Origin: Flavobacterium sp. UBA6721
GTDB lineage: Bacteria > Bacteroidota > Bacteroidia > Flavobacteriales > Flavobacteriaceae
Assembly (NCBI GenBank): GCA_002454195.1
Contig: DKIJ01000001.1
Location: 1-49,547, forward strand
Length of the DNA: 49,547 nt
Direction of reading: 5' to 3'
The translations under genes and the position numbers were made by a program. The notes under the pieces are model-generated. The model was not told where the DNA came from. It saw only the letters and a list, made by a program, of their open reading frames with translations, and did no database searches. Shown here piece after piece: positions 1 to 49,547 of the stretch. Every line of letters starts with the position of its first letter. The first letter of the stretch is position 1.

Positions 1-1330
1 TAGCTCGAGTTGTTTCTGTTGCCAAATTATTGGTCAATACAACATCTGCGGCACTTCTTGTATTTAATTCAGTTGTTAAATTAGATGCTAATGTTGCCTC
101 TGCCGATTGGGCTCTTGTTTTTTCATAATTCAAATCAGAAGCATTATTACTTAGCCCTAAATCGACATAGCTTTTAACTGATTTTACCGTTGGATATTTA
201 ATATCAGAATTCCAATCTGCATTAATACTGGTGCTTTTGTTAATTAACTCTTCTTTTCTATTTTCTTCTGATTTAGCTCTTTGGATTTCATTTGCTAAAT
301 CGGTAATAACAGTTGCATCTGCATTTATTCTATCTGATTTTTCTTTATCAAGATTAGTTGCTATTAAATTTTCAGAATTTTTTGCCCTAGAAACTTCAAA
401 TGCCAAAGCATTAGCCCCATTTGTCATGTTATCATCTACATATGACTTTACAGCTTTCACTGTAGGATATTTTATATCCGACAATGCATCAGCATTAACA
501 CTTGAACTTTTATTTACTAAGTCTTCTTTAGTTGCTTCCTTATTAGTAGCTCTACTAATTTCAGTATTTAAATTTGTTAATAAACTTGCCTCTGCTCTAG
601 TTGCCCTGATGACTTCAGCTTCAAGTGCAGCAGATCCTATAGCGTTATTTGCATCGACATAAGTTTTTACTGCTTTTACTGTTGGATACTTCGAGTTCGA
701 AGTTCCATCTATTGTAACATCTGAACTTTTATTAGTTATATTTTCTTTTGAATCTAATGCTAATTGAGTAGCAATGCTTATAGGTTTGTTCAAATCACTA
801 ACATTATCAACATTTTCAATCCCCAAGTTAGTCTTTGCACCTAAGACCGTAATAGCATTGGTACCTCCATTTTCAATTGGTACAACACCAGTAACATTTT
901 CAGCGTTTTTTGCTGAAAATGCAAAAGGAACATATGTCAATAATTGATTACTAATTTCAACAAAATTTAAACATTGACCATTGACATCTAATGCAACTTT
1001 CAAACTTTTATTGTTAACATCCCAATAAATATCCGAAAACGATGGAGCATAACCTCCTGATTGTTTTCCGGATCCAATAATGGTATTTACCATACCATAT
1101 TCATCTGTTTTTATAGAGATAGTTTCTTGATATTCTTCTCTAAAAACATCATCAACAATTGTGAACTGTAAACAAATATCTTTATTAGCTAATGGTGAAC
1201 TAGCATTATTTACGCCAGGAACTTTTTCCCCTTGAGGATTTAATATAATTGCCTGATAGCTAATACCATTTGTTTGTGAATAAATTACAGATGAAACGAA
1301 TAAAAGTAAAAGTAGAGTTATCTTTTTCAT
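1..1330 (-). CDS. Secreted repeat-rich protein, C-terminus off the left edge
   Basis: The reading frame starts at the ATG complementary to 1328-1330 and stays open to the window edge, so only the first 443 residues are seen. A Sec signal peptide is visible (MKKITLLLLLFVSSVIYSQ). After about 200 residues the protein becomes repetitive: the motif KYPTVKAVKxYVD recurs at roughly 684, 465 and 192 on the DNA, separated by 73 and 91 residues. Segments rich in Asn, Ala, Arg and Glu (such as EVIRATRAEASL and ATETTRA) lie between copies and look like coiled-coil spacers. The start lies 2 bp after the stop of the preceding barrel gene, so it is the third gene of a tight operon. This motif occurs in Bacteroidota surface and phage-fibre-like proteins. 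Function is unknown; an extracellular stalk or adhesin-like role is inference. Confidence 0.8.
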   Translation of the reverse strand, partial: MKKITLLLLLFVSSVIYSQTNGISYQAIILNPQGEKVPGVNNASSPLANKDICLQFTIVDDVFREEYQETISIKTDEYGMVNTIIGSGKQSGGYAPSFSDIYWDVNNKSLKVALDVNGQCLNFVEISNQLLTYVPFAFSAKNAENVTGVVPIENGGTNAITVLGAKTNLGIENVDNVSDLNKPISIATQLALDSKENITNKSSDVTIDGTSNSKYPTVKAVKTYVDANNAIGSAALEAEVIRATRAEASLLTNLNTEISRATNKEATKEDLVNKSSSVNADALSDIKYPTVKAVKSYVDDNMTNGANALAFEVSRAKNSENLIATNLDKEKSDRINADATVITDLANEIQRAKSEENRKEELINKSTSINADWNSDIKYPTVKSVKSYVDLGLSNNASDLNYEKTRAQSAEATLASNLTTELNTRSAADVVLTNNLATETTRA

Positions 1331-1332
1331 AA

Positions 1333-1956
1333 TTATTTCTTATTCTTATTTATAAAATGGATACCAAACATTATTTGATTGGTATTGAATGATAGCTTAT
1401 CAGGAGAAACATTAAAAGGATTTAAGCTTTTTGAAAAAATATATCCAAGACTTATATAACCAAAGTCGTTTACTGAATATTTGGTGTAAGCTCCAACAAA
1501 TGATGAAAAAAACACTCCTGAAAATTCATCTTGATTCTTTAAATCATTAACAACTCCATTTGTAGTTTGCTTGCCATAAATTATTTTAGATATATTTAAA
1601 CCTCCATTTAATCCTACTTGTAAATTGTAGGAAATAGGAAAATTAAACCTTAAGGCATTTTGAACGCCGATATATTTGGTTTCCCATTTGTAGTTGTTTG
1701 CAAAAGAACTAGCAATAGCGTTATAATCATTCAATGTTACACCAACATCGTAGAATATATTTTTAGCATTTATAGGAATAGCATATCCAGTTTCAAAGCT
1801 TAAACCTTTACTGCTTTGGAGAGATGTAGTCATCTCTCCTTGTGAACTTTTAAAACTGTATTTAGTTGTATTACTCCCTACCAAAAGATAGGCTTCTTGA
1901 GAAAATAGCTTAACGGAAGTAATTAATAAAAAAAGTATTAGGTAGTTTTTTATCAT
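1333..1956 (-). CDS. Small outer-membrane beta-barrel protein
   Basis: A 207-residue protein with a cleavable signal peptide ending near LFSQ. Strands of alternating polar and hydrophobic residues run throughout, ending in the short strand QIMFGIHFINKNKK. Glycine/aromatic pairs such as VGLNGGLN, FVGAYTKY and ISLGYIFSK are typical of the porin-like OMP beta-barrel families of Bacteroidota. Its ATG overlaps the stop of the upstream T9SS-sorted protein by 4 bp (ATGA), so translation is probably coupled. It could help anchor or export the two secreted partners at the cell surface, but that is inferred only from the operon. No specific family name can be assigned. Confidence 0.7.
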   Translation of the reverse strand: MIKNYLILFLLITSVKLFSQEAYLLVGSNTTKYSFKSSQGEMTTSLQSSKGLSFETGYAIPINAKNIFYDVGVTLNDYNAIASSFANNYKWETKYIGVQNALRFNFPISYNLQVGLNGGLNISKIIYGKQTTNGVVNDLKNQDEFSGVFFSSFVGAYTKYSVNDFGYISLGYIFSKSLNPFNVSPDKLSFNTNQIMFGIHFINKNKK

Positions 1957-2435
1957 TTTTTTATAATTTTTGTGTAATAATTGTAATTAGTCGCACTTAG
2001 TCTAACGAGATATGCCGATGTAGGCAGTCGTGATAAATCTATAGTCAGAACAGCGTTTATTGCTCTCTGCTTTTGATTATAAACCAATCTACCTGATACA
2101 TCGAAAACAACAATAGAAATTAAACCTAGTGGCTGCTTTGAAAATTGAAAATTAATGGTTTCAGTAAAAGGATTTGGATAGATAATTGTCTTTATATAAT
2201 CAGGTGTATTAGTTTTATTACTTTCAATATAATTACTCCACAGACTTTGCTGAAAGCCTTGCATAACGACAACATTTCTGTTGTTAGAAGTGCCATTTAT
2301 ACTTTGTTGTCCTATGATTTGTTTAACAACAATTCCTGATGAAATTCTTGATGTTTGCCCTTGAGACGAGAGCATTTGATGATGTAAAACTTGCCCATGA
2401 AAGGAAATAGTAAATAACAGCAATATGTACTTCAT
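1953..2435 (-). CDS. T9SS-exported protein with C-terminal type A sorting domain
   Basis: A 160-residue secreted protein with an N-terminal hydrophobic signal (MKYILLLFTISFHGQ). Residues from about 85 to the end form a type IX secretion C-terminal sorting domain: IIYPNPFTETINFQF, then IVVFDVSGRLVY, then a final strand YLVRLSATNYNYYTKIIKK. This domain directs export across the outer membrane by the gliding/T9SS machinery of Bacteroidota. The passenger is very short (about 65 residues after the signal), so the protein may be mostly an anchor or an operon-specific surface factor. It is the first gene of a three-gene operon whose members touch or overlap. Confidence in the sorting domain is high; the passenger's function is unknown. 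Confidence 0.85.
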   Translation of the reverse strand: MKYILLLFTISFHGQVLHHQMLSSQGQTSRISSGIVVKQIIGQQSINGTSNNRNVVVMQGFQQSLWSNYIESNKTNTPDYIKTIIYPNPFTETINFQFSKQPLGLISIVVFDVSGRLVYNQKQRAINAVLTIDLSRLPTSAYLVRLSATNYNYYTKIIKK

Positions 2436-2767
2436 AAAAAAAATTTTTATACAAGATTACTGGATTTATTCAAAAAAATATAGTCTATTAAAACTAAGTA
2501 GGTTAAATACTTAGTAATTAGTAAAAACTTTTTGGTTTTTAGTAATATTTGAATTTCAGCAGATTAATTAAACTAAATTGATAAAAAGCTTACTAAAAAC
2601 CGAAAAACAACTTAAAAATTAAATTATACATCATATATTTTAACTAATAGGTAATATTTTGAAAACAAAACACCTTTAAACTAAATTTATACTCAAACGA
2701 CTTAAAAATTAATTTAAATAAAAAATTTGCAAAACAAATATTACAATTTATAAAAATTAATTTAAAA
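2436..2767. promoter_or_regulatory. Divergent AT-rich promoter region with inverted repeats
   Basis: This 332-bp spacer separates the T9SS operon (minus) from the AraC-type regulator (plus). I see no gene in it. It contains CTAAGTA at 2494-2500 facing TACTTAG at 2508-2514. It also has a perfect 12-bp inverted pair, GGTTTTTAGTAA at 2534-2545 and TTACTAAAAACC at 2590-2601, with 44 bp between the arms. These are plausible operators for the neighbouring AraC-type regulator, which is inference from position only. Confidence 0.5.
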
Positions 2768-3937
2768 ATGATTACACATAATTTATTGCTACTGATTAGT
2801 GGATTATTAGGTTTTGTAACCGCTGGATTAACTTTCAAAAATTACAAATTGAATACCATCATGAATTGTTACATAATCATAATAATATTTATTATTTCAG
2901 CACGTTATTTTTCTCTAGGGTTAATCCAGCTTACAGGCCAAAATTCAGGAATAGCATTTTATCTGAAATATTCAAATTTATCATTAATTGTAGCACCTCT
3001 TTTTTTCTTGTATTTTAAAAAATTAGCTGACTGTAATCCAAATTTTTTAAAAAAAGAATTACTTCATTTTATATTCCCTATTTGTTTTTTTGTTTTTAGT
3101 TCGAATATTGAAGTTTTTAAAATGAATTACAAAGGCTTTCCATTCGTTCTAAACACTATTGTTTCTTTATATTTGTTATTATATACCATTTTAACATATC
3201 GAATTTTAAAAGAAAAAAATTGGATAAGTAAAGAAAGAACAAAAGTCATTAACAAACAAAATATATTAAACAGCAAATGGGCTTCATTTCTGTTTTTAGG
3301 AACAATAGTTATCGAAGCACGTTTAATTGGTTCATTATTTTTTGAAAGTCATTACGGCATAATCGTTAGAGGATTCCGTTTTGGATGGTTTTCGGCATTA
3401 ATTTGGCTTATTATACTTATCAAAATATTGAGTTCACCCGAAATTCTGTACGGATATAAAATTTTGAATGAAAAAGTTCAGGAAAATCGAACTTCCAATT
3501 TGAAATTTGATAAAATATGGCAATTACAAGCTGTTACAGAAATTAACAATGTTCAACATCTGGCCTTAAAAGAAAAAATAGATAAGAATCTTCAGAATTA
3601 CTTTGAAGAAATTGAAAAAAAAACCTTAGAATTTGATTATTTCAGAGAACAAAATTTCAAAATGGATGACTTAGCCAATAAATTAAATATACCAAAAAGT
3701 CATCTTTCGTATGTTTTTAAGTATCACTCCACAATCTCTTTTTCTGAATTTAAAAAAATCATCCGTATTTATGATGCTATCAACCTAATTGAAAATGGCT
3801 ATTTAAATTACAGTACATTGGATTCACTTTCTAAAAAAACAGGTTTTACATCCTACAATTCTTTTTTTACTAGTTTTAAAGAAATTATTGGATTAGCACC
3901 TATTGAATACATTAATAACATGCAAACTGCTGTATAA
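2768..3937 (+). CDS. Membrane-bound AraC-family transcription regulator
   Basis: A 389-residue protein whose first 220 or so residues form about six or seven hydrophobic helices (for example LLLLISGLLGFVTAGL, IIIIIFIISARYF, LSLIVAPLFFLYF, LIWLIILIKIL). The last 110 residues are a cytoplasmic AraC/XylS DNA-binding domain: MDDLANKLNIPKSHLSYVFK is the first helix-turn-helix, and LSKKTGFTSYNSFFTSFKEIIG the second, followed by the usual P-x-E-Y-I end. This membrane-sensor plus AraC architecture is common in Flavobacteria. It is transcribed away from the T9SS/barrel operon across a shared control region holding inverted repeats, so that operon is its most likely target. The ligand or signal is not evident from the sequence. 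Confidence 0.85.
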   Translation: MITHNLLLLISGLLGFVTAGLTFKNYKLNTIMNCYIIIIIFIISARYFSLGLIQLTGQNSGIAFYLKYSNLSLIVAPLFFLYFKKLADCNPNFLKKELLHFIFPICFFVFSSNIEVFKMNYKGFPFVLNTIVSLYLLLYTILTYRILKEKNWISKERTKVINKQNILNSKWASFLFLGTIVIEARLIGSLFFESHYGIIVRGFRFGWFSALIWLIILIKILSSPEILYGYKILNEKVQENRTSNLKFDKIWQLQAVTEINNVQHLALKEKIDKNLQNYFEEIEKKTLEFDYFREQNFKMDDLANKLNIPKSHLSYVFKYHSTISFSEFKKIIRIYDAINLIENGYLNYSTLDSLSKKTGFTSYNSFFTSFKEIIGLAPIEYINNMQTAV

Positions 3938-4028
3938 CACCCTAAAAGGATTTTTAACATTAACTGTGACACTAAATAAATTCAACGAAAACCAACGATA
4001 AACTTAAGTAGTTCAACAAACAAATATT

Positions 4029-4072
4029 AAACAATAAGCTCGCTTAAATAACTTTAAGCGAGCTTATTGTTT
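4029..4072. terminator. Strong bidirectional terminator hairpin
   Basis: A perfect 20-bp stem (4029-4048 with 4053-4072) around a TAAC loop lies between the converging ends of the AraC-type regulator (plus) and the chlorite dismutase-like gene (minus). The stem has A-rich and T-rich outer ends, which would serve as U-tracts in both directions. Confidence 0.9.
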
Positions 4073-4080
4073 AGATTACA

Positions 4081-4629
4081 TCAAACCTGCATCAATCTTA
4101 TATCCACTTCCCTGTCCACATAAGTCCATTCTTCTGTTTTTCGCAAAACATATAATAATTCTTCAAAAGCTTTTTCATCAGAAGGTGCGTATTCAAACCA
4201 GGTTAAAAAATCAAAAGGCTCCCCTATATCCCTGCTATGGAATAATTTTCGAGCAATAGCTGGTAAATATTGTAAACCTGTTTGAGTATGTTTAGAACTT
4301 TCTTCCATGATTTTTCTCCTTTCATCCTGGGCCAAATTCCACCAATCAACGGATTTTTTTAAAGGTATAAAAGCGGCATAAGTTGCAGAAGGTCTTCCTA
4401 AATCTTCCTGAATAGCAAGCAGTTGCTCTTTTTCTGCTTTTTCTGTATATCTAAGATTACTAATAATTCCTTTCAAAGACCAAATTCCATGTTTGAATTT
4501 TTCTAATGAACCAGGTACTTTGTTTAAATATTCTACCATTTTCAGTGGCTCTCCTTTCAAAAGCTGCATATCCCTTAGCTTCCACTCTCCTGAATCTCCT
4601 CCAATAAATTCAAATATTGTATTACTCAT
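4081..4629 (-). CDS. cld: Chlorite dismutase-family haem protein, short (lineage II) type
   Basis: A 182-residue protein of the chlorite dismutase fold, at the short length typical of the dimeric lineage II enzymes. His114 (in SSKHTQTG) and Arg127 (in LPAIARKLF) fall at the positions I recall for the proximal haem histidine and distal catalytic arginine of that lineage. The family motifs LTWFEYAPSDEKAFEELL and WTYVDREVDIRL are also present. If active it would convert chlorite to chloride and O2 in the cytoplasm. It sits just after the nitrate ABC transporter genes, separated from them by a terminator. Nitrate reductases can reduce chlorate to chlorite, so detoxification of that by-product is a sensible inferred role. 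A haem-dependent peroxidase or nitrite/NO-related activity is an alternative. Confidence 0.85.
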   Translation of the reverse strand: MSNTIFEFIGGDSGEWKLRDMQLLKGEPLKMVEYLNKVPGSLEKFKHGIWSLKGIISNLRYTEKAEKEQLLAIQEDLGRPSATYAAFIPLKKSVDWWNLAQDERRKIMEESSKHTQTGLQYLPAIARKLFHSRDIGEPFDFLTWFEYAPSDEKAFEELLYVLRKTEEWTYVDREVDIRLMQV

Positions 4630-4678
4630 TTGATATCGATTTTAAATTATAAAAAAGAAAATTTTCAACGACACTAAA

Positions 4679-4710
4679 AAATCCCTATCGTACAACTACG
4701 ATAGGGATTT
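4679..4710 (-). terminator. Terminator of the nitrate transporter operon
   Basis: A perfect 14-bp stem (4679-4692 with 4697-4710) with loop CAAC lies just after the stop of the ABC ATPase gene. On the minus strand it is followed by TTTTTT. It separates the transporter genes from cld, so cld needs either readthrough or a promoter in the 50 bp before its start. Confidence 0.85.
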
Positions 4711-4731
4711 AAACAAACAAAACAAATTAAA

Positions 4732-5538
4732 CTAATTTTTGTATTTCATTCCCATGTCTTCAATTGAGAAGTGATCAGTTAGCAAGTGTAACAATTTATC
4801 TCTCAAATCAATATATTCAGGCATTTTTACAATTTCAATTTTGTTTCTTGGTCTTGGCAAATGAACTTCAACAATTTCCTTTATAGTTGAAGACGGACCA
4901 TTATTTAAAACAATAATTCTATCAGACAAGAATAACGCTTCTTCAATATCATGAGTAATCATCACAATCGTTTTTTCACGATTATCAAGATTCCATAATT
5001 TCAATACCTCTAATTGCATAGATCCTTTAGTCAAGGCATCTAAAGCCCCAAAAGGTTCATCCATTAATAAGACTCCTGGATTGATTGCAAAGGCACGAGC
5101 AATGGCTACTCTTTGTTTCATTCCTCCCGAAAGTTGTCCTGGTAATTTGTCTTTGTGTTCAAACAAATTTACCATCTTAAGATTTTTTTCCACAATTTCC
5201 TGTTTTTCTGCAACAGTCCCTTTTACAACCGAATCGACAACTTGAAACAAGTTTTGATACACCGTTAACCAAGGTAAAAGTGAGTAATTTTGAAAAACAA
5301 TTCCTCTATCAGGACCAGGTCCTTTAATGTTTTGATTGTTTAAAACTACTGAACCTGCTGAAGGTGTTAACATCCCTGCAATAGCATTTAAAATTGTAGA
5401 TTTACCACAACCAGAGTGTCCAATAATTGATATAATTTCGCCTTTATTAATGGATAAATTAATATCTCTTACGGCTGTATATTTCCCTTTTGGTGTTGGA
5501 AATGAAATTTCCAAATCTTTGATTTCTAAATAACTCAT
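4732..5538 (-). CDS. nrtD: Nitrate ABC transporter ATP-binding protein
   Basis: A 268-residue ABC ATPase of the nitrate/sulfonate/taurine import group. Walker A is GHSGCGKST (residues 40-48), the Q-loop glutamine lies in VFQNYSLLPW, the signature is LSGGMKQR (136-143), and Walker B plus D-loop is LLMDEPFGALDA (157-168). The switch histidine is in MITHDIEEAL. It powers import by the permease encoded upstream. Assignment to nitrate rather than sulfonate rests on the adjacent NrtA-type binding protein and nitrate reductase. It lacks the extra NrtA-like regulatory domain found on cyanobacterial NrtC, so NrtD is the closer name. It is the last gene of the transporter run before a strong terminator. 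Confidence 0.85.
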   Translation of the reverse strand: MSYLEIKDLEISFPTPKGKYTAVRDINLSINKGEIISIIGHSGCGKSTILNAIAGMLTPSAGSVVLNNQNIKGPGPDRGIVFQNYSLLPWLTVYQNLFQVVDSVVKGTVAEKQEIVEKNLKMVNLFEHKDKLPGQLSGGMKQRVAIARAFAINPGVLLMDEPFGALDALTKGSMQLEVLKLWNLDNREKTIVMITHDIEEALFLSDRIIVLNNGPSSTIKEIVEVHLPRPRNKIEIVKMPEYIDLRDKLLHLLTDHFSIEDMGMKYKN

Positions 5539-5544
5539 GATATT

Positions 5545-5632
5545 TGATTTTAGATTTTAGACTTTTGATATTAGATTTCAGGTTACACGTTTTAAAACTT
5601 TGAATCTTAGCGACTCAGTACCTTAGCATCTT
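5545..5632. repeat. Low-complexity intergenic repeat between nrtB and nrtD
   Basis: This short spacer contains repeated variants of TTTAGATTTTAGAC and of the phrase CTTAG-x-GACT/CTTAGCATCTTA (for example ATCTTAGCGACTCAGTACCTTAGCATCTTA broken over 5606-5634). Similar CTTAG-rich runs are found between Flavobacterium genes, and another example lies at 12070-12137. No coding or structured element is evident. Confidence 0.4.
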
Positions 5633-5634
5633 AA

Positions 5635-6522
5635 TTACGCTTTATAAGCTACTTTGTTTTCTATGTAAGTAAATAATTTGTCAAAAAGTAATCCCACAAC
5701 ACCAATGATAATAATTGCTGATATTACTTTTTCAAGACTTAACGCATTCCAGCTGTCCCATACAAAAAATCCAATTCCTGCACCTCCTGATAACATCTCA
5801 CCTGCTACAATTACTAACCAAGCCACACTTATACTTAAGCGTAAACCTGTAATAATATGAGGCAAACTAAATGGAATCAAAATTTTTGTTAGGTATCGCA
5901 TTTTAGAAAAACCAAACGCTTTTGCTACATTTTTATGATCTTGAGGTAAGGAAGCAATACCAAAAGAAGTATTAATTAATGTAGACCATAATGAGGTAAT
6001 AAACACTATAAAAATGGTTGCTAATCCTGTGTCTTTGAATACTACTAAACCAATTGGGAACCATGCTAATGGGGAAACTGGTTTTAAAAGTTGTACAATA
6101 GGGTAAAATATTTGTTTACAAATTGTACTCGCCCCCATTAAAATTCCAATAGGAATAGCAACCAAAGAACCTAAAAAGAACCCTAATAATACGGTTTTAA
6201 TAGAGTTGAACAATTGCAATCCTATTCCTTTGTCGTTAGGTCCATAATCATAAAATGGATCACTAAGCATTTCATATAAAACTGTCAATGTTGCTATAGG
6301 AGTTGGCAAAGCACCTTCGGTAAGACTACTTACTAATTCCCATACTCCTCCAAAAATAACCAATCCTAAGATTGCTAAAAAAACTGATTTTGATTTAGTT
6401 ACTACTTTTTCAATGAATAAACTTAATTTTTCATTTTTGATTTCTACACTCTGAGATGTTGATTCTACAGCAATATTTGCCTCCTCTAGAGCATCAATTG
6501 TTAATGTTTCTCTTTCTGCCAT
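5635..6522 (-). CDS. nrtB: Nitrate ABC transporter permease
   Basis: A 295-residue inner-membrane permease of the BPD transporter family. After a 45-residue charged, cytoplasmic N-terminus there is a first membrane helix (VFLAILGLVIFGGVWELV), followed by about five more. The EAA-type coupling motif that contacts the ATPase is around residues 195-225 (SLPQDHKNVAKAFGFSKMRYLTKILIPFSLP, here split: the first part carries the invariant acid and Gly). The loop EMLSGGAGIGFFVWDSWN is characteristic of the nitrate/sulfonate group. It works with the NrtA-type binding protein and NrtD. A terminator-like hairpin separates it from nrtA, suggesting lower expression than the binding protein. Confidence 0.85.
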   Translation of the reverse strand: MAERETLTIDALEEANIAVESTSQSVEIKNEKLSLFIEKVVTKSKSVFLAILGLVIFGGVWELVSSLTEGALPTPIATLTVLYEMLSDPFYDYGPNDKGIGLQLFNSIKTVLLGFFLGSLVAIPIGILMGASTICKQIFYPIVQLLKPVSPLAWFPIGLVVFKDTGLATIFIVFITSLWSTLINTSFGIASLPQDHKNVAKAFGFSKMRYLTKILIPFSLPHIITGLRLSISVAWLVIVAGEMLSGGAGIGFFVWDSWNALSLEKVISAIIIIGVVGLLFDKLFTYIENKVAYKA

Positions 6523-6601
6523 GATTCCTTCTTTTTTAGTTTAACTTAATTGTATTGTTTGTTTCAATTGTTTAGTTATGCTTGATAATTTGTTTTAAAA
6601 C

Positions 6602-6619
6602 CCCTCTCAAAAGAGAGGG
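6602..6619 (-). terminator. Intra-operon hairpin after nrtA (attenuator)
   Basis: CCCTCTC (6602-6608) pairs with GAGAGGG (6613-6619) around AAAA. On the minus strand the hairpin is followed by GTTTTAAAAC. It lies about 20 bp past the nrtA stop and before nrtB. It probably terminates or stabilises part of the transcripts so that the binding protein is made in excess. Confidence 0.6.
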
Positions 6620-6640
6620 ATTATTTGATGTTTTGCTTTG

Positions 6641-7873
6641 TTATTTTCTTACTACTTTTAGGTAAGTCGCTGGATTTGCTGGATTAAAAACCGTTTTGTC
6701 AATTGTCAATGAAAATGGCTTCATATCATCCGCAGGCACTTTTATTTTCATACTTGCAGCTACTTCTTTGTATAAATCTTGTAGAATTAATTTATCAGCG
6801 ATGGCTTTATAATTTGGTGCTTCTTTCAAATAACCGAATCTTACAAACTGTGCCATTGCCCAAATAGCGTATGATTTACGAGGAAAGTTAATTGTACCTC
6901 CTTTATGAAAAACCATTTGGTCTCCTTTATAAATCTTTTGTCCTAACTTACAACCCAGATTGTATTCACCATTCAAACGATCCTGAATAACATCGTTATT
7001 AGCATTTACATAAGGTGCTCTTCCTATGATATCGGCTGTTTTTTTACGATTAGCAGGAACATCTAACCATATACACGCTTCTAAAATTGCTTTCATTACT
7101 TTTTTAAGATCTTCTCTCCTTTTGGCAGCAAAATCTTTGTTTACGACCAATGCTTTTTCTGGGTGATCTTTCCAAATATCTTGTGTGGCAATTTGAGTAA
7201 ACCCTACTCCTTGCATAGCAGCAACACCACCCCAAGGCTCTCCTACACAGAATCCATCCATGTTACCCACTTTCATATTTGCAACCATCTGTGGAGGTGG
7301 AATAGTGATAATTTTTGATGTTTTTTGATTCACCCCTGCAATAGCTAACCAGTTACGTAACCACAAATCGTGTGTTCCTCCTGGGAAAGTCATTGCAAAC
7401 GTTACTTCTTTTTCGGCTTTTAATTTAGCGGCAACTACTGGAGCTACTTTTACCATATCTTTAAAACCAACTTTTCCACAAAAATCATTTGACAATGTAA
7501 TTGCTTGACCATTTGAATTAAGCATCATCGCTATTTTCATTTCCGATCCTGCTTTTCCCCCCACTCCTGTGTATACTGAGAAAGGCATCGAATACAAGCA
7601 GTGCGCTCCATCTAATTCTCCTGTTAAGATTTTATCCCTAACATTTGCCCAAGAAGATTCTTTGGTTACAATTACTTCTACACCATATTTTTTAAACAAA
7701 CCCAACTCTTTGGCCATTACAATAGGCGAACAATCCGTAAGAGGAATAAAACCTAATTTGATAGGATCACCTTGTGCACTTGTTGTAATTGATGTTAATG
7801 AAACTAAGGTTACCAATCCTGCTAGCATCAATCTTGAAAAAAGTTTTGCTATTTTTTGTGTTGTTTTTTTCAT
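6641..7873 (-). CDS. nrtA: NrtA/CmpA-type periplasmic nitrate-binding protein
   Basis: A 410-residue substrate-binding protein with a Sec signal peptide (positively charged start, then LMLAGLVTLVSLTSITTSAQ). There is no lipobox cysteine, so it is predicted to be soluble in the periplasm. The mature start IKLGFIPLTDCSPIVMAKELGLFKKYG and the later MTFPGGTHDLWLRNWL and GNMDGFCVGEPWG segments are hallmarks of the NrtA/CmpA group that binds nitrate or bicarbonate. Next to a nitrate reductase, nitrate is the likely ligand. It is the first gene of the transporter operon. A candidate TAAATTTG promoter element (7929-7936, minus strand) and the regulon palindrome at 7939-7954 lie upstream. Confidence 0.88.
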   Translation of the reverse strand: MKKTTQKIAKLFSRLMLAGLVTLVSLTSITTSAQGDPIKLGFIPLTDCSPIVMAKELGLFKKYGVEVIVTKESSWANVRDKILTGELDGAHCLYSMPFSVYTGVGGKAGSEMKIAMMLNSNGQAITLSNDFCGKVGFKDMVKVAPVVAAKLKAEKEVTFAMTFPGGTHDLWLRNWLAIAGVNQKTSKIITIPPPQMVANMKVGNMDGFCVGEPWGGVAAMQGVGFTQIATQDIWKDHPEKALVVNKDFAAKRREDLKKVMKAILEACIWLDVPANRKKTADIIGRAPYVNANNDVIQDRLNGEYNLGCKLGQKIYKGDQMVFHKGGTINFPRKSYAIWAMAQFVRFGYLKEAPNYKAIADKLILQDLYKEVAASMKIKVPADDMKPFSLTIDKTVFNPANPATYLKVVRK

Positions 7874-7938
7874 ATCGATTTTTTTAATGATTTAAATTTA
7901 CTTATTGAGATTCTTATTTTGTATGAAGCAAATTTACG

Positions 7939-7954
7939 TAAGTATATTTACTTA
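7939..7954. promoter_or_regulatory. Regulon palindrome upstream of nrtA
   Basis: TAAGTA-TATT-TACTTA, a perfect 6-4-6 inverted repeat. On the minus strand it ends 2 bp before a TAAATTTG box (7929-7936) that fits the Bacteroidota -7 consensus TAnnTTTG, placing it in the core promoter of nrtA. The same palindrome precedes moeA and the crp/fnr gene. Confidence 0.75.
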
Positions 7955-8173
7955 AAAATCACCTAAAAACCAATCAAAAACAGTTTTTTATCACAGTTTA
8001 ATCTAGTACCTAAACATTAAAAAAAACTGCCAAAACACAACATTTATAGCTAACTCCTTATTCAACATGGATTTTTGACTTCATAATATACGTAGTTATT
8101 ACAACGTATTGTTACTAAAAGAAATTAATGGATTAAAAATTCTTCTTCTAAAATAGATTTAATGTTTGTTTAA

Positions 8174-8265
8174 ACTGAAAACTACATCATCTACAGTAGA
8201 TTTCACTAGTAGACGGTTTTTAATATCATTACTATATAATATGTAATAAAGTAGCCTTTTCAGTT
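8174..8265. other. Possible structured RNA element in the nitrate intergenic region
   Basis: AACTGAAAA at 8174-8182 pairs with TTTTCAGTT at 8257-8265, and the adjoining CTAC (8183-8186) pairs with GTAG (8251-8254) across a 2-nt bulge, closing a domain of about 90 nt. Inside are a possible hairpin in ATCTACAGTAGAT and another of ATTAC (8228-8232) with GTAAT (8243-8247). This would be a multibranched fold on either strand. No promoter or known riboswitch class is recognised. In such AT-rich DNA some pairing is expected by chance. Confidence 0.35.
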
Positions 8266-8450
8266 AGTTAAATTTTGTTTAAAAAAAGTTGATTTTCATT
8301 TAAAACTGTACGTTAACCAGATAATATATCTTGATCACACAAGGGGGTGTTTTTGAATAATCATCGTTTTTCAAAGCAAAAAAAACATTAAAAACAATAT
8401 TTTGAGTTTCTTTTACTTTTTTGTCAAACTCAAAAAAAAATCCAAAAAAA

Positions 8451-8466
8451 TAAGTACTTATACGTA
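8451..8466. promoter_or_regulatory. Regulon palindrome upstream of the nitrate reductase
   Basis: TAAGTA-CTTA-TACGTA, the same 6-4-6 palindrome with one mismatch in the right half. It overlaps a second symmetric word, TACGTA-ATTAA-TACGTA (8461-8477). A weak -7-like box, TACTTTTA, follows at 8476-8483. An AAGGAG ribosome-binding-like sequence at 8513-8518 is about 20 nt from the ATG, too far to be a normal site. Confidence 0.65.
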
Positions 8467-8538
8467 ATTAATACGTACTTTTACATTTTAAATACAAGTA
8501 TCAAGTTTGAATAAGGAGTTCGCTATAAAAAAACAGAA

Positions 8539-11500
8539 ATGCTAATGCAAAATTCAGAAATCAAAACTACATGTTCCTATTGTGGAGTAGGATGTGGAAT
8601 AATTGTAAGCAAGGATTCTAGCAATGGAGTTACAGTAAAAGGAGATGTCGATCATCCTGTTAATCGCGGGATGTTGTGTTCTAAAGGAATGAACCTACAT
8701 TATGTAGCCAACGACACTTCTGATAGAATTCTTTATCCTGAAATGCGTTGGAGCAAATCACACCCTTTGGAGCGTGTCACTTGGGATGAAGGCTTAGATC
8801 GTGCCGCAGCCGTATTCTCTTCTATTATAAAAAAGCACGGACCTGATAGTGTAGGCTTTTATATCTCAGGACAATGCTTAACCGAAGAATATTATCTCGT
8901 TAATAAATTGGTCAAAGGTTTTCTAAAAACCAATAATATTGATACTAATTCTCGTTTGTGTATGAGTTCGGCCGTAGCAGGCTATAAAAAAACATTTGGA
9001 GAAGATTCGGTACCTATCTCCTATGAAGATATTGAATTAGCAGATACCTTCTTGATAACGGGTGCTAATCCTGCTTGGTGTCACCCCATCCTATTTAGAC
9101 GTTTAGAACAACATAAAGAGAAAAATCCAAACGTTAAGGTAATTGTTATTGACCCTAGAAAAACAGATACCGCTTTATCAGCTGATTTACATTTGCAAAT
9201 TTTACCAGGGAGCGATATTATCTTATACCATGCATTGGCAAAAAGAATTATCGAAAAAGGCTATGCTGATATTGATTTCATCAAAAAACACACTGAAAAT
9301 TTTGAAGCATATAAGGATTTAGTACTCTCTACTTCATTAGAAAAAGCAACTCAATTGTGTGGTATTTCAATAAAAGAAATTGATCTAGCCGTAGATTTAA
9401 TAGGTAAAGCCCAAGGATTCCTTACCTTATGGGCAATGGGATTGAACCAAAGTGCCGTAGGTGTTGATAAGAATACTGCTTTGCTTAACATTTCTTTACT
9501 AACAGGACATGTGGGGAAACCGGGTTCAGGACCATTTTCATTAACTGGACAACCCAACGCTATGGGTGGCCGTGAAGTGGGTGGAATGGCAAATTTACTG
9601 GCCGTTCATAAAGAATTAGCCAACCCTGAACACCGCCAAGAAGTTGCTGATTTTTGGGGAGTAGATTCCATTTCCGAAAAACCAGGACTAACAGCAACCG
9701 AAATGTTTGCCGCTTTAGAATCAGGGAAAATGAAAGCCGTATGGATTATTTGTACCAATCCAATAGTAAGCTTACCTAATTCCAGACAAGCCGAAAGAGC
9801 ATTGAAAAATGCTAAATTTGTTGTGGTTCAAGAGATATCACACAATGCCGATACGGCTAAATTTGCCGACTTACTGCTTCCTGCTGCGGGATGGTTAGAA
9901 AAAGAAGGAACTATGACCAATTCGGAAAGAAGAATTTCCTATCTCCCAAAAGGAATAAACCCTCCTGGTGAAGCGCTTCCTGACTTTGAAATCCTTATCC
10001 GATTTGCCAAAAAAATGGGATTTACAGGTTTTAATTTCAATACTACCGAAGATGTCTATAAGGAATATTCACAAATGACAAAAAATACGCATATTGATGT
10101 TTCTTTCCTTAACTATAACCGATTAAAACAAGAAGGAACTTTTCAATGGCCTGTCCCAGATTATGGACATCCTGGTACTCCTCGCCTTTTTACCGATAAA
10201 AAATTCTATACACCTTCTCAAAAAGCCATTTTCAATTTACCTACAACAATTGAAAACACCTCTGTAGAACCTGATGACAACTTCCCTCTTATTCTTACTA
10301 CTGGTCGAATCAGAGACCAATGGCACACCATGACTAAGACTGGGAAAGTTTCTCGTTTACTATCTCATATTCCTAGTCCTTACCTCGAAATCAATCCAAT
10401 AGATGCCTTCAAAACAGGTATTGAAAATGGGGATGTTGCAGTGGTTAATAGCCGAAATGGAGAAGTAAGAGTTAAGGTTAAAGTAACAGATACCATTAAA
10501 GAAGGAGTCGTATTTTTACCTATGCATTGGGGCAAACAATTAGAAAACGATCTAAATAGAACTAACAATCTAACAAATACTCTTGTTGATCCTGTTTCTA
10601 AAGAACCTGATTTTAAGTATACCGCAGTAGCTGTAAAAAAATACGAAAAAACATTTCAAAAAATAGCTATCGTAGGGGCTGGAGCAGCTTCTTTCCGATT
10701 CATTCAAAACTACAGAGAATTAAACACAACCGATGAGATTATTGTTTTCTCTAACGAGGCCAATCCTTTTTACAACCGTGTACTGTTACCTGAATATGTA
10801 ACCAATGAATTATCTTGGGAAAATTTATTAAAAATTAGAACGGATGATGGCTTAAGTAAACTAAATATAAAATTAAAAGCTGCTGTGAGTATTGATAATG
10901 TAGATACTATCAACAAAACAATCACAGACAGTCAAGGCGAAACCCATACTTTTGACCGTTTAATTCTGGCAACAGGTAGTCGTCCGTTTATTCCAGAAAA
11001 TGCACAATTACATTTACCTGGTCGTTTTACTATGCGTAGAAAAGACGATGCCGATAAATTGAAAAACTATTTGGATCAAACCAATTTAGCCCCAGAAGAC
11101 CAACATGTAGTAATTGTAGGTGGTGGTTTATTAGGTTTAGAATTAGCCGCAGCTCTAAAACATAAAAAAGTAAAAATAACCATTATTCAAAGAGCTTCCC
11201 GATTGATGGAACGTCAATTGGATCAAATCTCTTGTAAATTATTAGCTGAAGAAGTACAACTTCGAGATATCCAAATTTATTTTGATAATGAAGTAAGTAC
11301 TGTTTTTGAGTCCGATTTTCCAAACGAGTTAGAAATAGCACTTAAAAGTGGTCGAATACTAACCGCTAATGCCATTGTATATGCCATTGGAACAATTCCT
11401 AATATTGAAATTGCTAAAGAAGCTGGTATTGTTTGTGGACGAGGTGTAAAAGTAAATCAATACCTTCAATCTTCTAATCCAGATGTTTTTGCTATTGGAG

Positions 11501-12063
11501 AAATTGCGGAGTTTGAAGGCAAATTATTTGGAATTACCTCTGCTGCCGAAGAACAAGCCGATATATTAGCGAATTATTTTGCTGGAGATATTAGTAGTTT
11601 TTACAAAGGATCTGTTTTAATGAATATTCTTAAATTAGAGGATATTAATCTTTGTAGCATTGGCGATATTAATATCCCTGAAAATGACGACAGCTACGAA
11701 GAAATTGTTTTCGCTGATTTAAAAAAACGATATTATAAAAAATGTATCGTTAAAGACGATTTATTAGTAGGGGCTATTTTAATGGGTGACAAAAGTGAAT
11801 TTGCCGAATTCAAAACCATGATTGAAAGCAAAATTGAACTATCCGACAAAAGAAACCAACTGCTAAGAGGAAGTAACGCTAGCGCAAAACCCGTAATAGG
11901 TAAACTTGTTTGTTCTTGTAGCCAGGTTGGTGTAGGAAACATTGAAGAAGCAATCAAATCAGGAACAACCAACTTCACCGAATTATGTAAATCTACAGGT
12001 GCAGGTCTTGGATGTGGTAGCTGTAAAACAGAAGTAAAAGAGATTTTAGCAAAGTGTAAATGA
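8539..12063 (+). CDS. Assimilatory nitrate reductase fused to FAD/NAD reductase and BFD domain
   Basis: A 1174-residue fusion. Residues 1-695 are a molybdopterin oxidoreductase of the NasA/NapA group, with a [4Fe-4S] motif C12-x2-C15-x3-C19-x27-C47 and the bis-MGD-binding regions. Residues about 705-1095 are a NirB/NasB-like pyridine nucleotide-disulfide reductase, with an FAD fold near 708 (IAIVGAGAASFRF) and an NAD fold near 856 (VVIVGGGLLGLELAAAL). The last 50 residues are a BFD-type [2Fe-2S] domain with C1125, C1127, C1159 and C1162. It should pass electrons from NAD(P)H through FAD and FeS centres to molybdenum and reduce cytoplasmic nitrate to nitrite. In many bacteria the reductase part is a separate NasB/NasC subunit. 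No Tat signal is seen. A second ATG two codons downstream is also possible. Confidence 0.88.
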   Translation: MLMQNSEIKTTCSYCGVGCGIIVSKDSSNGVTVKGDVDHPVNRGMLCSKGMNLHYVANDTSDRILYPEMRWSKSHPLERVTWDEGLDRAAAVFSSIIKKHGPDSVGFYISGQCLTEEYYLVNKLVKGFLKTNNIDTNSRLCMSSAVAGYKKTFGEDSVPISYEDIELADTFLITGANPAWCHPILFRRLEQHKEKNPNVKVIVIDPRKTDTALSADLHLQILPGSDIILYHALAKRIIEKGYADIDFIKKHTENFEAYKDLVLSTSLEKATQLCGISIKEIDLAVDLIGKAQGFLTLWAMGLNQSAVGVDKNTALLNISLLTGHVGKPGSGPFSLTGQPNAMGGREVGGMANLLAVHKELANPEHRQEVADFWGVDSISEKPGLTATEMFAALESGKMKAVWIICTNPIVSLPNSRQAERALKNAKFVVVQEISHNADTAKFADLLLPAAGWLEKEGTMTNSERRISYLPKGINPPGEALPDFEILIRFAKKMGFTGFNFNTTEDVYKEYSQMTKNTHIDVSFLNYNRLKQEGTFQWPVPDYGHPGTPRLFTDKKFYTPSQKAIFNLPTTIENTSVEPDDNFPLILTTGRIRDQWHTMTKTGKVSRLLSHIPSPYLEINPIDAFKTGIENGDVAVVNSRNGEVRVKVKVTDTIKEGVVFLPMHWGKQLENDLNRTNNLTNTLVDPVSKEPDFKYTAVAVKKYEKTFQKIAIVGAGAASFRFIQNYRELNTTDEIIVFSNEANPFYNRVLLPEYVTNELSWENLLKIRTDDGLSKLNIKLKAAVSIDNVDTINKTITDSQGETHTFDRLILATGSRPFIPENAQLHLPGRFTMRRKDDADKLKNYLDQTNLAPEDQHVVIVGGGLLGLELAAALKHKKVKITIIQRASRLMERQLDQISCKLLAEEVQLRDIQIYFDNEVSTVFESDFPNELEIALKSGRILTANAIVYAIGTIPNIEIAKEAGIVCGRGVKVNQYLQSSNPDVFAIGEIAEFEGKLFGITSAAEEQADILANYFAGDISSFYKGSVLMNILKLEDINLCSIGDINIPENDDSYEEIVFADLKKRYYKKCIVKDDLLVGAILMGDKSEFAEFKTMIESKIELSDKRNQLLRGSNASAKPVIGKLVCSCSQVGVGNIEEAIKSGTTNFTELCKSTGAGLGCGSCKTEVKEILAKCK

Positions 12064-12069
12064 GTTGAA

Positions 12070-12137
12070 AAGTACTTAGTACTTAGTCCCTAGTGTTTCA
12101 TACTACTAAGGACTTAGGACTAAAAACTAAGGACTAA
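12070..12137. repeat. CTTAGTACTTAG-type intergenic repeat
   Basis: The short spacer holds direct and inverted copies of AGTACTTAG, CTAAGGACTTAGGACT and CTAAGGACTAAA, so parts of it can fold back on themselves. It resembles other CTTAG-rich Flavobacterium intergenic filler and the run at 5605-5634. It lies inside the nitrate reductase operon and could form a weak hairpin between the two genes. Confidence 0.45.
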
Positions 12138-12149
12138 AAAATAAAAAAC

Positions 12150-13595
12150 ATGGAATTAACACGATTAATAATAAAAGGGGGCGTTATTTCGCCTGGTGAG
12201 CTAAAAAACATTGTAAACTTATGTCTAGAACAAGGTTTGAAAAACATTTCTTTTGGCTCTAGGCAAGACATTATTTTTCCTAATGGTTTTAAGTATATAG
12301 AATCCGAAAATAATGCCAAGCTACACATTGTTTATCCTAATGAACAAAGTGGAAATAACATTGTATCATCTTATGTATCAACAGATATTTTTAGAAATAC
12401 CCCTTGGCTTACAGGTAACAAGTTCCTGTATGTATTAGAACAATTTAAAGAACAACCTGTTTTAAAAGTAAATATTACCGACCCTAAACAACAATTAGTA
12501 CCCTTGTTTACTGGGCATATTAATTTTATTGCTTCTGAGCACGAAGATTATTGGTATTTATATATTCGACTACCTAATTGGCAACGCATGGAAGTATATC
12601 CAGTGCTAATTTACAGCTGGGATATTGCTAAAATATATTACGAAATAGAACGTTTGGTTAGTGAAGAATCAATGGGAATCGATATGATATTCAACTTAGT
12701 GAGTGAGAATATTGATTCTAATAACCGTACGATTGACAAGTCATTAACAATTCCTTTTTATCCGTTCCCTTATTATGAAGGAATGAACCGTTTGGGTATA
12801 GACCAATACTGGCTAGGTTTATATTGGAGAAACAACCTGTATGATTTAGCATTTCTAAAGGAAATGTGCGACTTATGTTTTGATTGCAAAATTGGAAAAA
12901 TATGTATCACACCATGGAAATCCTTCATCGTAAAAGGGATTCCAAAAGACCGAAAATTAGATTGGGAAAAATTCCTTGGCAAAAACGGAATTAATGTACG
13001 TCATTCGCTTTTAGAATTAAACTGGCATTTACCTGTAGCCACAGATTGGTCATTGAACTTAAAAACGTTCTTAGTGAGAACCTTAGACCAATTTGATATT
13101 AGTACTTATGGACTTACCTTTGGTATTTCTGATTACAATCGTGATGGGCATTATTTTACTTCAATAGTAATTGAGAAAAATAAGTTACCTAAAGATTTAG
13201 AAACTATAAAAATACGAGACACCTATAATGTCTTGTATGCCAAACATTTTGACCCAAATACTCGTGAATATATTGTTCACACTCAAGATATTGACAAGTT
13301 AGAATTACCAAGTATTTTAATCGAATTAAGTAAAAAATACTTTAATGAACTGGGTAGTATCACTTCTGTAGAAAATAACACAGCTACTGCTGCAACAAAA
13401 AAAGAAAAACAAGAGCATGATATTTACCAATGTTCAGAATGTCTCACTATTTACAATCCAGAATTTGGTGATATCGAACAAGGAATAGACAAAGGAATTC
13501 TTTTTAAAGAGCTACCTGCTGACTATTGTTGCTCTTTATGTGAAGCACCAAAATCAGATTTCGTACTTTTGGCTACAGAAAAACAAGATATCTAA
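12150..13595 (+). CDS. Nitrite/sulfite reductase-like protein fused to rubredoxin
   Basis: A 481-residue protein. Residues 1-65 resemble the ferredoxin-like half-domain of sirohaem nitrite/sulfite reductases (LIIKGGVISPGELKNI, then ISFGSRQDIIFPNG). Residues 212-265 resemble the second half-domain (WLGLYWRNNLYDLAFL, then ICITPWKSFIVKGI). The usual sirohaem/[4Fe-4S] cysteine set is absent; instead there is C240-x2-C243-x2-C246-x5-C252. Residues 425-475 are a rubredoxin with C428/C431 (CSECLTIYNP) and C461/C464 (CSLCEAPKSDF). It lies 86 bp after the nitrate reductase, so an electron-transfer or nitrite-handling role in the same pathway is likely. Whether it binds sirohaem or reduces nitrite cannot be decided from the sequence. 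Confidence 0.75.
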   Translation: MELTRLIIKGGVISPGELKNIVNLCLEQGLKNISFGSRQDIIFPNGFKYIESENNAKLHIVYPNEQSGNNIVSSYVSTDIFRNTPWLTGNKFLYVLEQFKEQPVLKVNITDPKQQLVPLFTGHINFIASEHEDYWYLYIRLPNWQRMEVYPVLIYSWDIAKIYYEIERLVSEESMGIDMIFNLVSENIDSNNRTIDKSLTIPFYPFPYYEGMNRLGIDQYWLGLYWRNNLYDLAFLKEMCDLCFDCKIGKICITPWKSFIVKGIPKDRKLDWEKFLGKNGINVRHSLLELNWHLPVATDWSLNLKTFLVRTLDQFDISTYGLTFGISDYNRDGHYFTSIVIEKNKLPKDLETIKIRDTYNVLYAKHFDPNTREYIVHTQDIDKLELPSILIELSKKYFNELGSITSVENNTATAATKKEKQEHDIYQCSECLTIYNPEFGDIEQGIDKGILFKELPADYCCSLCEAPKSDFVLLATEKQDI

Positions 13596-13622
13596 ACTAA
13601 AATTATCCTAAAAATACCTTTT

Positions 13623-14174
13623 ATGAGTATCGAATATAAAACTGTTGATTCTTCAAAAATTACGATTTCAGAATTAATGCTGCCATCGCACACTAATTTC
13701 AGTGGAAAAATTCACGGTGGTTATATTTTATCCTTGATGGACCAGATTGCCTTTGCTTGTGGTTCTAAATTTTCAGGAAACTACTGTGTAACGGCTTCGG
13801 TTGATACCGTAAACTTTCTAAAACCTGTTGAAGTAGGCGAATTACTAACTATGAAAGCTAGTGTAAATTATGTAGGGAATAGCTCTATGATAATTGGTAT
13901 ACGCGTTGAATCTGAAAACATTCAAACAGGTGTTGTCAAACATTGTAATTCTTCATATTTTACTATGGTGGCCAAAGACAAAGAAGGAAATAACACTCCT
14001 GTCCCTGGATTAATTTTAACTACCTTAAAAGAAGTGAGTCGCTTTCAAAATGCATTGAGACAAATCGCTTTGAAAAAAGAAAAAGAATACCAAAAAACGG
14101 TAGCCACATTTGGTTCTATTGAGACAATATTAAAATCAAATGAATACAAAGTAAGAGTAGATTTTGAAAATTAA
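13623..14174 (+). CDS. Hotdog-fold acyl-CoA thioesterase
   Basis: A 183-residue protein of the YciA/BACH type. The hotdog signature is SHTNFSGKIHGGYILSLMDQIAFACG, including the HGG loop and the central helix (quoted in part: KIHGGYILSLMDQIA). It is followed by TASVDTVNFLKPVEVGELL, the usual second strand segment. It should hydrolyse acyl-CoA to free acid and CoA in the cytoplasm. It follows the NiR-rubredoxin gene by 27 bp and precedes a terminator, so it is probably co-transcribed with the nitrate genes. No mechanistic link to nitrate is apparent. Confidence 0.85.
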   Translation: MSIEYKTVDSSKITISELMLPSHTNFSGKIHGGYILSLMDQIAFACGSKFSGNYCVTASVDTVNFLKPVEVGELLTMKASVNYVGNSSMIIGIRVESENIQTGVVKHCNSSYFTMVAKDKEGNNTPVPGLILTTLKEVSRFQNALRQIALKKEKEYQKTVATFGSIETILKSNEYKVRVDFEN

Positions 14175-14192
14175 GAGTTGCCATAAATACGA

Positions 14193-14208
14193 CCGTTTTT
14201 TAAAACGG
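14193..14208. terminator. Short hairpin after the thioesterase gene
   Basis: CCGTTTT pairs with AAAACGG around TT. It is a weaker first hairpin preceding the stronger one at 14239-14265. Confidence 0.4.
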
Positions 14209-14238
14209 CCGAATCTATAAACAACTTCTAAAAACGCG

Positions 14239-14265
14239 AAAAGCACAGTGTAACGCTGTGCTTTT
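14239..14265. terminator. Terminator between thioesterase and moaA
   Basis: AAAAGCACAGTG (14239-14250) pairs with CGCTGTGCTTTT (14254-14265), with one G-T wobble and loop TAA, followed by a T-tract on the plus strand. It ends the nitrate reductase operon and, given the A-tract on the other side, could also stop the converging Moco operon. Confidence 0.8.
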
Positions 14266-14333
14266 TGTATTTATGAATTTTCAATTCTACAAACATAGGA
14301 TGACAAACTGAACGCTGAAAATCTTTCGAGTGG

Positions 14334-15341
14334 TTACCCCCCAATCGCAATCATAGAACGATTATCCTGATTTAAAACCGGATTATCAACATCTTCAAGA
14401 GTTGTCATTCCTGCCCTAACTTTTTTCTTGCTTTTAATGGCATTGCTAATCACGGTTTCAATTGGAGCACCGTTGCGATACGGAGTCAAAATATCGGTTT
14501 CAATATTGGAAAACAGGCAATTTTTGATTTTCCCATTTGCCGTAAGCCGAATTCTATTGCAACCATCACAAAACGGATTGGTAATTGAACTTATGATTCC
14601 AAAACTTCCTAAAAAGTTACTTATCTTAAATTCTCTGGCGGTAAAATGTTGCTCATCTTCTAATTTCTCCAAATTTTCTTCAGAAAAATGAGTGTTAATT
14701 TGGTCCAGAATTTGCTTTTGTGATATCATCTTACTCCTGTCCCATTCATTTCCTGCAAAAGGCATGAATTCAATAAAACGAATGGAAATCGGCAAAGACT
14801 CGGTTAGGTTAATAAAGTCAACGATTTCATTATCATTGAATCCTTTAATCAACACCACATTTACTTTTACCTTAAAATCATTATTTAAAAGCAAATGTAA
14901 ATTGTCTATTACTTTTTCAAACTGATTGCGAAGTGTAATCGTATTGAATTTGGTTGCTACCAAAGTATCCAAACTCAAATTGATGTTTTTGACTTTAAAT
15001 TGCTTTAATACTTCCAGATGTTTGTCAATTAGAATTCCGTTAGTAGTAATCGAAATCTCGGTTTCTAATTGGGATAATTTTTCTATGATTTCAGGAAAAT
15101 CTTTTCGCAACAGCGGCTCCCCTCCTGTCAATCTAATTTTGTTAACTCCATTATTTACGAATGTCTGGGCGATAGCAAAAACCTCATCGGCGGTCATTAA
15201 CTCTTTTTTGGGAGTCAATGCAATTCCCTCAGCCGGCATGCAATAAGTACAACGTAAATTACATTTTTCTATTAAAGAAATACGTAAATAATTGTGTTTA
15301 CGACCAAAATCATCCGTCAATATGGTGTTATTTGGTATCAT
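14334..15341 (-). CDS. moaA: GTP 3',8-cyclase MoaA
   Basis: A 335-residue radical-SAM enzyme catalysing the first step of molybdenum cofactor synthesis, GTP to 3',8-cyclo-GTP. The SAM [4Fe-4S] motif is C27-x3-C31-x2-C34 (CNLRCTYC). The GTP-binding C-terminal cluster is C258-x2-C261-x13-C275. The protein ends in Ile-Gly-Gly; the MoaA family has a conserved C-terminal Gly-Gly needed for activity. Its start overlaps the end of moaCB by 14 bp, and it is the last gene of the Moco operon. Its presence fits the need of the adjacent nitrate reductase for bis-MGD. Confidence 0.95.
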   Translation of the reverse strand: MIPNNTILTDDFGRKHNYLRISLIEKCNLRCTYCMPAEGIALTPKKELMTADEVFAIAQTFVNNGVNKIRLTGGEPLLRKDFPEIIEKLSQLETEISITTNGILIDKHLEVLKQFKVKNINLSLDTLVATKFNTITLRNQFEKVIDNLHLLLNNDFKVKVNVVLIKGFNDNEIVDFINLTESLPISIRFIEFMPFAGNEWDRSKMISQKQILDQINTHFSEENLEKLEDEQHFTAREFKISNFLGSFGIISSITNPFCDGCNRIRLTANGKIKNCLFSNIETDILTPYRNGAPIETVISNAIKSKKKVRAGMTTLEDVDNPVLNQDNRSMIAIGG

Positions 15342-16242
15342 GATTACTCCCTTTTAGGATGTGAAAAACATGCAAAACATGCGGAAAAACAGCATCCATA
15401 GATTCTTTGGCACCATTAACCGAACCTGGCAAAGCCAAAACCAAACTGTCTCCTATAGTTCCCGCCACCGAACGCGAAAGCATCGCATAAGGCATACGAT
15501 CCTGACCGTAATTGCGGATGGCTTCTTCAATTCCCGGAATCCTGTTTTCTAATAATGGCTCTAATGCTTCCGGCGTAACATCCCTTGGCGAAAGCCCGGT
15601 TCCTCCGGTAAAAATCACCAATTGGTTATCTTCAACATACTTTTTAGTTCTGTTCTGGATAAAATCAACTTCATCAGGAATAATTTCGTAATGAGTCGTT
15701 TCCACACCGTAAGATTCTAATTTCTCAACGATAACTTTTCCGGAACGGTCTTCCTTATCTCCTGCAAAAATAGAATCCGAACACACAAAAACCGCTGCTT
15801 TTAATACATCACGGAATTTATTTTTATAAGAGGATTTACCTCCTTTTTTCTCCACCAATTTAATTGTCGAAATTTCGATATTCTTATCAATTGGTTTCAA
15901 CATATCATACATCGTCAAAGCTACAATGGAAGCACCGTGCATAGCCTCTACTTCTACTCCTGTTTTGTAAACTGTTTTGACCGTAAAAAGAATATCAATC
16001 GTTAAATCCTTGATTTCATAAGCCACCGCCGTATATTCAATAGGCAAAGGATGACAATCAGGAATGGATAAATGTGTATTTTTTACTGCAAACAAACCTG
16101 CAGTTTTAGCCATTTCAAGCACATTTCCTTTAGGAACTAAATTTTTCTGAATAGCTTCTATGGTTTCTGGCAAACTTACTTTTACAGTTGCCATGGCAGT
16201 TGCCGAACGTAACGTACTTATTTTATGGGTAATATCAACCAT
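15328..16242 (-). CDS. moaCB: Bifunctional MoaC-MoaB fusion for molybdopterin synthesis
   Basis: A 304-residue fusion. Residues 1-155 are MoaC (cyclic pyranopterin monophosphate synthase), with DCHPLPIEYTAV, VEAMHGASIVALTMYDMLK and LVEKKGGKS. Residues 165-304 are MoaB/MogA (molybdopterin adenylyltransferase), with VCSDSIFAGDKEDRSG and the family motif FTGGTGLSPRDVTPEAL. The fusion joins the step after MoaA to a late step that adenylates molybdopterin before MoeA inserts molybdate. Fused moaCB genes are known in several bacteria. It overlaps moaA and is followed upstream by a 196-bp repeat-bearing spacer before moaE. Confidence 0.93.
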   Translation of the reverse strand: MVDITHKISTLRSATAMATVKVSLPETIEAIQKNLVPKGNVLEMAKTAGLFAVKNTHLSIPDCHPLPIEYTAVAYEIKDLTIDILFTVKTVYKTGVEVEAMHGASIVALTMYDMLKPIDKNIEISTIKLVEKKGGKSSYKNKFRDVLKAAVFVCSDSIFAGDKEDRSGKVIVEKLESYGVETTHYEIIPDEVDFIQNRTKKYVEDNQLVIFTGGTGLSPRDVTPEALEPLLENRIPGIEEAIRNYGQDRMPYAMLSRSVAGTIGDSLVLALPGSVNGAKESMDAVFPHVLHVFHILKGSNHDTK

Positions 16243-16263
16243 TTTTTATTTTTTTTCATCACA

Positions 16264-16288
16264 AACCTGCCACGCCGGCAGGCGGGTT
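16264..16288. repeat. GC-rich dispersed repeat, copy 1
   Basis: AACCTGCCACGCCGGCAGGC and the next five bases GGGTT form a 25-bp GC-rich, partly palindromic word (CTGCC/GGCAG) in an otherwise AT-rich spacer. A second copy at 16394-16418 matches at 22 of 25 positions. Confidence 0.7.
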
Positions 16289-16393
16289 ACACTAATTCAC
16301 ACAAATTAAAATTCGTTTAAATTTCACAAATCATTGAATGAGATTGCAATTTGTGTCCTATTTTCAATTTATTTTAATTGTGACTATTTATAC

Positions 16394-16418
16394 AACTTGC
16401 CTCGCCGACAGGCGGGTT
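16394..16418. repeat. GC-rich dispersed repeat, copy 2
   Basis: The second copy of the 25-bp word, same orientation, 130 bp from the first. Between the copies are variants of CACAAATT/AATTTGTG, suggesting a compact inserted element spanning about 16255-16425 between moaCB and moaE. Confidence 0.7.
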
Positions 16419-16438
16419 CGTGTTCAGCTTTTTAGACG

Positions 16439-16870
16439 TTATTTATTTTGCTTCCAAATGAAGTCTTCGTTTTCAAAAATTTCCTTACCAAAGATAGGCA
16501 CTTCAGTCTTAATCCAGTTCACAATAGTCTCCGTAGCTTCATAAACTTGAGTCCGATGTCCCGCTGAAACAAAAACAAAAAGACAAACTTCACCCGCTTT
16601 TACTACACCTAAACTGTGGTAAATGTGCATACAAACCAAGTCAAATTGAGCAAAAGCTCTTTCACGTATAACCGCCAGAGCTTCATTTGCCATTTCTTCA
16701 TAAGCTGTATACTCAATCGCTTTTACTACATTTTCTTCATGCACATCGGCGCGAACTTGACCTAAGAAAATATTATGTGCTCCTATGGTATGTTTTCCTT
16801 GATGTTTCGCGATGGAATCGGCTATAAATTCAGGAGTTATGGCTCCTTCTATGAAAACTTTTTTACTCAT
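16439..16870 (-). CDS. moaE: Molybdopterin synthase catalytic subunit MoaE
   Basis: A 143-residue protein matching MoaE in length and motifs: GAHNIFLGQVRAD, IEYTAYEEMANEAL, MHIYHSLGVVKAGEVCLFVFVSAGHR (quoted in part) and VNWIKTEVPIFGKE. With MoaD it adds the dithiolene sulfurs to cyclic pyranopterin monophosphate in the cytoplasm. It lies between moeB-rhodanese and moaCB in the same-strand Moco run. Spacers on both sides carry small intergenic repeats, so its transcription may be only partly coupled to its neighbours. Confidence 0.93.
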   Translation of the reverse strand: MSKKVFIEGAITPEFIADSIAKHQGKHTIGAHNIFLGQVRADVHEENVVKAIEYTAYEEMANEALAVIRERAFAQFDLVCMHIYHSLGVVKAGEVCLFVFVSAGHRTQVYEATETIVNWIKTEVPIFGKEIFENEDFIWKQNK

Positions 16871-16941
16871 TTTTTTTTAATTTTACCGCAAATTCGCAAA
16901 TTATAAACTTTTATATTTTTTTGAATCTGTAGTTATTATTT

Positions 16942-18009
16942 TTAAATCGAAAGAATATTATTGGCTATAACTTCTTCTAATTTCAAAGCACCACCTGAAA
17001 CACTTTGAACATTTGGAAATTGATTCTTTTTCAAAATTTCAACGGCGGTTTTACTTCTTATTCCTGATTGGCAATACACCAATATTTTTTTATTTGAATC
17101 TAATATTGAAAGACTATTTTCTAATTCTGAAAGCGGGATTTGAATACCGTTTCGAAAACTAACTTTAGGCAATTCTTCTTCATTTCGAACATCCAAAAAA
17201 AGCACTTGACTATCATTAATTTTTTCCAATGCTAATCGGGCAGAAATCTCTAAAACTGGAGCAGGAATGCTATTATATTTCTTTTCAAAATCTGATTTAC
17301 TTAATGAATTTTCCGAAGTTCTTACTAAATCAAATTTTTGTTGGTCATTCGTTAGCATATTATAAATCAACAATTCGCCCGAAAGTACCTTACCCATTTC
17401 TAAAATCATTTTCAAGACTTCATTAGCCTGAAACATGCCAATAATCCCAACTGAAATTCCCATCACACCTGCATCTACACAGTTTTTACTATTTGCAGAT
17501 TCGTCTGGAAATAAACAGCGATAGGTTGGTCCGTTTTGATAATTAAACACCGAAACCTGTCCTTGGAATTTATAAATAGAACCGTAAACAAAAGGTTTAT
17601 GGGTCACCACACAGGCATCATTAATCAAATATTTGGTATGCAAATTATCCGTTGCATCGACCATAATATCATAATATTCGAATAATGAAATGGCATTTTT
17701 AGCATTTAAAGTATCAGTAATAGCATTGATTTGGATTGAAGGATTCAGGGATAAAGCCATTTCTTTAGCCTCTAATGCTTTTGATTTTCCTATCGCATTA
17801 CTTTTATAGATTACCTGACGTTGTAAATTGGTTATTTCGATAGCATCGTCATCAATAATCCCGATTTCTCCAATTCCTGCAGCTGCCAAATACGGTAAAA
17901 TTGCCGCACCTAAACCACCTGCACCAATGATTAATACTTTGGCTTGACCTAATTTCTCTTGGCCTTTTTCGCCAACTTCAGGAAGTATAATTTGTCGATT
18001 GTATCGCAT
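16942..18009 (-). CDS. MoeB-type MoaD-adenylating enzyme with C-terminal rhodanese domain
   Basis: The frame also allows a TTG start at 18021, but the ATG at 18009 (MRYNRQIILPEVGEKGQ) matches the family start and gives 355 residues. The first 245 or so form the adenylating fold, with GAGGLGAAILPYLAAAGIG for ATP binding and TNLQRQVIY. The C-terminal 100 residues are a rhodanese domain with active-site loop CQSGIRS. It should adenylate the C-terminal Gly-Gly of MoaD and deliver sulfur to make the thiocarboxylate, like MOCS3/Uba4. The usual CxxC zinc pair is incomplete: GPTYRCLF has Thr for the first Cys, and I see no second CxxC. It lies 30 bp after moaD. Confidence 0.88.
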   Translation of the reverse strand: MRYNRQIILPEVGEKGQEKLGQAKVLIIGAGGLGAAILPYLAAAGIGEIGIIDDDAIEITNLQRQVIYKSNAIGKSKALEAKEMALSLNPSIQINAITDTLNAKNAISLFEYYDIMVDATDNLHTKYLINDACVVTHKPFVYGSIYKFQGQVSVFNYQNGPTYRCLFPDESANSKNCVDAGVMGISVGIIGMFQANEVLKMILEMGKVLSGELLIYNMLTNDQQKFDLVRTSENSLSKSDFEKKYNSIPAPVLEISARLALEKINDSQVLFLDVRNEEELPKVSFRNGIQIPLSELENSLSILDSNKKILVYCQSGIRSKTAVEILKKNQFPNVQSVSGGALKLEEVIANNILSI

Positions 18010-18039
18010 AATTGCTACCAAATTAGAAATTGTCGTTTC

Positions 18040-18276
18040 TTAACCTCCTGCAAATGGAGGTAACAAAGCAACAACATCATTAGTCATTAACATGTAACTG
18101 TTTTTGTCTTGTACCAGTTTTTGATTGACCGCAATACTATAAGAAAGCGAGCCTAAATCGTATTTTTGTTCTAATTCATCTACTAATTCCTGTAAAGATA
18201 AATTAGAAAAAGGAATATTCTCTCCTTGAACTTTTGTTTTCTCGGCTACAGCACCAAAATATTTTACACTTAGCAT
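18040..18276 (-). CDS. moaD: Molybdopterin synthase sulfur carrier MoaD
   Basis: A 78-residue ubiquitin-like protein ending in ALLPPFAGG. The C-terminal Gly-Gly is the site that is adenylated and thiocarboxylated. NQKLVQDKNSYMLMTNDVVALL is the usual C-terminal strand region (quoted in part: VALLPPFAGG). Its ATG overlaps the SUMT stop by one base (TAATG), indicating translational coupling. Partners are MoaE and the MoeB-rhodanese protein encoded immediately downstream. Confidence 0.93.
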   Translation of the reverse strand: MLSVKYFGAVAEKTKVQGENIPFSNLSLQELVDELEQKYDLGSLSYSIAVNQKLVQDKNSYMLMTNDVVALLPPFAGG

Positions 18277-19076
18277 TATTCAGTTACATTTAAATTTTGA
18301 AAAATAAATTCGTCATCACTATAAGCCGCTTTAGTAAAAACAGCTAATTCTGAAGTATGATTTACCACCTCTCCAATTACGATAATAGCCGGTGAAGCCA
18401 GTTTGTGTTCAGCTACTAATTTACTGATGGTACTTACCGTTCCTATTACTTTTTTCTGTGTGTCTTTCGTTCCGTTTTGAATGATAGCCACCGGCAAATC
18501 ATCGGTTCTGTTGTTTTGATAAATAGATACAATTTCGTCCAGTTTATTCATTCCCATTAAAATCACCACCGTTGCAGATGATTGAGCTGCTAAAGTCACA
18601 TCGGTCGATAATTTATGAGCCGAAGTAGTTCCGGTAATTACCCAAAAACTTTCTGAAATACCACGTTGTGTTAAACTGATTCCATTAGAAGCCGGAACGC
18701 CTAATGAAGAAGAAATTCCAGGAACAATTGCGGTTAGTAATCCGTGTTGTTGAGCAAATTCAATTTCTTCACTTCCTCTACCAAAAACAAAAGGATCCCC
18801 TCCTTTTAAACGTACTACATGACCATGTTTTTTAGCCATCACGACGATCAATTCATTAATTTGATCTTGAGTGTAGGCATGACAACCAAAACGCTTACCC
18901 ACAAAAACAATTTCTGTTCCTGCAGCAGCATATTGCAATAAATCCTCATTTACTAATGCATCGTACAGCACTACATCCGCATCAGCAATAGCTTTAATTG
19001 CTTTAATGGTAATTAATTCCACATCGCCAGGACCAGCTCCTACAATTGTTAATCTTGGTGTGTTTGCCTCTTTCAT
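18276..19076 (-). CDS. cobA: Uroporphyrinogen-III C-methyltransferase (SUMT)
   Basis: A 266-residue SAM-dependent tetrapyrrole methylase. Diagnostic motifs are VGAGPGDVELITIKAIKAI near the N-terminus, DALVNEDLL, RLKGGDPFVFGRGSEE, and VPGISSSLGVPASNGISLT (all visible). It converts uroporphyrinogen III to precorrin-2, the branch to sirohaem. Within a Moco operon beside nitrate reductase genes, its purpose is most likely sirohaem for nitrite (or sulfite) reductase. The dehydrogenase/ferrochelatase that would complete sirohaem is not in the window. The single-domain length shows it is not a CysG fusion. Confidence 0.92.
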   Translation of the reverse strand: MKEANTPRLTIVGAGPGDVELITIKAIKAIADADVVLYDALVNEDLLQYAAAGTEIVFVGKRFGCHAYTQDQINELIVVMAKKHGHVVRLKGGDPFVFGRGSEEIEFAQQHGLLTAIVPGISSSLGVPASNGISLTQRGISESFWVITGTTSAHKLSTDVTLAAQSSATVVILMGMNKLDEIVSIYQNNRTDDLPVAIIQNGTKDTQKKVIGTVSTISKLVAEHKLASPAIIVIGEVVNHTSELAVFTKAAYSDDEFIFQNLNVTE

Positions 19077-19081
19077 AATCT

Positions 19082-19654
19082 TCAGTATAAATTGGTATTC
19101 AATTCTTGCAATTCGGTTAGCGAATTTACATTTCTAAATTGTTGACTTCTTTCGTCCTCAACTTTTATTATTTGATGATTCACTTTATCTAGCAAGTGCA
19201 TCATTTTTAAATCATTTTCTTCAATGGCCTTTTTTAAAATTGGAATTATTTTTTTTGAATAAATCCCAATTAAAGGGTGGATTTTATTAGCATCTGAAAA
19301 AACAGAAACTTCAAAATCCGCTTTATGCTTTATAATTAATTCCGTTAATAATTCTGTCGAAATCAAAGGAATATCACAGCTCAAAATCAAATTAGTTTCC
19401 GATTGGGAATGAACCAAAGCCGAATAAATTCCGCCGATAGGTCCTTTGTCTAATTCGATATCTTTTATTTTTTTATAAGACAAATAATCGTAAGCTGATG
19501 TATTTGTCACTAATTGTATTTCATTACTTATGGGCAAAGCCGCTTCGATAATATGCTCAATAAACGGTGTTCCATGAAAAAGCACCAATCCTTTCTCTGA
19601 CTGCATTCGGCTACTTTTGCCTCCACAAAGAATTGATACCGTTACTCCTTCCAT
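19082..19654 (-). CDS. mobA: Molybdenum cofactor guanylyltransferase MobA
   Basis: A 190-residue nucleotidyltransferase. The N-terminal GTP-binding loop is ILCGGKSSRMQSEKGLVLF, followed by DKGPIGGIYSAL and LILSCDIPLIS, all in the order expected for MobA. It attaches GMP to Mo-molybdopterin to make the MGD form used by DMSO-reductase-type enzymes such as the nitrate reductase here. It is 6 bp downstream of moeA and 5 bp upstream of the SUMT gene, inside a tightly packed operon. MobB is not seen, and it is dispensable in many bacteria. Confidence 0.92.
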   Translation of the reverse strand: MEGVTVSILCGGKSSRMQSEKGLVLFHGTPFIEHIIEAALPISNEIQLVTNTSAYDYLSYKKIKDIELDKGPIGGIYSALVHSQSETNLILSCDIPLISTELLTELIIKHKADFEVSVFSDANKIHPLIGIYSKKIIPILKKAIEENDLKMMHLLDKVNHQIIKVEDERSQQFRNVNSLTELQELNTNLY

Positions 19655-19660
19655 TTTTTT

Positions 19661-20833
19661 TCAATTAAAAGGCAAAACTACAACTTCCTGATTCGTCTTA
19701 ACATGAGTAATATCATGTGGTATGACAATTAAACCATTTGCAACCGAAAAAGTATTCAACATTGCCGAACTCTGACTCTCCAAAACAGTTACTTTTTCAT
19801 CTCCGTAAAGCGCTTTTAAAAACAAGGTCTTTCCAGTTGTATTTTTAAAATCTGTACTTATCTTTTTCTTCATTTCCGGCAAATGTATTGCTTCAAATCC
19901 CATCAACTTTTTCAAAGCAGGAAAAGCATATACATAAAAACAAGTCAGTGAAGAAGCGGGATTTCCAGGTAAAGCAAAGACAATTTTATTTTCTTTTGTT
20001 CCAAAAAACAACGGCTTACCCGGTTTTTGATTGATCTTATAAAACAACTCGGTCACTCCGTTTTTCAACAAAGCTTCTTTGACATAATCATAATCCCCAA
20101 CCGAAATTCCGCCTGAAATCAACAAAACATCAAAATTAGTCAAACAGCTATCAATGATAATTCTTGTTTTTTTCAGACTATCTTTAACCTTAAAAACAGT
20201 CGTTTTTTTAATCCCGATTGTTTGTAAAGCCGCTTCTATCATTAGCGAATTACTTTCGTAAATTTTTCCTTTTGGCAATTTATTTCCGGCCGGCACTAAT
20301 TCATTTCCGGTAACTAAAATAGCTACTCTTGGTTTTTCATACACCTTGATTTTTGTAATTCCCAAACAGGCTAAAAAACCAATAGCCGCAGGAGTAATCA
20401 CCGTATTGGCATCAAAAACCAATTCGCCTTTTTTAATCTGCTCTCCTTTTTCACGAACATTAGCACAAGCAACAGGCATTTTTTCAATTTGAAGCAAATT
20501 GTCCGTTCTTGTTGTATGCTCCTGCATCACCACAGTATCAGTATCATCAGGAACAAAAGCACCTGTAAAAATACGAACCGCTTGATTTTCCTTAATTTTA
20601 TCATCCAGAAAATCTCCGGCTTGTGATGTATTTACCACTTCAAATTGATTCGATCCATTATGAGTAAAAGCATATCCATCCATCGCCGACTGACGAAAAG
20701 GAGGCATATTTATTGGAGAATAAACCGCTTCTGCCAAAACATACCCCAGTGATTTACTCACTTTAATTTTTGCAATTGGCATTTTACAACTATTCTCAGC
20801 TATAATATTTAAAGCTTCGGCTACTTGAATCAT
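19661..20833 (-). CDS. moeA: Molybdopterin molybdenumtransferase MoeA
   Basis: The frame can be extended upstream to 20935, but MoeA homology starts at the ATG at 20833 (MIQVAEALNIIAENSC), giving 390 residues. Motifs are PPFRQSAMDGYAF, REKGEQIKKGE, LVTGNELVPAG, ISGGISVGDYDYVKEAL, NQKPGKPLFFG and ALPGNPASSL. It inserts molybdate into adenylated molybdopterin made by the MoaB half of moaCB. It is the first gene of the Moco operon. A TATATTTG promoter box lies at 20873-20880 (minus strand), and the regulon palindrome overlaps the predicted transcription start just before the ATG, supporting the shorter start. Confidence 0.93.
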   Translation of the reverse strand: MIQVAEALNIIAENSCKMPIAKIKVSKSLGYVLAEAVYSPINMPPFRQSAMDGYAFTHNGSNQFEVVNTSQAGDFLDDKIKENQAVRIFTGAFVPDDTDTVVMQEHTTRTDNLLQIEKMPVACANVREKGEQIKKGELVFDANTVITPAAIGFLACLGITKIKVYEKPRVAILVTGNELVPAGNKLPKGKIYESNSLMIEAALQTIGIKKTTVFKVKDSLKKTRIIIDSCLTNFDVLLISGGISVGDYDYVKEALLKNGVTELFYKINQKPGKPLFFGTKENKIVFALPGNPASSLTCFYVYAFPALKKLMGFEAIHLPEMKKKISTDFKNTTGKTLFLKALYGDEKVTVLESQSSAMLNTFSVANGLIVIPHDITHVKTNQEVVVLPFN

Positions 20834-20854
20834 AAAAATTTCATTTTTTAAAAC

Positions 20855-20870
20855 TAAGTATAAATACTTA
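20855..20870. promoter_or_regulatory. Regulon palindrome upstream of moeA
   Basis: TAAGTA-TAAA-TACTTA, a perfect 6-4-6 inverted repeat. It begins 2 bp downstream of the TATATTTG box (20873-20880, minus strand) and ends 21 bp before the moeA ATG. It would therefore cover the transcription start, a position suited to repression. Confidence 0.75.
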
Positions 20871-21063
20871 TGCAAATATAAGTAATTTTGATTAGTGATG
20901 TTATAAATTAACGCTTTTAAGGAGCGAAATGTCATAAATAAAATTAACCCTCTATTAATTGCAAAAAAACAAATTTTTAATTGCTTTTTGTTATAAATCT
21001 TTAAAGTGAATTTTCACAAAAACAGATTAACTTCAGAATTTCACTTGCTAAACAAGCTAAAAA

Positions 21064-22026
21064 CTACTCATTTGGCAAAACCAAACTGGATGTAATTTGT
21101 TCTAAAACCTCAAAAGCGGTTTCCGCCATTTTGTTTCCTTTGGTATCCAAAAGCGGGTTGATTTCGCAGAATTCTACACAAATTACTTTTCGAGAAGCAA
21201 TAATTTGATTAATTATAGCAATTACTTCATAGTGATCAAAACCTTTTGAAACCGGTGTTCCTGTTCCATTTGATACCAAATCACAATCTAAAGAATCAAC
21301 ATCAAATGAAACATATATCATATCACAATGTTCTAATTGCGACAATGCTCTTTCTACACAATTAGCTAAACCTTTATAACGAACCTCCTCAACACGGAAA
21401 TTTTTAATACCTAATTGTGCAATTTGGAAGTCTTCAGCCTCCTCAGTATCCCGTACTCCAAAATAAATTAAATGTTCTGCCTCTAATTTAGGACCAGGAA
21501 TTCCAATATTTTTCATTTCCTCCCAATGAAGTTGCGTTTCCGGAATTACTTCATTGATTTGACATTTTAAATTATCAAAACCTAAAGCAGCTCCAAGAGG
21601 CATTCCATGAATATTTCCTGAAGGAGAAGTATAAGGCGAATGCAAATCAGCATGAGCATCAATCCACACAACACCTAATGTTTTATGAGGATACATAGCT
21701 TTAATTCCGCTAATAGTTCCCAAAGCTGAAGAATGATCTCCTGATAAAACAATAGGTAAAAAATGGGCTTCTAAAGTACGCTTAATTGCATAGGAAACAC
21801 GAGTACATTGTTCTAAAACAAACTCAATACGTTTCGCAAATGTATTTCGATTCTTATCGTAAATGGTTTCGTTATGCGTCTTAACATCTTCGAAGGTAAA
21901 TTGATTAAAATAGTCGCTTCCTTGATTAATAGCGGCAATTTCCAATGCATCAACTCCAATATCTGAACCACGCGTGCCTCCACCAATATCCGAGCGATTC
22001 TTGATTAATTTAACTACACGATTCAT
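21064..22026 (-). CDS. rocF: Arginase-family hydrolase
   Basis: A 320-residue ureohydrolase. The binuclear manganese ligands are visible in three family motifs: LSGDHSSALG, WIDAHADLHSP and SFDVDSLD. It should hydrolyse arginine to ornithine and urea. The ornithine aminotransferase gene ends 6 bp before it on the same strand, making a two-gene arginine-degradation operon. Formimidoylglutamase or agmatinase are family alternatives, but the pairing with ornithine aminotransferase favours arginase. Confidence 0.9.
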   Translation of the reverse strand: MNRVVKLIKNRSDIGGGTRGSDIGVDALEIAAINQGSDYFNQFTFEDVKTHNETIYDKNRNTFAKRIEFVLEQCTRVSYAIKRTLEAHFLPIVLSGDHSSALGTISGIKAMYPHKTLGVVWIDAHADLHSPYTSPSGNIHGMPLGAALGFDNLKCQINEVIPETQLHWEEMKNIGIPGPKLEAEHLIYFGVRDTEEAEDFQIAQLGIKNFRVEEVRYKGLANCVERALSQLEHCDMIYVSFDVDSLDCDLVSNGTGTPVSKGFDHYEVIAIINQIIASRKVICVEFCEINPLLDTKGNKMAETAFEVLEQITSSLVLPNE

Positions 22027-22032
22027 AAAGTT

Positions 22033-23283
22033 TTATTTAAAATCGTTTAATGCTTTTTCGATAATTGACAAACAGTCTTGTATTTGATTTTCTGTAATCA
22101 CTAACGGTGGCGCTAAACGAATTTTGTTGCCATGTGTAGGTTTAGCCAGCAAACCATAATCTCTGAATTTCAAACAGATATTCCATGCTAAATCTGATTC
22201 TTCATCACTATCAATTACTATTGCATTCAATAAACCTTTTCCTCTTACTAGCTTAATCAATGAATTCTTAGCTGCAATTTCGTTTAGTCCTTTTCTCAAA
22301 ATCACACCCAATCGTTCAGCATTTTCGGCTAACTTCTCCTCTTTGATAACTTCTAATGCAGCAATTGCTACCGCAGCAGCGACAGGATTACCCCCAAAAG
22401 TAGAACCGTGTTGCCCTGGCTTGATTACATTCATTATTGAATTATTAGCCAAAACAGCCGAAACAGGATATACACCTCCTGAAATGGCTTTTCCTAAAAT
22501 TAAGATATCGGGTTGTACGTTTTCATGTTGTACTGCCAATAATTTTCCAGTACGAGCAATACCTGTTTGAACTTCATCGGCAATAAATAACACATTGTGT
22601 TTTTCGCATAATGCTTTGGCTTTCGCCAAATATCCTTCGCTAGGAACATAAACTCCTGCTTCACCTTGAATAGGTTCTACTAAAAAGCCAGCAATATTTT
22701 TTGAAGATTCCAATGCTTTTTCCAATGCATCCAGATTATCATATTCTATTTTTATAAATCCTTCCGTAAAAGGCCCAAAACTTTTGCGAGCCGTTTCGTC
22801 GTTCGAAAAAGAAATAATAGTTGTAGTTCTTCCATGAAAATTGTTTTCACAAACAATGATTTGTGCTTGATTCTCAGCAATTCCTTTTACTTCATAGGCC
22901 CATTTTCTACATAACTTCACAGCAGTTTCGACAGCTTCTGCTCCTGTATTCATTGGTAAAACCTTATCAAAACCAAAATATTGCGTTACAAATTCTTCGT
23001 AAACACCTAATTTATCATTATAAAATGCACGAGAAGTTAAGGTTAATTTTTGGGCTTGCTCAAGCATTGCTCCCACAATTTTAGGATGACAATGTCCTTG
23101 ATTAACCGCTGAGTAAGCCGATAAAAAATCGTAATATTTTTTTCCATCTACATCCCACACAAATACACCTTCTCCTTTTTCCAAAACTACTGGTAAAGGA
23201 TGGTAATTATGAGCCCCGTAATTATTTTCTTTATTAATTAATTCTTCCGATTTTGGAGAGTGAATTTCCTGTATTTGTTCCAT
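22033..23283 (-). CDS. rocD: Ornithine aminotransferase
   Basis: A 416-residue class III PLP aminotransferase. Family features include [18 protein letters not shown] near the start, [35 protein letters not shown], and the PLP lysine in [18 protein letters not shown]. It converts ornithine to glutamate-5-semialdehyde, feeding nitrogen and carbon from arginine into glutamate and proline. It is the first gene of the arginase operon, and its promoter region is shared with the divergent M28 peptidase. Confidence 0.93.
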
Positions 23284-23493
23284 GATTTCTATATAATTTT
23301 TAAGTTACAAAAATACGTATATTTTATTGCCTATCAAAACCTTAATATAAGCCTTAAACAGAAGAAAACGAAGCGATTTATTCTCTCTTTTTTACATAAA
23401 AAACAGCTTCATCAGCATAGAATCACTAGGTTTTATCAAATTAATTTTCAGATATTTGTAAAAAATACAATCACAACCAGCAGATATCAATTT

Positions 23494-24510
23494 ATGAAAA
23501 AATTTCTTTTTCTACTTGCTTTTAGTGCGTTGGCTTCTTGTCAAGGTACAAAAGAAGTCTCGTCAAAAAAAACAATTAGCCCAATTAAATATTCTAATTC
23601 TATTACAATTGAAGAATTAAAAAAACACCTTTACATCGTTGCTAGTGATTCTATGGAAGGTAGAGAAACAGGTTCTGTAGGACAAAAAAAAGCGGGAAAC
23701 TATTTAATTAATCAATATAAAAAAGACAAAATACCGTTTCCAAAAGGAGCTCAAAATTATTATCAAACGGTTCCTGCTGCTTTTTTAAATGCCAGAAGAA
23801 ATGAGAATCTTCCTGATTCAGAGAATATTTGGGCTTTCATCGAGGGGACTGAAAAACCAGATGAAATCGTTGTGGTATCTGCCCATTACGACCATGTGGG
23901 TACTAAAAACAATGCTATTTATAATGGTGCTGATGATGATGGTTCAGGAACTGTAGCTCTTCTTGAAATTGCCCAAGCTTTTCAACTTGCAAAAGCACAT
24001 GGACAGGGACCTAAACGCTCTATTTTAATATTGCATGTTACAGGTGAAGAACACGGCTTACATGGTTCTCGCTATTATACTGAAAATCCATTATTCCCAA
24101 TCAAAAACACTGTTGCCAACATCAATATCGATATGATTGGGCGTCGTGATGTAGCACATAAAGATACTAACAACTATATTTATTTAATTGGTGCCGACAG
24201 ACTTTCAAGTGATTTGGATAAAATTTGTAAGGAAGTAAACGAAAATTACACCCATTTAGACATTGATTATAAATACAATGCGGCCAACGATCCAAACAAT
24301 TACTATCGTCGTTCGGATCATTATAATTTTGCTGCCTTAGGCATCCCTTCTGTTTTCCTTTTTAACGGAACACATGCCGATTATCACAAACCTACAGACA
24401 CTGCCGACAAAATTGAGTATGACGCTTTAGCAAAAAGAGCGCAACTAGCATTTAACATCGCATGGGAAATTGCAAATAGAAACGAAAGAATTGTGGTAGA
24501 TAAAAAATAA
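23494..24510 (+). CDS. M28-family metallopeptidase lipoprotein
   Basis: The open frame extends upstream to 23260, overlapping the aminotransferase start, but the ATG at 23494 gives a clean lipoprotein signal (MKKFLFLLAFSALASCQG) and 338 residues. The M28 zinc site is clear: HYDHVG, then GADDDGSGTVALLEIA, GEEHGLHGSRYY, NIDMIGR, and HADYHKPTDT. It is probably an outer-membrane or periplasmic lipoprotein aminopeptidase. The following HAD gene starts 3 bp after its stop, so the two are co-transcribed. Confidence 0.9.
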   Translation: MKKFLFLLAFSALASCQGTKEVSSKKTISPIKYSNSITIEELKKHLYIVASDSMEGRETGSVGQKKAGNYLINQYKKDKIPFPKGAQNYYQTVPAAFLNARRNENLPDSENIWAFIEGTEKPDEIVVVSAHYDHVGTKNNAIYNGADDDGSGTVALLEIAQAFQLAKAHGQGPKRSILILHVTGEEHGLHGSRYYTENPLFPIKNTVANINIDMIGRRDVAHKDTNNYIYLIGADRLSSDLDKICKEVNENYTHLDIDYKYNAANDPNNYYRRSDHYNFAALGIPSVFLFNGTHADYHKPTDTADKIEYDALAKRAQLAFNIAWEIANRNERIVVDKK

Positions 24511-24513
24511 TAA

Positions 24514-25161
24514 ATGAAATACAAAGCCGTACTATTTGACCTAGACGGGACCCTAGTCAACTCATTAAAAGACATTGCCGATTCTATTAACTTTGTTCTT
24601 CAAGAAAGTAATTTACCCACACATAGCTATGAAGTTGTTAATAATTTCATTGGCAGCGGACTGCATGTTTTAGTTACAAAAGCCCTTCCAACTACTCATC
24701 AAGATAGCGAAACAATCACAAAAACTTTCGGGGCGATGATGACCATTTACGGGAAAAATTGCACTAACAAAACCATTGCTTATGATGGAGTCATGGAATT
24801 ATTAGACTCACTAAAAGCAAAAAATATCAAACTTGCCATTTTATCGAATAAGGCAGATGAATTAACTAAGAAAATTGGGAACACCTTATTCCCAAACTAT
24901 TTCGAAATCGTTATGGGATTGAAAAGTGAATCAACGAAAAAACCTAATCCGATTGCAGCTCTTGAAATCAGTGCTGCTTTGGGTTGTAAACCAGAAGAAA
25001 TACTGTATGTAGGCGATTCTGGAATAGACATGCAAACTGCTAAAAACGCCCGTATGTTTGCTGTGGGAGTTCTTTGGGGTTATCGACCAAAAGAGGAATT
25101 AGTAGCAGAAGGAGCGCAAGCCCTTATTGAACATCCGTTAGAATTACTGAAACTTTTATAA
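24514..25161 (+). CDS. HAD-family phosphatase, phosphoglycolate phosphatase-like
   Basis: A 215-residue haloacid-dehalogenase hydrolase. Motif I is FDLDGTLVNS with nucleophile Asp9 and acid/base Asp11; motif II is LAILSNKADE; the lysine of motif III lies in STKKPNPIAAL; motif IV is VGDSGIDMQTAKNA. The helical cap and length match Gph. 2-phosphoglycolate is the likely substrate, but HAD substrate calls from sequence are uncertain. It starts 3 bp after the peptidase gene. Confidence 0.82.
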   Translation: MKYKAVLFDLDGTLVNSLKDIADSINFVLQESNLPTHSYEVVNNFIGSGLHVLVTKALPTTHQDSETITKTFGAMMTIYGKNCTNKTIAYDGVMELLDSLKAKNIKLAILSNKADELTKKIGNTLFPNYFEIVMGLKSESTKKPNPIAALEISAALGCKPEEILYVGDSGIDMQTAKNARMFAVGVLWGYRPKEELVAEGAQALIEHPLELLKLL

Positions 25162-25182
25162 ATAGCCTGTAATACAAACAAC

Positions 25183-25818
25183 ATGAAATACAAATGCATC
25201 ATTTTTGATTGTGACGGTGTATTGGTAGATAGCGAAGCTATTTCCATAGGTACATTAGTTGAAATGGCAAAATCTCATGGAGCTAGTATTGATCTAGATT
25301 ACGCACATCAATTATTCTTGGGGAAATCGCTTGAATTTTGTTTTGACTACATTGCTGGTTTGGCTCAAAAAAAATTACCTGAAAATTTTGAGGAAGAATT
25401 TCGAAAACGAACTTTTGAGGCTTTTCAAAAAGAATTACAACCTATTAAAGGAATTCATGATTTGTTAGCCAAAATAAACATACCAATTGCCGTTGCATCA
25501 AATGGTCCAGCTGATAAAATAAGACTCAACTTAACAACCACCCAACTGATTGATAAATTTGAGGGTAATATATTTAGTGCTTACGACATCAATAGCTGGA
25601 AACCCAATCCTGAATTATATTTACATGCCGCAAAAATCATGGGATTTGACGTCAAAGACTGTGTCATTATCGAAGACAGTCCTGCAGGAGTCCAGGCAGC
25701 TTTGAGTGGTGGATTTGATGTTTTTGGATTTACTAATCATGCTAATTTTGATGCTTTACAGCAAATGAATATTCCGCTTTTTGACGATATGACACAACTT
25801 AACTTACTTTTACACTAA
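25183..25818 (+). CDS. HAD-IA hydrolase, beta-phosphoglucomutase/YieH-like
   Basis: A 211-residue HAD-superfamily protein with motif I FDCDGVLVDSE (Asp9/Asp11), IAVASNGPADK as motif II, WKPNPELYLHAAK as motif III and IIEDSPAGVQAALSGG as motif IV. The EDSPAGVQAA segment is typical of sugar-phosphate phosphatases and beta-phosphoglucomutases. It lies 21 bp after the Gph-like gene. The substrate is not determinable from the sequence. Confidence 0.82.
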   Translation: MKYKCIIFDCDGVLVDSEAISIGTLVEMAKSHGASIDLDYAHQLFLGKSLEFCFDYIAGLAQKKLPENFEEEFRKRTFEAFQKELQPIKGIHDLLAKINIPIAVASNGPADKIRLNLTTTQLIDKFEGNIFSAYDINSWKPNPELYLHAAKIMGFDVKDCVIIEDSPAGVQAALSGGFDVFGFTNHANFDALQQMNIPLFDDMTQLNLLLH

Positions 25819-25832
25819 CTTATTTCAATAAA

Positions 25833-26381
25833 ATGACAACACATTTGGCTTTACTTCGCGGTATCAACGTGTCTGGACACAACATGATGAAAATGGATGC
25901 ATTACAAAAAATGCTTGAAAATATGGGCTTTACTAATGTTAAAACCTATATTCAAACGGGTAATGTTTTTGTCACTAGCGAAGAAGAAAGTCCAGCTGCA
26001 GTAGGATTTAAAATCAAACAAGAAATTTTTAAAACCTTTGGCCATGATGTCCCTGTAGTTGTTATTAACAAAGAAGATTTAATTGCTTGTCAAGAAAACA
26101 ATCCCTTTTTGAAAGAAAACAATGTAGATACTAAAAAACTCTACGTAGCATTTGTTTCAATGGAATTGCATAAAGACAGAATTCACGATCTTAAAATGAG
26201 TCAAGTAAAACCAGATGAAGTTCATATAAACAGCAATAAAATATTTATAAAATATGCTGTTTCGGCTGGAAAGACAAGATTAGACCAAAAATATATTGAA
26301 AAAAAACTAAATCTTACGGCTACAATACGTAACTGGAATACGGTAACACATTTACTAAAAATGTACAATGAAGAAGCATAA
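25833..26381 (+). CDS. DUF1697 family protein
   Basis: A 182-residue protein with the DUF1697 start LALLRGINVSGHNMMKMDAL, followed by YIQTGNVFVTS, and the C-terminal RNWNTVTHLLKM. The family is widespread and of unknown function. It starts 14 bp after the HAD gene and closes a four-gene plus-strand run. It has no signal peptide or membrane segment. Confidence 0.85.
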   Translation: MTTHLALLRGINVSGHNMMKMDALQKMLENMGFTNVKTYIQTGNVFVTSEEESPAAVGFKIKQEIFKTFGHDVPVVVINKEDLIACQENNPFLKENNVDTKKLYVAFVSMELHKDRIHDLKMSQVKPDEVHINSNKIFIKYAVSAGKTRLDQKYIEKKLNLTATIRNWNTVTHLLKMYNEEA

Positions 26382-26505
26382 CCAACTCATCAACTGAGAA
26401 TTTGATATATTTTATTTCTAAAAAATACAATTAACCTAAAAAGAACAACTCCATTTTTTAAATTCATAAAAACACTCAAAACTACGTAATTTAAACTATA
26501 AAAAT

Positions 26506-26521
26506 TAAGTACTAATACTTA
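26506..26521. promoter_or_regulatory. Regulon palindrome upstream of the crp/fnr gene
   Basis: TAAGTA-CTAA-TACTTA, a perfect 6-4-6 inverted repeat. A TATTTTTG box fitting TAnnTTTG follows at 26529-26536, and the gene starts at 26580. The site suggests autoregulation by the encoded Crp/Fnr protein. Confidence 0.75.
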
Positions 26522-26579
26522 TTTTATTTATTTTTGTTTTATTGATAACTGAGTTCAACTCATCTAAAATATAAAACAA

Positions 26580-27278
26580 ATGAGAGGAATTACTACTGTA
26601 TGTACAAACTGCATCAACACTAATTGTTTTATTAAAAAGCACATACATCTAGAAAAAATGCAGGATTTTGTTTTAGAAAAAACAAATTATACTTGCAAAA
26701 AAGGGCAACAATTCATGATTGAAGGCGCTCCTATGCAAGGTTTGTATTTTATCCATAAAGGAAAGGTAAAGGTTTTAAAAACGGGAATTTACGGCAAAGA
26801 ACAAATTGTTCGCCTTACTACTGATGGAGATACTTTAGGCTTTAGAGGATTTGGAACCACGAATCGCTATCTAATTGCGGCTTCGGCAATTGAAGATACT
26901 GTTTTATGCAATTTTAGTAACGATGTAATGCACGCCATTCTAAAATCAATTCCTGAATTTACTTATGATATGATGTTATTCTATGCCGAAGAACTGAACA
27001 AAAGTGAAAACAGAGTGAAAAAAATTGCTCAAATGAATGTTCGCGAAAGAGTAATCGACATCCTTTTGTATTTGCATAAAAAATTCGGACACACTAACAA
27101 CTTACTCAATATCAACTTATCAAGAAAAGAAATTGCTGATTTTGCTGGTACAACCGATGAACAAGTAACTCGTATACTTTCGAGTCTAAAAAAAGAAGGT
27201 GTAATTAAAATCGTTAATAAAAAAATTGGAATCTTACAGCTCAACAAATTGAATGCTGAAATCGCCGAACACAAATAA
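26580..27278 (+). CDS. Crp/Fnr-family regulator with N-terminal cysteine cluster
   Basis: A 232-residue regulator. The N-terminus carries C8-x2-C11-x4-C16, close to the C-x2-C-x5-C of FNR, with another cysteine at 110 in the effector domain, so an FeS-based O2 or NO sensor is possible. Residues 30-140 are a cyclic-nucleotide-binding-type barrel (LYFIHKGKVKVL). Residues 155-225 are the winged helix, with LSRKEIADFAGTTDEQVTRILSSLKK (quoted only in part: IADFAGTTDEQVTRIL). The recognition helix has E-x-x-T-R, like the E-x-x-S-R of FNR. Its promoter carries the same palindrome as nrtA, nitrate reductase and moeA, so it is the best candidate controller of nitrate and Moco genes. Confidence 0.88.
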   Translation: MRGITTVCTNCINTNCFIKKHIHLEKMQDFVLEKTNYTCKKGQQFMIEGAPMQGLYFIHKGKVKVLKTGIYGKEQIVRLTTDGDTLGFRGFGTTNRYLIAASAIEDTVLCNFSNDVMHAILKSIPEFTYDMMLFYAEELNKSENRVKKIAQMNVRERVIDILLYLHKKFGHTNNLLNINLSRKEIADFAGTTDEQVTRILSSLKKEGVIKIVNKKIGILQLNKLNAEIAEHK

Positions 27279-27283
27279 AAAAA

Positions 27284-28333
27284 TTAAACTAAAGATTTTA
27301 AAATCGCTTTACGCTTAATTTTTCCGCTTTCAGTAGTTTCAAATTCAGGGACGAAAAACAAAGCTTTTGGCTTTTCATATTTTTCTAACAAATGAAATAT
27401 TGTATCGTCAAAATCTTTATTGTTACTTTCTATAACTAAAACTAATTTTTCGCCTAAAACAGCGTCTGGAATACCTCCAACAAAAAAACGAGAAGAAATA
27501 CTATTGCTCAATTTTTTCTCAATTTTTTCAGGAATCAATTTGACACCGCCACTATTAACCACATTATCAATACGTCCTAAAAGAATAAATTGGTTTTCAT
27601 TTATCATCTGGACTAAATCGTTAGTAAACAATCGCTCTTCGCTCACCAACGGTGCATCTATAACCAAACATTCATTGTCATCTTGCGAAATACGCACATT
27701 GGGTAATATCGAAAATGCTGTTTCTCCCACTCGCTTTGCTGCTATATGTGTTATGGTTTCGGTCATACCATAGGTTTCATAAACCTTAGTTTTTAAACCT
27801 ACTAATTTTTGCTCTAAACTACTATCCATTTTAGCGCCACCCACAATAAGTTGGTTAACCTTGTGCAAATCATGAAAAGAGTTTTGAACTTGCATAGGCA
27901 CCATTGCAACAAAATCATATTTTTTATTCAATAAAGTTAATGGAGTCGAACTAGGTGGAACAATATCAATTTCTAAACCTAAAATAAAACTTCTCACCAA
28001 CATCATCTTACCAGCAATGAACTGAACAGGCAAACAACATAAAGCCGTATCACCTGGTTTTAAACCAAAAAAATCACCCGTAGCTAAGGCTGAATTCACA
28101 AGAGCTTGTTTGCTTTTTCGAATAATCTTTGGAACTCCTGTGGTACCCGATGTTTGCAAATCGATATGCCAATTATCATCAAACCAATCCAATAAAAATT
28201 CCCCCAGCGCTTTTTCATGCTCATCGCCTTCCTTAATAAAGTAATAAGCCGCCACTCTTAATTCCTCCCCTTTTAAGTGAACTCCGTTGAATTTAAAATA
28301 ATTATGAATGTTTTTATAGATAACCTTTTTCAT
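27284..28333 (-). CDS. menE: AMP-forming acyl-CoA ligase, probably MenE
   Basis: A 349-residue adenylate-forming enzyme with the P-loop LQTSGTTGVPKIIRKSK, the YGMTETITHIA motif, and the C-terminal LGRIDNVVNSGGVKLIPEKIE hinge (in part). The final lysine region GKIKRKAIL is present. The compact length and divergent N-terminus fit the Bacteroidota o-succinylbenzoate-CoA ligase of menaquinone synthesis, though no other men gene is in the window. It converges on the crp/fnr gene, with 5 bp between the stop codons. Its start is 3 bp from the CPBP gene's stop. Confidence 0.8.
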   Translation of the reverse strand: MKKVIYKNIHNYFKFNGVHLKGEELRVAAYYFIKEGDEHEKALGEFLLDWFDDNWHIDLQTSGTTGVPKIIRKSKQALVNSALATGDFFGLKPGDTALCCLPVQFIAGKMMLVRSFILGLEIDIVPPSSTPLTLLNKKYDFVAMVPMQVQNSFHDLHKVNQLIVGGAKMDSSLEQKLVGLKTKVYETYGMTETITHIAAKRVGETAFSILPNVRISQDDNECLVIDAPLVSEERLFTNDLVQMINENQFILLGRIDNVVNSGGVKLIPEKIEKKLSNSISSRFFVGGIPDAVLGEKLVLVIESNNKDFDDTIFHLLEKYEKPKALFFVPEFETTESGKIKRKAILKSLV

Positions 28334-28336
28334 AAA

Positions 28337-29260
28337 CTAGAAATTAGTATCGATTGAACCAAATAACTTTTGTTTCCAATTACTCCATTTGTATTTTCTA
28401 CTAAATATAAGTAAAAGTAAAGGGTAAATCAAGACTACTGGTAGAATAATATCTAAGCCTGCACGAGGTTCTGACATGTCTTTAAATATAGAATAGGTTT
28501 GAAAAGCAGACCAATCTGAGGTAACCAACAAAGCTCCTATTAAATTATTAGCGGCATGAAAACCTAGTGCCAACTCCATTCCGTCGTCCATCAATGTGAT
28601 GATTCCTAAAAACAATCCTGTACCAATATAATAGACAAATATTAGGTTTCCAATCTTATCAACTTCAGGATTTAAATAATGCATAGCTCCAAATATTAGC
28701 GAAGTCATCACTAATGGAAACCATTTATTTTTAGCCAAATTACCAAATCCCTGCATCAAATATCCTCTAAAAATATATTCTTCTGAACTGGTCTGAAAAG
28801 GGATTAAAACAACAGCAATAAGCACTAAAACAGCAAAAGGAAGCGGTTTAAAATCTACAATGTACAAATCAGGATTTAAAAAATAATACACTAATGTAGA
28901 AACAATTGATATGGAGGCCCAAATTCCGAAAGAAAAGCCAATTCTACCCCAGTCAACTTTGTCTCGGGAGGTTGTAACCGAAAGCATCGTTTGTTTATGG
29001 AAAAATTTTACAACAAAAACAATCGCAGCAAATGCAAAAACAAAAGAGAGTAGTAATAAGAAAAGAGTCAAATTTGATTCTAAAAAATGCATCACTGCTT
29101 CTTGTGTCATTGGATAACTTTCGCCAGTTGTCATCGTTTTGGTCATAATAGCGATTATAAGTGGAAGCTGACCTATAAAAGACATTCCAATAATTATTGC
29201 TGAACCCAATAGATACTTCCAAAATGGATTATCTTTTCGAATACTTTGCTCTATAAACAT
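28337..29260 (-). CDS. CPBP-family intramembrane metalloprotease
   Basis: A 307-residue polytopic membrane protein with about eight hydrophobic helices. The Abi/CPBP motif SSEEYIFRGYLMQGF (E-E-x3-R) is followed by FGAMHYLNP with a metal-binding histidine, and then LGFHAANN with a second one. Members include CAAX-processing proteases and bacteriocin-immunity proteins. The substrate is unknown here. It precedes menE in a two-gene operon. Confidence 0.85.
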   Translation of the reverse strand: MFIEQSIRKDNPFWKYLLGSAIIIGMSFIGQLPLIIAIMTKTMTTGESYPMTQEAVMHFLESNLTLFLLLLSFVFAFAAIVFVVKFFHKQTMLSVTTSRDKVDWGRIGFSFGIWASISIVSTLVYYFLNPDLYIVDFKPLPFAVLVLIAVVLIPFQTSSEEYIFRGYLMQGFGNLAKNKWFPLVMTSLIFGAMHYLNPEVDKIGNLIFVYYIGTGLFLGIITLMDDGMELALGFHAANNLIGALLVTSDWSAFQTYSIFKDMSEPRAGLDIILPVVLIYPLLLLIFSRKYKWSNWKQKLFGSIDTNF

Positions 29261-29289
29261 TTTTTTAACGATTTAAATAGTAGTATTAA

Positions 29290-29322
29290 ACTTTCGTAAG
29301 TTATTTTTGCTACTTCGAAAGT
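29290..29322. promoter_or_regulatory. Promoter flanked by an inverted repeat, upstream of arsC-like gene
   Basis: ACTTTCG (29290-29296) and CGAAAGT (29316-29322) face each other around a TATTTTTG box (29302-29309) that fits the -7 consensus. A regulator binding the repeat would straddle the promoter. Confidence 0.4.
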
Positions 29323-29356
29323 ACCTTTTTTATTTCACATTATAAAACCAGAATTC

Positions 29357-29701
29357 ATGATTGAAGTATATCATAATCCACGTTGTGGAAAATCAAGAAA
29401 TTGTTTGGCTTTTTTAGAAAATGCAAATCAAGAATATACAATTATTAAATATCTAGAAGAAACTCCTAGTACTGATGAACTTACATCAGTGTTATCAAAG
29501 CTAAAATTGAAACCAATAGATCTAATTCGTCAAAAAGAAAAAATCTGGATTGAAAATTACAAAAATCAAGAAATGACAGATGAAGCTATTATTCAAGCAA
29601 TGGTCAATCATCCTATTTTAATTGAAAGACCTATCATCATCAAAGGAAACGAAGCCATTATTGCTCGCGATATGGATAAAATTGAAGCTTTCTTTAGTTA
29701 A
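29357..29701 (+). CDS. arsC: ArsC-family thioredoxin-fold reductase
   Basis: A 114-residue protein of the glutaredoxin-dependent ArsC family. The catalytic cysteine is Cys10 in YHNPRCGKSRN, the standard ArsC loop. The C-terminal half has HPILIERPIIIKGNEAIIAR, with the arginines expected for oxyanion binding. No other arsenic gene is nearby, so it may be the housekeeping YffB-like paralogue rather than a resistance enzyme. It is a single gene followed by the TonB receptor on the same strand. Confidence 0.83.
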   Translation: MIEVYHNPRCGKSRNCLAFLENANQEYTIIKYLEETPSTDELTSVLSKLKLKPIDLIRQKEKIWIENYKNQEMTDEAIIQAMVNHPILIERPIIIKGNEAIIARDMDKIEAFFS

Positions 29702-29790
29702 ACAAATAACTTTTTAACAGCAATTTAACATCCTTGGTTTTAAACCTAATCGGTTTTTTTTATTCAAAGGAAAAACATAAAACAACAAAA

Positions 29791-32280
29791 ATGCAACGAC
29801 CTTTTAAATTATTTTTAAGCCTTAGTTTATTTTTTATTTGCCTTACTAATTACGCAAAAACAATAGACCCTGTGAATGATCCAGTAAAGGAAAAAGTGAA
29901 AATCACAGGAACAGTAATCGAAAAAACAACTAAACAACCGCTGGAATACGCAACAATTACTATTACTGATTCAAAAAATCCTAAAGTTATTTCGGGAGGA
30001 ATTACGAACGCTAAGGGAGGATTTGCAATTGAAGTTGCACCAGGAATCTACAACATCAAAATTGAATTTATTTCTTTTAAAGCGGTTGAATTCAACAATC
30101 GCTCTTTTGAAAAAAATAGCGATTTAGGAACAATCGTTCTTTCTGAAGACGCCGCTGTTTTGAATGAAGTAGTTGTACGTGCCGAAAAATCTACAGTTGA
30201 AATAAAATTAGACAAAAAAGTATACAACGTAGGTCAAGATATGATTGTAAAAGGTGGAACAGTGAGCAATGTGCTTGAAAATGTTCCTTCGGTAACAGTT
30301 GACGTAGAAGGAAATGTAAGTTTACGTGGTAATGAAAATGTCCGTATTTTTATTGACGGACGCCCTTCTAACTCATTAAATATGGCCGAAGCACTACGCC
30401 AAATTCCAGCAGATGCTATCGATAAAGTAGAAGTAATTACTAATCCATCCGCTAGATACGATGCCGAAGGTGGTGCTGGTATTTTAAATATTGTTTTGAA
30501 AAAAGGAAAAAATTTAGGTTTTAATGGAAGTTTTATCGCTTCAACAGGTATTCCAGAAACCTATGGTTTAAGTGGTGATTTGAATTTTAAAACTAAAAAA
30601 TTAAACTTCTTCACTTCTACAGGATACAACTATAGAACTAGTGAAGGTGCAGGTTTAACCTATTCTCAATTATTAGACAGTAATAAAAACACCATTGGTT
30701 ATACTAATGAAGATAAAAATACTGAACGTATAAGAAAAGGAATTTCCAGTAAAACTGGCGTAGAATGGACCGTAGCTCCTAATACTTTTTGGACAAATTC
30801 TATAAGTTACAGAGATGATCGAGGTAGTAATAATGATTTAGTTAACTATAATTCTTTTGATGGAAGTTATAATTTCATCTCTAAACGTTACCGTTTAAGC
30901 GAAGGAGATGATAATGGAAACGACACCGAGTTTGCTTCTAACTTCTTAAAAAACTTCAATAATAATGGGCACAAATTAACCGTTGATTTTTCATACGCTA
31001 CGAATAATGACACTGAAAATGCTCTAATTACCGATGAAACCTTAAACAGTAACACCCCAGCAACGTATGACACTACCTTTAACAAACAAAAACAAAACAT
31101 GATTCAAGTTCAAACAGATTATGTTTTACCTTTTGAAAATGGTAGTCAATTTGAAATGGGATATAAAGGAAATTTTAATAACCTAGACAACATTTATAGT
31201 GTTACCACTGATGATCAAGGAAATCCAATAAATAGTTTCCTATCGAATACTTTAGAATACAATGAGCGTATCAATGCTTTGTACACACAATATGGATTTA
31301 AATTAAAAAAAATCTCTTATCTATTTGGCTTACGTTGGGAAGATACTCAAATTGATGTAAACCTGTTAGATACCCAAAATTTCAATACCAAAAAGTACAA
31401 TAACTTTTTCCCAAGCGCATTCATCAACTATGAAATTTCAGATGAAAGCAGTGTTTCTTTAAGTTACAGTAAACGATTATCAAGACCTAGAGGACGTTTC
31501 TTAAATCCAGCCACCAACTATTCGAGTAATATTAACCTGTTTAGAGGTAATCCTGATTTAGATCCTTCATTTACAGATAAATTTGATTTAGGATATTTAA
31601 AAAAATGGGAAAAAGTAACATTTAGTACTTCGATGTTTTTTGAAAACACAAAAGATGTTTTCTCTTTTGTAAGAACAGAAACAGGAGATTATGTGGGTAA
31701 TAATCCTGTAGTTTTAAGTAGTCCTATCAATCTTGCTAAGGAACAACAATTTGGATTTGAATTTACACTAAATTACAATCCTACCAAAACATGGAAATTA
31801 AATAGTAGTTTCAATTTATCAAATTCTAAAACTACTGGAAGTTATACCTATACCAATGTTAACAACGAAGTAAAAACACAAGAACTTAATAATGAGGCTT
31901 TCTCTTGGTTCTCTAGAGTAAGTTCTAGATTAACATTACCCTATAAAATTGATTGGCAAATTAATGGAATGTATTTTGGACCAAGAAAAACAGCTCAAGG
32001 TAAGAGTTTAGGAAACTACGTTATCAATACGGCATTTAGTAAAGATGTTTTGAAAGATAAAGGAACAATTGCTTTTAATGTGAGTGATCTTTTCAATTCC
32101 AGAAAAATGAAAAATGATGTAAACTTACCAAGTGTTATTTCATATAGTGAATACCAATGGAGAAGAAGACAATTCAATCTATCTTTTACTTACCGTTTGA
32201 ACATGAAAAAAACGGATAAACCTAAGCAACAAAGAAATAACAATGACGGCGGTGGTGACGGCGGTGAATTCCCAGGATAA
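29791..32280 (+). CDS. TonB-dependent outer-membrane receptor
   Basis: The frame opens at 29734, but the ATG at 29791 gives a proper signal peptide (MQRPFKLFLSLSLFFICLTNYA) and 829 residues. After it come a carboxypeptidase-regulatory-like beta-sandwich (VTGT-type start, here ITGTVIEKTTKQPLEYATI), a plug domain (VLENVPSVTVDVEGNVSLRG, then IDGRPSN, then KVEVITNPSARYDAEG), and a long barrel of the outer-membrane beta-barrel family. The C-terminus is an unusual Gln/Asn/Asp/Gly-rich tail (KQQRNNNDGGGDGGEFPG). The substrate is unknown. No SusD-like partner is adjacent, so it is not a polysaccharide-utilisation pair. Confidence 0.88.
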   Translation: MQRPFKLFLSLSLFFICLTNYAKTIDPVNDPVKEKVKITGTVIEKTTKQPLEYATITITDSKNPKVISGGITNAKGGFAIEVAPGIYNIKIEFISFKAVEFNNRSFEKNSDLGTIVLSEDAAVLNEVVVRAEKSTVEIKLDKKVYNVGQDMIVKGGTVSNVLENVPSVTVDVEGNVSLRGNENVRIFIDGRPSNSLNMAEALRQIPADAIDKVEVITNPSARYDAEGGAGILNIVLKKGKNLGFNGSFIASTGIPETYGLSGDLNFKTKKLNFFTSTGYNYRTSEGAGLTYSQLLDSNKNTIGYTNEDKNTERIRKGISSKTGVEWTVAPNTFWTNSISYRDDRGSNNDLVNYNSFDGSYNFISKRYRLSEGDDNGNDTEFASNFLKNFNNNGHKLTVDFSYATNNDTENALITDETLNSNTPATYDTTFNKQKQNMIQVQTDYVLPFENGSQFEMGYKGNFNNLDNIYSVTTDDQGNPINSFLSNTLEYNERINALYTQYGFKLKKISYLFGLRWEDTQIDVNLLDTQNFNTKKYNNFFPSAFINYEISDESSVSLSYSKRLSRPRGRFLNPATNYSSNINLFRGNPDLDPSFTDKFDLGYLKKWEKVTFSTSMFFENTKDVFSFVRTETGDYVGNNPVVLSSPINLAKEQQFGFEFTLNYNPTKTWKLNSSFNLSNSKTTGSYTYTNVNNEVKTQELNNEAFSWFSRVSSRLTLPYKIDWQINGMYFGPRKTAQGKSLGNYVINTAFSKDVLKDKGTIAFNVSDLFNSRKMKNDVNLPSVISYSEYQWRRRQFNLSFTYRLNMKKTDKPKQQRNNNDGGGDGGEFPG

Positions 32281-32307
32281 TATTTAAGAATACCCAAATA
32301 AAAAAAG

Positions 32308-32338
32308 CCAAATTCCAAATGTAAATATTGGAATTTGG
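32308..32338 (+). terminator. Terminator of the TonB receptor gene
   Basis: CCAAATTCCAA (32308-32318) pairs with TTGGAATTTGG (32328-32338), followed by ATTTTTTATT on the plus strand. Confidence 0.8.
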
Positions 32339-32369
32339 ATTTTTTATTGGAATTTAATTTTTGAACATA

Positions 32370-32400
32370 AAAAAAGGATTCGTAAAACGAATCCTTTTTT
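32370..32400. terminator. Bidirectional terminator before the small membrane-protein gene
   Basis: GGATTCGT (32376-32383) pairs with ACGAATCC (32387-32394) around AAA, with an A-run on the left and a T-run on the right. It ends the minus-strand small gene at 32413 and backs up the TonB receptor terminator. Confidence 0.85.
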
Positions 32401-32412
32401 ATTAAATCTCCA

Positions 32413-32577
32413 TTATAGAGATTCTTGATTTTTTGCTTTCTTTTCTTTGAATCTTTCCCAAGCAGCACCACCTACCCAATAAGATACGAAGCTCACTAGG
32501 AAAAACATTAACCAAAATCCCATAGTAAGGATGGTTAAGAAAAGTAAAAAGCCTAAATACTGTGAAAATTCAAACAT
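32413..32577 (-). CDS. Small membrane protein, unknown function
   Basis: The likely start is the ATG at 32577, giving 54 residues: MFEFSQYLGFLLFLTILTMG begins the protein. A long hydrophobic stretch to about residue 38 could span the membrane once or twice, ending in a charged tail (WERFKEKKAKNQESL). A GGAAAA sequence lies just upstream of this ATG, and the gene is followed by its own bidirectional terminator. Both points support a real small gene. The frame can be extended to 73 residues, but the extra part is not membrane-like. No family is recognised. Confidence 0.65.
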   Translation of the reverse strand: MFEFSQYLGFLLFLTILTMGFWLMFFLVSFVSYWVGGAAWERFKEKKAKNQESL

Positions 32578-32746
32578 GTTTTCCGGAATTTTGAATGTAG
32601 CCACAAATGTAGCAGTTAATTTTTTTCTTAGCAATAAAATCAGCTGTCAATTTTCATAAAAATACATTTATGCGTACATTTAAACAGCCTTTTGTTAATT
32701 AAAAAAGTCAATCAAGCTAAAATCGCCTAAAAACAAATTCATAATC

Positions 32747-34132
32747 ATGCAATACCGAATAGAAAAAGACACCATGGAAGAAGTTAAAGTTCCTGCTGAC
32801 AAATATTGGGGCGCACAAACCGAACGTTCCCGAAATAATTTCAAAATTGGTCCTTCGGCTTCAATGCCTACAGCAATTATTATTGGTTTTGCTTATTTAA
32901 AAAAAGCAGCTGCTTTCGCTAATTGTGATTTAGGTGTTTTAAGTATTGATAAAAGAGATGCTATTGCGAGCGTTTGTGATGAAATTTTAGAAGGAAAGTT
33001 AGAAGATCAATTCCCTTTAGTGATTTGGCAAACGGGCTCCGGAACACAAAGCAATATGAATGTCAATGAAGTCATTGCTAACAGATCACAAATTTTAAAA
33101 GGATTGAAAATTGGCGAAGACGCCTCTTTTATAAAAGCCAATGATGATGTGAACAAATCACAATCTTCTAATGACACCTTCCCTACTGCAATGCACATTG
33201 CTGCATATAAAACCCTTGTTGAAAAGACAATTCCTGGAGTTGAACAATTACGAGATACATTAGATTTGAAATCGAAAGCATTTAAAGATGTAGTAAAAAT
33301 TGGCCGAACTCATCTAATGGATGCTACACCAATCACTTTAGGTCAAGAACTATCAGGATATGTAGCTCAACTCAGCCACGGATTGAAAGCATTAAAAAAC
33401 ACACTTCCTCATTTGTCGGAATTGGCTTTAGGAGGAACCGCCGTAGGAAACGGACTAAACACACCAAAAGGCTATGACACAAAAGCAGCCGAATATATTT
33501 CCCTATTTACTGGGCTTCCATTTGTAACTGCAACCAATAAATTTGAAGCCTTAGCGGCACATGATGCGATGGTAGAATCACACGGCGCTTTGAAACAATT
33601 AGCTGTTTCTTTGAACAAAATTGCCAATGATATCAGAATGCTTGCATCTGGACCACGATCAGGAATTGGTGAAATTCTAATTCCTGAAAACGAACCCGGT
33701 TCATCCATCATGCCTGGAAAAGTCAATCCTACTCAATGCGAAGCATTAACTATGGTTTGTGCTCAAATTATGGGAAATGATGTGGCAATAAGTATCGGAG
33801 GTATGCAAGGACATTACGAACTGAATGTTTTTAAACCCATGATAGCAGCCAACTTTCTACAATCGGCAAACTTGTTAGGAGATGCCTGTGCCTCATTCGA
33901 TGAACATTGTGCTCAAGGCATCGAACTCAATTACAAACGTATCAAAGAATTATTGGACAATTCGTTAATGTTGGTTACCGCATTGAATACTAAAATTGGA
34001 TATTACAAAGCTGCCGAAATTGCTCAAACGGCTCATAAAAACGGCACTAATCTCAAGGAAGAAGCTATCCGTTTGGGCTATATAACTGCTGAGGATTTTG
34101 ATAATTGGGTAAAACCAGAAGAGATGGTGTGA
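32747..34132 (+). CDS. fumC: Fumarate hydratase class II
   Basis: A 461-residue member of the fumarase/aspartase superfamily. Substrate-binding motifs are [45 protein letters not shown] and the signature loop [17 protein letters not shown]. Length and the [14 protein letters not shown] segment fit FumC rather than aspartase. It interconverts fumarate and malate in the TCA cycle. It is monocistronic and is followed by a dispersed element that also acts as a terminator. Confidence 0.95.
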
Positions 34133-34136
34133 TTTT

Positions 34137-34261
34137 TAACCGCAAAGTTCGCAAGTTTTTTATTCGGATTGTATTGATAAAACGCAAAGTCCACAAAGCT
34201 TTGCGAACTTTGCGTTTTCATTTAAATATCTTAAACAATTTCTTAGCGTGTTTTGCGGTTA
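34137..34261. repeat. Dispersed AACCGCAAAG-type element with internal terminator
   Basis: A 125-bp element bounded by 10-bp inverted ends TAACCGCAAA (34137-34146) and TTTGCGGTTA (34252-34261). Inside, AAAACGCAAAGT (34179-34190) and ACTTTGCGTTTT (34207-34218) form a perfect 12-bp stem. Words such as GCAAAGTTCGCAAG and TTTGCGAACTTTGCG are repeated. It sits between converging genes and probably terminates both. It looks like a small non-autonomous repeat, and similar CGCAAATTCGCAAATT bases lie at 16888-16902. Confidence 0.7.
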
Positions 34262-34264
34262 TTT

Positions 34265-35473
34265 TTAGACATTTTTAATATCTACAAAATCTTGCAAATA
34301 CGAAAACCTAGCTGTCAATTTACCATTTTCAGTGATTTTGGCTCTTTCTAGAATTCCATCTTTATCGCCATCAAAAAAAGCAGGGATTACTTTTTCGATG
34401 AACATTTGACCAAAACCTTCACTGGCATCTTTAGGTAATTCGCAAGGTAAATTATCGACTGCCATCACCACAATAGCAGCAGGATGAAAGATATCAACTT
34501 CTTTGTTTTCTGAAGGTAAATAACCATAAAAAGGTTCATCAATAGTAGAGGAACGCAAAGTACAGGCAACAGGACCGTTGATATCACAAGAGATATCGCC
34601 TACTACTTTTATTTTACAATCTTTAGCCTTTAACATCTCTTGCGTTAAAATCGCAGGAGATTCATTGGCATGAAAATGACCTGTAATTACTATATCCGAA
34701 ACTTTGGTAAATCGTTCAAAATTACTTTCGTAATCCTTAGGATTTTTAAAGAAATCGTTATTATCCAAAACTGCTCCGTCTTTTCTTTGATTGTAATCCA
34801 AAACATCGATTTGCGTATATACCGATTGTGTATAATTTTTAGTCAAGAAATTCTCAACCGTTACCGATTTCACCTTAATAGCATCCAAAATTTCTTTGAC
34901 ACCAGCGCCTACTTTTCCTTTTCCGGTCACCACAAATTTAATCGGTGGAAGTACCACTCGTTTTAAATAGCGAATTAAATCTTCCTTTCCTGAAAGTGTT
35001 TCGGCTTTAGGCAATTTGAATAACTCAAATTTAATTCCAAATGCACGAATACTATTATAAGTTCCTACCATTCCTGCATAACGCCCAAAACCAATTAAAC
35101 GGTTATTTTGAACATCTACAAGGGTTTCATGGTCATAAAAATCAATATTTTTAGCCAATAAAGCTTGAAGTAAACCTCTATTATAAGGCTGCTTTTTAAT
35201 AGTGTGTGAAAAAAAGAAATAAGTTTTATTTGGAATCAAATGCGCTACAGGAACTTCTTTTACTCCAATTAAAACGTCACAATCAGAAACATCATCACTA
35301 ACAACGATCCCTTCATTTTGATATTCCAAATCAGAGAAAACTCTAATTGGAGAACTTTCCACCTTTATACTTATTTCAGGATAAAGCGATTGTAGTTTTA
35401 TTAGCTCTTTAGGAGAAAAAACAACACGTCTGTCAGCAGGGATTTTTCTTTCTTGTAGTATTCCAAAATTCAT
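34265..35473 (-). CDS. Saccharopine dehydrogenase (NAD+, lysine-forming)-like enzyme
   Basis: A 402-residue NAD(P)-dependent oxidoreductase with the alanine dehydrogenase/transhydrogenase N-terminal fold (MNFGILQERKIPADRRVVFSP, then FFFSHTIKKQPYN). A Rossmann segment is seen at FVVTGKGKVGAGVKEIL, and DISCDINGPVACTLRSS and the fixed HPAAIVVMAVDNLPCELP segment follow. This combination matches LYS1-type saccharopine dehydrogenases found in Bacteroidota. Its true substrate in this organism is not certain, since lysine degradation partners are not in the window. It converges on fumC. Confidence 0.78.
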   Translation of the reverse strand: MNFGILQERKIPADRRVVFSPKELIKLQSLYPEISIKVESSPIRVFSDLEYQNEGIVVSDDVSDCDVLIGVKEVPVAHLIPNKTYFFFSHTIKKQPYNRGLLQALLAKNIDFYDHETLVDVQNNRLIGFGRYAGMVGTYNSIRAFGIKFELFKLPKAETLSGKEDLIRYLKRVVLPPIKFVVTGKGKVGAGVKEILDAIKVKSVTVENFLTKNYTQSVYTQIDVLDYNQRKDGAVLDNNDFFKNPKDYESNFERFTKVSDIVITGHFHANESPAILTQEMLKAKDCKIKVVGDISCDINGPVACTLRSSTIDEPFYGYLPSENKEVDIFHPAAIVVMAVDNLPCELPKDASEGFGQMFIEKVIPAFFDGDKDGILERAKITENGKLTARFSYLQDFVDIKNV

Positions 35474-35629
35474 AATGTAAGATTCCTTATATTTCTTGTG
35501 ATAAATCTATTTTATTCTTCAAAATTCATTAGAAGCTGAAAGCCAAAAACATAGAAAAAATGCTCCTCAAAACTTTCAAAAAAATCTGTTAACGTTAAAA
35601 AAAACAACGCCCAAAATTATTTGATTCTA

Positions 35630-35637
35630 TATATTTG
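35630..35637 (+). promoter_or_regulatory. Promoter -7 box for the serine hydrolase gene
   Basis: TATATTTG matches the Bacteroidota TAnnTTTG -7 element and lies 20 bp before the ATG. The surrounding TTTGCGA-N9-TCGCGAA is an imperfect inverted repeat. The start to ATG distance is short, giving a nearly leaderless transcript. Confidence 0.5.
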
Positions 35638-35657
35638 CGAATATAGTACTCGCGAAA

Positions 35658-36863
35658 ATGAATTTTATAAAAAAGACAAATATACTACAATTACTCCTCC
35701 TAATCTTAGTTTTGAGTTCTTGTAATCAAAAGAATAAAGAGGCTGCTGAAAACCAAAAACCAAAGGACACCATGCCTCACATGGAGCCTCCAACTAAAAA
35801 ACTCCCAAAATTATCCGCTCAATATATAAATACTAAAAAAAATGCAATTGAACGTTTTTACAATAAAAACTGGCCTAATAACAGCATGAATGGTAGTTTT
35901 TTAGTGGCTCAAAATGGCAAAATTATCTTTGAAAAATATGAAGGTATGGCTAATTTTAGAGACGAGAGGCCTATTACTGCTACGACCCCAATGCATTTAG
36001 CATCAGTTAGTAAAATTCTAACAGCGGCTGCCGTACTAAAATTAATTGATGCCAAAAGAATTGGTTTAGATCAAAAAGTAAATACCATAATTCGAAATTT
36101 TCCTTTTCCCGAAGTAACAGTAAAAATGCTACTAAATCATCGAAGTGGTATGCGCAATTACGCCTATTTTACAGACAAAAAAGATGGTGTTTGGGATCGA
36201 CATAATATTCTAAGCAACAAAGATATTGTTCACTTAATGGCCACCAAAGAAATTGGTTTAGAATCCAGAACAAATACTCGTTTTGCTTATTGCAACACCA
36301 ATTATGCCGTTTTGGCATTAATTATCGAAAAAGCGACAGGTCAAAGTTACCATAAAGCAATGGAACGTATGATTTTCAAACCTTTGGGTATGAACCACAC
36401 TTTTGTTTTTGATTATGAAAGAGATAAAGATTCAATTGTTCCTTCCTATAAAGGGAACAAAGTAGAAATAGGTAAAGACTATCTGGACGCTATATATGGA
36501 GATAAAAATATTTATTCGACACCTAGAGATTTACTAAAATTTGATTTGGCTCGAAATAATCCAAATTTTTTAAGTCCAAAATTATTAAAAATGGTCTATA
36601 CCCCTTTTAGCCAAGAACGTAAAGGGGAAAAAAATTATGGATTAGGAATCCGAATGATTAATTGGGAAACAGGACAAAATTTATATTTCCATAACGGTTG
36701 GTGGCATGGAAATACATCATCGTATATAACCTTGCTGAAAGAACATGTGACCATTATCGCTTTATCAAATAAATACACTACAAAGACCTATCAGGTTAAA
36801 AAATTAGCTCCCTTATTTGGAGACTATCCATTTAAATTAGGTAAAGATGATAATGAGGAATAA
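35658..36863 (+). CDS. Serine beta-lactamase-like hydrolase lipoprotein
   Basis: A 401-residue lipoprotein (lipobox LVLSSC, Cys22) of the class C beta-lactamase/penicillin-binding-protein-like family. The catalytic S116-x-x-K119 is in HLASVSKILTAAA, the second motif is Y211-C-N213 (RFAYCNTNYAVL), and the third-motif region is near HNGWWHG. Such proteins are peptidases or esterases at the cell surface; true beta-lactamase activity is not implied. It lies alone immediately upstream of ssrA. Confidence 0.85.
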   Translation: MNFIKKTNILQLLLLILVLSSCNQKNKEAAENQKPKDTMPHMEPPTKKLPKLSAQYINTKKNAIERFYNKNWPNNSMNGSFLVAQNGKIIFEKYEGMANFRDERPITATTPMHLASVSKILTAAAVLKLIDAKRIGLDQKVNTIIRNFPFPEVTVKMLLNHRSGMRNYAYFTDKKDGVWDRHNILSNKDIVHLMATKEIGLESRTNTRFAYCNTNYAVLALIIEKATGQSYHKAMERMIFKPLGMNHTFVFDYERDKDSIVPSYKGNKVEIGKDYLDAIYGDKNIYSTPRDLLKFDLARNNPNFLSPKLLKMVYTPFSQERKGEKNYGLGIRMINWETGQNLYFHNGWWHGNTSSYITLLKEHVTIIALSNKYTTKTYQVKKLAPLFGDYPFKLGKDDNEE

Positions 36864-36905
36864 TTTTTGCTACTAGGCTAATAGTAATATTAAACTATAA
36901 AATTG

Positions 36906-36913
36906 TATATTCG
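36906..36913 (+). promoter_or_regulatory. Probable ssrA promoter -7 box
   Basis: TATATTCG differs by one base from TAnnTTTG and lies 36 bp before the mature tmRNA 5' end, leaving a leader to be removed by RNase P. Confidence 0.45.
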
Positions 36914-36949
36914 CGCACTCAAATTGTGATTTGAATACTTTACACAACT

Positions 36950-37344
36950 GGGGTCGACTGGTTTTGACAGCAAGTCGAATTGAACAGTAAGCACGTCGAG
37001 CATTGAGACCTTGCTCGTAAATATAAGATCTCGAACTTTTAAACGGCGAAAATACTTACGCTTTAGCTGCATAATCCGAATTATAGTACGATTACGCCAC
37101 GTCCCTACAAGGTAGGGAAGCTGGATTCTCCTTGAAAGCCTTGGTTTATGGCGGTCAGTACAGGGGAACCGTAAAAATAGACCTAGATTTCTGTTAGCTT
37201 CGGGCAGATTTCGAAAATTAAGAAGCTAAGTAGTATGTGGCTGTTTCTGGCCTAGCATCCTATCGAAAATTCAATCAGGAAATAAGCGTGTAGAAAGCTC
37301 TTTAGTTGCTTGTTTGGACCCGGGTTCGATTCCCGGCGACTCCA
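36950..37344 (+). ncRNA. ssrA: tmRNA (ssrA)
   Basis: The 5' end GGGGTCGACTGGTTTTGACA and the 3' end GGTTCGATTCCCGGCGACTCCA are the diagnostic tRNA-like ends. The acceptor stem is GGGGTCG with CGACTCC (one G-T pair), followed by the discriminator A; CCA is not encoded. The T-arm is CCGGGTTCGATTCCCGG. The tag reading frame at 37045-37074 encodes GENTYALAA and a stop, the Bacteroidota-type degradation tag. It rescues ribosomes stalled on broken mRNAs. The 3' end of ssrA is a common integration site, and an integrase remnant follows directly. Confidence 0.97.
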
Positions 37345-37367
37345 CTAAAACAAATTCAAATTGATTC

Positions 37368-37401
37368 AAAAGCCTGTAAATCGTATGATTTACAGGCTTT
37401 T
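37368..37401 (+). terminator. ssrA terminator
   Basis: A perfect 15-bp stem (37368-37382 with 37387-37401) around GTAT, followed by TTGTTTTTG. Confidence 0.9.
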
Positions 37402-37452
37402 TTGTTTTTGGTACTATTCAAATTATCTATTAAATCTCAAATCATTGGTGGT

Positions 37453-37497
37453 AAAATCGGTTACCCCAAAAAAAGCAAAATTAGGGTAACCGATTTT
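37453..37497. repeat. 14-bp inverted repeat between ssrA and the integrase remnant
   Basis: AAAATCGGTTACCC (37453-37466) and GGGTAACCGATTTT (37484-37497) are perfect inverted copies with 17 bp between. It is too far from ssrA to be its terminator and lies where a recombinase arm-site or element end would be expected. It could also be a hairpin in the integrase leader. Confidence 0.6.
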
Positions 37498-37593
37498 CTT
37501 CTGAAGCCAGTGATAGCAAGCAGTTCAAAAGATGAACATCTTGACAACTAAGGGGTAAATAATTAATTTGAATAACTATAAAGTCACCACAAA

Positions 37594-38077
37594 ATGAAAC
37601 ACATAATGTCAATACTTTTCTACGTGAAAAGTTCAAAAGCTTCAAAAAATGGCTTACTTCCCATTTATCAAAGAATAACAATTAACGGCACTCGTATTGA
37701 ATTAAGTACATCAAAGTTTGTAGAAAAATCAAAATGGAATGTTACAGCAGGCAAAATTAAAGGGAATTCAGAAGAAGCCAGACTATTAAATAGTTACCTT
37801 GATATTTTAAAAAACAAAGCCTATGAAACAGAAAAATGGATGGTAAACAACAACCAGGAAATTAATGCTCAAACTTTCAAGAATAAATTTTTAGGTATTG
37901 AAGAAAAACAACGTAAACTGATTTTAATTTTTGAAGACCATAACAAACGAATGAAAGACTTAATTAGAAAAAGAATTCTCGATTAACACTTATAAGAAAT
38001 ATGAAACTGCACTATGTCATACAAGAGAATTTCTAAAGTATCAATATTCCGTTAATGAAAAAAACATAATCTTGTAA
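37594..38077 (+). pseudogene. Tyrosine integrase remnant next to ssrA, frameshifted and truncated
   Basis: The first frame (37594-37986, 130 residues) has the Arm-DNA-binding domain of Bacteroidota tyrosine recombinases: ILFYVKSSKASKNGLLPIYQRITINGTR (in part), SKFVEKSKWN, and NSYLDILKNKAYETE. It stops at 37984, but the next frame (from 37985) continues the core SAM-like domain as NTYKKYETALCHTREFLKYQ before a stop at 38075. A one-base loss explains the break. The catalytic domain with the R-H-R-Y residues is missing altogether. It is a decayed insertion at the 3' end of ssrA and cannot be active. Confidence 0.82.
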
Positions 38078-38118
38078 TTTAATCAACAGAAAATAACTCT
38101 TTAAATACTACTTACAAA

Positions 38119-38147
38119 AAACTCGCAAACAAATTGTTTACGAGTTT
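38119..38147 (-). terminator. Terminator of topB
   Basis: AAACTCGCAAAC (38119-38130) pairs with GTTTACGAGTTT (38136-38147) with one mismatch. On the minus strand it is followed by a T-run (TTTTTTG). It lies just beyond the topB stop. Confidence 0.75.
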
Positions 38148-38170
38148 AAATAATTGAATAAAAGAAATAT

Positions 38171-40462
38171 CTAAAACCCCTCTTTCAAAATAGCATAAAC
38201 CAATTCTTTAGTAGGTTTTTGGTCTTTTAATTTTTCTCTAACCGTATCAAAAGAGACCCTAAAATCACATCCCAATCGAAATGAACTACAGCCATAAGCA
38301 GTTTTCCCTTTCATGATAGTTCCTTGTTGACATTTAGGACAAAACAAAGCATCAGAAGGTTCTTTTTGAACGGTTTTCTTTGGTTCTAAAACCAATTTAA
38401 AATCATCATCAAAACGAAGTAAACCTTCTACATTTCTGGATTTTGTTTTAAAATCTTTTAGATTTACGGTTGAACCTTTTTGGAGCAAACGCAAATATTG
38501 ATTTTCGGATATTTTTTTCTCTGCAAAAACAAAAGGCAATACAAAATCACAACCAGACTTGTGGTTTCTACATCCAAAAGCCGATTTTCCTTTTATTAAA
38601 GTGGTCGTTTTACATTTAGGACAAACCTCAGCAGCAATTCCCGCTGACTGCTTTTTCTCGACTGCAGCCTCCTGTTTTTGAATACTTGCTGTATGCGAAA
38701 TATTAGCATGAGTAGTTTCCTTTCGTACTTCATAAACCAAAGCATCTACCATGCTTTTCATATTATTGATAAAAGCTGAAGCGGTAAAAGTACCTTTTTC
38801 AATATCCTTTAATTGTTTTTCCCAAACTCCAGTTAATTCAGCCGATTTTAGTAAGTCATTCTGGATCGTTTCAATCAGTTGAATCCCTGTTGGCGTAGGC
38901 AAAACCTGTTTTTTATTCCTAACAATGTATTGCCGTTTAAAAAGCGTTTCAATAATATTCGCTCTGGTTGATGGACGTCCAATACCATTTTCTTTCATTA
39001 ACTCGCGTAAATCCTCATCATCCACCTGCTTACCAGCTGTTTCCATGGCACGTAATAAAGTAGCTTCTGTAAACTGATTAGGTGCTTTTGTCTCTTTTTC
39101 TAAGAATGATGGTTGGTGCGGTCCTTTTTCGCCGTTTACAAAATCAGGCAACAAATCTGGTTCTTTTTCTTTAGCGTTTGGATCTTCAAAAACTACTCGC
39201 CATCCTTTTTCCAGAATTACTTTCCCGGTAGTTTTAAAAACAACATCGGCGGCTTTACCAAGCACAGTCGTATTGGCAACCAAACAATCATCATAAAAAA
39301 CAGCAATAAAACGTTTTACAATAATATCATAAACTTGTTGTTGATTATAAGGCAAATTGATTTCGATACCTGTTGGAATAATGGCGTGGTGATCGGTGAC
39401 TTTTTTGTCATTAAAAACCTTGGTCGATTTTTTGATTTTCTTTGCCAAAACTGGCGCAATCAACGCCGAATAATTATTCAATTTTTGAAGAATACCTGGA
39501 ACTTTTGGGTAAATATCACTAGGTAAAAAAGTGGTATCTACTCTGGGATAAGTAATTACTTTTTGCTCATATAAAGTCTGAGCTATTTTAAGGGTTTCCT
39601 CTGCCGAAAATCCAAATTTCGTATTGCAATAGACCTGCAAACCTGTCAAATCGAATAATTTAGGAGCAAATTCATTCCCTTTCTTTTTTTCAATCGAAAT
39701 GATTTCAAATTCACTTTCCTTGACTTTATTGGCTAATTCTTCTCCTTCTTCTTTATTAACAAAACGTCCTTCTTCGTAACTAAAAAGCGTGTCTCTATAA
39801 TGCGTTTGCAACTCCCAATAAGGCTGAGGAACAAAATTATGAATGTCTTTGAAACGCTCTACAACCATCGCCAAAGTTGGTGTTTGCACCCTCCCGATTG
39901 ACAATACCTGCTTGTAACCGCCATGTTTTACCGTATACAATCGAGTGGCATTCATTCCTAAAAGCCAGTCACCAATAGCTCTCGAAAAACCAGCATAATA
40001 TAAATTATCGTAATTGGATGCAGGCTTTAAATTTTCAAAACCTTCTTTTATGGCTTCAGTAGTTAAAGACGAAATCCATAAACGCTTGACTTCGCCTTTA
40101 TAATTAGCTTCATTCATTACCCAGCGCTGAATAAGCTCTCCCTCCTGCCCGGCATCCCCGCAGTTGATAACCAATTCCGCTTGATCAAATAAACTTTTAA
40201 TGATATTAAATTGCTTCTGAATACCTGAATTTTGAACCACCTTAGTTTCGAATTTTTCAGGAAGCATTGGTAAATTATTTAAATCCCAACTTTTCCAATA
40301 CGGTCGGTAATCATTGGGTTCTTTTAAGGTACACAAATGTCCAAAAGTATAGGTTACAACATAACCATTGCCTTCAAAATAACCATCACGTTTGGTATTG
40401 GCTCCTAATACAGAAGCGATTTCTCTTGCTACACTTGGCTTTTCGGCAATACAAACCTTCAT
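38171..40462 (-). CDS. topB: DNA topoisomerase III (type IA)
   Basis: A 763-residue type IA topoisomerase. The TOPRIM acids are in CGDAGQEGELIQRW (103-109 DAGQEGE), and the catalytic tyrosine is Tyr305 in VITYPRVDTTFLPSD. The ENGIGRPSTRANIIETL motif is present. The C-terminus has two copies of a zinc-ribbon-like unit, CPKCKTTTLIKGKSAFGC and CPKCQQGTIMKGKTAYGC, each followed by GCDF. It decatenates and relaxes negatively supercoiled DNA. TopB genes occur both in chromosomes and in mobile elements; its place next to an integrase remnant is suggestive but not proof of transfer. Confidence 0.93.
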   Translation of the reverse strand: MKVCIAEKPSVAREIASVLGANTKRDGYFEGNGYVVTYTFGHLCTLKEPNDYRPYWKSWDLNNLPMLPEKFETKVVQNSGIQKQFNIIKSLFDQAELVINCGDAGQEGELIQRWVMNEANYKGEVKRLWISSLTTEAIKEGFENLKPASNYDNLYYAGFSRAIGDWLLGMNATRLYTVKHGGYKQVLSIGRVQTPTLAMVVERFKDIHNFVPQPYWELQTHYRDTLFSYEEGRFVNKEEGEELANKVKESEFEIISIEKKKGNEFAPKLFDLTGLQVYCNTKFGFSAEETLKIAQTLYEQKVITYPRVDTTFLPSDIYPKVPGILQKLNNYSALIAPVLAKKIKKSTKVFNDKKVTDHHAIIPTGIEINLPYNQQQVYDIIVKRFIAVFYDDCLVANTTVLGKAADVVFKTTGKVILEKGWRVVFEDPNAKEKEPDLLPDFVNGEKGPHQPSFLEKETKAPNQFTEATLLRAMETAGKQVDDEDLRELMKENGIGRPSTRANIIETLFKRQYIVRNKKQVLPTPTGIQLIETIQNDLLKSAELTGVWEKQLKDIEKGTFTASAFINNMKSMVDALVYEVRKETTHANISHTASIQKQEAAVEKKQSAGIAAEVCPKCKTTTLIKGKSAFGCRNHKSGCDFVLPFVFAEKKISENQYLRLLQKGSTVNLKDFKTKSRNVEGLLRFDDDFKLVLEPKKTVQKEPSDALFCPKCQQGTIMKGKTAYGCSSFRLGCDFRVSFDTVREKLKDQKPTKELVYAILKEGF

Positions 40463-40566
40463 TTATCCTTATAATTTGAGGGTGCAAATTAGGCATTTTG
40501 AAATGGACACTAAAACAAATTTACCAAGAGTTATAAACGAAATGCAAATCAAATAACTGCTAAAAG

Positions 40567-41037
40567 CTAATCAACAGCTTCACAAGTAGGAAAATGGATT
40601 ATGGGGAAATTACAAGAGTTGGCTATAAAACAAAGTTCAGCCGCTTTAGCGTGTAACTGCTTGGCTAATGCTGTTTTATCTTTTTGTACTATCACCACTT
40701 TTGGATACAAACGAATTTCAACAATTCGTCCAGAACCATCATGTGCTACTTCTAAATCGGCTTCGGCATTATCCTGATAAGAAACAACATCAATTTCGCT
40801 TTGGGAACAAACATACAAATAAGACATCATGTGACAGGAAACTACGGCACTCAGCAATAAATCTTCTGGATTATACAATGCAGGATCACCTTTAAATGCT
40901 TTAGCAGCTGATACGTTTAAAACAGGTTTTCCTTCAATAGCTAATTGGTGCGTTTTACTGTATCTTCTCTTAATAGCTGTTTTTTCAGTTGTAGAACACC
41001 AATTTAATTTTGCCTTAAATAAATGTTTAAATGCCAT
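40567..41037 (-). CDS. OsmC-family peroxiredoxin-like protein
   Basis: A 156-residue OsmC/Ohr-type protein. The redox cysteines are Cys68 (LLSAVVSCHMMSYLYV) and Cys142 (IANSCNFPI), with the family context NPEDLLLSAVVSCHM. It reduces organic hydroperoxides in the cytoplasm. It starts 21 bp from the end of hsdR on the same strand, but it is most likely an ordinary stress gene that forms the boundary of the hsd operon. Confidence 0.87.
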   Translation of the reverse strand: MAFKHLFKAKLNWCSTTEKTAIKRRYSKTHQLAIEGKPVLNVSAAKAFKGDPALYNPEDLLLSAVVSCHMMSYLYVCSQSEIDVVSYQDNAEADLEVAHDGSGRIVEIRLYPKVVIVQKDKTALAKQLHAKAAELCFIANSCNFPIIHFPTCEAVD

Positions 41038-41058
41038 GTTATTTTAAATTATTAAATT

Positions 41059-43896
41059 TTAATCATTAAAAAAGGTATCAATAAAATTTAGAAACTTACT
41101 CAAAATAGTGTCCCCTACTTTTGCTCTTTGTAAAATAGAGGGTTGATTTTCCATTACTTCGACTACTTCCTGTTTGGTTGGGATGCGTTGGGTAAATAAG
41201 TAATCTTCGGTTAGTTTTTGAAGTTTTTCTGCGTTTAATTTTTCATCGGTTACGAATTGATTGAAAGCTTTTTGTTGCTCTTCTATCATAAAGGCTGCGT
41301 AACCCTCTTCTACTGATGTGTCGTCTAATAGCGGTAAATTTTCTTCGATAAATCGTGCTATTAATTCTCGTTTGCTACGCAATTTAGCATCACCAGCAAC
41401 TAAGTCTAATATTTCTTTTTGTCTACGTTCTTTTTCCTCTGGGGTTGTTGCCTTTAATTTAGCTAATAATCCTAGTATATAGGTTACCGTAATATCATCA
41501 CGATGAATTAATTCTAATTCAAAATCGACTTCGTTTAATATGGATGTCTTTTCTTTTTTCCCTCTATCGGATAAGTCTAAATATTTTGATTTATAATTAT
41601 CAAATTCCTGCTCTCCTATCTCAATATCCTCAAAAGTAAAATCGACAAATGAAGCAATAATGTTTTTCAAGCGAATGATTTCCCTAAATGCTTTTACAAA
41701 TTCCAGTTCTTCCTCCTCTGACTTCAAATCATCGACTGATTCAAAAGTGGGTGTAATTTCAATTAACTTATCATAAGCTTCATTGATTTCTTTTACATAA
41801 GCATCATAAGGTTTTAGGATAATAACTTCTTTTGCTTTTTTATCTGAAAACAAAGCAATGGCATCATCAGTTGCTTTCTTTAAATTTCTAAAAACGACTA
41901 TATTCCCCTGTGATTTTTTATCTCCCAAAATTCTATTTGTTCTGGAATAGGCTTGAATTAAACCGTGGTATTTTAAATTTTTATCTACAAATAAGGTATT
42001 TAATGACTTACTATCAAATCCGGTTAAAAACATATTTACCACAAACAATAAATCGACTTGTTTGTTACGAACTCTTAGCGCAATGTCTTTGTAATAATTA
42101 TAAAAAGATTGGCTGTCTTTAGTTGTCCAATTGGTTTTAAAAGTAAGATTGTACTCCTCAATATAACTTTCGAGTTTATCCCGTTTATGAAAAGCATTAT
42201 AGGTTTCTTCTTTTTCGGCTACTTCGTTAAAATCCTTTTCGTCATAATCCTCCGTATCGGTAATCATATCATCATTCGCACCAAAACTAAAAATTGTTGC
42301 CGTCTTTAAATCGTGTTTGCCCTCTTGTTTTAATTTCAGGAACAAATCGTAGTATTTAATCAACATATCCACGCTACTTACACAAAACATGGCGGTAAAA
42401 GTTTTGTTTTGCGTTTTAATGGGATGTTGTTGAATAATGTAATTGGTAATTTTCTCGACACGGTCTTTACTTTCTAATAATTCCTGTGTATCGATAGCTT
42501 CAACCTCAATGTCTATTTCGTTTTGCGAATTCTCTTTTTCTTTGTACTTCCCTACATATTCTACAGAGAAACGCAATACATTTTCATCCTTAATCGCATC
42601 GGTAATGACATAGCTGTGTAATTGTTCGCCAAACAAACTTTTAGTGGTTTGATTTTGCTTGTTTTTAGATAAAGCATTTTCAGCAAAAATGGGTGTACCG
42701 GTAAACCCAAACATTTGATAGTTTTCGAAATATTGGGTTATCTTTTTATGTGTGTCACCAAATTGAGAACGGTGGCATTCATCGAAAATAAAGACAATCT
42801 TTTTGTGTTTTAGATCATCCATTGTTTTCAAATGATGTTCTCTCGTTATGGCATTGTATAACTTTTGAATGGTAGTTACAATTAACTTACTGTTATGGTC
42901 TTTGAATTGACGAACTAAATTAGCCGTGTTATTCGTTGGATCAATACAATCGGGTTTAAAGGCATTAAATTCTTTAGCAGTTTGATAATCCAAATCCTGT
43001 CTGTCCACACAAAAAACCACTTTATCCACCTTGGGTAATTGCGATAATATCTGACTGGCTTTGAACGAGGTCAAGGTTTTCCCCGAACCTGTAGTGTGCC
43101 AAATATAACCGTTATGATTGCTGTTTTTAACCTTGTCAATAATACGTTCTACAGCATTAAATTGATACGGACGCAAAACCATTAGCATTTTATCGGAATC
43201 ATGCAAAACGATGTACTTGGTTATCATTTTAGACAAATGACATTTCTCTAAAAAAGTATTGGCAAAATCTTCCAGTTTGGAAATACGCTTGTTGTTTTCG
43301 TCTGTCCAATAAAAAGTTTGTTTGAAGTCCGGTTTTTTATTGCCAAAATTGCTGAAATACTTGGTATTTACTCCGTTACTAATCACAAACAATTGCACAA
43401 AATTAAACAAGCCTGTATTAGCCGAAAAAGAGTGTTTTTGATAACGATTGATTTGGTTATAGGCTTCTTTCAATTCGATGCCTGTTTTCTTTAATTCAAT
43501 TTGAACTAAAGGCAAACCGTTAATTAAAATCGTAACATCGTAGCGGTTTTTATACGTCCCTTCTACAGTAATCTGATTGGTTACCTGATATTGGTTCTGA
43601 CACCAAAAATCCATATTAAGAAACTCCACATAAACCAATTCGTTCTTATCGTTTTTAAAAGCAAACTTATCACGCAGCAATAAAGCTTTTTCAAAAACAT
43701 TATTGGATTTGGTAAGGTGGTTTAGAATTTGCTTGAAATCAGAATCCGAAAACACTTTTTTGTTGTGCTTTTCTAATTGCTTTTTCAAATTAACCAATAA
43801 ATCATCTTCATCTTTAATAATTACTTTATCGTAACCATTTGAAGCCAATTGATTGATTAAATTTTGTTCAAGTATTAATTCGGATTGTGATGTCAT
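41059..43896 (-). CDS. hsdR: Type I restriction enzyme R subunit HsdR
   Basis: A 945-residue HsdR. The N-terminal nuclease site is Asp120 with E134-x-K136 (YDVTILINGLPLVQIELKK, a PD-(D/E)xK arrangement). The superfamily 2 motor has Walker A WHTTGSGKT (about 267-274), DECHRSQ (372-378), and later FTGTP and VDLLFVVNMFLTGFD. It translocates and cleaves unmethylated DNA in complex with HsdM and HsdS. It is separated from hsdS by a three-gene cassette that is not part of standard type I systems. No disruption is seen. Confidence 0.93.
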   Translation of the reverse strand: MTSQSELILEQNLINQLASNGYDKVIIKDEDDLLVNLKKQLEKHNKKVFSDSDFKQILNHLTKSNNVFEKALLLRDKFAFKNDKNELVYVEFLNMDFWCQNQYQVTNQITVEGTYKNRYDVTILINGLPLVQIELKKTGIELKEAYNQINRYQKHSFSANTGLFNFVQLFVISNGVNTKYFSNFGNKKPDFKQTFYWTDENNKRISKLEDFANTFLEKCHLSKMITKYIVLHDSDKMLMVLRPYQFNAVERIIDKVKNSNHNGYIWHTTGSGKTLTSFKASQILSQLPKVDKVVFCVDRQDLDYQTAKEFNAFKPDCIDPTNNTANLVRQFKDHNSKLIVTTIQKLYNAITREHHLKTMDDLKHKKIVFIFDECHRSQFGDTHKKITQYFENYQMFGFTGTPIFAENALSKNKQNQTTKSLFGEQLHSYVITDAIKDENVLRFSVEYVGKYKEKENSQNEIDIEVEAIDTQELLESKDRVEKITNYIIQQHPIKTQNKTFTAMFCVSSVDMLIKYYDLFLKLKQEGKHDLKTATIFSFGANDDMITDTEDYDEKDFNEVAEKEETYNAFHKRDKLESYIEEYNLTFKTNWTTKDSQSFYNYYKDIALRVRNKQVDLLFVVNMFLTGFDSKSLNTLFVDKNLKYHGLIQAYSRTNRILGDKKSQGNIVVFRNLKKATDDAIALFSDKKAKEVIILKPYDAYVKEINEAYDKLIEITPTFESVDDLKSEEEELEFVKAFREIIRLKNIIASFVDFTFEDIEIGEQEFDNYKSKYLDLSDRGKKEKTSILNEVDFELELIHRDDITVTYILGLLAKLKATTPEEKERRQKEILDLVAGDAKLRSKRELIARFIEENLPLLDDTSVEEGYAAFMIEEQQKAFNQFVTDEKLNAEKLQKLTEDYLFTQRIPTKQEVVEVMENQPSILQRAKVGDTILSKFLNFIDTFFND

Positions 43897-43963
43897 ATTT
43901 ATTATAAAAAAAACCTTGCCAAAATTGACAAGGTAAATATATTGTTCTTTTTGTTTTTATCAA

Positions 43964-44395
43964 TTATTTAATTTCAAAAACTACATCTTTTTCTACTAAA
44001 TTACTCACATTAAAAGTTGGAATCATCAATCTGTTAAAAGGTGTATTTTCAGTTTTGGCATGCAACACACCTCTAGCAGTACCCACAGTAACAACACAAA
44101 GATGTTCTAAAAAATGCTTTGGCAAAATAATTTTATCAGTTGTCATTAGGTCTTTTTCCCAAGATTTTGGTTCAACATCAAAATTGCATACCACTTTTAA
44201 AGTAACAAGTGGGCTATTTTGATGAAGAAATTGAAAATTCATTTTACATGATACTACTTTGTTTTCAGTGTTAACAGCAAATTGAAGTTCTGATTTAAGA
44301 TCATGGGTTTCAGGAATGTTATCTACCTCAAAAGTTGCAAATTGTTCGGTTACGATATTCCTTAATCTAAAACTGATATTTTTTTTAGCTTCCAT
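43964..44395 (-). CDS. SecB-like chaperone of a TAC-type cassette (putative)
   Basis: A 143-residue protein of SecB-like appearance: an N-terminal FRLRNIVTEQFATFEV strand, a central region of alternating strands (VVSCKMNFQFL, LVTLKVVCNFDV), and a C-terminal LEHLCVVTVGTARGVLHAKT with IPTFNVSNLV. The last part resembles the helix and P-x-x-N-x end of SecB. In TAC systems (for example Mycobacterium tuberculosis Rv1957) a SecB-like protein protects the antitoxin. Here it starts 3 bp after the XRE-type antitoxin gene, which fits that role. The similarity is weak by eye, and another function is possible. Confidence 0.6.
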   Translation of the reverse strand: MEAKKNISFRLRNIVTEQFATFEVDNIPETHDLKSELQFAVNTENKVVSCKMNFQFLHQNSPLVTLKVVCNFDVEPKSWEKDLMTTDKIILPKHFLEHLCVVTVGTARGVLHAKTENTPFNRLMIPTFNVSNLVEKDVVFEIK

Positions 44396-44398
44396 TAT

Positions 44399-44878
44399 TT
44401 AAGATTCGCAGTATTCTAAAGTGGAACATTCTACTTCATTGATATAGTCATCAATAGGAATTAGTTTTATCTCTTTTTCAGCTACCATTGGTTTCTCAAT
44501 AGTATCTAAATAGTTGTGTACTTGATTCGTTATTGTAACCATATTTGTTGAACTAATAATAACACTATCGTTATTCTCGTAGATACACATTAGTTTAATA
44601 CCTAAGGCTTTTTCAATTTTGCCAATAGTAAAGAACCCAAAATTTTCTGAACCTTTGACCCATTTATTTACAGTTTGAGGTGTTACCTCCAAAGCATCTG
44701 CTAAATCTTTTTGGGATAATTTCTTCTCTCTAAGTGTTCTTAAAATACGCACGGCAACTTGTTGAGAATAACGCAAACCTTCTTTATTCTCAAATCTTTT
44801 GTTGCTTTCTTCTATCCATTTGCTAGGAGTTTTAGAAACCAAAGCTTCTAATTTTTTACTCATTTCTTGGCTTTTCAT
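44399..44878 (-). CDS. XRE-family antitoxin-like regulator
   Basis: A 159-residue protein. Residues 46-95 are a Cro/CI-type helix-turn-helix, with RTLREKKLSQKDLADALEVT, then QTVNKWVKGSENF, then IGKIEKALGIKL. After it comes a roughly 60-residue tail containing NMVTITNQVHNYLDTI, far longer than in a minimal antitoxin. In TAC systems such a tail is the chaperone-addiction region bound by the SecB-like protein. The neighbouring genes, a possible RelE-like toxin upstream and the SecB-like gene 3 bp downstream, are in the toxin-antitoxin-chaperone order. The HTH is certain; the TAC role is inference. Confidence 0.75.
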   Translation of the reverse strand: MKSQEMSKKLEALVSKTPSKWIEESNKRFENKEGLRYSQQVAVRILRTLREKKLSQKDLADALEVTPQTVNKWVKGSENFGFFTIGKIEKALGIKLMCIYENNDSVIISSTNMVTITNQVHNYLDTIEKPMVAEKEIKLIPIDDYINEVECSTLEYCES

Positions 44879-44927
44879 AATTTTTATTTTTTTTTTAGCG
44901 CAGTATGGGAATTGTAGTGTTTAATTT

Positions 44928-45494
44928 TTAAAGAGTCATATCTATATAACCGAAATCATCTTGTTCTAATAGACCATTTTCTTTTAAATATGCTGCTGTG
45001 ATTTTTAGTTTATCCAATTCGATTGCAGTGTGATTTCGTTCATTCATAGTTTCTGTTAGTTTTATGGCACTTCCAGAAACTACGAAACAATCCGGGCTGA
45101 TGCGAACGGCATATAATCTGAGCCAAGATTTATCATTCGTACCATAAGCTTTGCTTTCTTGTAATGTAAAGTTTTGATCATTTATATGTAGTTGATTAAA
45201 AACTAAATCTTGTAAAGAATCTCCATTTTTAAAGTTTCCTATTTTAGCAATTTTCCTTACTGAATTTTCAAAAATTTCTGCTTCTTCTATAGTTGCAAAA
45301 ATAGCTTCTTCAATAGTTATATTGCCATAAAAACCCGATTGTAAATCTTTTTTATTGCTTTCAAAAAACGCTTCCAAATACTCCGTATCGTTCCAGTTTC
45401 TGAAAGCCAACGTAAATTCATCACAGTCATTGGGTTCAAACTGAACCGCCAACAACTTCTGTTTTACAATGGCAAATATAGTATCTATTTTCAT
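44928..45494 (-). CDS. Putative RelE/HigB-like toxin of the TAC-type cassette
   Basis: A 188-residue protein of unknown family. The C-terminal part (KSWLRLYAVRI, then CFVVSGSAIKLTETM, then ERNHTAIELDKLK) resembles the pattern of RelE/HigB-fold toxins, in which a basic strand is followed by a K-x-T segment. The N-terminal half (NWNDTEYLEAFFESNKKDLQ and EEAIFATIEEAE) looks helical and is not part of a minimal RelE fold. It lies 35 bp after hsdS and 49 bp before the XRE gene. No catalytic residues can be assigned with confidence, so toxin is a prediction from shape and position. Confidence 0.5.
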   Translation of the reverse strand: MKIDTIFAIVKQKLLAVQFEPNDCDEFTLAFRNWNDTEYLEAFFESNKKDLQSGFYGNITIEEAIFATIEEAEIFENSVRKIAKIGNFKNGDSLQDLVFNQLHINDQNFTLQESKAYGTNDKSWLRLYAVRISPDCFVVSGSAIKLTETMNERNHTAIELDKLKITAAYLKENGLLEQDDFGYIDMTL

Positions 45495-45529
45495 AAAATC
45501 AACTTATAAGCTTATTTTTTAACTTTAAT

Positions 45530-46717
45530 TTACACAAATAGTTGCTGCAATAATCCCTTTTTATACTCCTGTGTGGCTTCGTGCACCTCAGCCACCGCTG
45601 CGATTTTTTCATCAATAGCCGATAAAAAATTGGCGATTTTGGTTTGTTCAGTTTTGCTCTTCGACAATTTTAAAACGAAATTTTTTAAATCCTTTTTTTG
45701 AATATTTGGTAAACCTGAACCAACTCGCAAAGCCATTATCTGGTTTTGATTAAATTTTAATAATTGAAAAATATAATTTTTATCAAAAGATTGATTTTCC
45801 AAAATATCAACAGAATAACAGTGTCCACCACACCAAAACTTTGTTTCAATAAAATTAACATAACCGCAAGAATTACCACCCTCACTTATTATTATTGTAT
45901 TTTCATTTCTATTAAATTTATCAGTATAACCCGACGGCTCTATTCCTCCACTTATTGATGGATAAATATCGAAATCATTTAAATCATCTTTATTTAGTTG
46001 GCTACCTTTGTTAATCTCAGTTATTTCCCCCAAACTCTTCTCTTCCCACTCTTCAAAATCATTACCATCATCATCTCTAAACCTTATTTCTTGATTGAAG
46101 ATTTTTTGCATGATACCTTTTTTGTATTCTTCTAAAAGGGATTTTTTCTCTTTTAAAAGATTTAGTTTTTCATCTACGGCGGTGAGGAAATTGGCGATGC
46201 GGGTTTGTTCTTGGAGGGAGGGAATATAGACTTCCAAGTCTTTAATACTTTGAAAATTTAATCCTTCTCGACCACTTCCAGTCGACAGATTCTTTAATCT
46301 ATTTTGTCCATTTTCCGATGCTAAAATTGACTGTATATAGTTTGAATTATTTTCTTCATTAAGTCTTATAATACAAACGTGTTGATTTACATTTCCTATA
46401 GTAAAATCATTTGGAACAACACAACTTCTACCTAATGATGCTCCTGTAATGTTCAATAAGATATCATTAGCTAATACAATACTGTTTTTCATTGTATTAT
46501 TAGTCTTTTCATCAATGAAAGTAGAATTTTCGTAAGATAATTTACTGTCTAATACATTCTGACTTCTAATAAATAGAATCCCATTTTCAGTATAAACTGA
46601 CTCACCACCTAACGGTGTCTTACCACTATTAATTTTAATAGCAATACCACCTATTTTATTTTTACCCCAATCTCCTTTAAACTCAGGAAACCTCAATTTT
46701 GGTTGTACTATTTCCAT
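45530..46717 (-). CDS. hsdS: Type I restriction specificity subunit HsdS
   Basis: A 395-residue HsdS with two target-recognition domains. The first starts PKLRFPEFKGDWGKNKIGGI. Each TRD ends in the conserved spacer: LQEQTRIANFLTAVDEKLNL near 175-195 and KTEQTKIANFLSAIDEKIA near 360-380, followed by a helix ending in YKKGIMQKIF or YKKGLLQQLF. It decides the DNA sequence recognised. It lies 1 bp from the hsdM stop. No inverted repeats or partial hsdS genes that would allow shuffling were seen nearby. Confidence 0.93.
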   Translation of the reverse strand: MEIVQPKLRFPEFKGDWGKNKIGGIAIKINSGKTPLGGESVYTENGILFIRSQNVLDSKLSYENSTFIDEKTNNTMKNSIVLANDILLNITGASLGRSCVVPNDFTIGNVNQHVCIIRLNEENNSNYIQSILASENGQNRLKNLSTGSGREGLNFQSIKDLEVYIPSLQEQTRIANFLTAVDEKLNLLKEKKSLLEEYKKGIMQKIFNQEIRFRDDDGNDFEEWEEKSLGEITEINKGSQLNKDDLNDFDIYPSISGGIEPSGYTDKFNRNENTIIISEGGNSCGYVNFIETKFWCGGHCYSVDILENQSFDKNYIFQLLKFNQNQIMALRVGSGLPNIQKKDLKNFVLKLSKSKTEQTKIANFLSAIDEKIAAVAEVHEATQEYKKGLLQQLFV

Positions 46718-46718
46718 A

Positions 46719-48311
46719 TTAAAAAGGTGTTTTAATATTTAACTCTTGACAAAATGAAGCAATAGTATCATCAACAGCTTGCATTTTAGAATCAATACTT
46801 TGTATTCTATCAGCAACCGCGTTTACATCAATAGAAACAGCTTCTTCAAAAGTATTTACATAACGAGGAATATTTAAATTATAATCGTTGGCTTTTACTT
46901 CTTCGAGCGTAGCAATGTTCGAGTATTTTTCTATTACCTCACGGTTTTGGTATGTTGCAACAATCTTATCAATGTGTTCTTCCCGTAGTACATTTTGATT
47001 TTTTACTTTTTCAAAATCGTTACTGGCATCAATAAACAAAATGTTTTCTGGTATTTCCTTGCATTTTTTCAAAACCAAAATACAGGTCGGGATACTGGTG
47101 CCGTAAAACAAGTTTGCCGGTAATCCAATAATAGCATCAATATAATTGCGGTCTTCAATTAGGTATTTACGAATATGTCCTTCGGCAGCACCACGAAATA
47201 AAACACCATGAGGAGCAATACAAGCCATGATACCATTATCATCTAAATGATGTACCATGTGCTGTATAAAAGCAAAGTCGGCTTTGGTTCCTGGTGCTAA
47301 TCTTCCGTATTGTGAAAAACGGTCGTCATTAGAAAATAATGGGTTGGCAGACCATTTTGCAGAAAACGGAGGATTAGCGACAATTGCCTCAAATTTTAAT
47401 CCGTCGTGTTGTGGTCGTTCTAAAGTATCTTCGTGCTTAATGTCAAATTTATGATAATTGACATCGTGTAGAATCATGTTCATTCGCGCTAGGTTGTAAG
47501 TAGTACGGTTTTGTTCCTGTCCATAAAAAAAGCCTACATCCTCTACTTCTCTGGCTACACGAAGTAACAACGAGCCGCTACCACAAGTTGGGTCATAAAC
47601 TGATTTTAGTTTGCTTTTGCGTGTCGTAACAATTTTAGCCAAGATACTTGATACTTGCTGTGGTGTATAAAATTCACCTGCTTTTTGTCCAGCTCCTGCC
47701 GCAAATTGCGCAATCAGGTATTCGTATGCATCCCCTAACACATCGCCTTCGGTATTGTCTAAATCAAAATCGATTTCATCCAGTGCTGTCAGGATTTTTA
47801 CAATGACATCGTTTCGGTCTTTGGTGGTACGACCTATTTTGGTTGAATTTAAATCGATATCATAAAACAGGTTGTCAAAGTCGTCCTGACTATCAGAACC
47901 CATCGTGCTTTTTTCGATTGAGTTTAACACATTGGCTAAGTCTTCCAGAATAAAGGTGCTTTGAATTTGTTCTTCGTCATCTTCATTAATGACTTTGGCA
48001 TTTCCTTTTTTAGCCAGATTCGAGAACAACTCTGATGGTTTCAAGAAATATCCTAAAGCATCTACTGTGGCCTCTTTTAAGGCTGCTAAAATCTCTTTTC
48101 CCTCTGCTGAATTTTCATCAATTTGATTAAATACCAAACCATCAGGTTTTAAAAACTCATTGGCTTTTTTCTCTAATTTCTCTGAAAGGTATTTGTAGAA
48201 AATAAATCCTAAAATATAATCCTGAAATTGATTAGCATTGATTTTTCCACGTAAAATATTAGCAATAGCCCATAATTGGGATTCTAAGAGTTTCTTTTGT
48301 TCGTCTGACAT
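46719..48311 (-). CDS. hsdM: Type I restriction-modification N6-adenine methyltransferase HsdM
   Basis: A 530-residue HsdM. The N-terminal helical domain (residues 1-195) contains FQDYILGFIFYKYLSEKLEK. The SAM site is SVYDPTCGSGSLLLR (Asp240 onward), GEFYTPQQVSSILAKIV precedes it, and the catalytic motif is NPPF at 313-316. It methylates adenine in the HsdS-defined site, and with HsdS forms the modification enzyme. It is the first gene of the operon; its promoter lies in the 237-bp spacer shared with the divergent lipoprotein remnant. Confidence 0.95.
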   Translation of the reverse strand: MSDEQKKLLESQLWAIANILRGKINANQFQDYILGFIFYKYLSEKLEKKANEFLKPDGLVFNQIDENSAEGKEILAALKEATVDALGYFLKPSELFSNLAKKGNAKVINEDDEEQIQSTFILEDLANVLNSIEKSTMGSDSQDDFDNLFYDIDLNSTKIGRTTKDRNDVIVKILTALDEIDFDLDNTEGDVLGDAYEYLIAQFAAGAGQKAGEFYTPQQVSSILAKIVTTRKSKLKSVYDPTCGSGSLLLRVAREVEDVGFFYGQEQNRTTYNLARMNMILHDVNYHKFDIKHEDTLERPQHDGLKFEAIVANPPFSAKWSANPLFSNDDRFSQYGRLAPGTKADFAFIQHMVHHLDDNGIMACIAPHGVLFRGAAEGHIRKYLIEDRNYIDAIIGLPANLFYGTSIPTCILVLKKCKEIPENILFIDASNDFEKVKNQNVLREEHIDKIVATYQNREVIEKYSNIATLEEVKANDYNLNIPRYVNTFEEAVSIDVNAVADRIQSIDSKMQAVDDTIASFCQELNIKTPF

Positions 48312-48480
48312 TGTTTTATAGGCATTTTTTGAATATTGGCTAAAGTAGTTATAAACTTATATATTTTGAAACGAACTACTTTTCTTTTTTTAGTAAAAAC
48401 TAAAAATTCCAACTTGAACCAGTTCTAGAAAAATTTAGGATTTTGTAAACATCGTATAAGAAACGGCTTCTTTACCTTTG

Positions 48481-48519
48481 TCACAAAACCGAATGATAAT
48501 TTATATCACAAAACCGAAT
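48481..48519. repeat. Direct repeat before the META-domain lipoprotein
   Basis: TCACAAAACCGAAT occurs at 48481-48494 and again at 48506-48519 (25-bp period). GAATGAT (48491-48497) and ATCATTC (48524-48530) also face each other. A TACCTTTG promoter box lies just before at 48473-48480. The repeats may be operator sites or leader duplications. Confidence 0.45.
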
Positions 48520-48548
48520 TAGAATCATTCAGCCTCAAATTGTAAAAG

Positions 48549-48985
48549 ATGAAAAAAATAATATTGTTCTCCCTAGCCCCCTTTTTATTTGCTTGTAATA
48601 CAGCTAAAATAAATAATCCAAACAATCAAAATTTGACGGTTACCGAAAAATATTGGAAATTAATTGAAATTAATGGTGAGAAAATAACCTCTGAAAATTT
48701 TGTAAAAGAACCTCATTTTATTTTAAAATCCAATGACAATAGGATTTAGAAAACAGTAGTTGCAATTCTTTTTCAGGCACTTATGTATTAGACACTAAAA
48801 CAAATAGGATTTCTTTTTCACAAATGATTTCCACAGAAATGGCTTGTATCAAACCAACTGTTGAAGAAGCTTTTTTACATATTTTAAAAACGACTGATAA
48901 TTATTCCGTTAAAAATGATACCTTACAATTGAATAAAGCTCGAATGGCTCCTCTAGCAAAATTTGTAGCTGTATATCTTAAATAA
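48549..48985 (+). pseudogene. META/HslJ-like lipoprotein, frameshifted
   Basis: The first frame encodes a lipoprotein signal (MKKIILFSLAPFLFACNT) and the META start TVTEKYWKLIEINGEKI, then stops at TAG 48747-48749. The rest of the domain continues in another frame: NSSCNSFSGTYVLD, IS-FSQMISTEMAC, and ends at 48985 (LAKFVAVYLK and stop). The GCN/SCNSFSG-type motif is the core of META domains. A one-base deletion near 48747 explains the shift. It is either a real pseudogene or a sequencing error near a contig end. Confidence 0.8.
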
Positions 48986-48992
48986 ATGAATT

Positions 48993-49439
48993 ATGTTAAA
49001 CTGGAACGACCTTATAAAATTTACCTCCCACGGCAACCCTACACCTCCAAACCGAGTGGTAAAAACAGATGCTGAATGGGAAGCTCAATTAACTACCGAA
49101 GAATATTATGTAACCCGACAAAAAGGAACAGAAAGAGCCCATAGTTCAGAAATGTGTAATCTTTTTGAGACGGGAAAATATGCCTGCAAATGTTGCAAAA
49201 CTCCTCTTTTTGATTCAACTACTAAATTCCAAAGTGGAACAGGCTGGCCATCCTTTACACAACCTATAGCCATCGAAAATGTAGCCTATCACAAGGATGT
49301 AAGTTATGGCATGATTCGTATAGAATGCGTCTGTAATGTATGCGATGCGCATTTAGGTCACGTTTTTCCTGACGGACCTCCTCCGGGTGGTTTACGCTAT
49401 TGTATCAATGCGGTTTCAATTGAAAAAATCAAAGAATAA
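48993..49439 (+). CDS. msrB: Peptide-methionine (R)-S-oxide reductase MsrB
   Basis: A 148-residue MsrB. Zinc cysteines are C65-x2-C68 and C114-x2-C117; SGTGWPSF and DAHLGHVFPDGPPPGGLRYCIN (split: HLGHVF and LRYCIN) are the signature; the catalytic cysteine is Cys137. Cys55 (SEMCNLF) is a possible resolving cysteine. It repairs oxidised methionine in proteins. It has no signal peptide, so it acts in the cytoplasm. It starts 7 bp after the META remnant and was probably co-transcribed with it. Confidence 0.95.
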   Translation: MLNWNDLIKFTSHGNPTPPNRVVKTDAEWEAQLTTEEYYVTRQKGTERAHSSEMCNLFETGKYACKCCKTPLFDSTTKFQSGTGWPSFTQPIAIENVAYHKDVSYGMIRIECVCNVCDAHLGHVFPDGPPPGGLRYCINAVSIEKIKE

Positions 49440-49547
49440 TAGTTTTTAAAACCATTAAGAAATTAAGTTCATTAAGTTTTTACATAAGACAATTCAATAA
49501 AAACTATTGTTTGTAAATAATTATCAAAAAAAAAAAAAAAAAAAAAA
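49440..49547. other. Non-coding right edge ending in a 22-A run
   Basis: After msrB there is an AT-rich tail with TTAAG-rich filler (ATTAAGAAATTAAGTTCATTAAG over about 49456-49480). It finishes in 22 consecutive A residues (49526-49547). The homopolymer at the very end suggests an assembly break rather than biology. Confidence 0.6.

Follow-up and report, generated by a model that had tools for sequence, protein, structure and literature searches.

A HigB-type toxin-antitoxin-chaperone module, by its anatomy, in the exchangeable hsdS-hsdR interval of a Flavobacterium type I restriction-modification operon

Toxin-antitoxin-chaperone (TAC) systems are the closest described relatives of the genes analysed here. 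In the HigB1-HigA1-Rv1957 system of M. tuberculosis, the genes follow the order toxin, tailed XRE antitoxin and SecB-like chaperone, and deletion of the addiction tail is reported to free the antitoxin from its need for the chaperone (PMC5105189). HigA1 ends in Val-Ala and CmdA, the antitoxin of CmdTAC (PD-T4-9; PMC9519451), ends in LAA, both ends being described as ClpX signals (PMC8165232, PMC11618068). For CmdTAC, the T4 capsid protein is described as outcompeting the antitoxin in binding to the chaperone, and the antitoxin as being degraded by ClpP (PMC11618068), and a lambda tail protein has been reported to act likewise on HigBAC (PMC11980606).

Embedded genes in hsd operons are also already known, namely prrC, rlo and darTG2 (PMC3874165, PMC12707154, PMC5183652, PMC12255303). 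The accessory gene prrC is described inside the type IC operon of EcoprrI (PMC3874165), the rlo open reading frames (ORFs) of Campylobacter between hsdR and hsdS (PMC5183652), and the toxin-antitoxin pair darTG2 between hsdS and hsdR in the RRDM island of EPEC, at a site that its authors regard as a potential recombination hotspot (PMC12255303). In addition, the PDC families of predicted defence candidates were reported as found by guilt-by-embedding (PMC10855318, PMC12988326).

The DNA analysed here (the window) is a stretch of 49,547 nucleotides from Flavobacterium sp. UBA6721, which carries a type I restriction-modification (R-M) operon with the following features:

46719..48311, minus strand: hsdM, methyltransferase subunit (TIGR00497 above cut-off)
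45530..46717, minus strand: hsdS, specificity subunit (Methylase_S, E 1.6e-42)
45530-45649, minus strand: slot arm on the upstream side, formed by the final ~120 nt of hsdS, which are conserved (bin identities)
45501..45513, minus strand: near-palindrome AAGCTTATAAGTT upstream of the toxin start, a candidate operator for the antitoxin, carried by the cassette
44928..45494, minus strand: toxin candidate, 188 aa, predicted HigB/RelE-type fold; conserved core SWLR-YA-RI ... VVSG-AIKL
44399..44878, minus strand: antitoxin candidate, 159 aa, XRE/HigA-type helix-turn-helix (HTH) plus C-terminal tail (HTH_3, E 2e-11; PADLOC PDC-M64C, E 1.8e-17)
44402..44569, minus strand: antitoxin tail, candidate chaperone-addiction (ChAD) region, 56 residues past the HTH core, ending in CES, no Ala end
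43964..44395, minus strand: SecB-like chaperone candidate, 143 aa
43913..43934, minus strand: hairpin with a T run, terminator-like, separating the chaperone gene from hsdR
41059..43896, minus strand: hsdR, restriction subunit (TIGR00348 above cut-off), its 5' end being the downstream arm of the slot (bin identities)
41038..48429, no strand assigned: 7.4-kb island, the complete hsdM-S-TAC-R operon, missing in a same-species genome

The gene order on the minus strand is thus hsdM-hsdS-TOX-HTH-SecB-hsdR. The three same-strand genes between hsdS and hsdR (188, 159 and 143 aa, the central one encoding the XRE protein) are separated by 49 nt (toxin/antitoxin) and 3 nt (antitoxin/chaperone), just as an earlier note on this sequence had described them; hsdS ends 35 nt upstream of the trio and hsdR starts 67 nt downstream. 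The identities of HsdM, HsdS and HsdR were backed by Pfam, NCBIfam and PADLOC. The profile search proposed in the earlier note placed the XRE protein in HTH_3 and linked the trio to PDC-M64, but neither Pfam nor NCBIfam had a family whose cut-off the 188-aa or the 143-aa protein passed. All three genes are conserved, with pairwise dN/dS of ~0.07-0.28 (60 comparisons, 20 per gene), and so is their order among relatives.

The predicted structure of the 188-aa protein had HigBA of S. pneumoniae as its best Foldseek match, followed by the M. tuberculosis TAC toxin, which points to a known toxin-antitoxin fold of the HigB type, with an E-value of just 0.028 and five models spanning pLDDT 57-79. Sequence searches recovered 85 homologues at E <= 0.001, with the toxin present in 24/299 genomes of the genus and family records spanning Bacteroidota, Chlorobi and Ignavibacteria among the best 80 of 509 loci; a PDB sequence search found no relative of the toxin. 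Residues R126 and K145, candidates for the basic catalytic residues of a HigB-type mRNase, are invariant in 25 alignment rows, and by eye also in five toxins of 168-172 aa, and would correspond to residues described for M. tuberculosis HigB (PMC9098466).

For the 143-aa protein, the predicted fold is that of SecB and the top Foldseek match was Rv1957, a TAC chaperone, together with its addiction peptide, so that a dedicated chaperone gene of predicted SecB fold adjoins the antitoxin gene across the 3-nt spacer. There were 313 homologues at E <= 0.001 (120 of them listed). The Pfam SecB profile PF02556 did not match this protein at E-values up to 1, nor did it match anywhere in its own genome (73.7% complete), and a PDB sequence search with the chaperone gave a single chance match (E 0.68). 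The SecB-like and RelE-like assignments made in the earlier note hold at the level of predicted fold.

The long C-terminal tail noticed on the XRE protein is also there, 56 residues past the HTH core. Tail lengths were surveyed in 80 loci with toxin relatives (the best 80 of 509), many of the two-gene loci being from Dyadobacter; L022 and L042, in which no antitoxin was found, were dropped, leaving 78 loci. A SecB-like gene follows the antitoxin in 43/78 of them, and in all 43 the antitoxin tail extends 44-78 residues past the HTH core, whereas without a SecB-like gene the tail was shorter than 40 residues in 32/35 loci (<=30 in 31/35) and at least 40 in 3/35; with the window counted in, the tallies of tail against SecB-like gene become 44/0/3/32. 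SecB presence switches 12 times on the toxin tree, and five independent pairs on supported branches gave ~4.3 concordant and 0 opposed cases for tail against SecB (median p 0.125). Such co-occurrence is the pattern expected for a chaperone-addiction tail, for which the 56-aa extension of the window's antitoxin, a protein of known type, is a candidate. An Ala C-terminus was found in 29/43 antitoxins with a SecB-like gene, 4/35 without it and 33/562 ORFs of at least 250 aa, a weak association when independent pairs were compared (~2.3 concordant, 0.1 opposed, median p 0.5); neither the antitoxin of the window, where the ClpX-type degron (a common but not strictly defining TAC trait) is absent, nor those of its close clade have an Ala end. 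The natural two-gene and three-gene versions, found side by side, lend themselves directly to examining how a toxin pair gains chaperone addiction.

By anatomy, that is, by gene order, predicted folds and tail/chaperone co-occurrence, the trio is a TAC, as the earlier note had proposed, of the HigB type. It shares with the M. tuberculosis system the order of toxin, tailed XRE antitoxin and SecB-like chaperone and the predicted folds, but differs from it in that the solved proteins of that system have no sequence match with the trio, the toxin has 188 aa with extra helices ahead of the core, the antitoxin lacks the Val-Ala end and the genes are embedded in an hsd operon. Profiles of the PADLOC predicted defence candidate PDC-M64B/C matched all three proteins, the toxin weakly (chaperone 2.2e-9, XRE 1.8e-17, toxin 6e-4 over the 45 residues 122-166 only; E-values without PADLOC's own cut-offs). 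PrrC differs from the trio in being an anticodon nuclease under the control of the R-M enzyme, and the rlo genes belong to other families. In the case of darTG2, the likeness is restricted to a toxin-antitoxin in the same slot, as it is described as a two-gene, DNA-ADP-ribosylating, RptR-controlled system with no chaperone (PMC12255303). CmdTAC is also a TAC with a SecB-like chaperone, but its toxin is described as an mRNA ADP-ribosyltransferase (PMC11618068) and the chaperones are only weakly similar, the alignment of the window's chaperone family against three CmdC proteins giving an hhalign probability of 23 (E 9e-4). This analysis adds a HigB-type TAC family that Pfam and NCBIfam leave unnamed.

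The contents of the hsdS-hsdR interval (the slot) were surveyed in every HsdR row with E = 0 from the 299 genomes of the genus (57 rows, window aside) plus the partial locus L198; L144, in which hsdS was not found, was left out, giving 57 slots. A gap of more than 300 nt separates hsdS from hsdR in 53/57 loci vs. hsdM from hsdS in 12/52. Recognisable defence cargo was found in 29 slots, a tyrosine recombinase together with an hsdS copy in inverted orientation in 10, other ORFs in 13 and no ORF of at least 90 aa in 5. The slot ORFs form 43 clusters, three being those of the trio. For 21 of the remaining 40, one representative was compared with Pfam and/or PADLOC (20 proteins in each case), and its name was extended to the whole cluster. 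The HigB-type TAC occupies 8/57 slots (9/58 counting the window), in two clades, with second-clade toxins 28-32% identical to that of the window. Other cargo comprised Fic (8), PDC-M04 (5), CmdTAC (3), PD-Lambda-2 (2), PDC-M15 (2) and, in one locus each, AbiD, GmrSD, PDC-S11 and PDC-S22. CmdTAC was identified by a PADLOC profile in L148 and by clustering with L148 in L151 and L198; these loci also encode a 78-aa partner.

Housing of the cassette in an hsd operon is not peculiar to the window, as the hsdM-S-(TAC)-R arrangement recurs in 8/57 related loci; outside the survey, the named Bacteroidales locus L005 has hsdM, hsdS and the trio, with hsdR 1.7 kb further on. The survey of hsd loci that the earlier note had called for found the same trio conserved in those eight, but unrelated genes in the same slot of others. 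The claim that no TAC had been described within an hsdMSR operon needs qualification: it is weakened by the published darTG2 toxin-antitoxin (PMC12255303), by PDC-M64 and by the three CmdTAC slots, but the open-licence PMC literature yielded no description of a HigB-type TAC in an hsd slot, nor of hsdS or hsdR stubs of the kind reported below.

Several loci of the survey have their own peculiarities. In L198 (809-5518; a contig shared with L003, Flavobacterium sp. UBA8409), a HigB-type trio, an hsdS 3' stub and CmdTAC stand in tandem, which makes two unrelated TACs. In L183 (11715-13176), the trio lies directly after hsdR and not before it, the slot itself being occupied by PDC-M15-like genes. 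In ten loci (L169, L174 and L188-L195), hsdR is preceded by a second hsdS in inverted orientation and a gene of the tyrosine recombinase type, an arrangement that resembles invertible specificity switches; these loci form one clade on the HsdR tree. A recurrent slot gene family (L164, L168, L170, L172, L173, L188, L189) gave a weak Y1/IS200-transposase match in one scanned representative. The slot families C8 (L158, L163, L181, L182) and C16 (L176, L180), with no Pfam or PADLOC match in the tested representative, are candidates for new defence genes, and inspection of the hsdS-hsdR interval provides a simple search rule for others.

The earlier note had suggested that the trio could guard the hsd operon, through an abortive response if the locus or host translation is disturbed. 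In a PrrC-like form of this reading, the TAC would be silenced by the type I enzyme, or monitor it, and fire once a phage disables restriction. There is a precedent in prrC, which is reported to lie within a type IC operon and to encode a nuclease that becomes active upon inhibition of the enzyme (PMC3874165, PMC12707154), and an Hsd match was found near 13/43 trio loci vs. 0/35 two-gene relatives, as counted by BLAST against the window's proteins in loci of unequal length, with kinship uncorrected and distant Hsd proteins liable to be missed. Against it, the remaining 30/43 trio loci had no Hsd match in the fetched stretch, the HsdRs beside the TAC are just ~55-65% identical to that of the window, and the 8 TAC rows are scattered over the 57-row HsdR tree, where they need 8 changes, so that the fixed coupling to one R-M enzyme that characterises PrrC was not found. 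Moreover, HsdR pairs ~97-99% identical have differing cargo (L150/L153, 99.0%; L153/L154, 98.8%; L184/L186, 98.5%; L147/L148, 96.8%); the closest pair of all, L140/L141 (99.8%), has the same cargo. The dedicated-guard reading was downgraded on these grounds, the cargo swaps and the scattered TAC, and such a role is now quite improbable, because the partner hsd genes keep changing. The TAC-hsd association is real, but it is not a fixed partnership.

The boundaries of the exchanged segments were compared in 14 pairs. Identity across the final ~120 nt of hsdS (40-97% in bins of 30 nt), ending at the stop codon, was seen in 13/14, the exception being L170/L181, and it was back at the hsdR start in 10/14; in the other four it did not return at once, and the hsdR starts seem to have been set too early in L150, L152 and L165. 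HsdS also differs in most of the near-identical HsdR pairs, and L150 and L154 have the last 300 nt of hsdS in common with different cargo. Remnants of both genes were also detected. At E 2e-7 or better, stubs of the hsdS 3' end that reach the stop codon separate groups of ORFs in L198, L173 and L171 and occur three times after hsdS in L145. A shuffled-slot control gave no stub match at E <= 1e-4; a weaker hsdS stub in L185 (E 0.001) falls outside this threshold. Stubs of the hsdR 5' end were found in L173 (17 codons) and L185 (39 codons). In L196, an orphan TAC with no Hsd match in 18 kb, ~55 codons of a broken hsdS 3' end precede the TAC. The window's own slot has no hsdS stub (best match chance-like, E 0.003, 29% identity), and upstream of orphan TACs such stubs are generally absent: in 80 upstream stretches, matches at E <= 0.01 were found only in L002, L003 and L005, which have an intact hsdS, and in L196.

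Flank comparisons in 18 pairs were mixed, as L150, L153 and L154 have the upstream flank in common and different cargo, whereas in L147/L148 and most other pairs the flanks differ as well as the cargo; thus, both cargo swap in place and movement of whole loci seem to occur. As related operons hold other defence genes in the slot, the hsd operon seems to carry anti-virus cassettes that can replace one another. We lean, by a modest measure, towards the view that the hsdS tail and the hsdR head form a general cassette-exchange platform. The type I R-M operons of Flavobacterium would then serve as vehicles for complete defence modules, two unrelated TAC families among them, which recombination at the conserved final ~120 nt of hsdS and at the hsdR start would swap and stack, the cassettes keeping their own control signals. 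If so, the R-M operon would be a mobile, updatable defence rack. These data indicate how embedded defence genes may enter or leave a type I R-M operon, with the stubs as a record of exchange, and would help to account for the success of guilt by embedding.

The operon also moves as a whole. In a same-species genome all of it (window 41038-48429) is missing and 64 bp stand in its place. Toxin-antitoxin modules can stabilise DNA, and with the presence of the 7.4-kb hsd island varying within the species, the TAC might serve to addict the cell to it, killing those that lose the island. This is unlikely, as much of the other slot cargo (Fic, AbiD, GmrSD) is non-addictive in type, 5/57 slots have no ORF of at least 90 aa, and the TAC itself is frequently exchanged. 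The lack of an Hsd match in the fetched stretch of most trio loci would also suit a general stress TAC with no role in defence, captured by chance in a recombination-prone slot, and a link to stress has been described for the M. tuberculosis TAC (PMC8165232). However, slot cargo is rich in defence genes (29/57 loci by cluster naming), and CmdTAC and MqsRAC are reported to be anti-phage (PMC9519451, PMC11618068), which makes a chance capture very doubtful.

The trio is probably a HigB-type TAC anti-phage module, housed as an exchangeable cassette between hsdS and hsdR of a type I R-M operon. The best reading is that this cassette would act abortively, through capture of its chaperone, and not as a guard of its own R-M system. 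By analogy with the TACs already studied, the SecB-like protein would grip the antitoxin tail and shield the antitoxin from protease; a phage structural protein produced during infection would capture the chaperone, the antitoxin would then be lost, and the HigB-like toxin would cleave mRNA on ribosomes, arresting the infected cell. The TAC may in this way provide a second line after failed restriction.

Candidate signals carried by the cassette lie on both sides of the trio. The sequence TATAAGTTGATT, part of the near-palindrome, stands ahead of the toxin start in 10/11 genus trios inspected, including the orphan L196, with a variant in L183; these 11 trios come from the 24 toxin-positive genomes of the genus. 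Motifs of the TATAAGTT type, chosen after the genus set had been viewed, occur upstream of 26/78 toxin relatives (best 80 of 509 loci, 2 dropped; L002 and L003 are the same loci as L147 and L198) vs. 3.0 expected by mononucleotide shuffling. The hairpin after the chaperone gene is also present in L147, with a paired change of G-C to A-T, and in L166, and is degenerate in L196 and L198. It is not general, as a terminator-like site within 150 nt past the SecB-like gene was found in 4/43 trio loci; 6/57 rows have such a site in the 96 nt that precede hsdR, three of them with other cargo, and the terminator scan of the region gave 5 sites vs. 3.8 expected, not significant alone. The Fic-carrying loci L140, L141 and L143 have, by eye, a different inverted repeat before hsdR, with no T run. 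Promoter scans of the window were uninformative by number, with 6 matches to the Bacteroidetes consensus vs. 7.1 expected and 34 sigma-70 matches vs. 33.2 expected. Upstream motif and hairpin together suggest a self-contained cassette, which would supply its own operator and, in the window's clade, also a terminator, being self-regulated and not driven solely by the hsd promoter.

The position of the hairpin just before hsdR raises the question of whether hsdR has its own promoter or is reached by read-through. Elsewhere in the window, a tmRNA gene with the tag GENTYALAA was found at 36950-37345, and beside it a 130-aa ORF (37594-37986) that by eye resembles an integrase N-terminal remnant.
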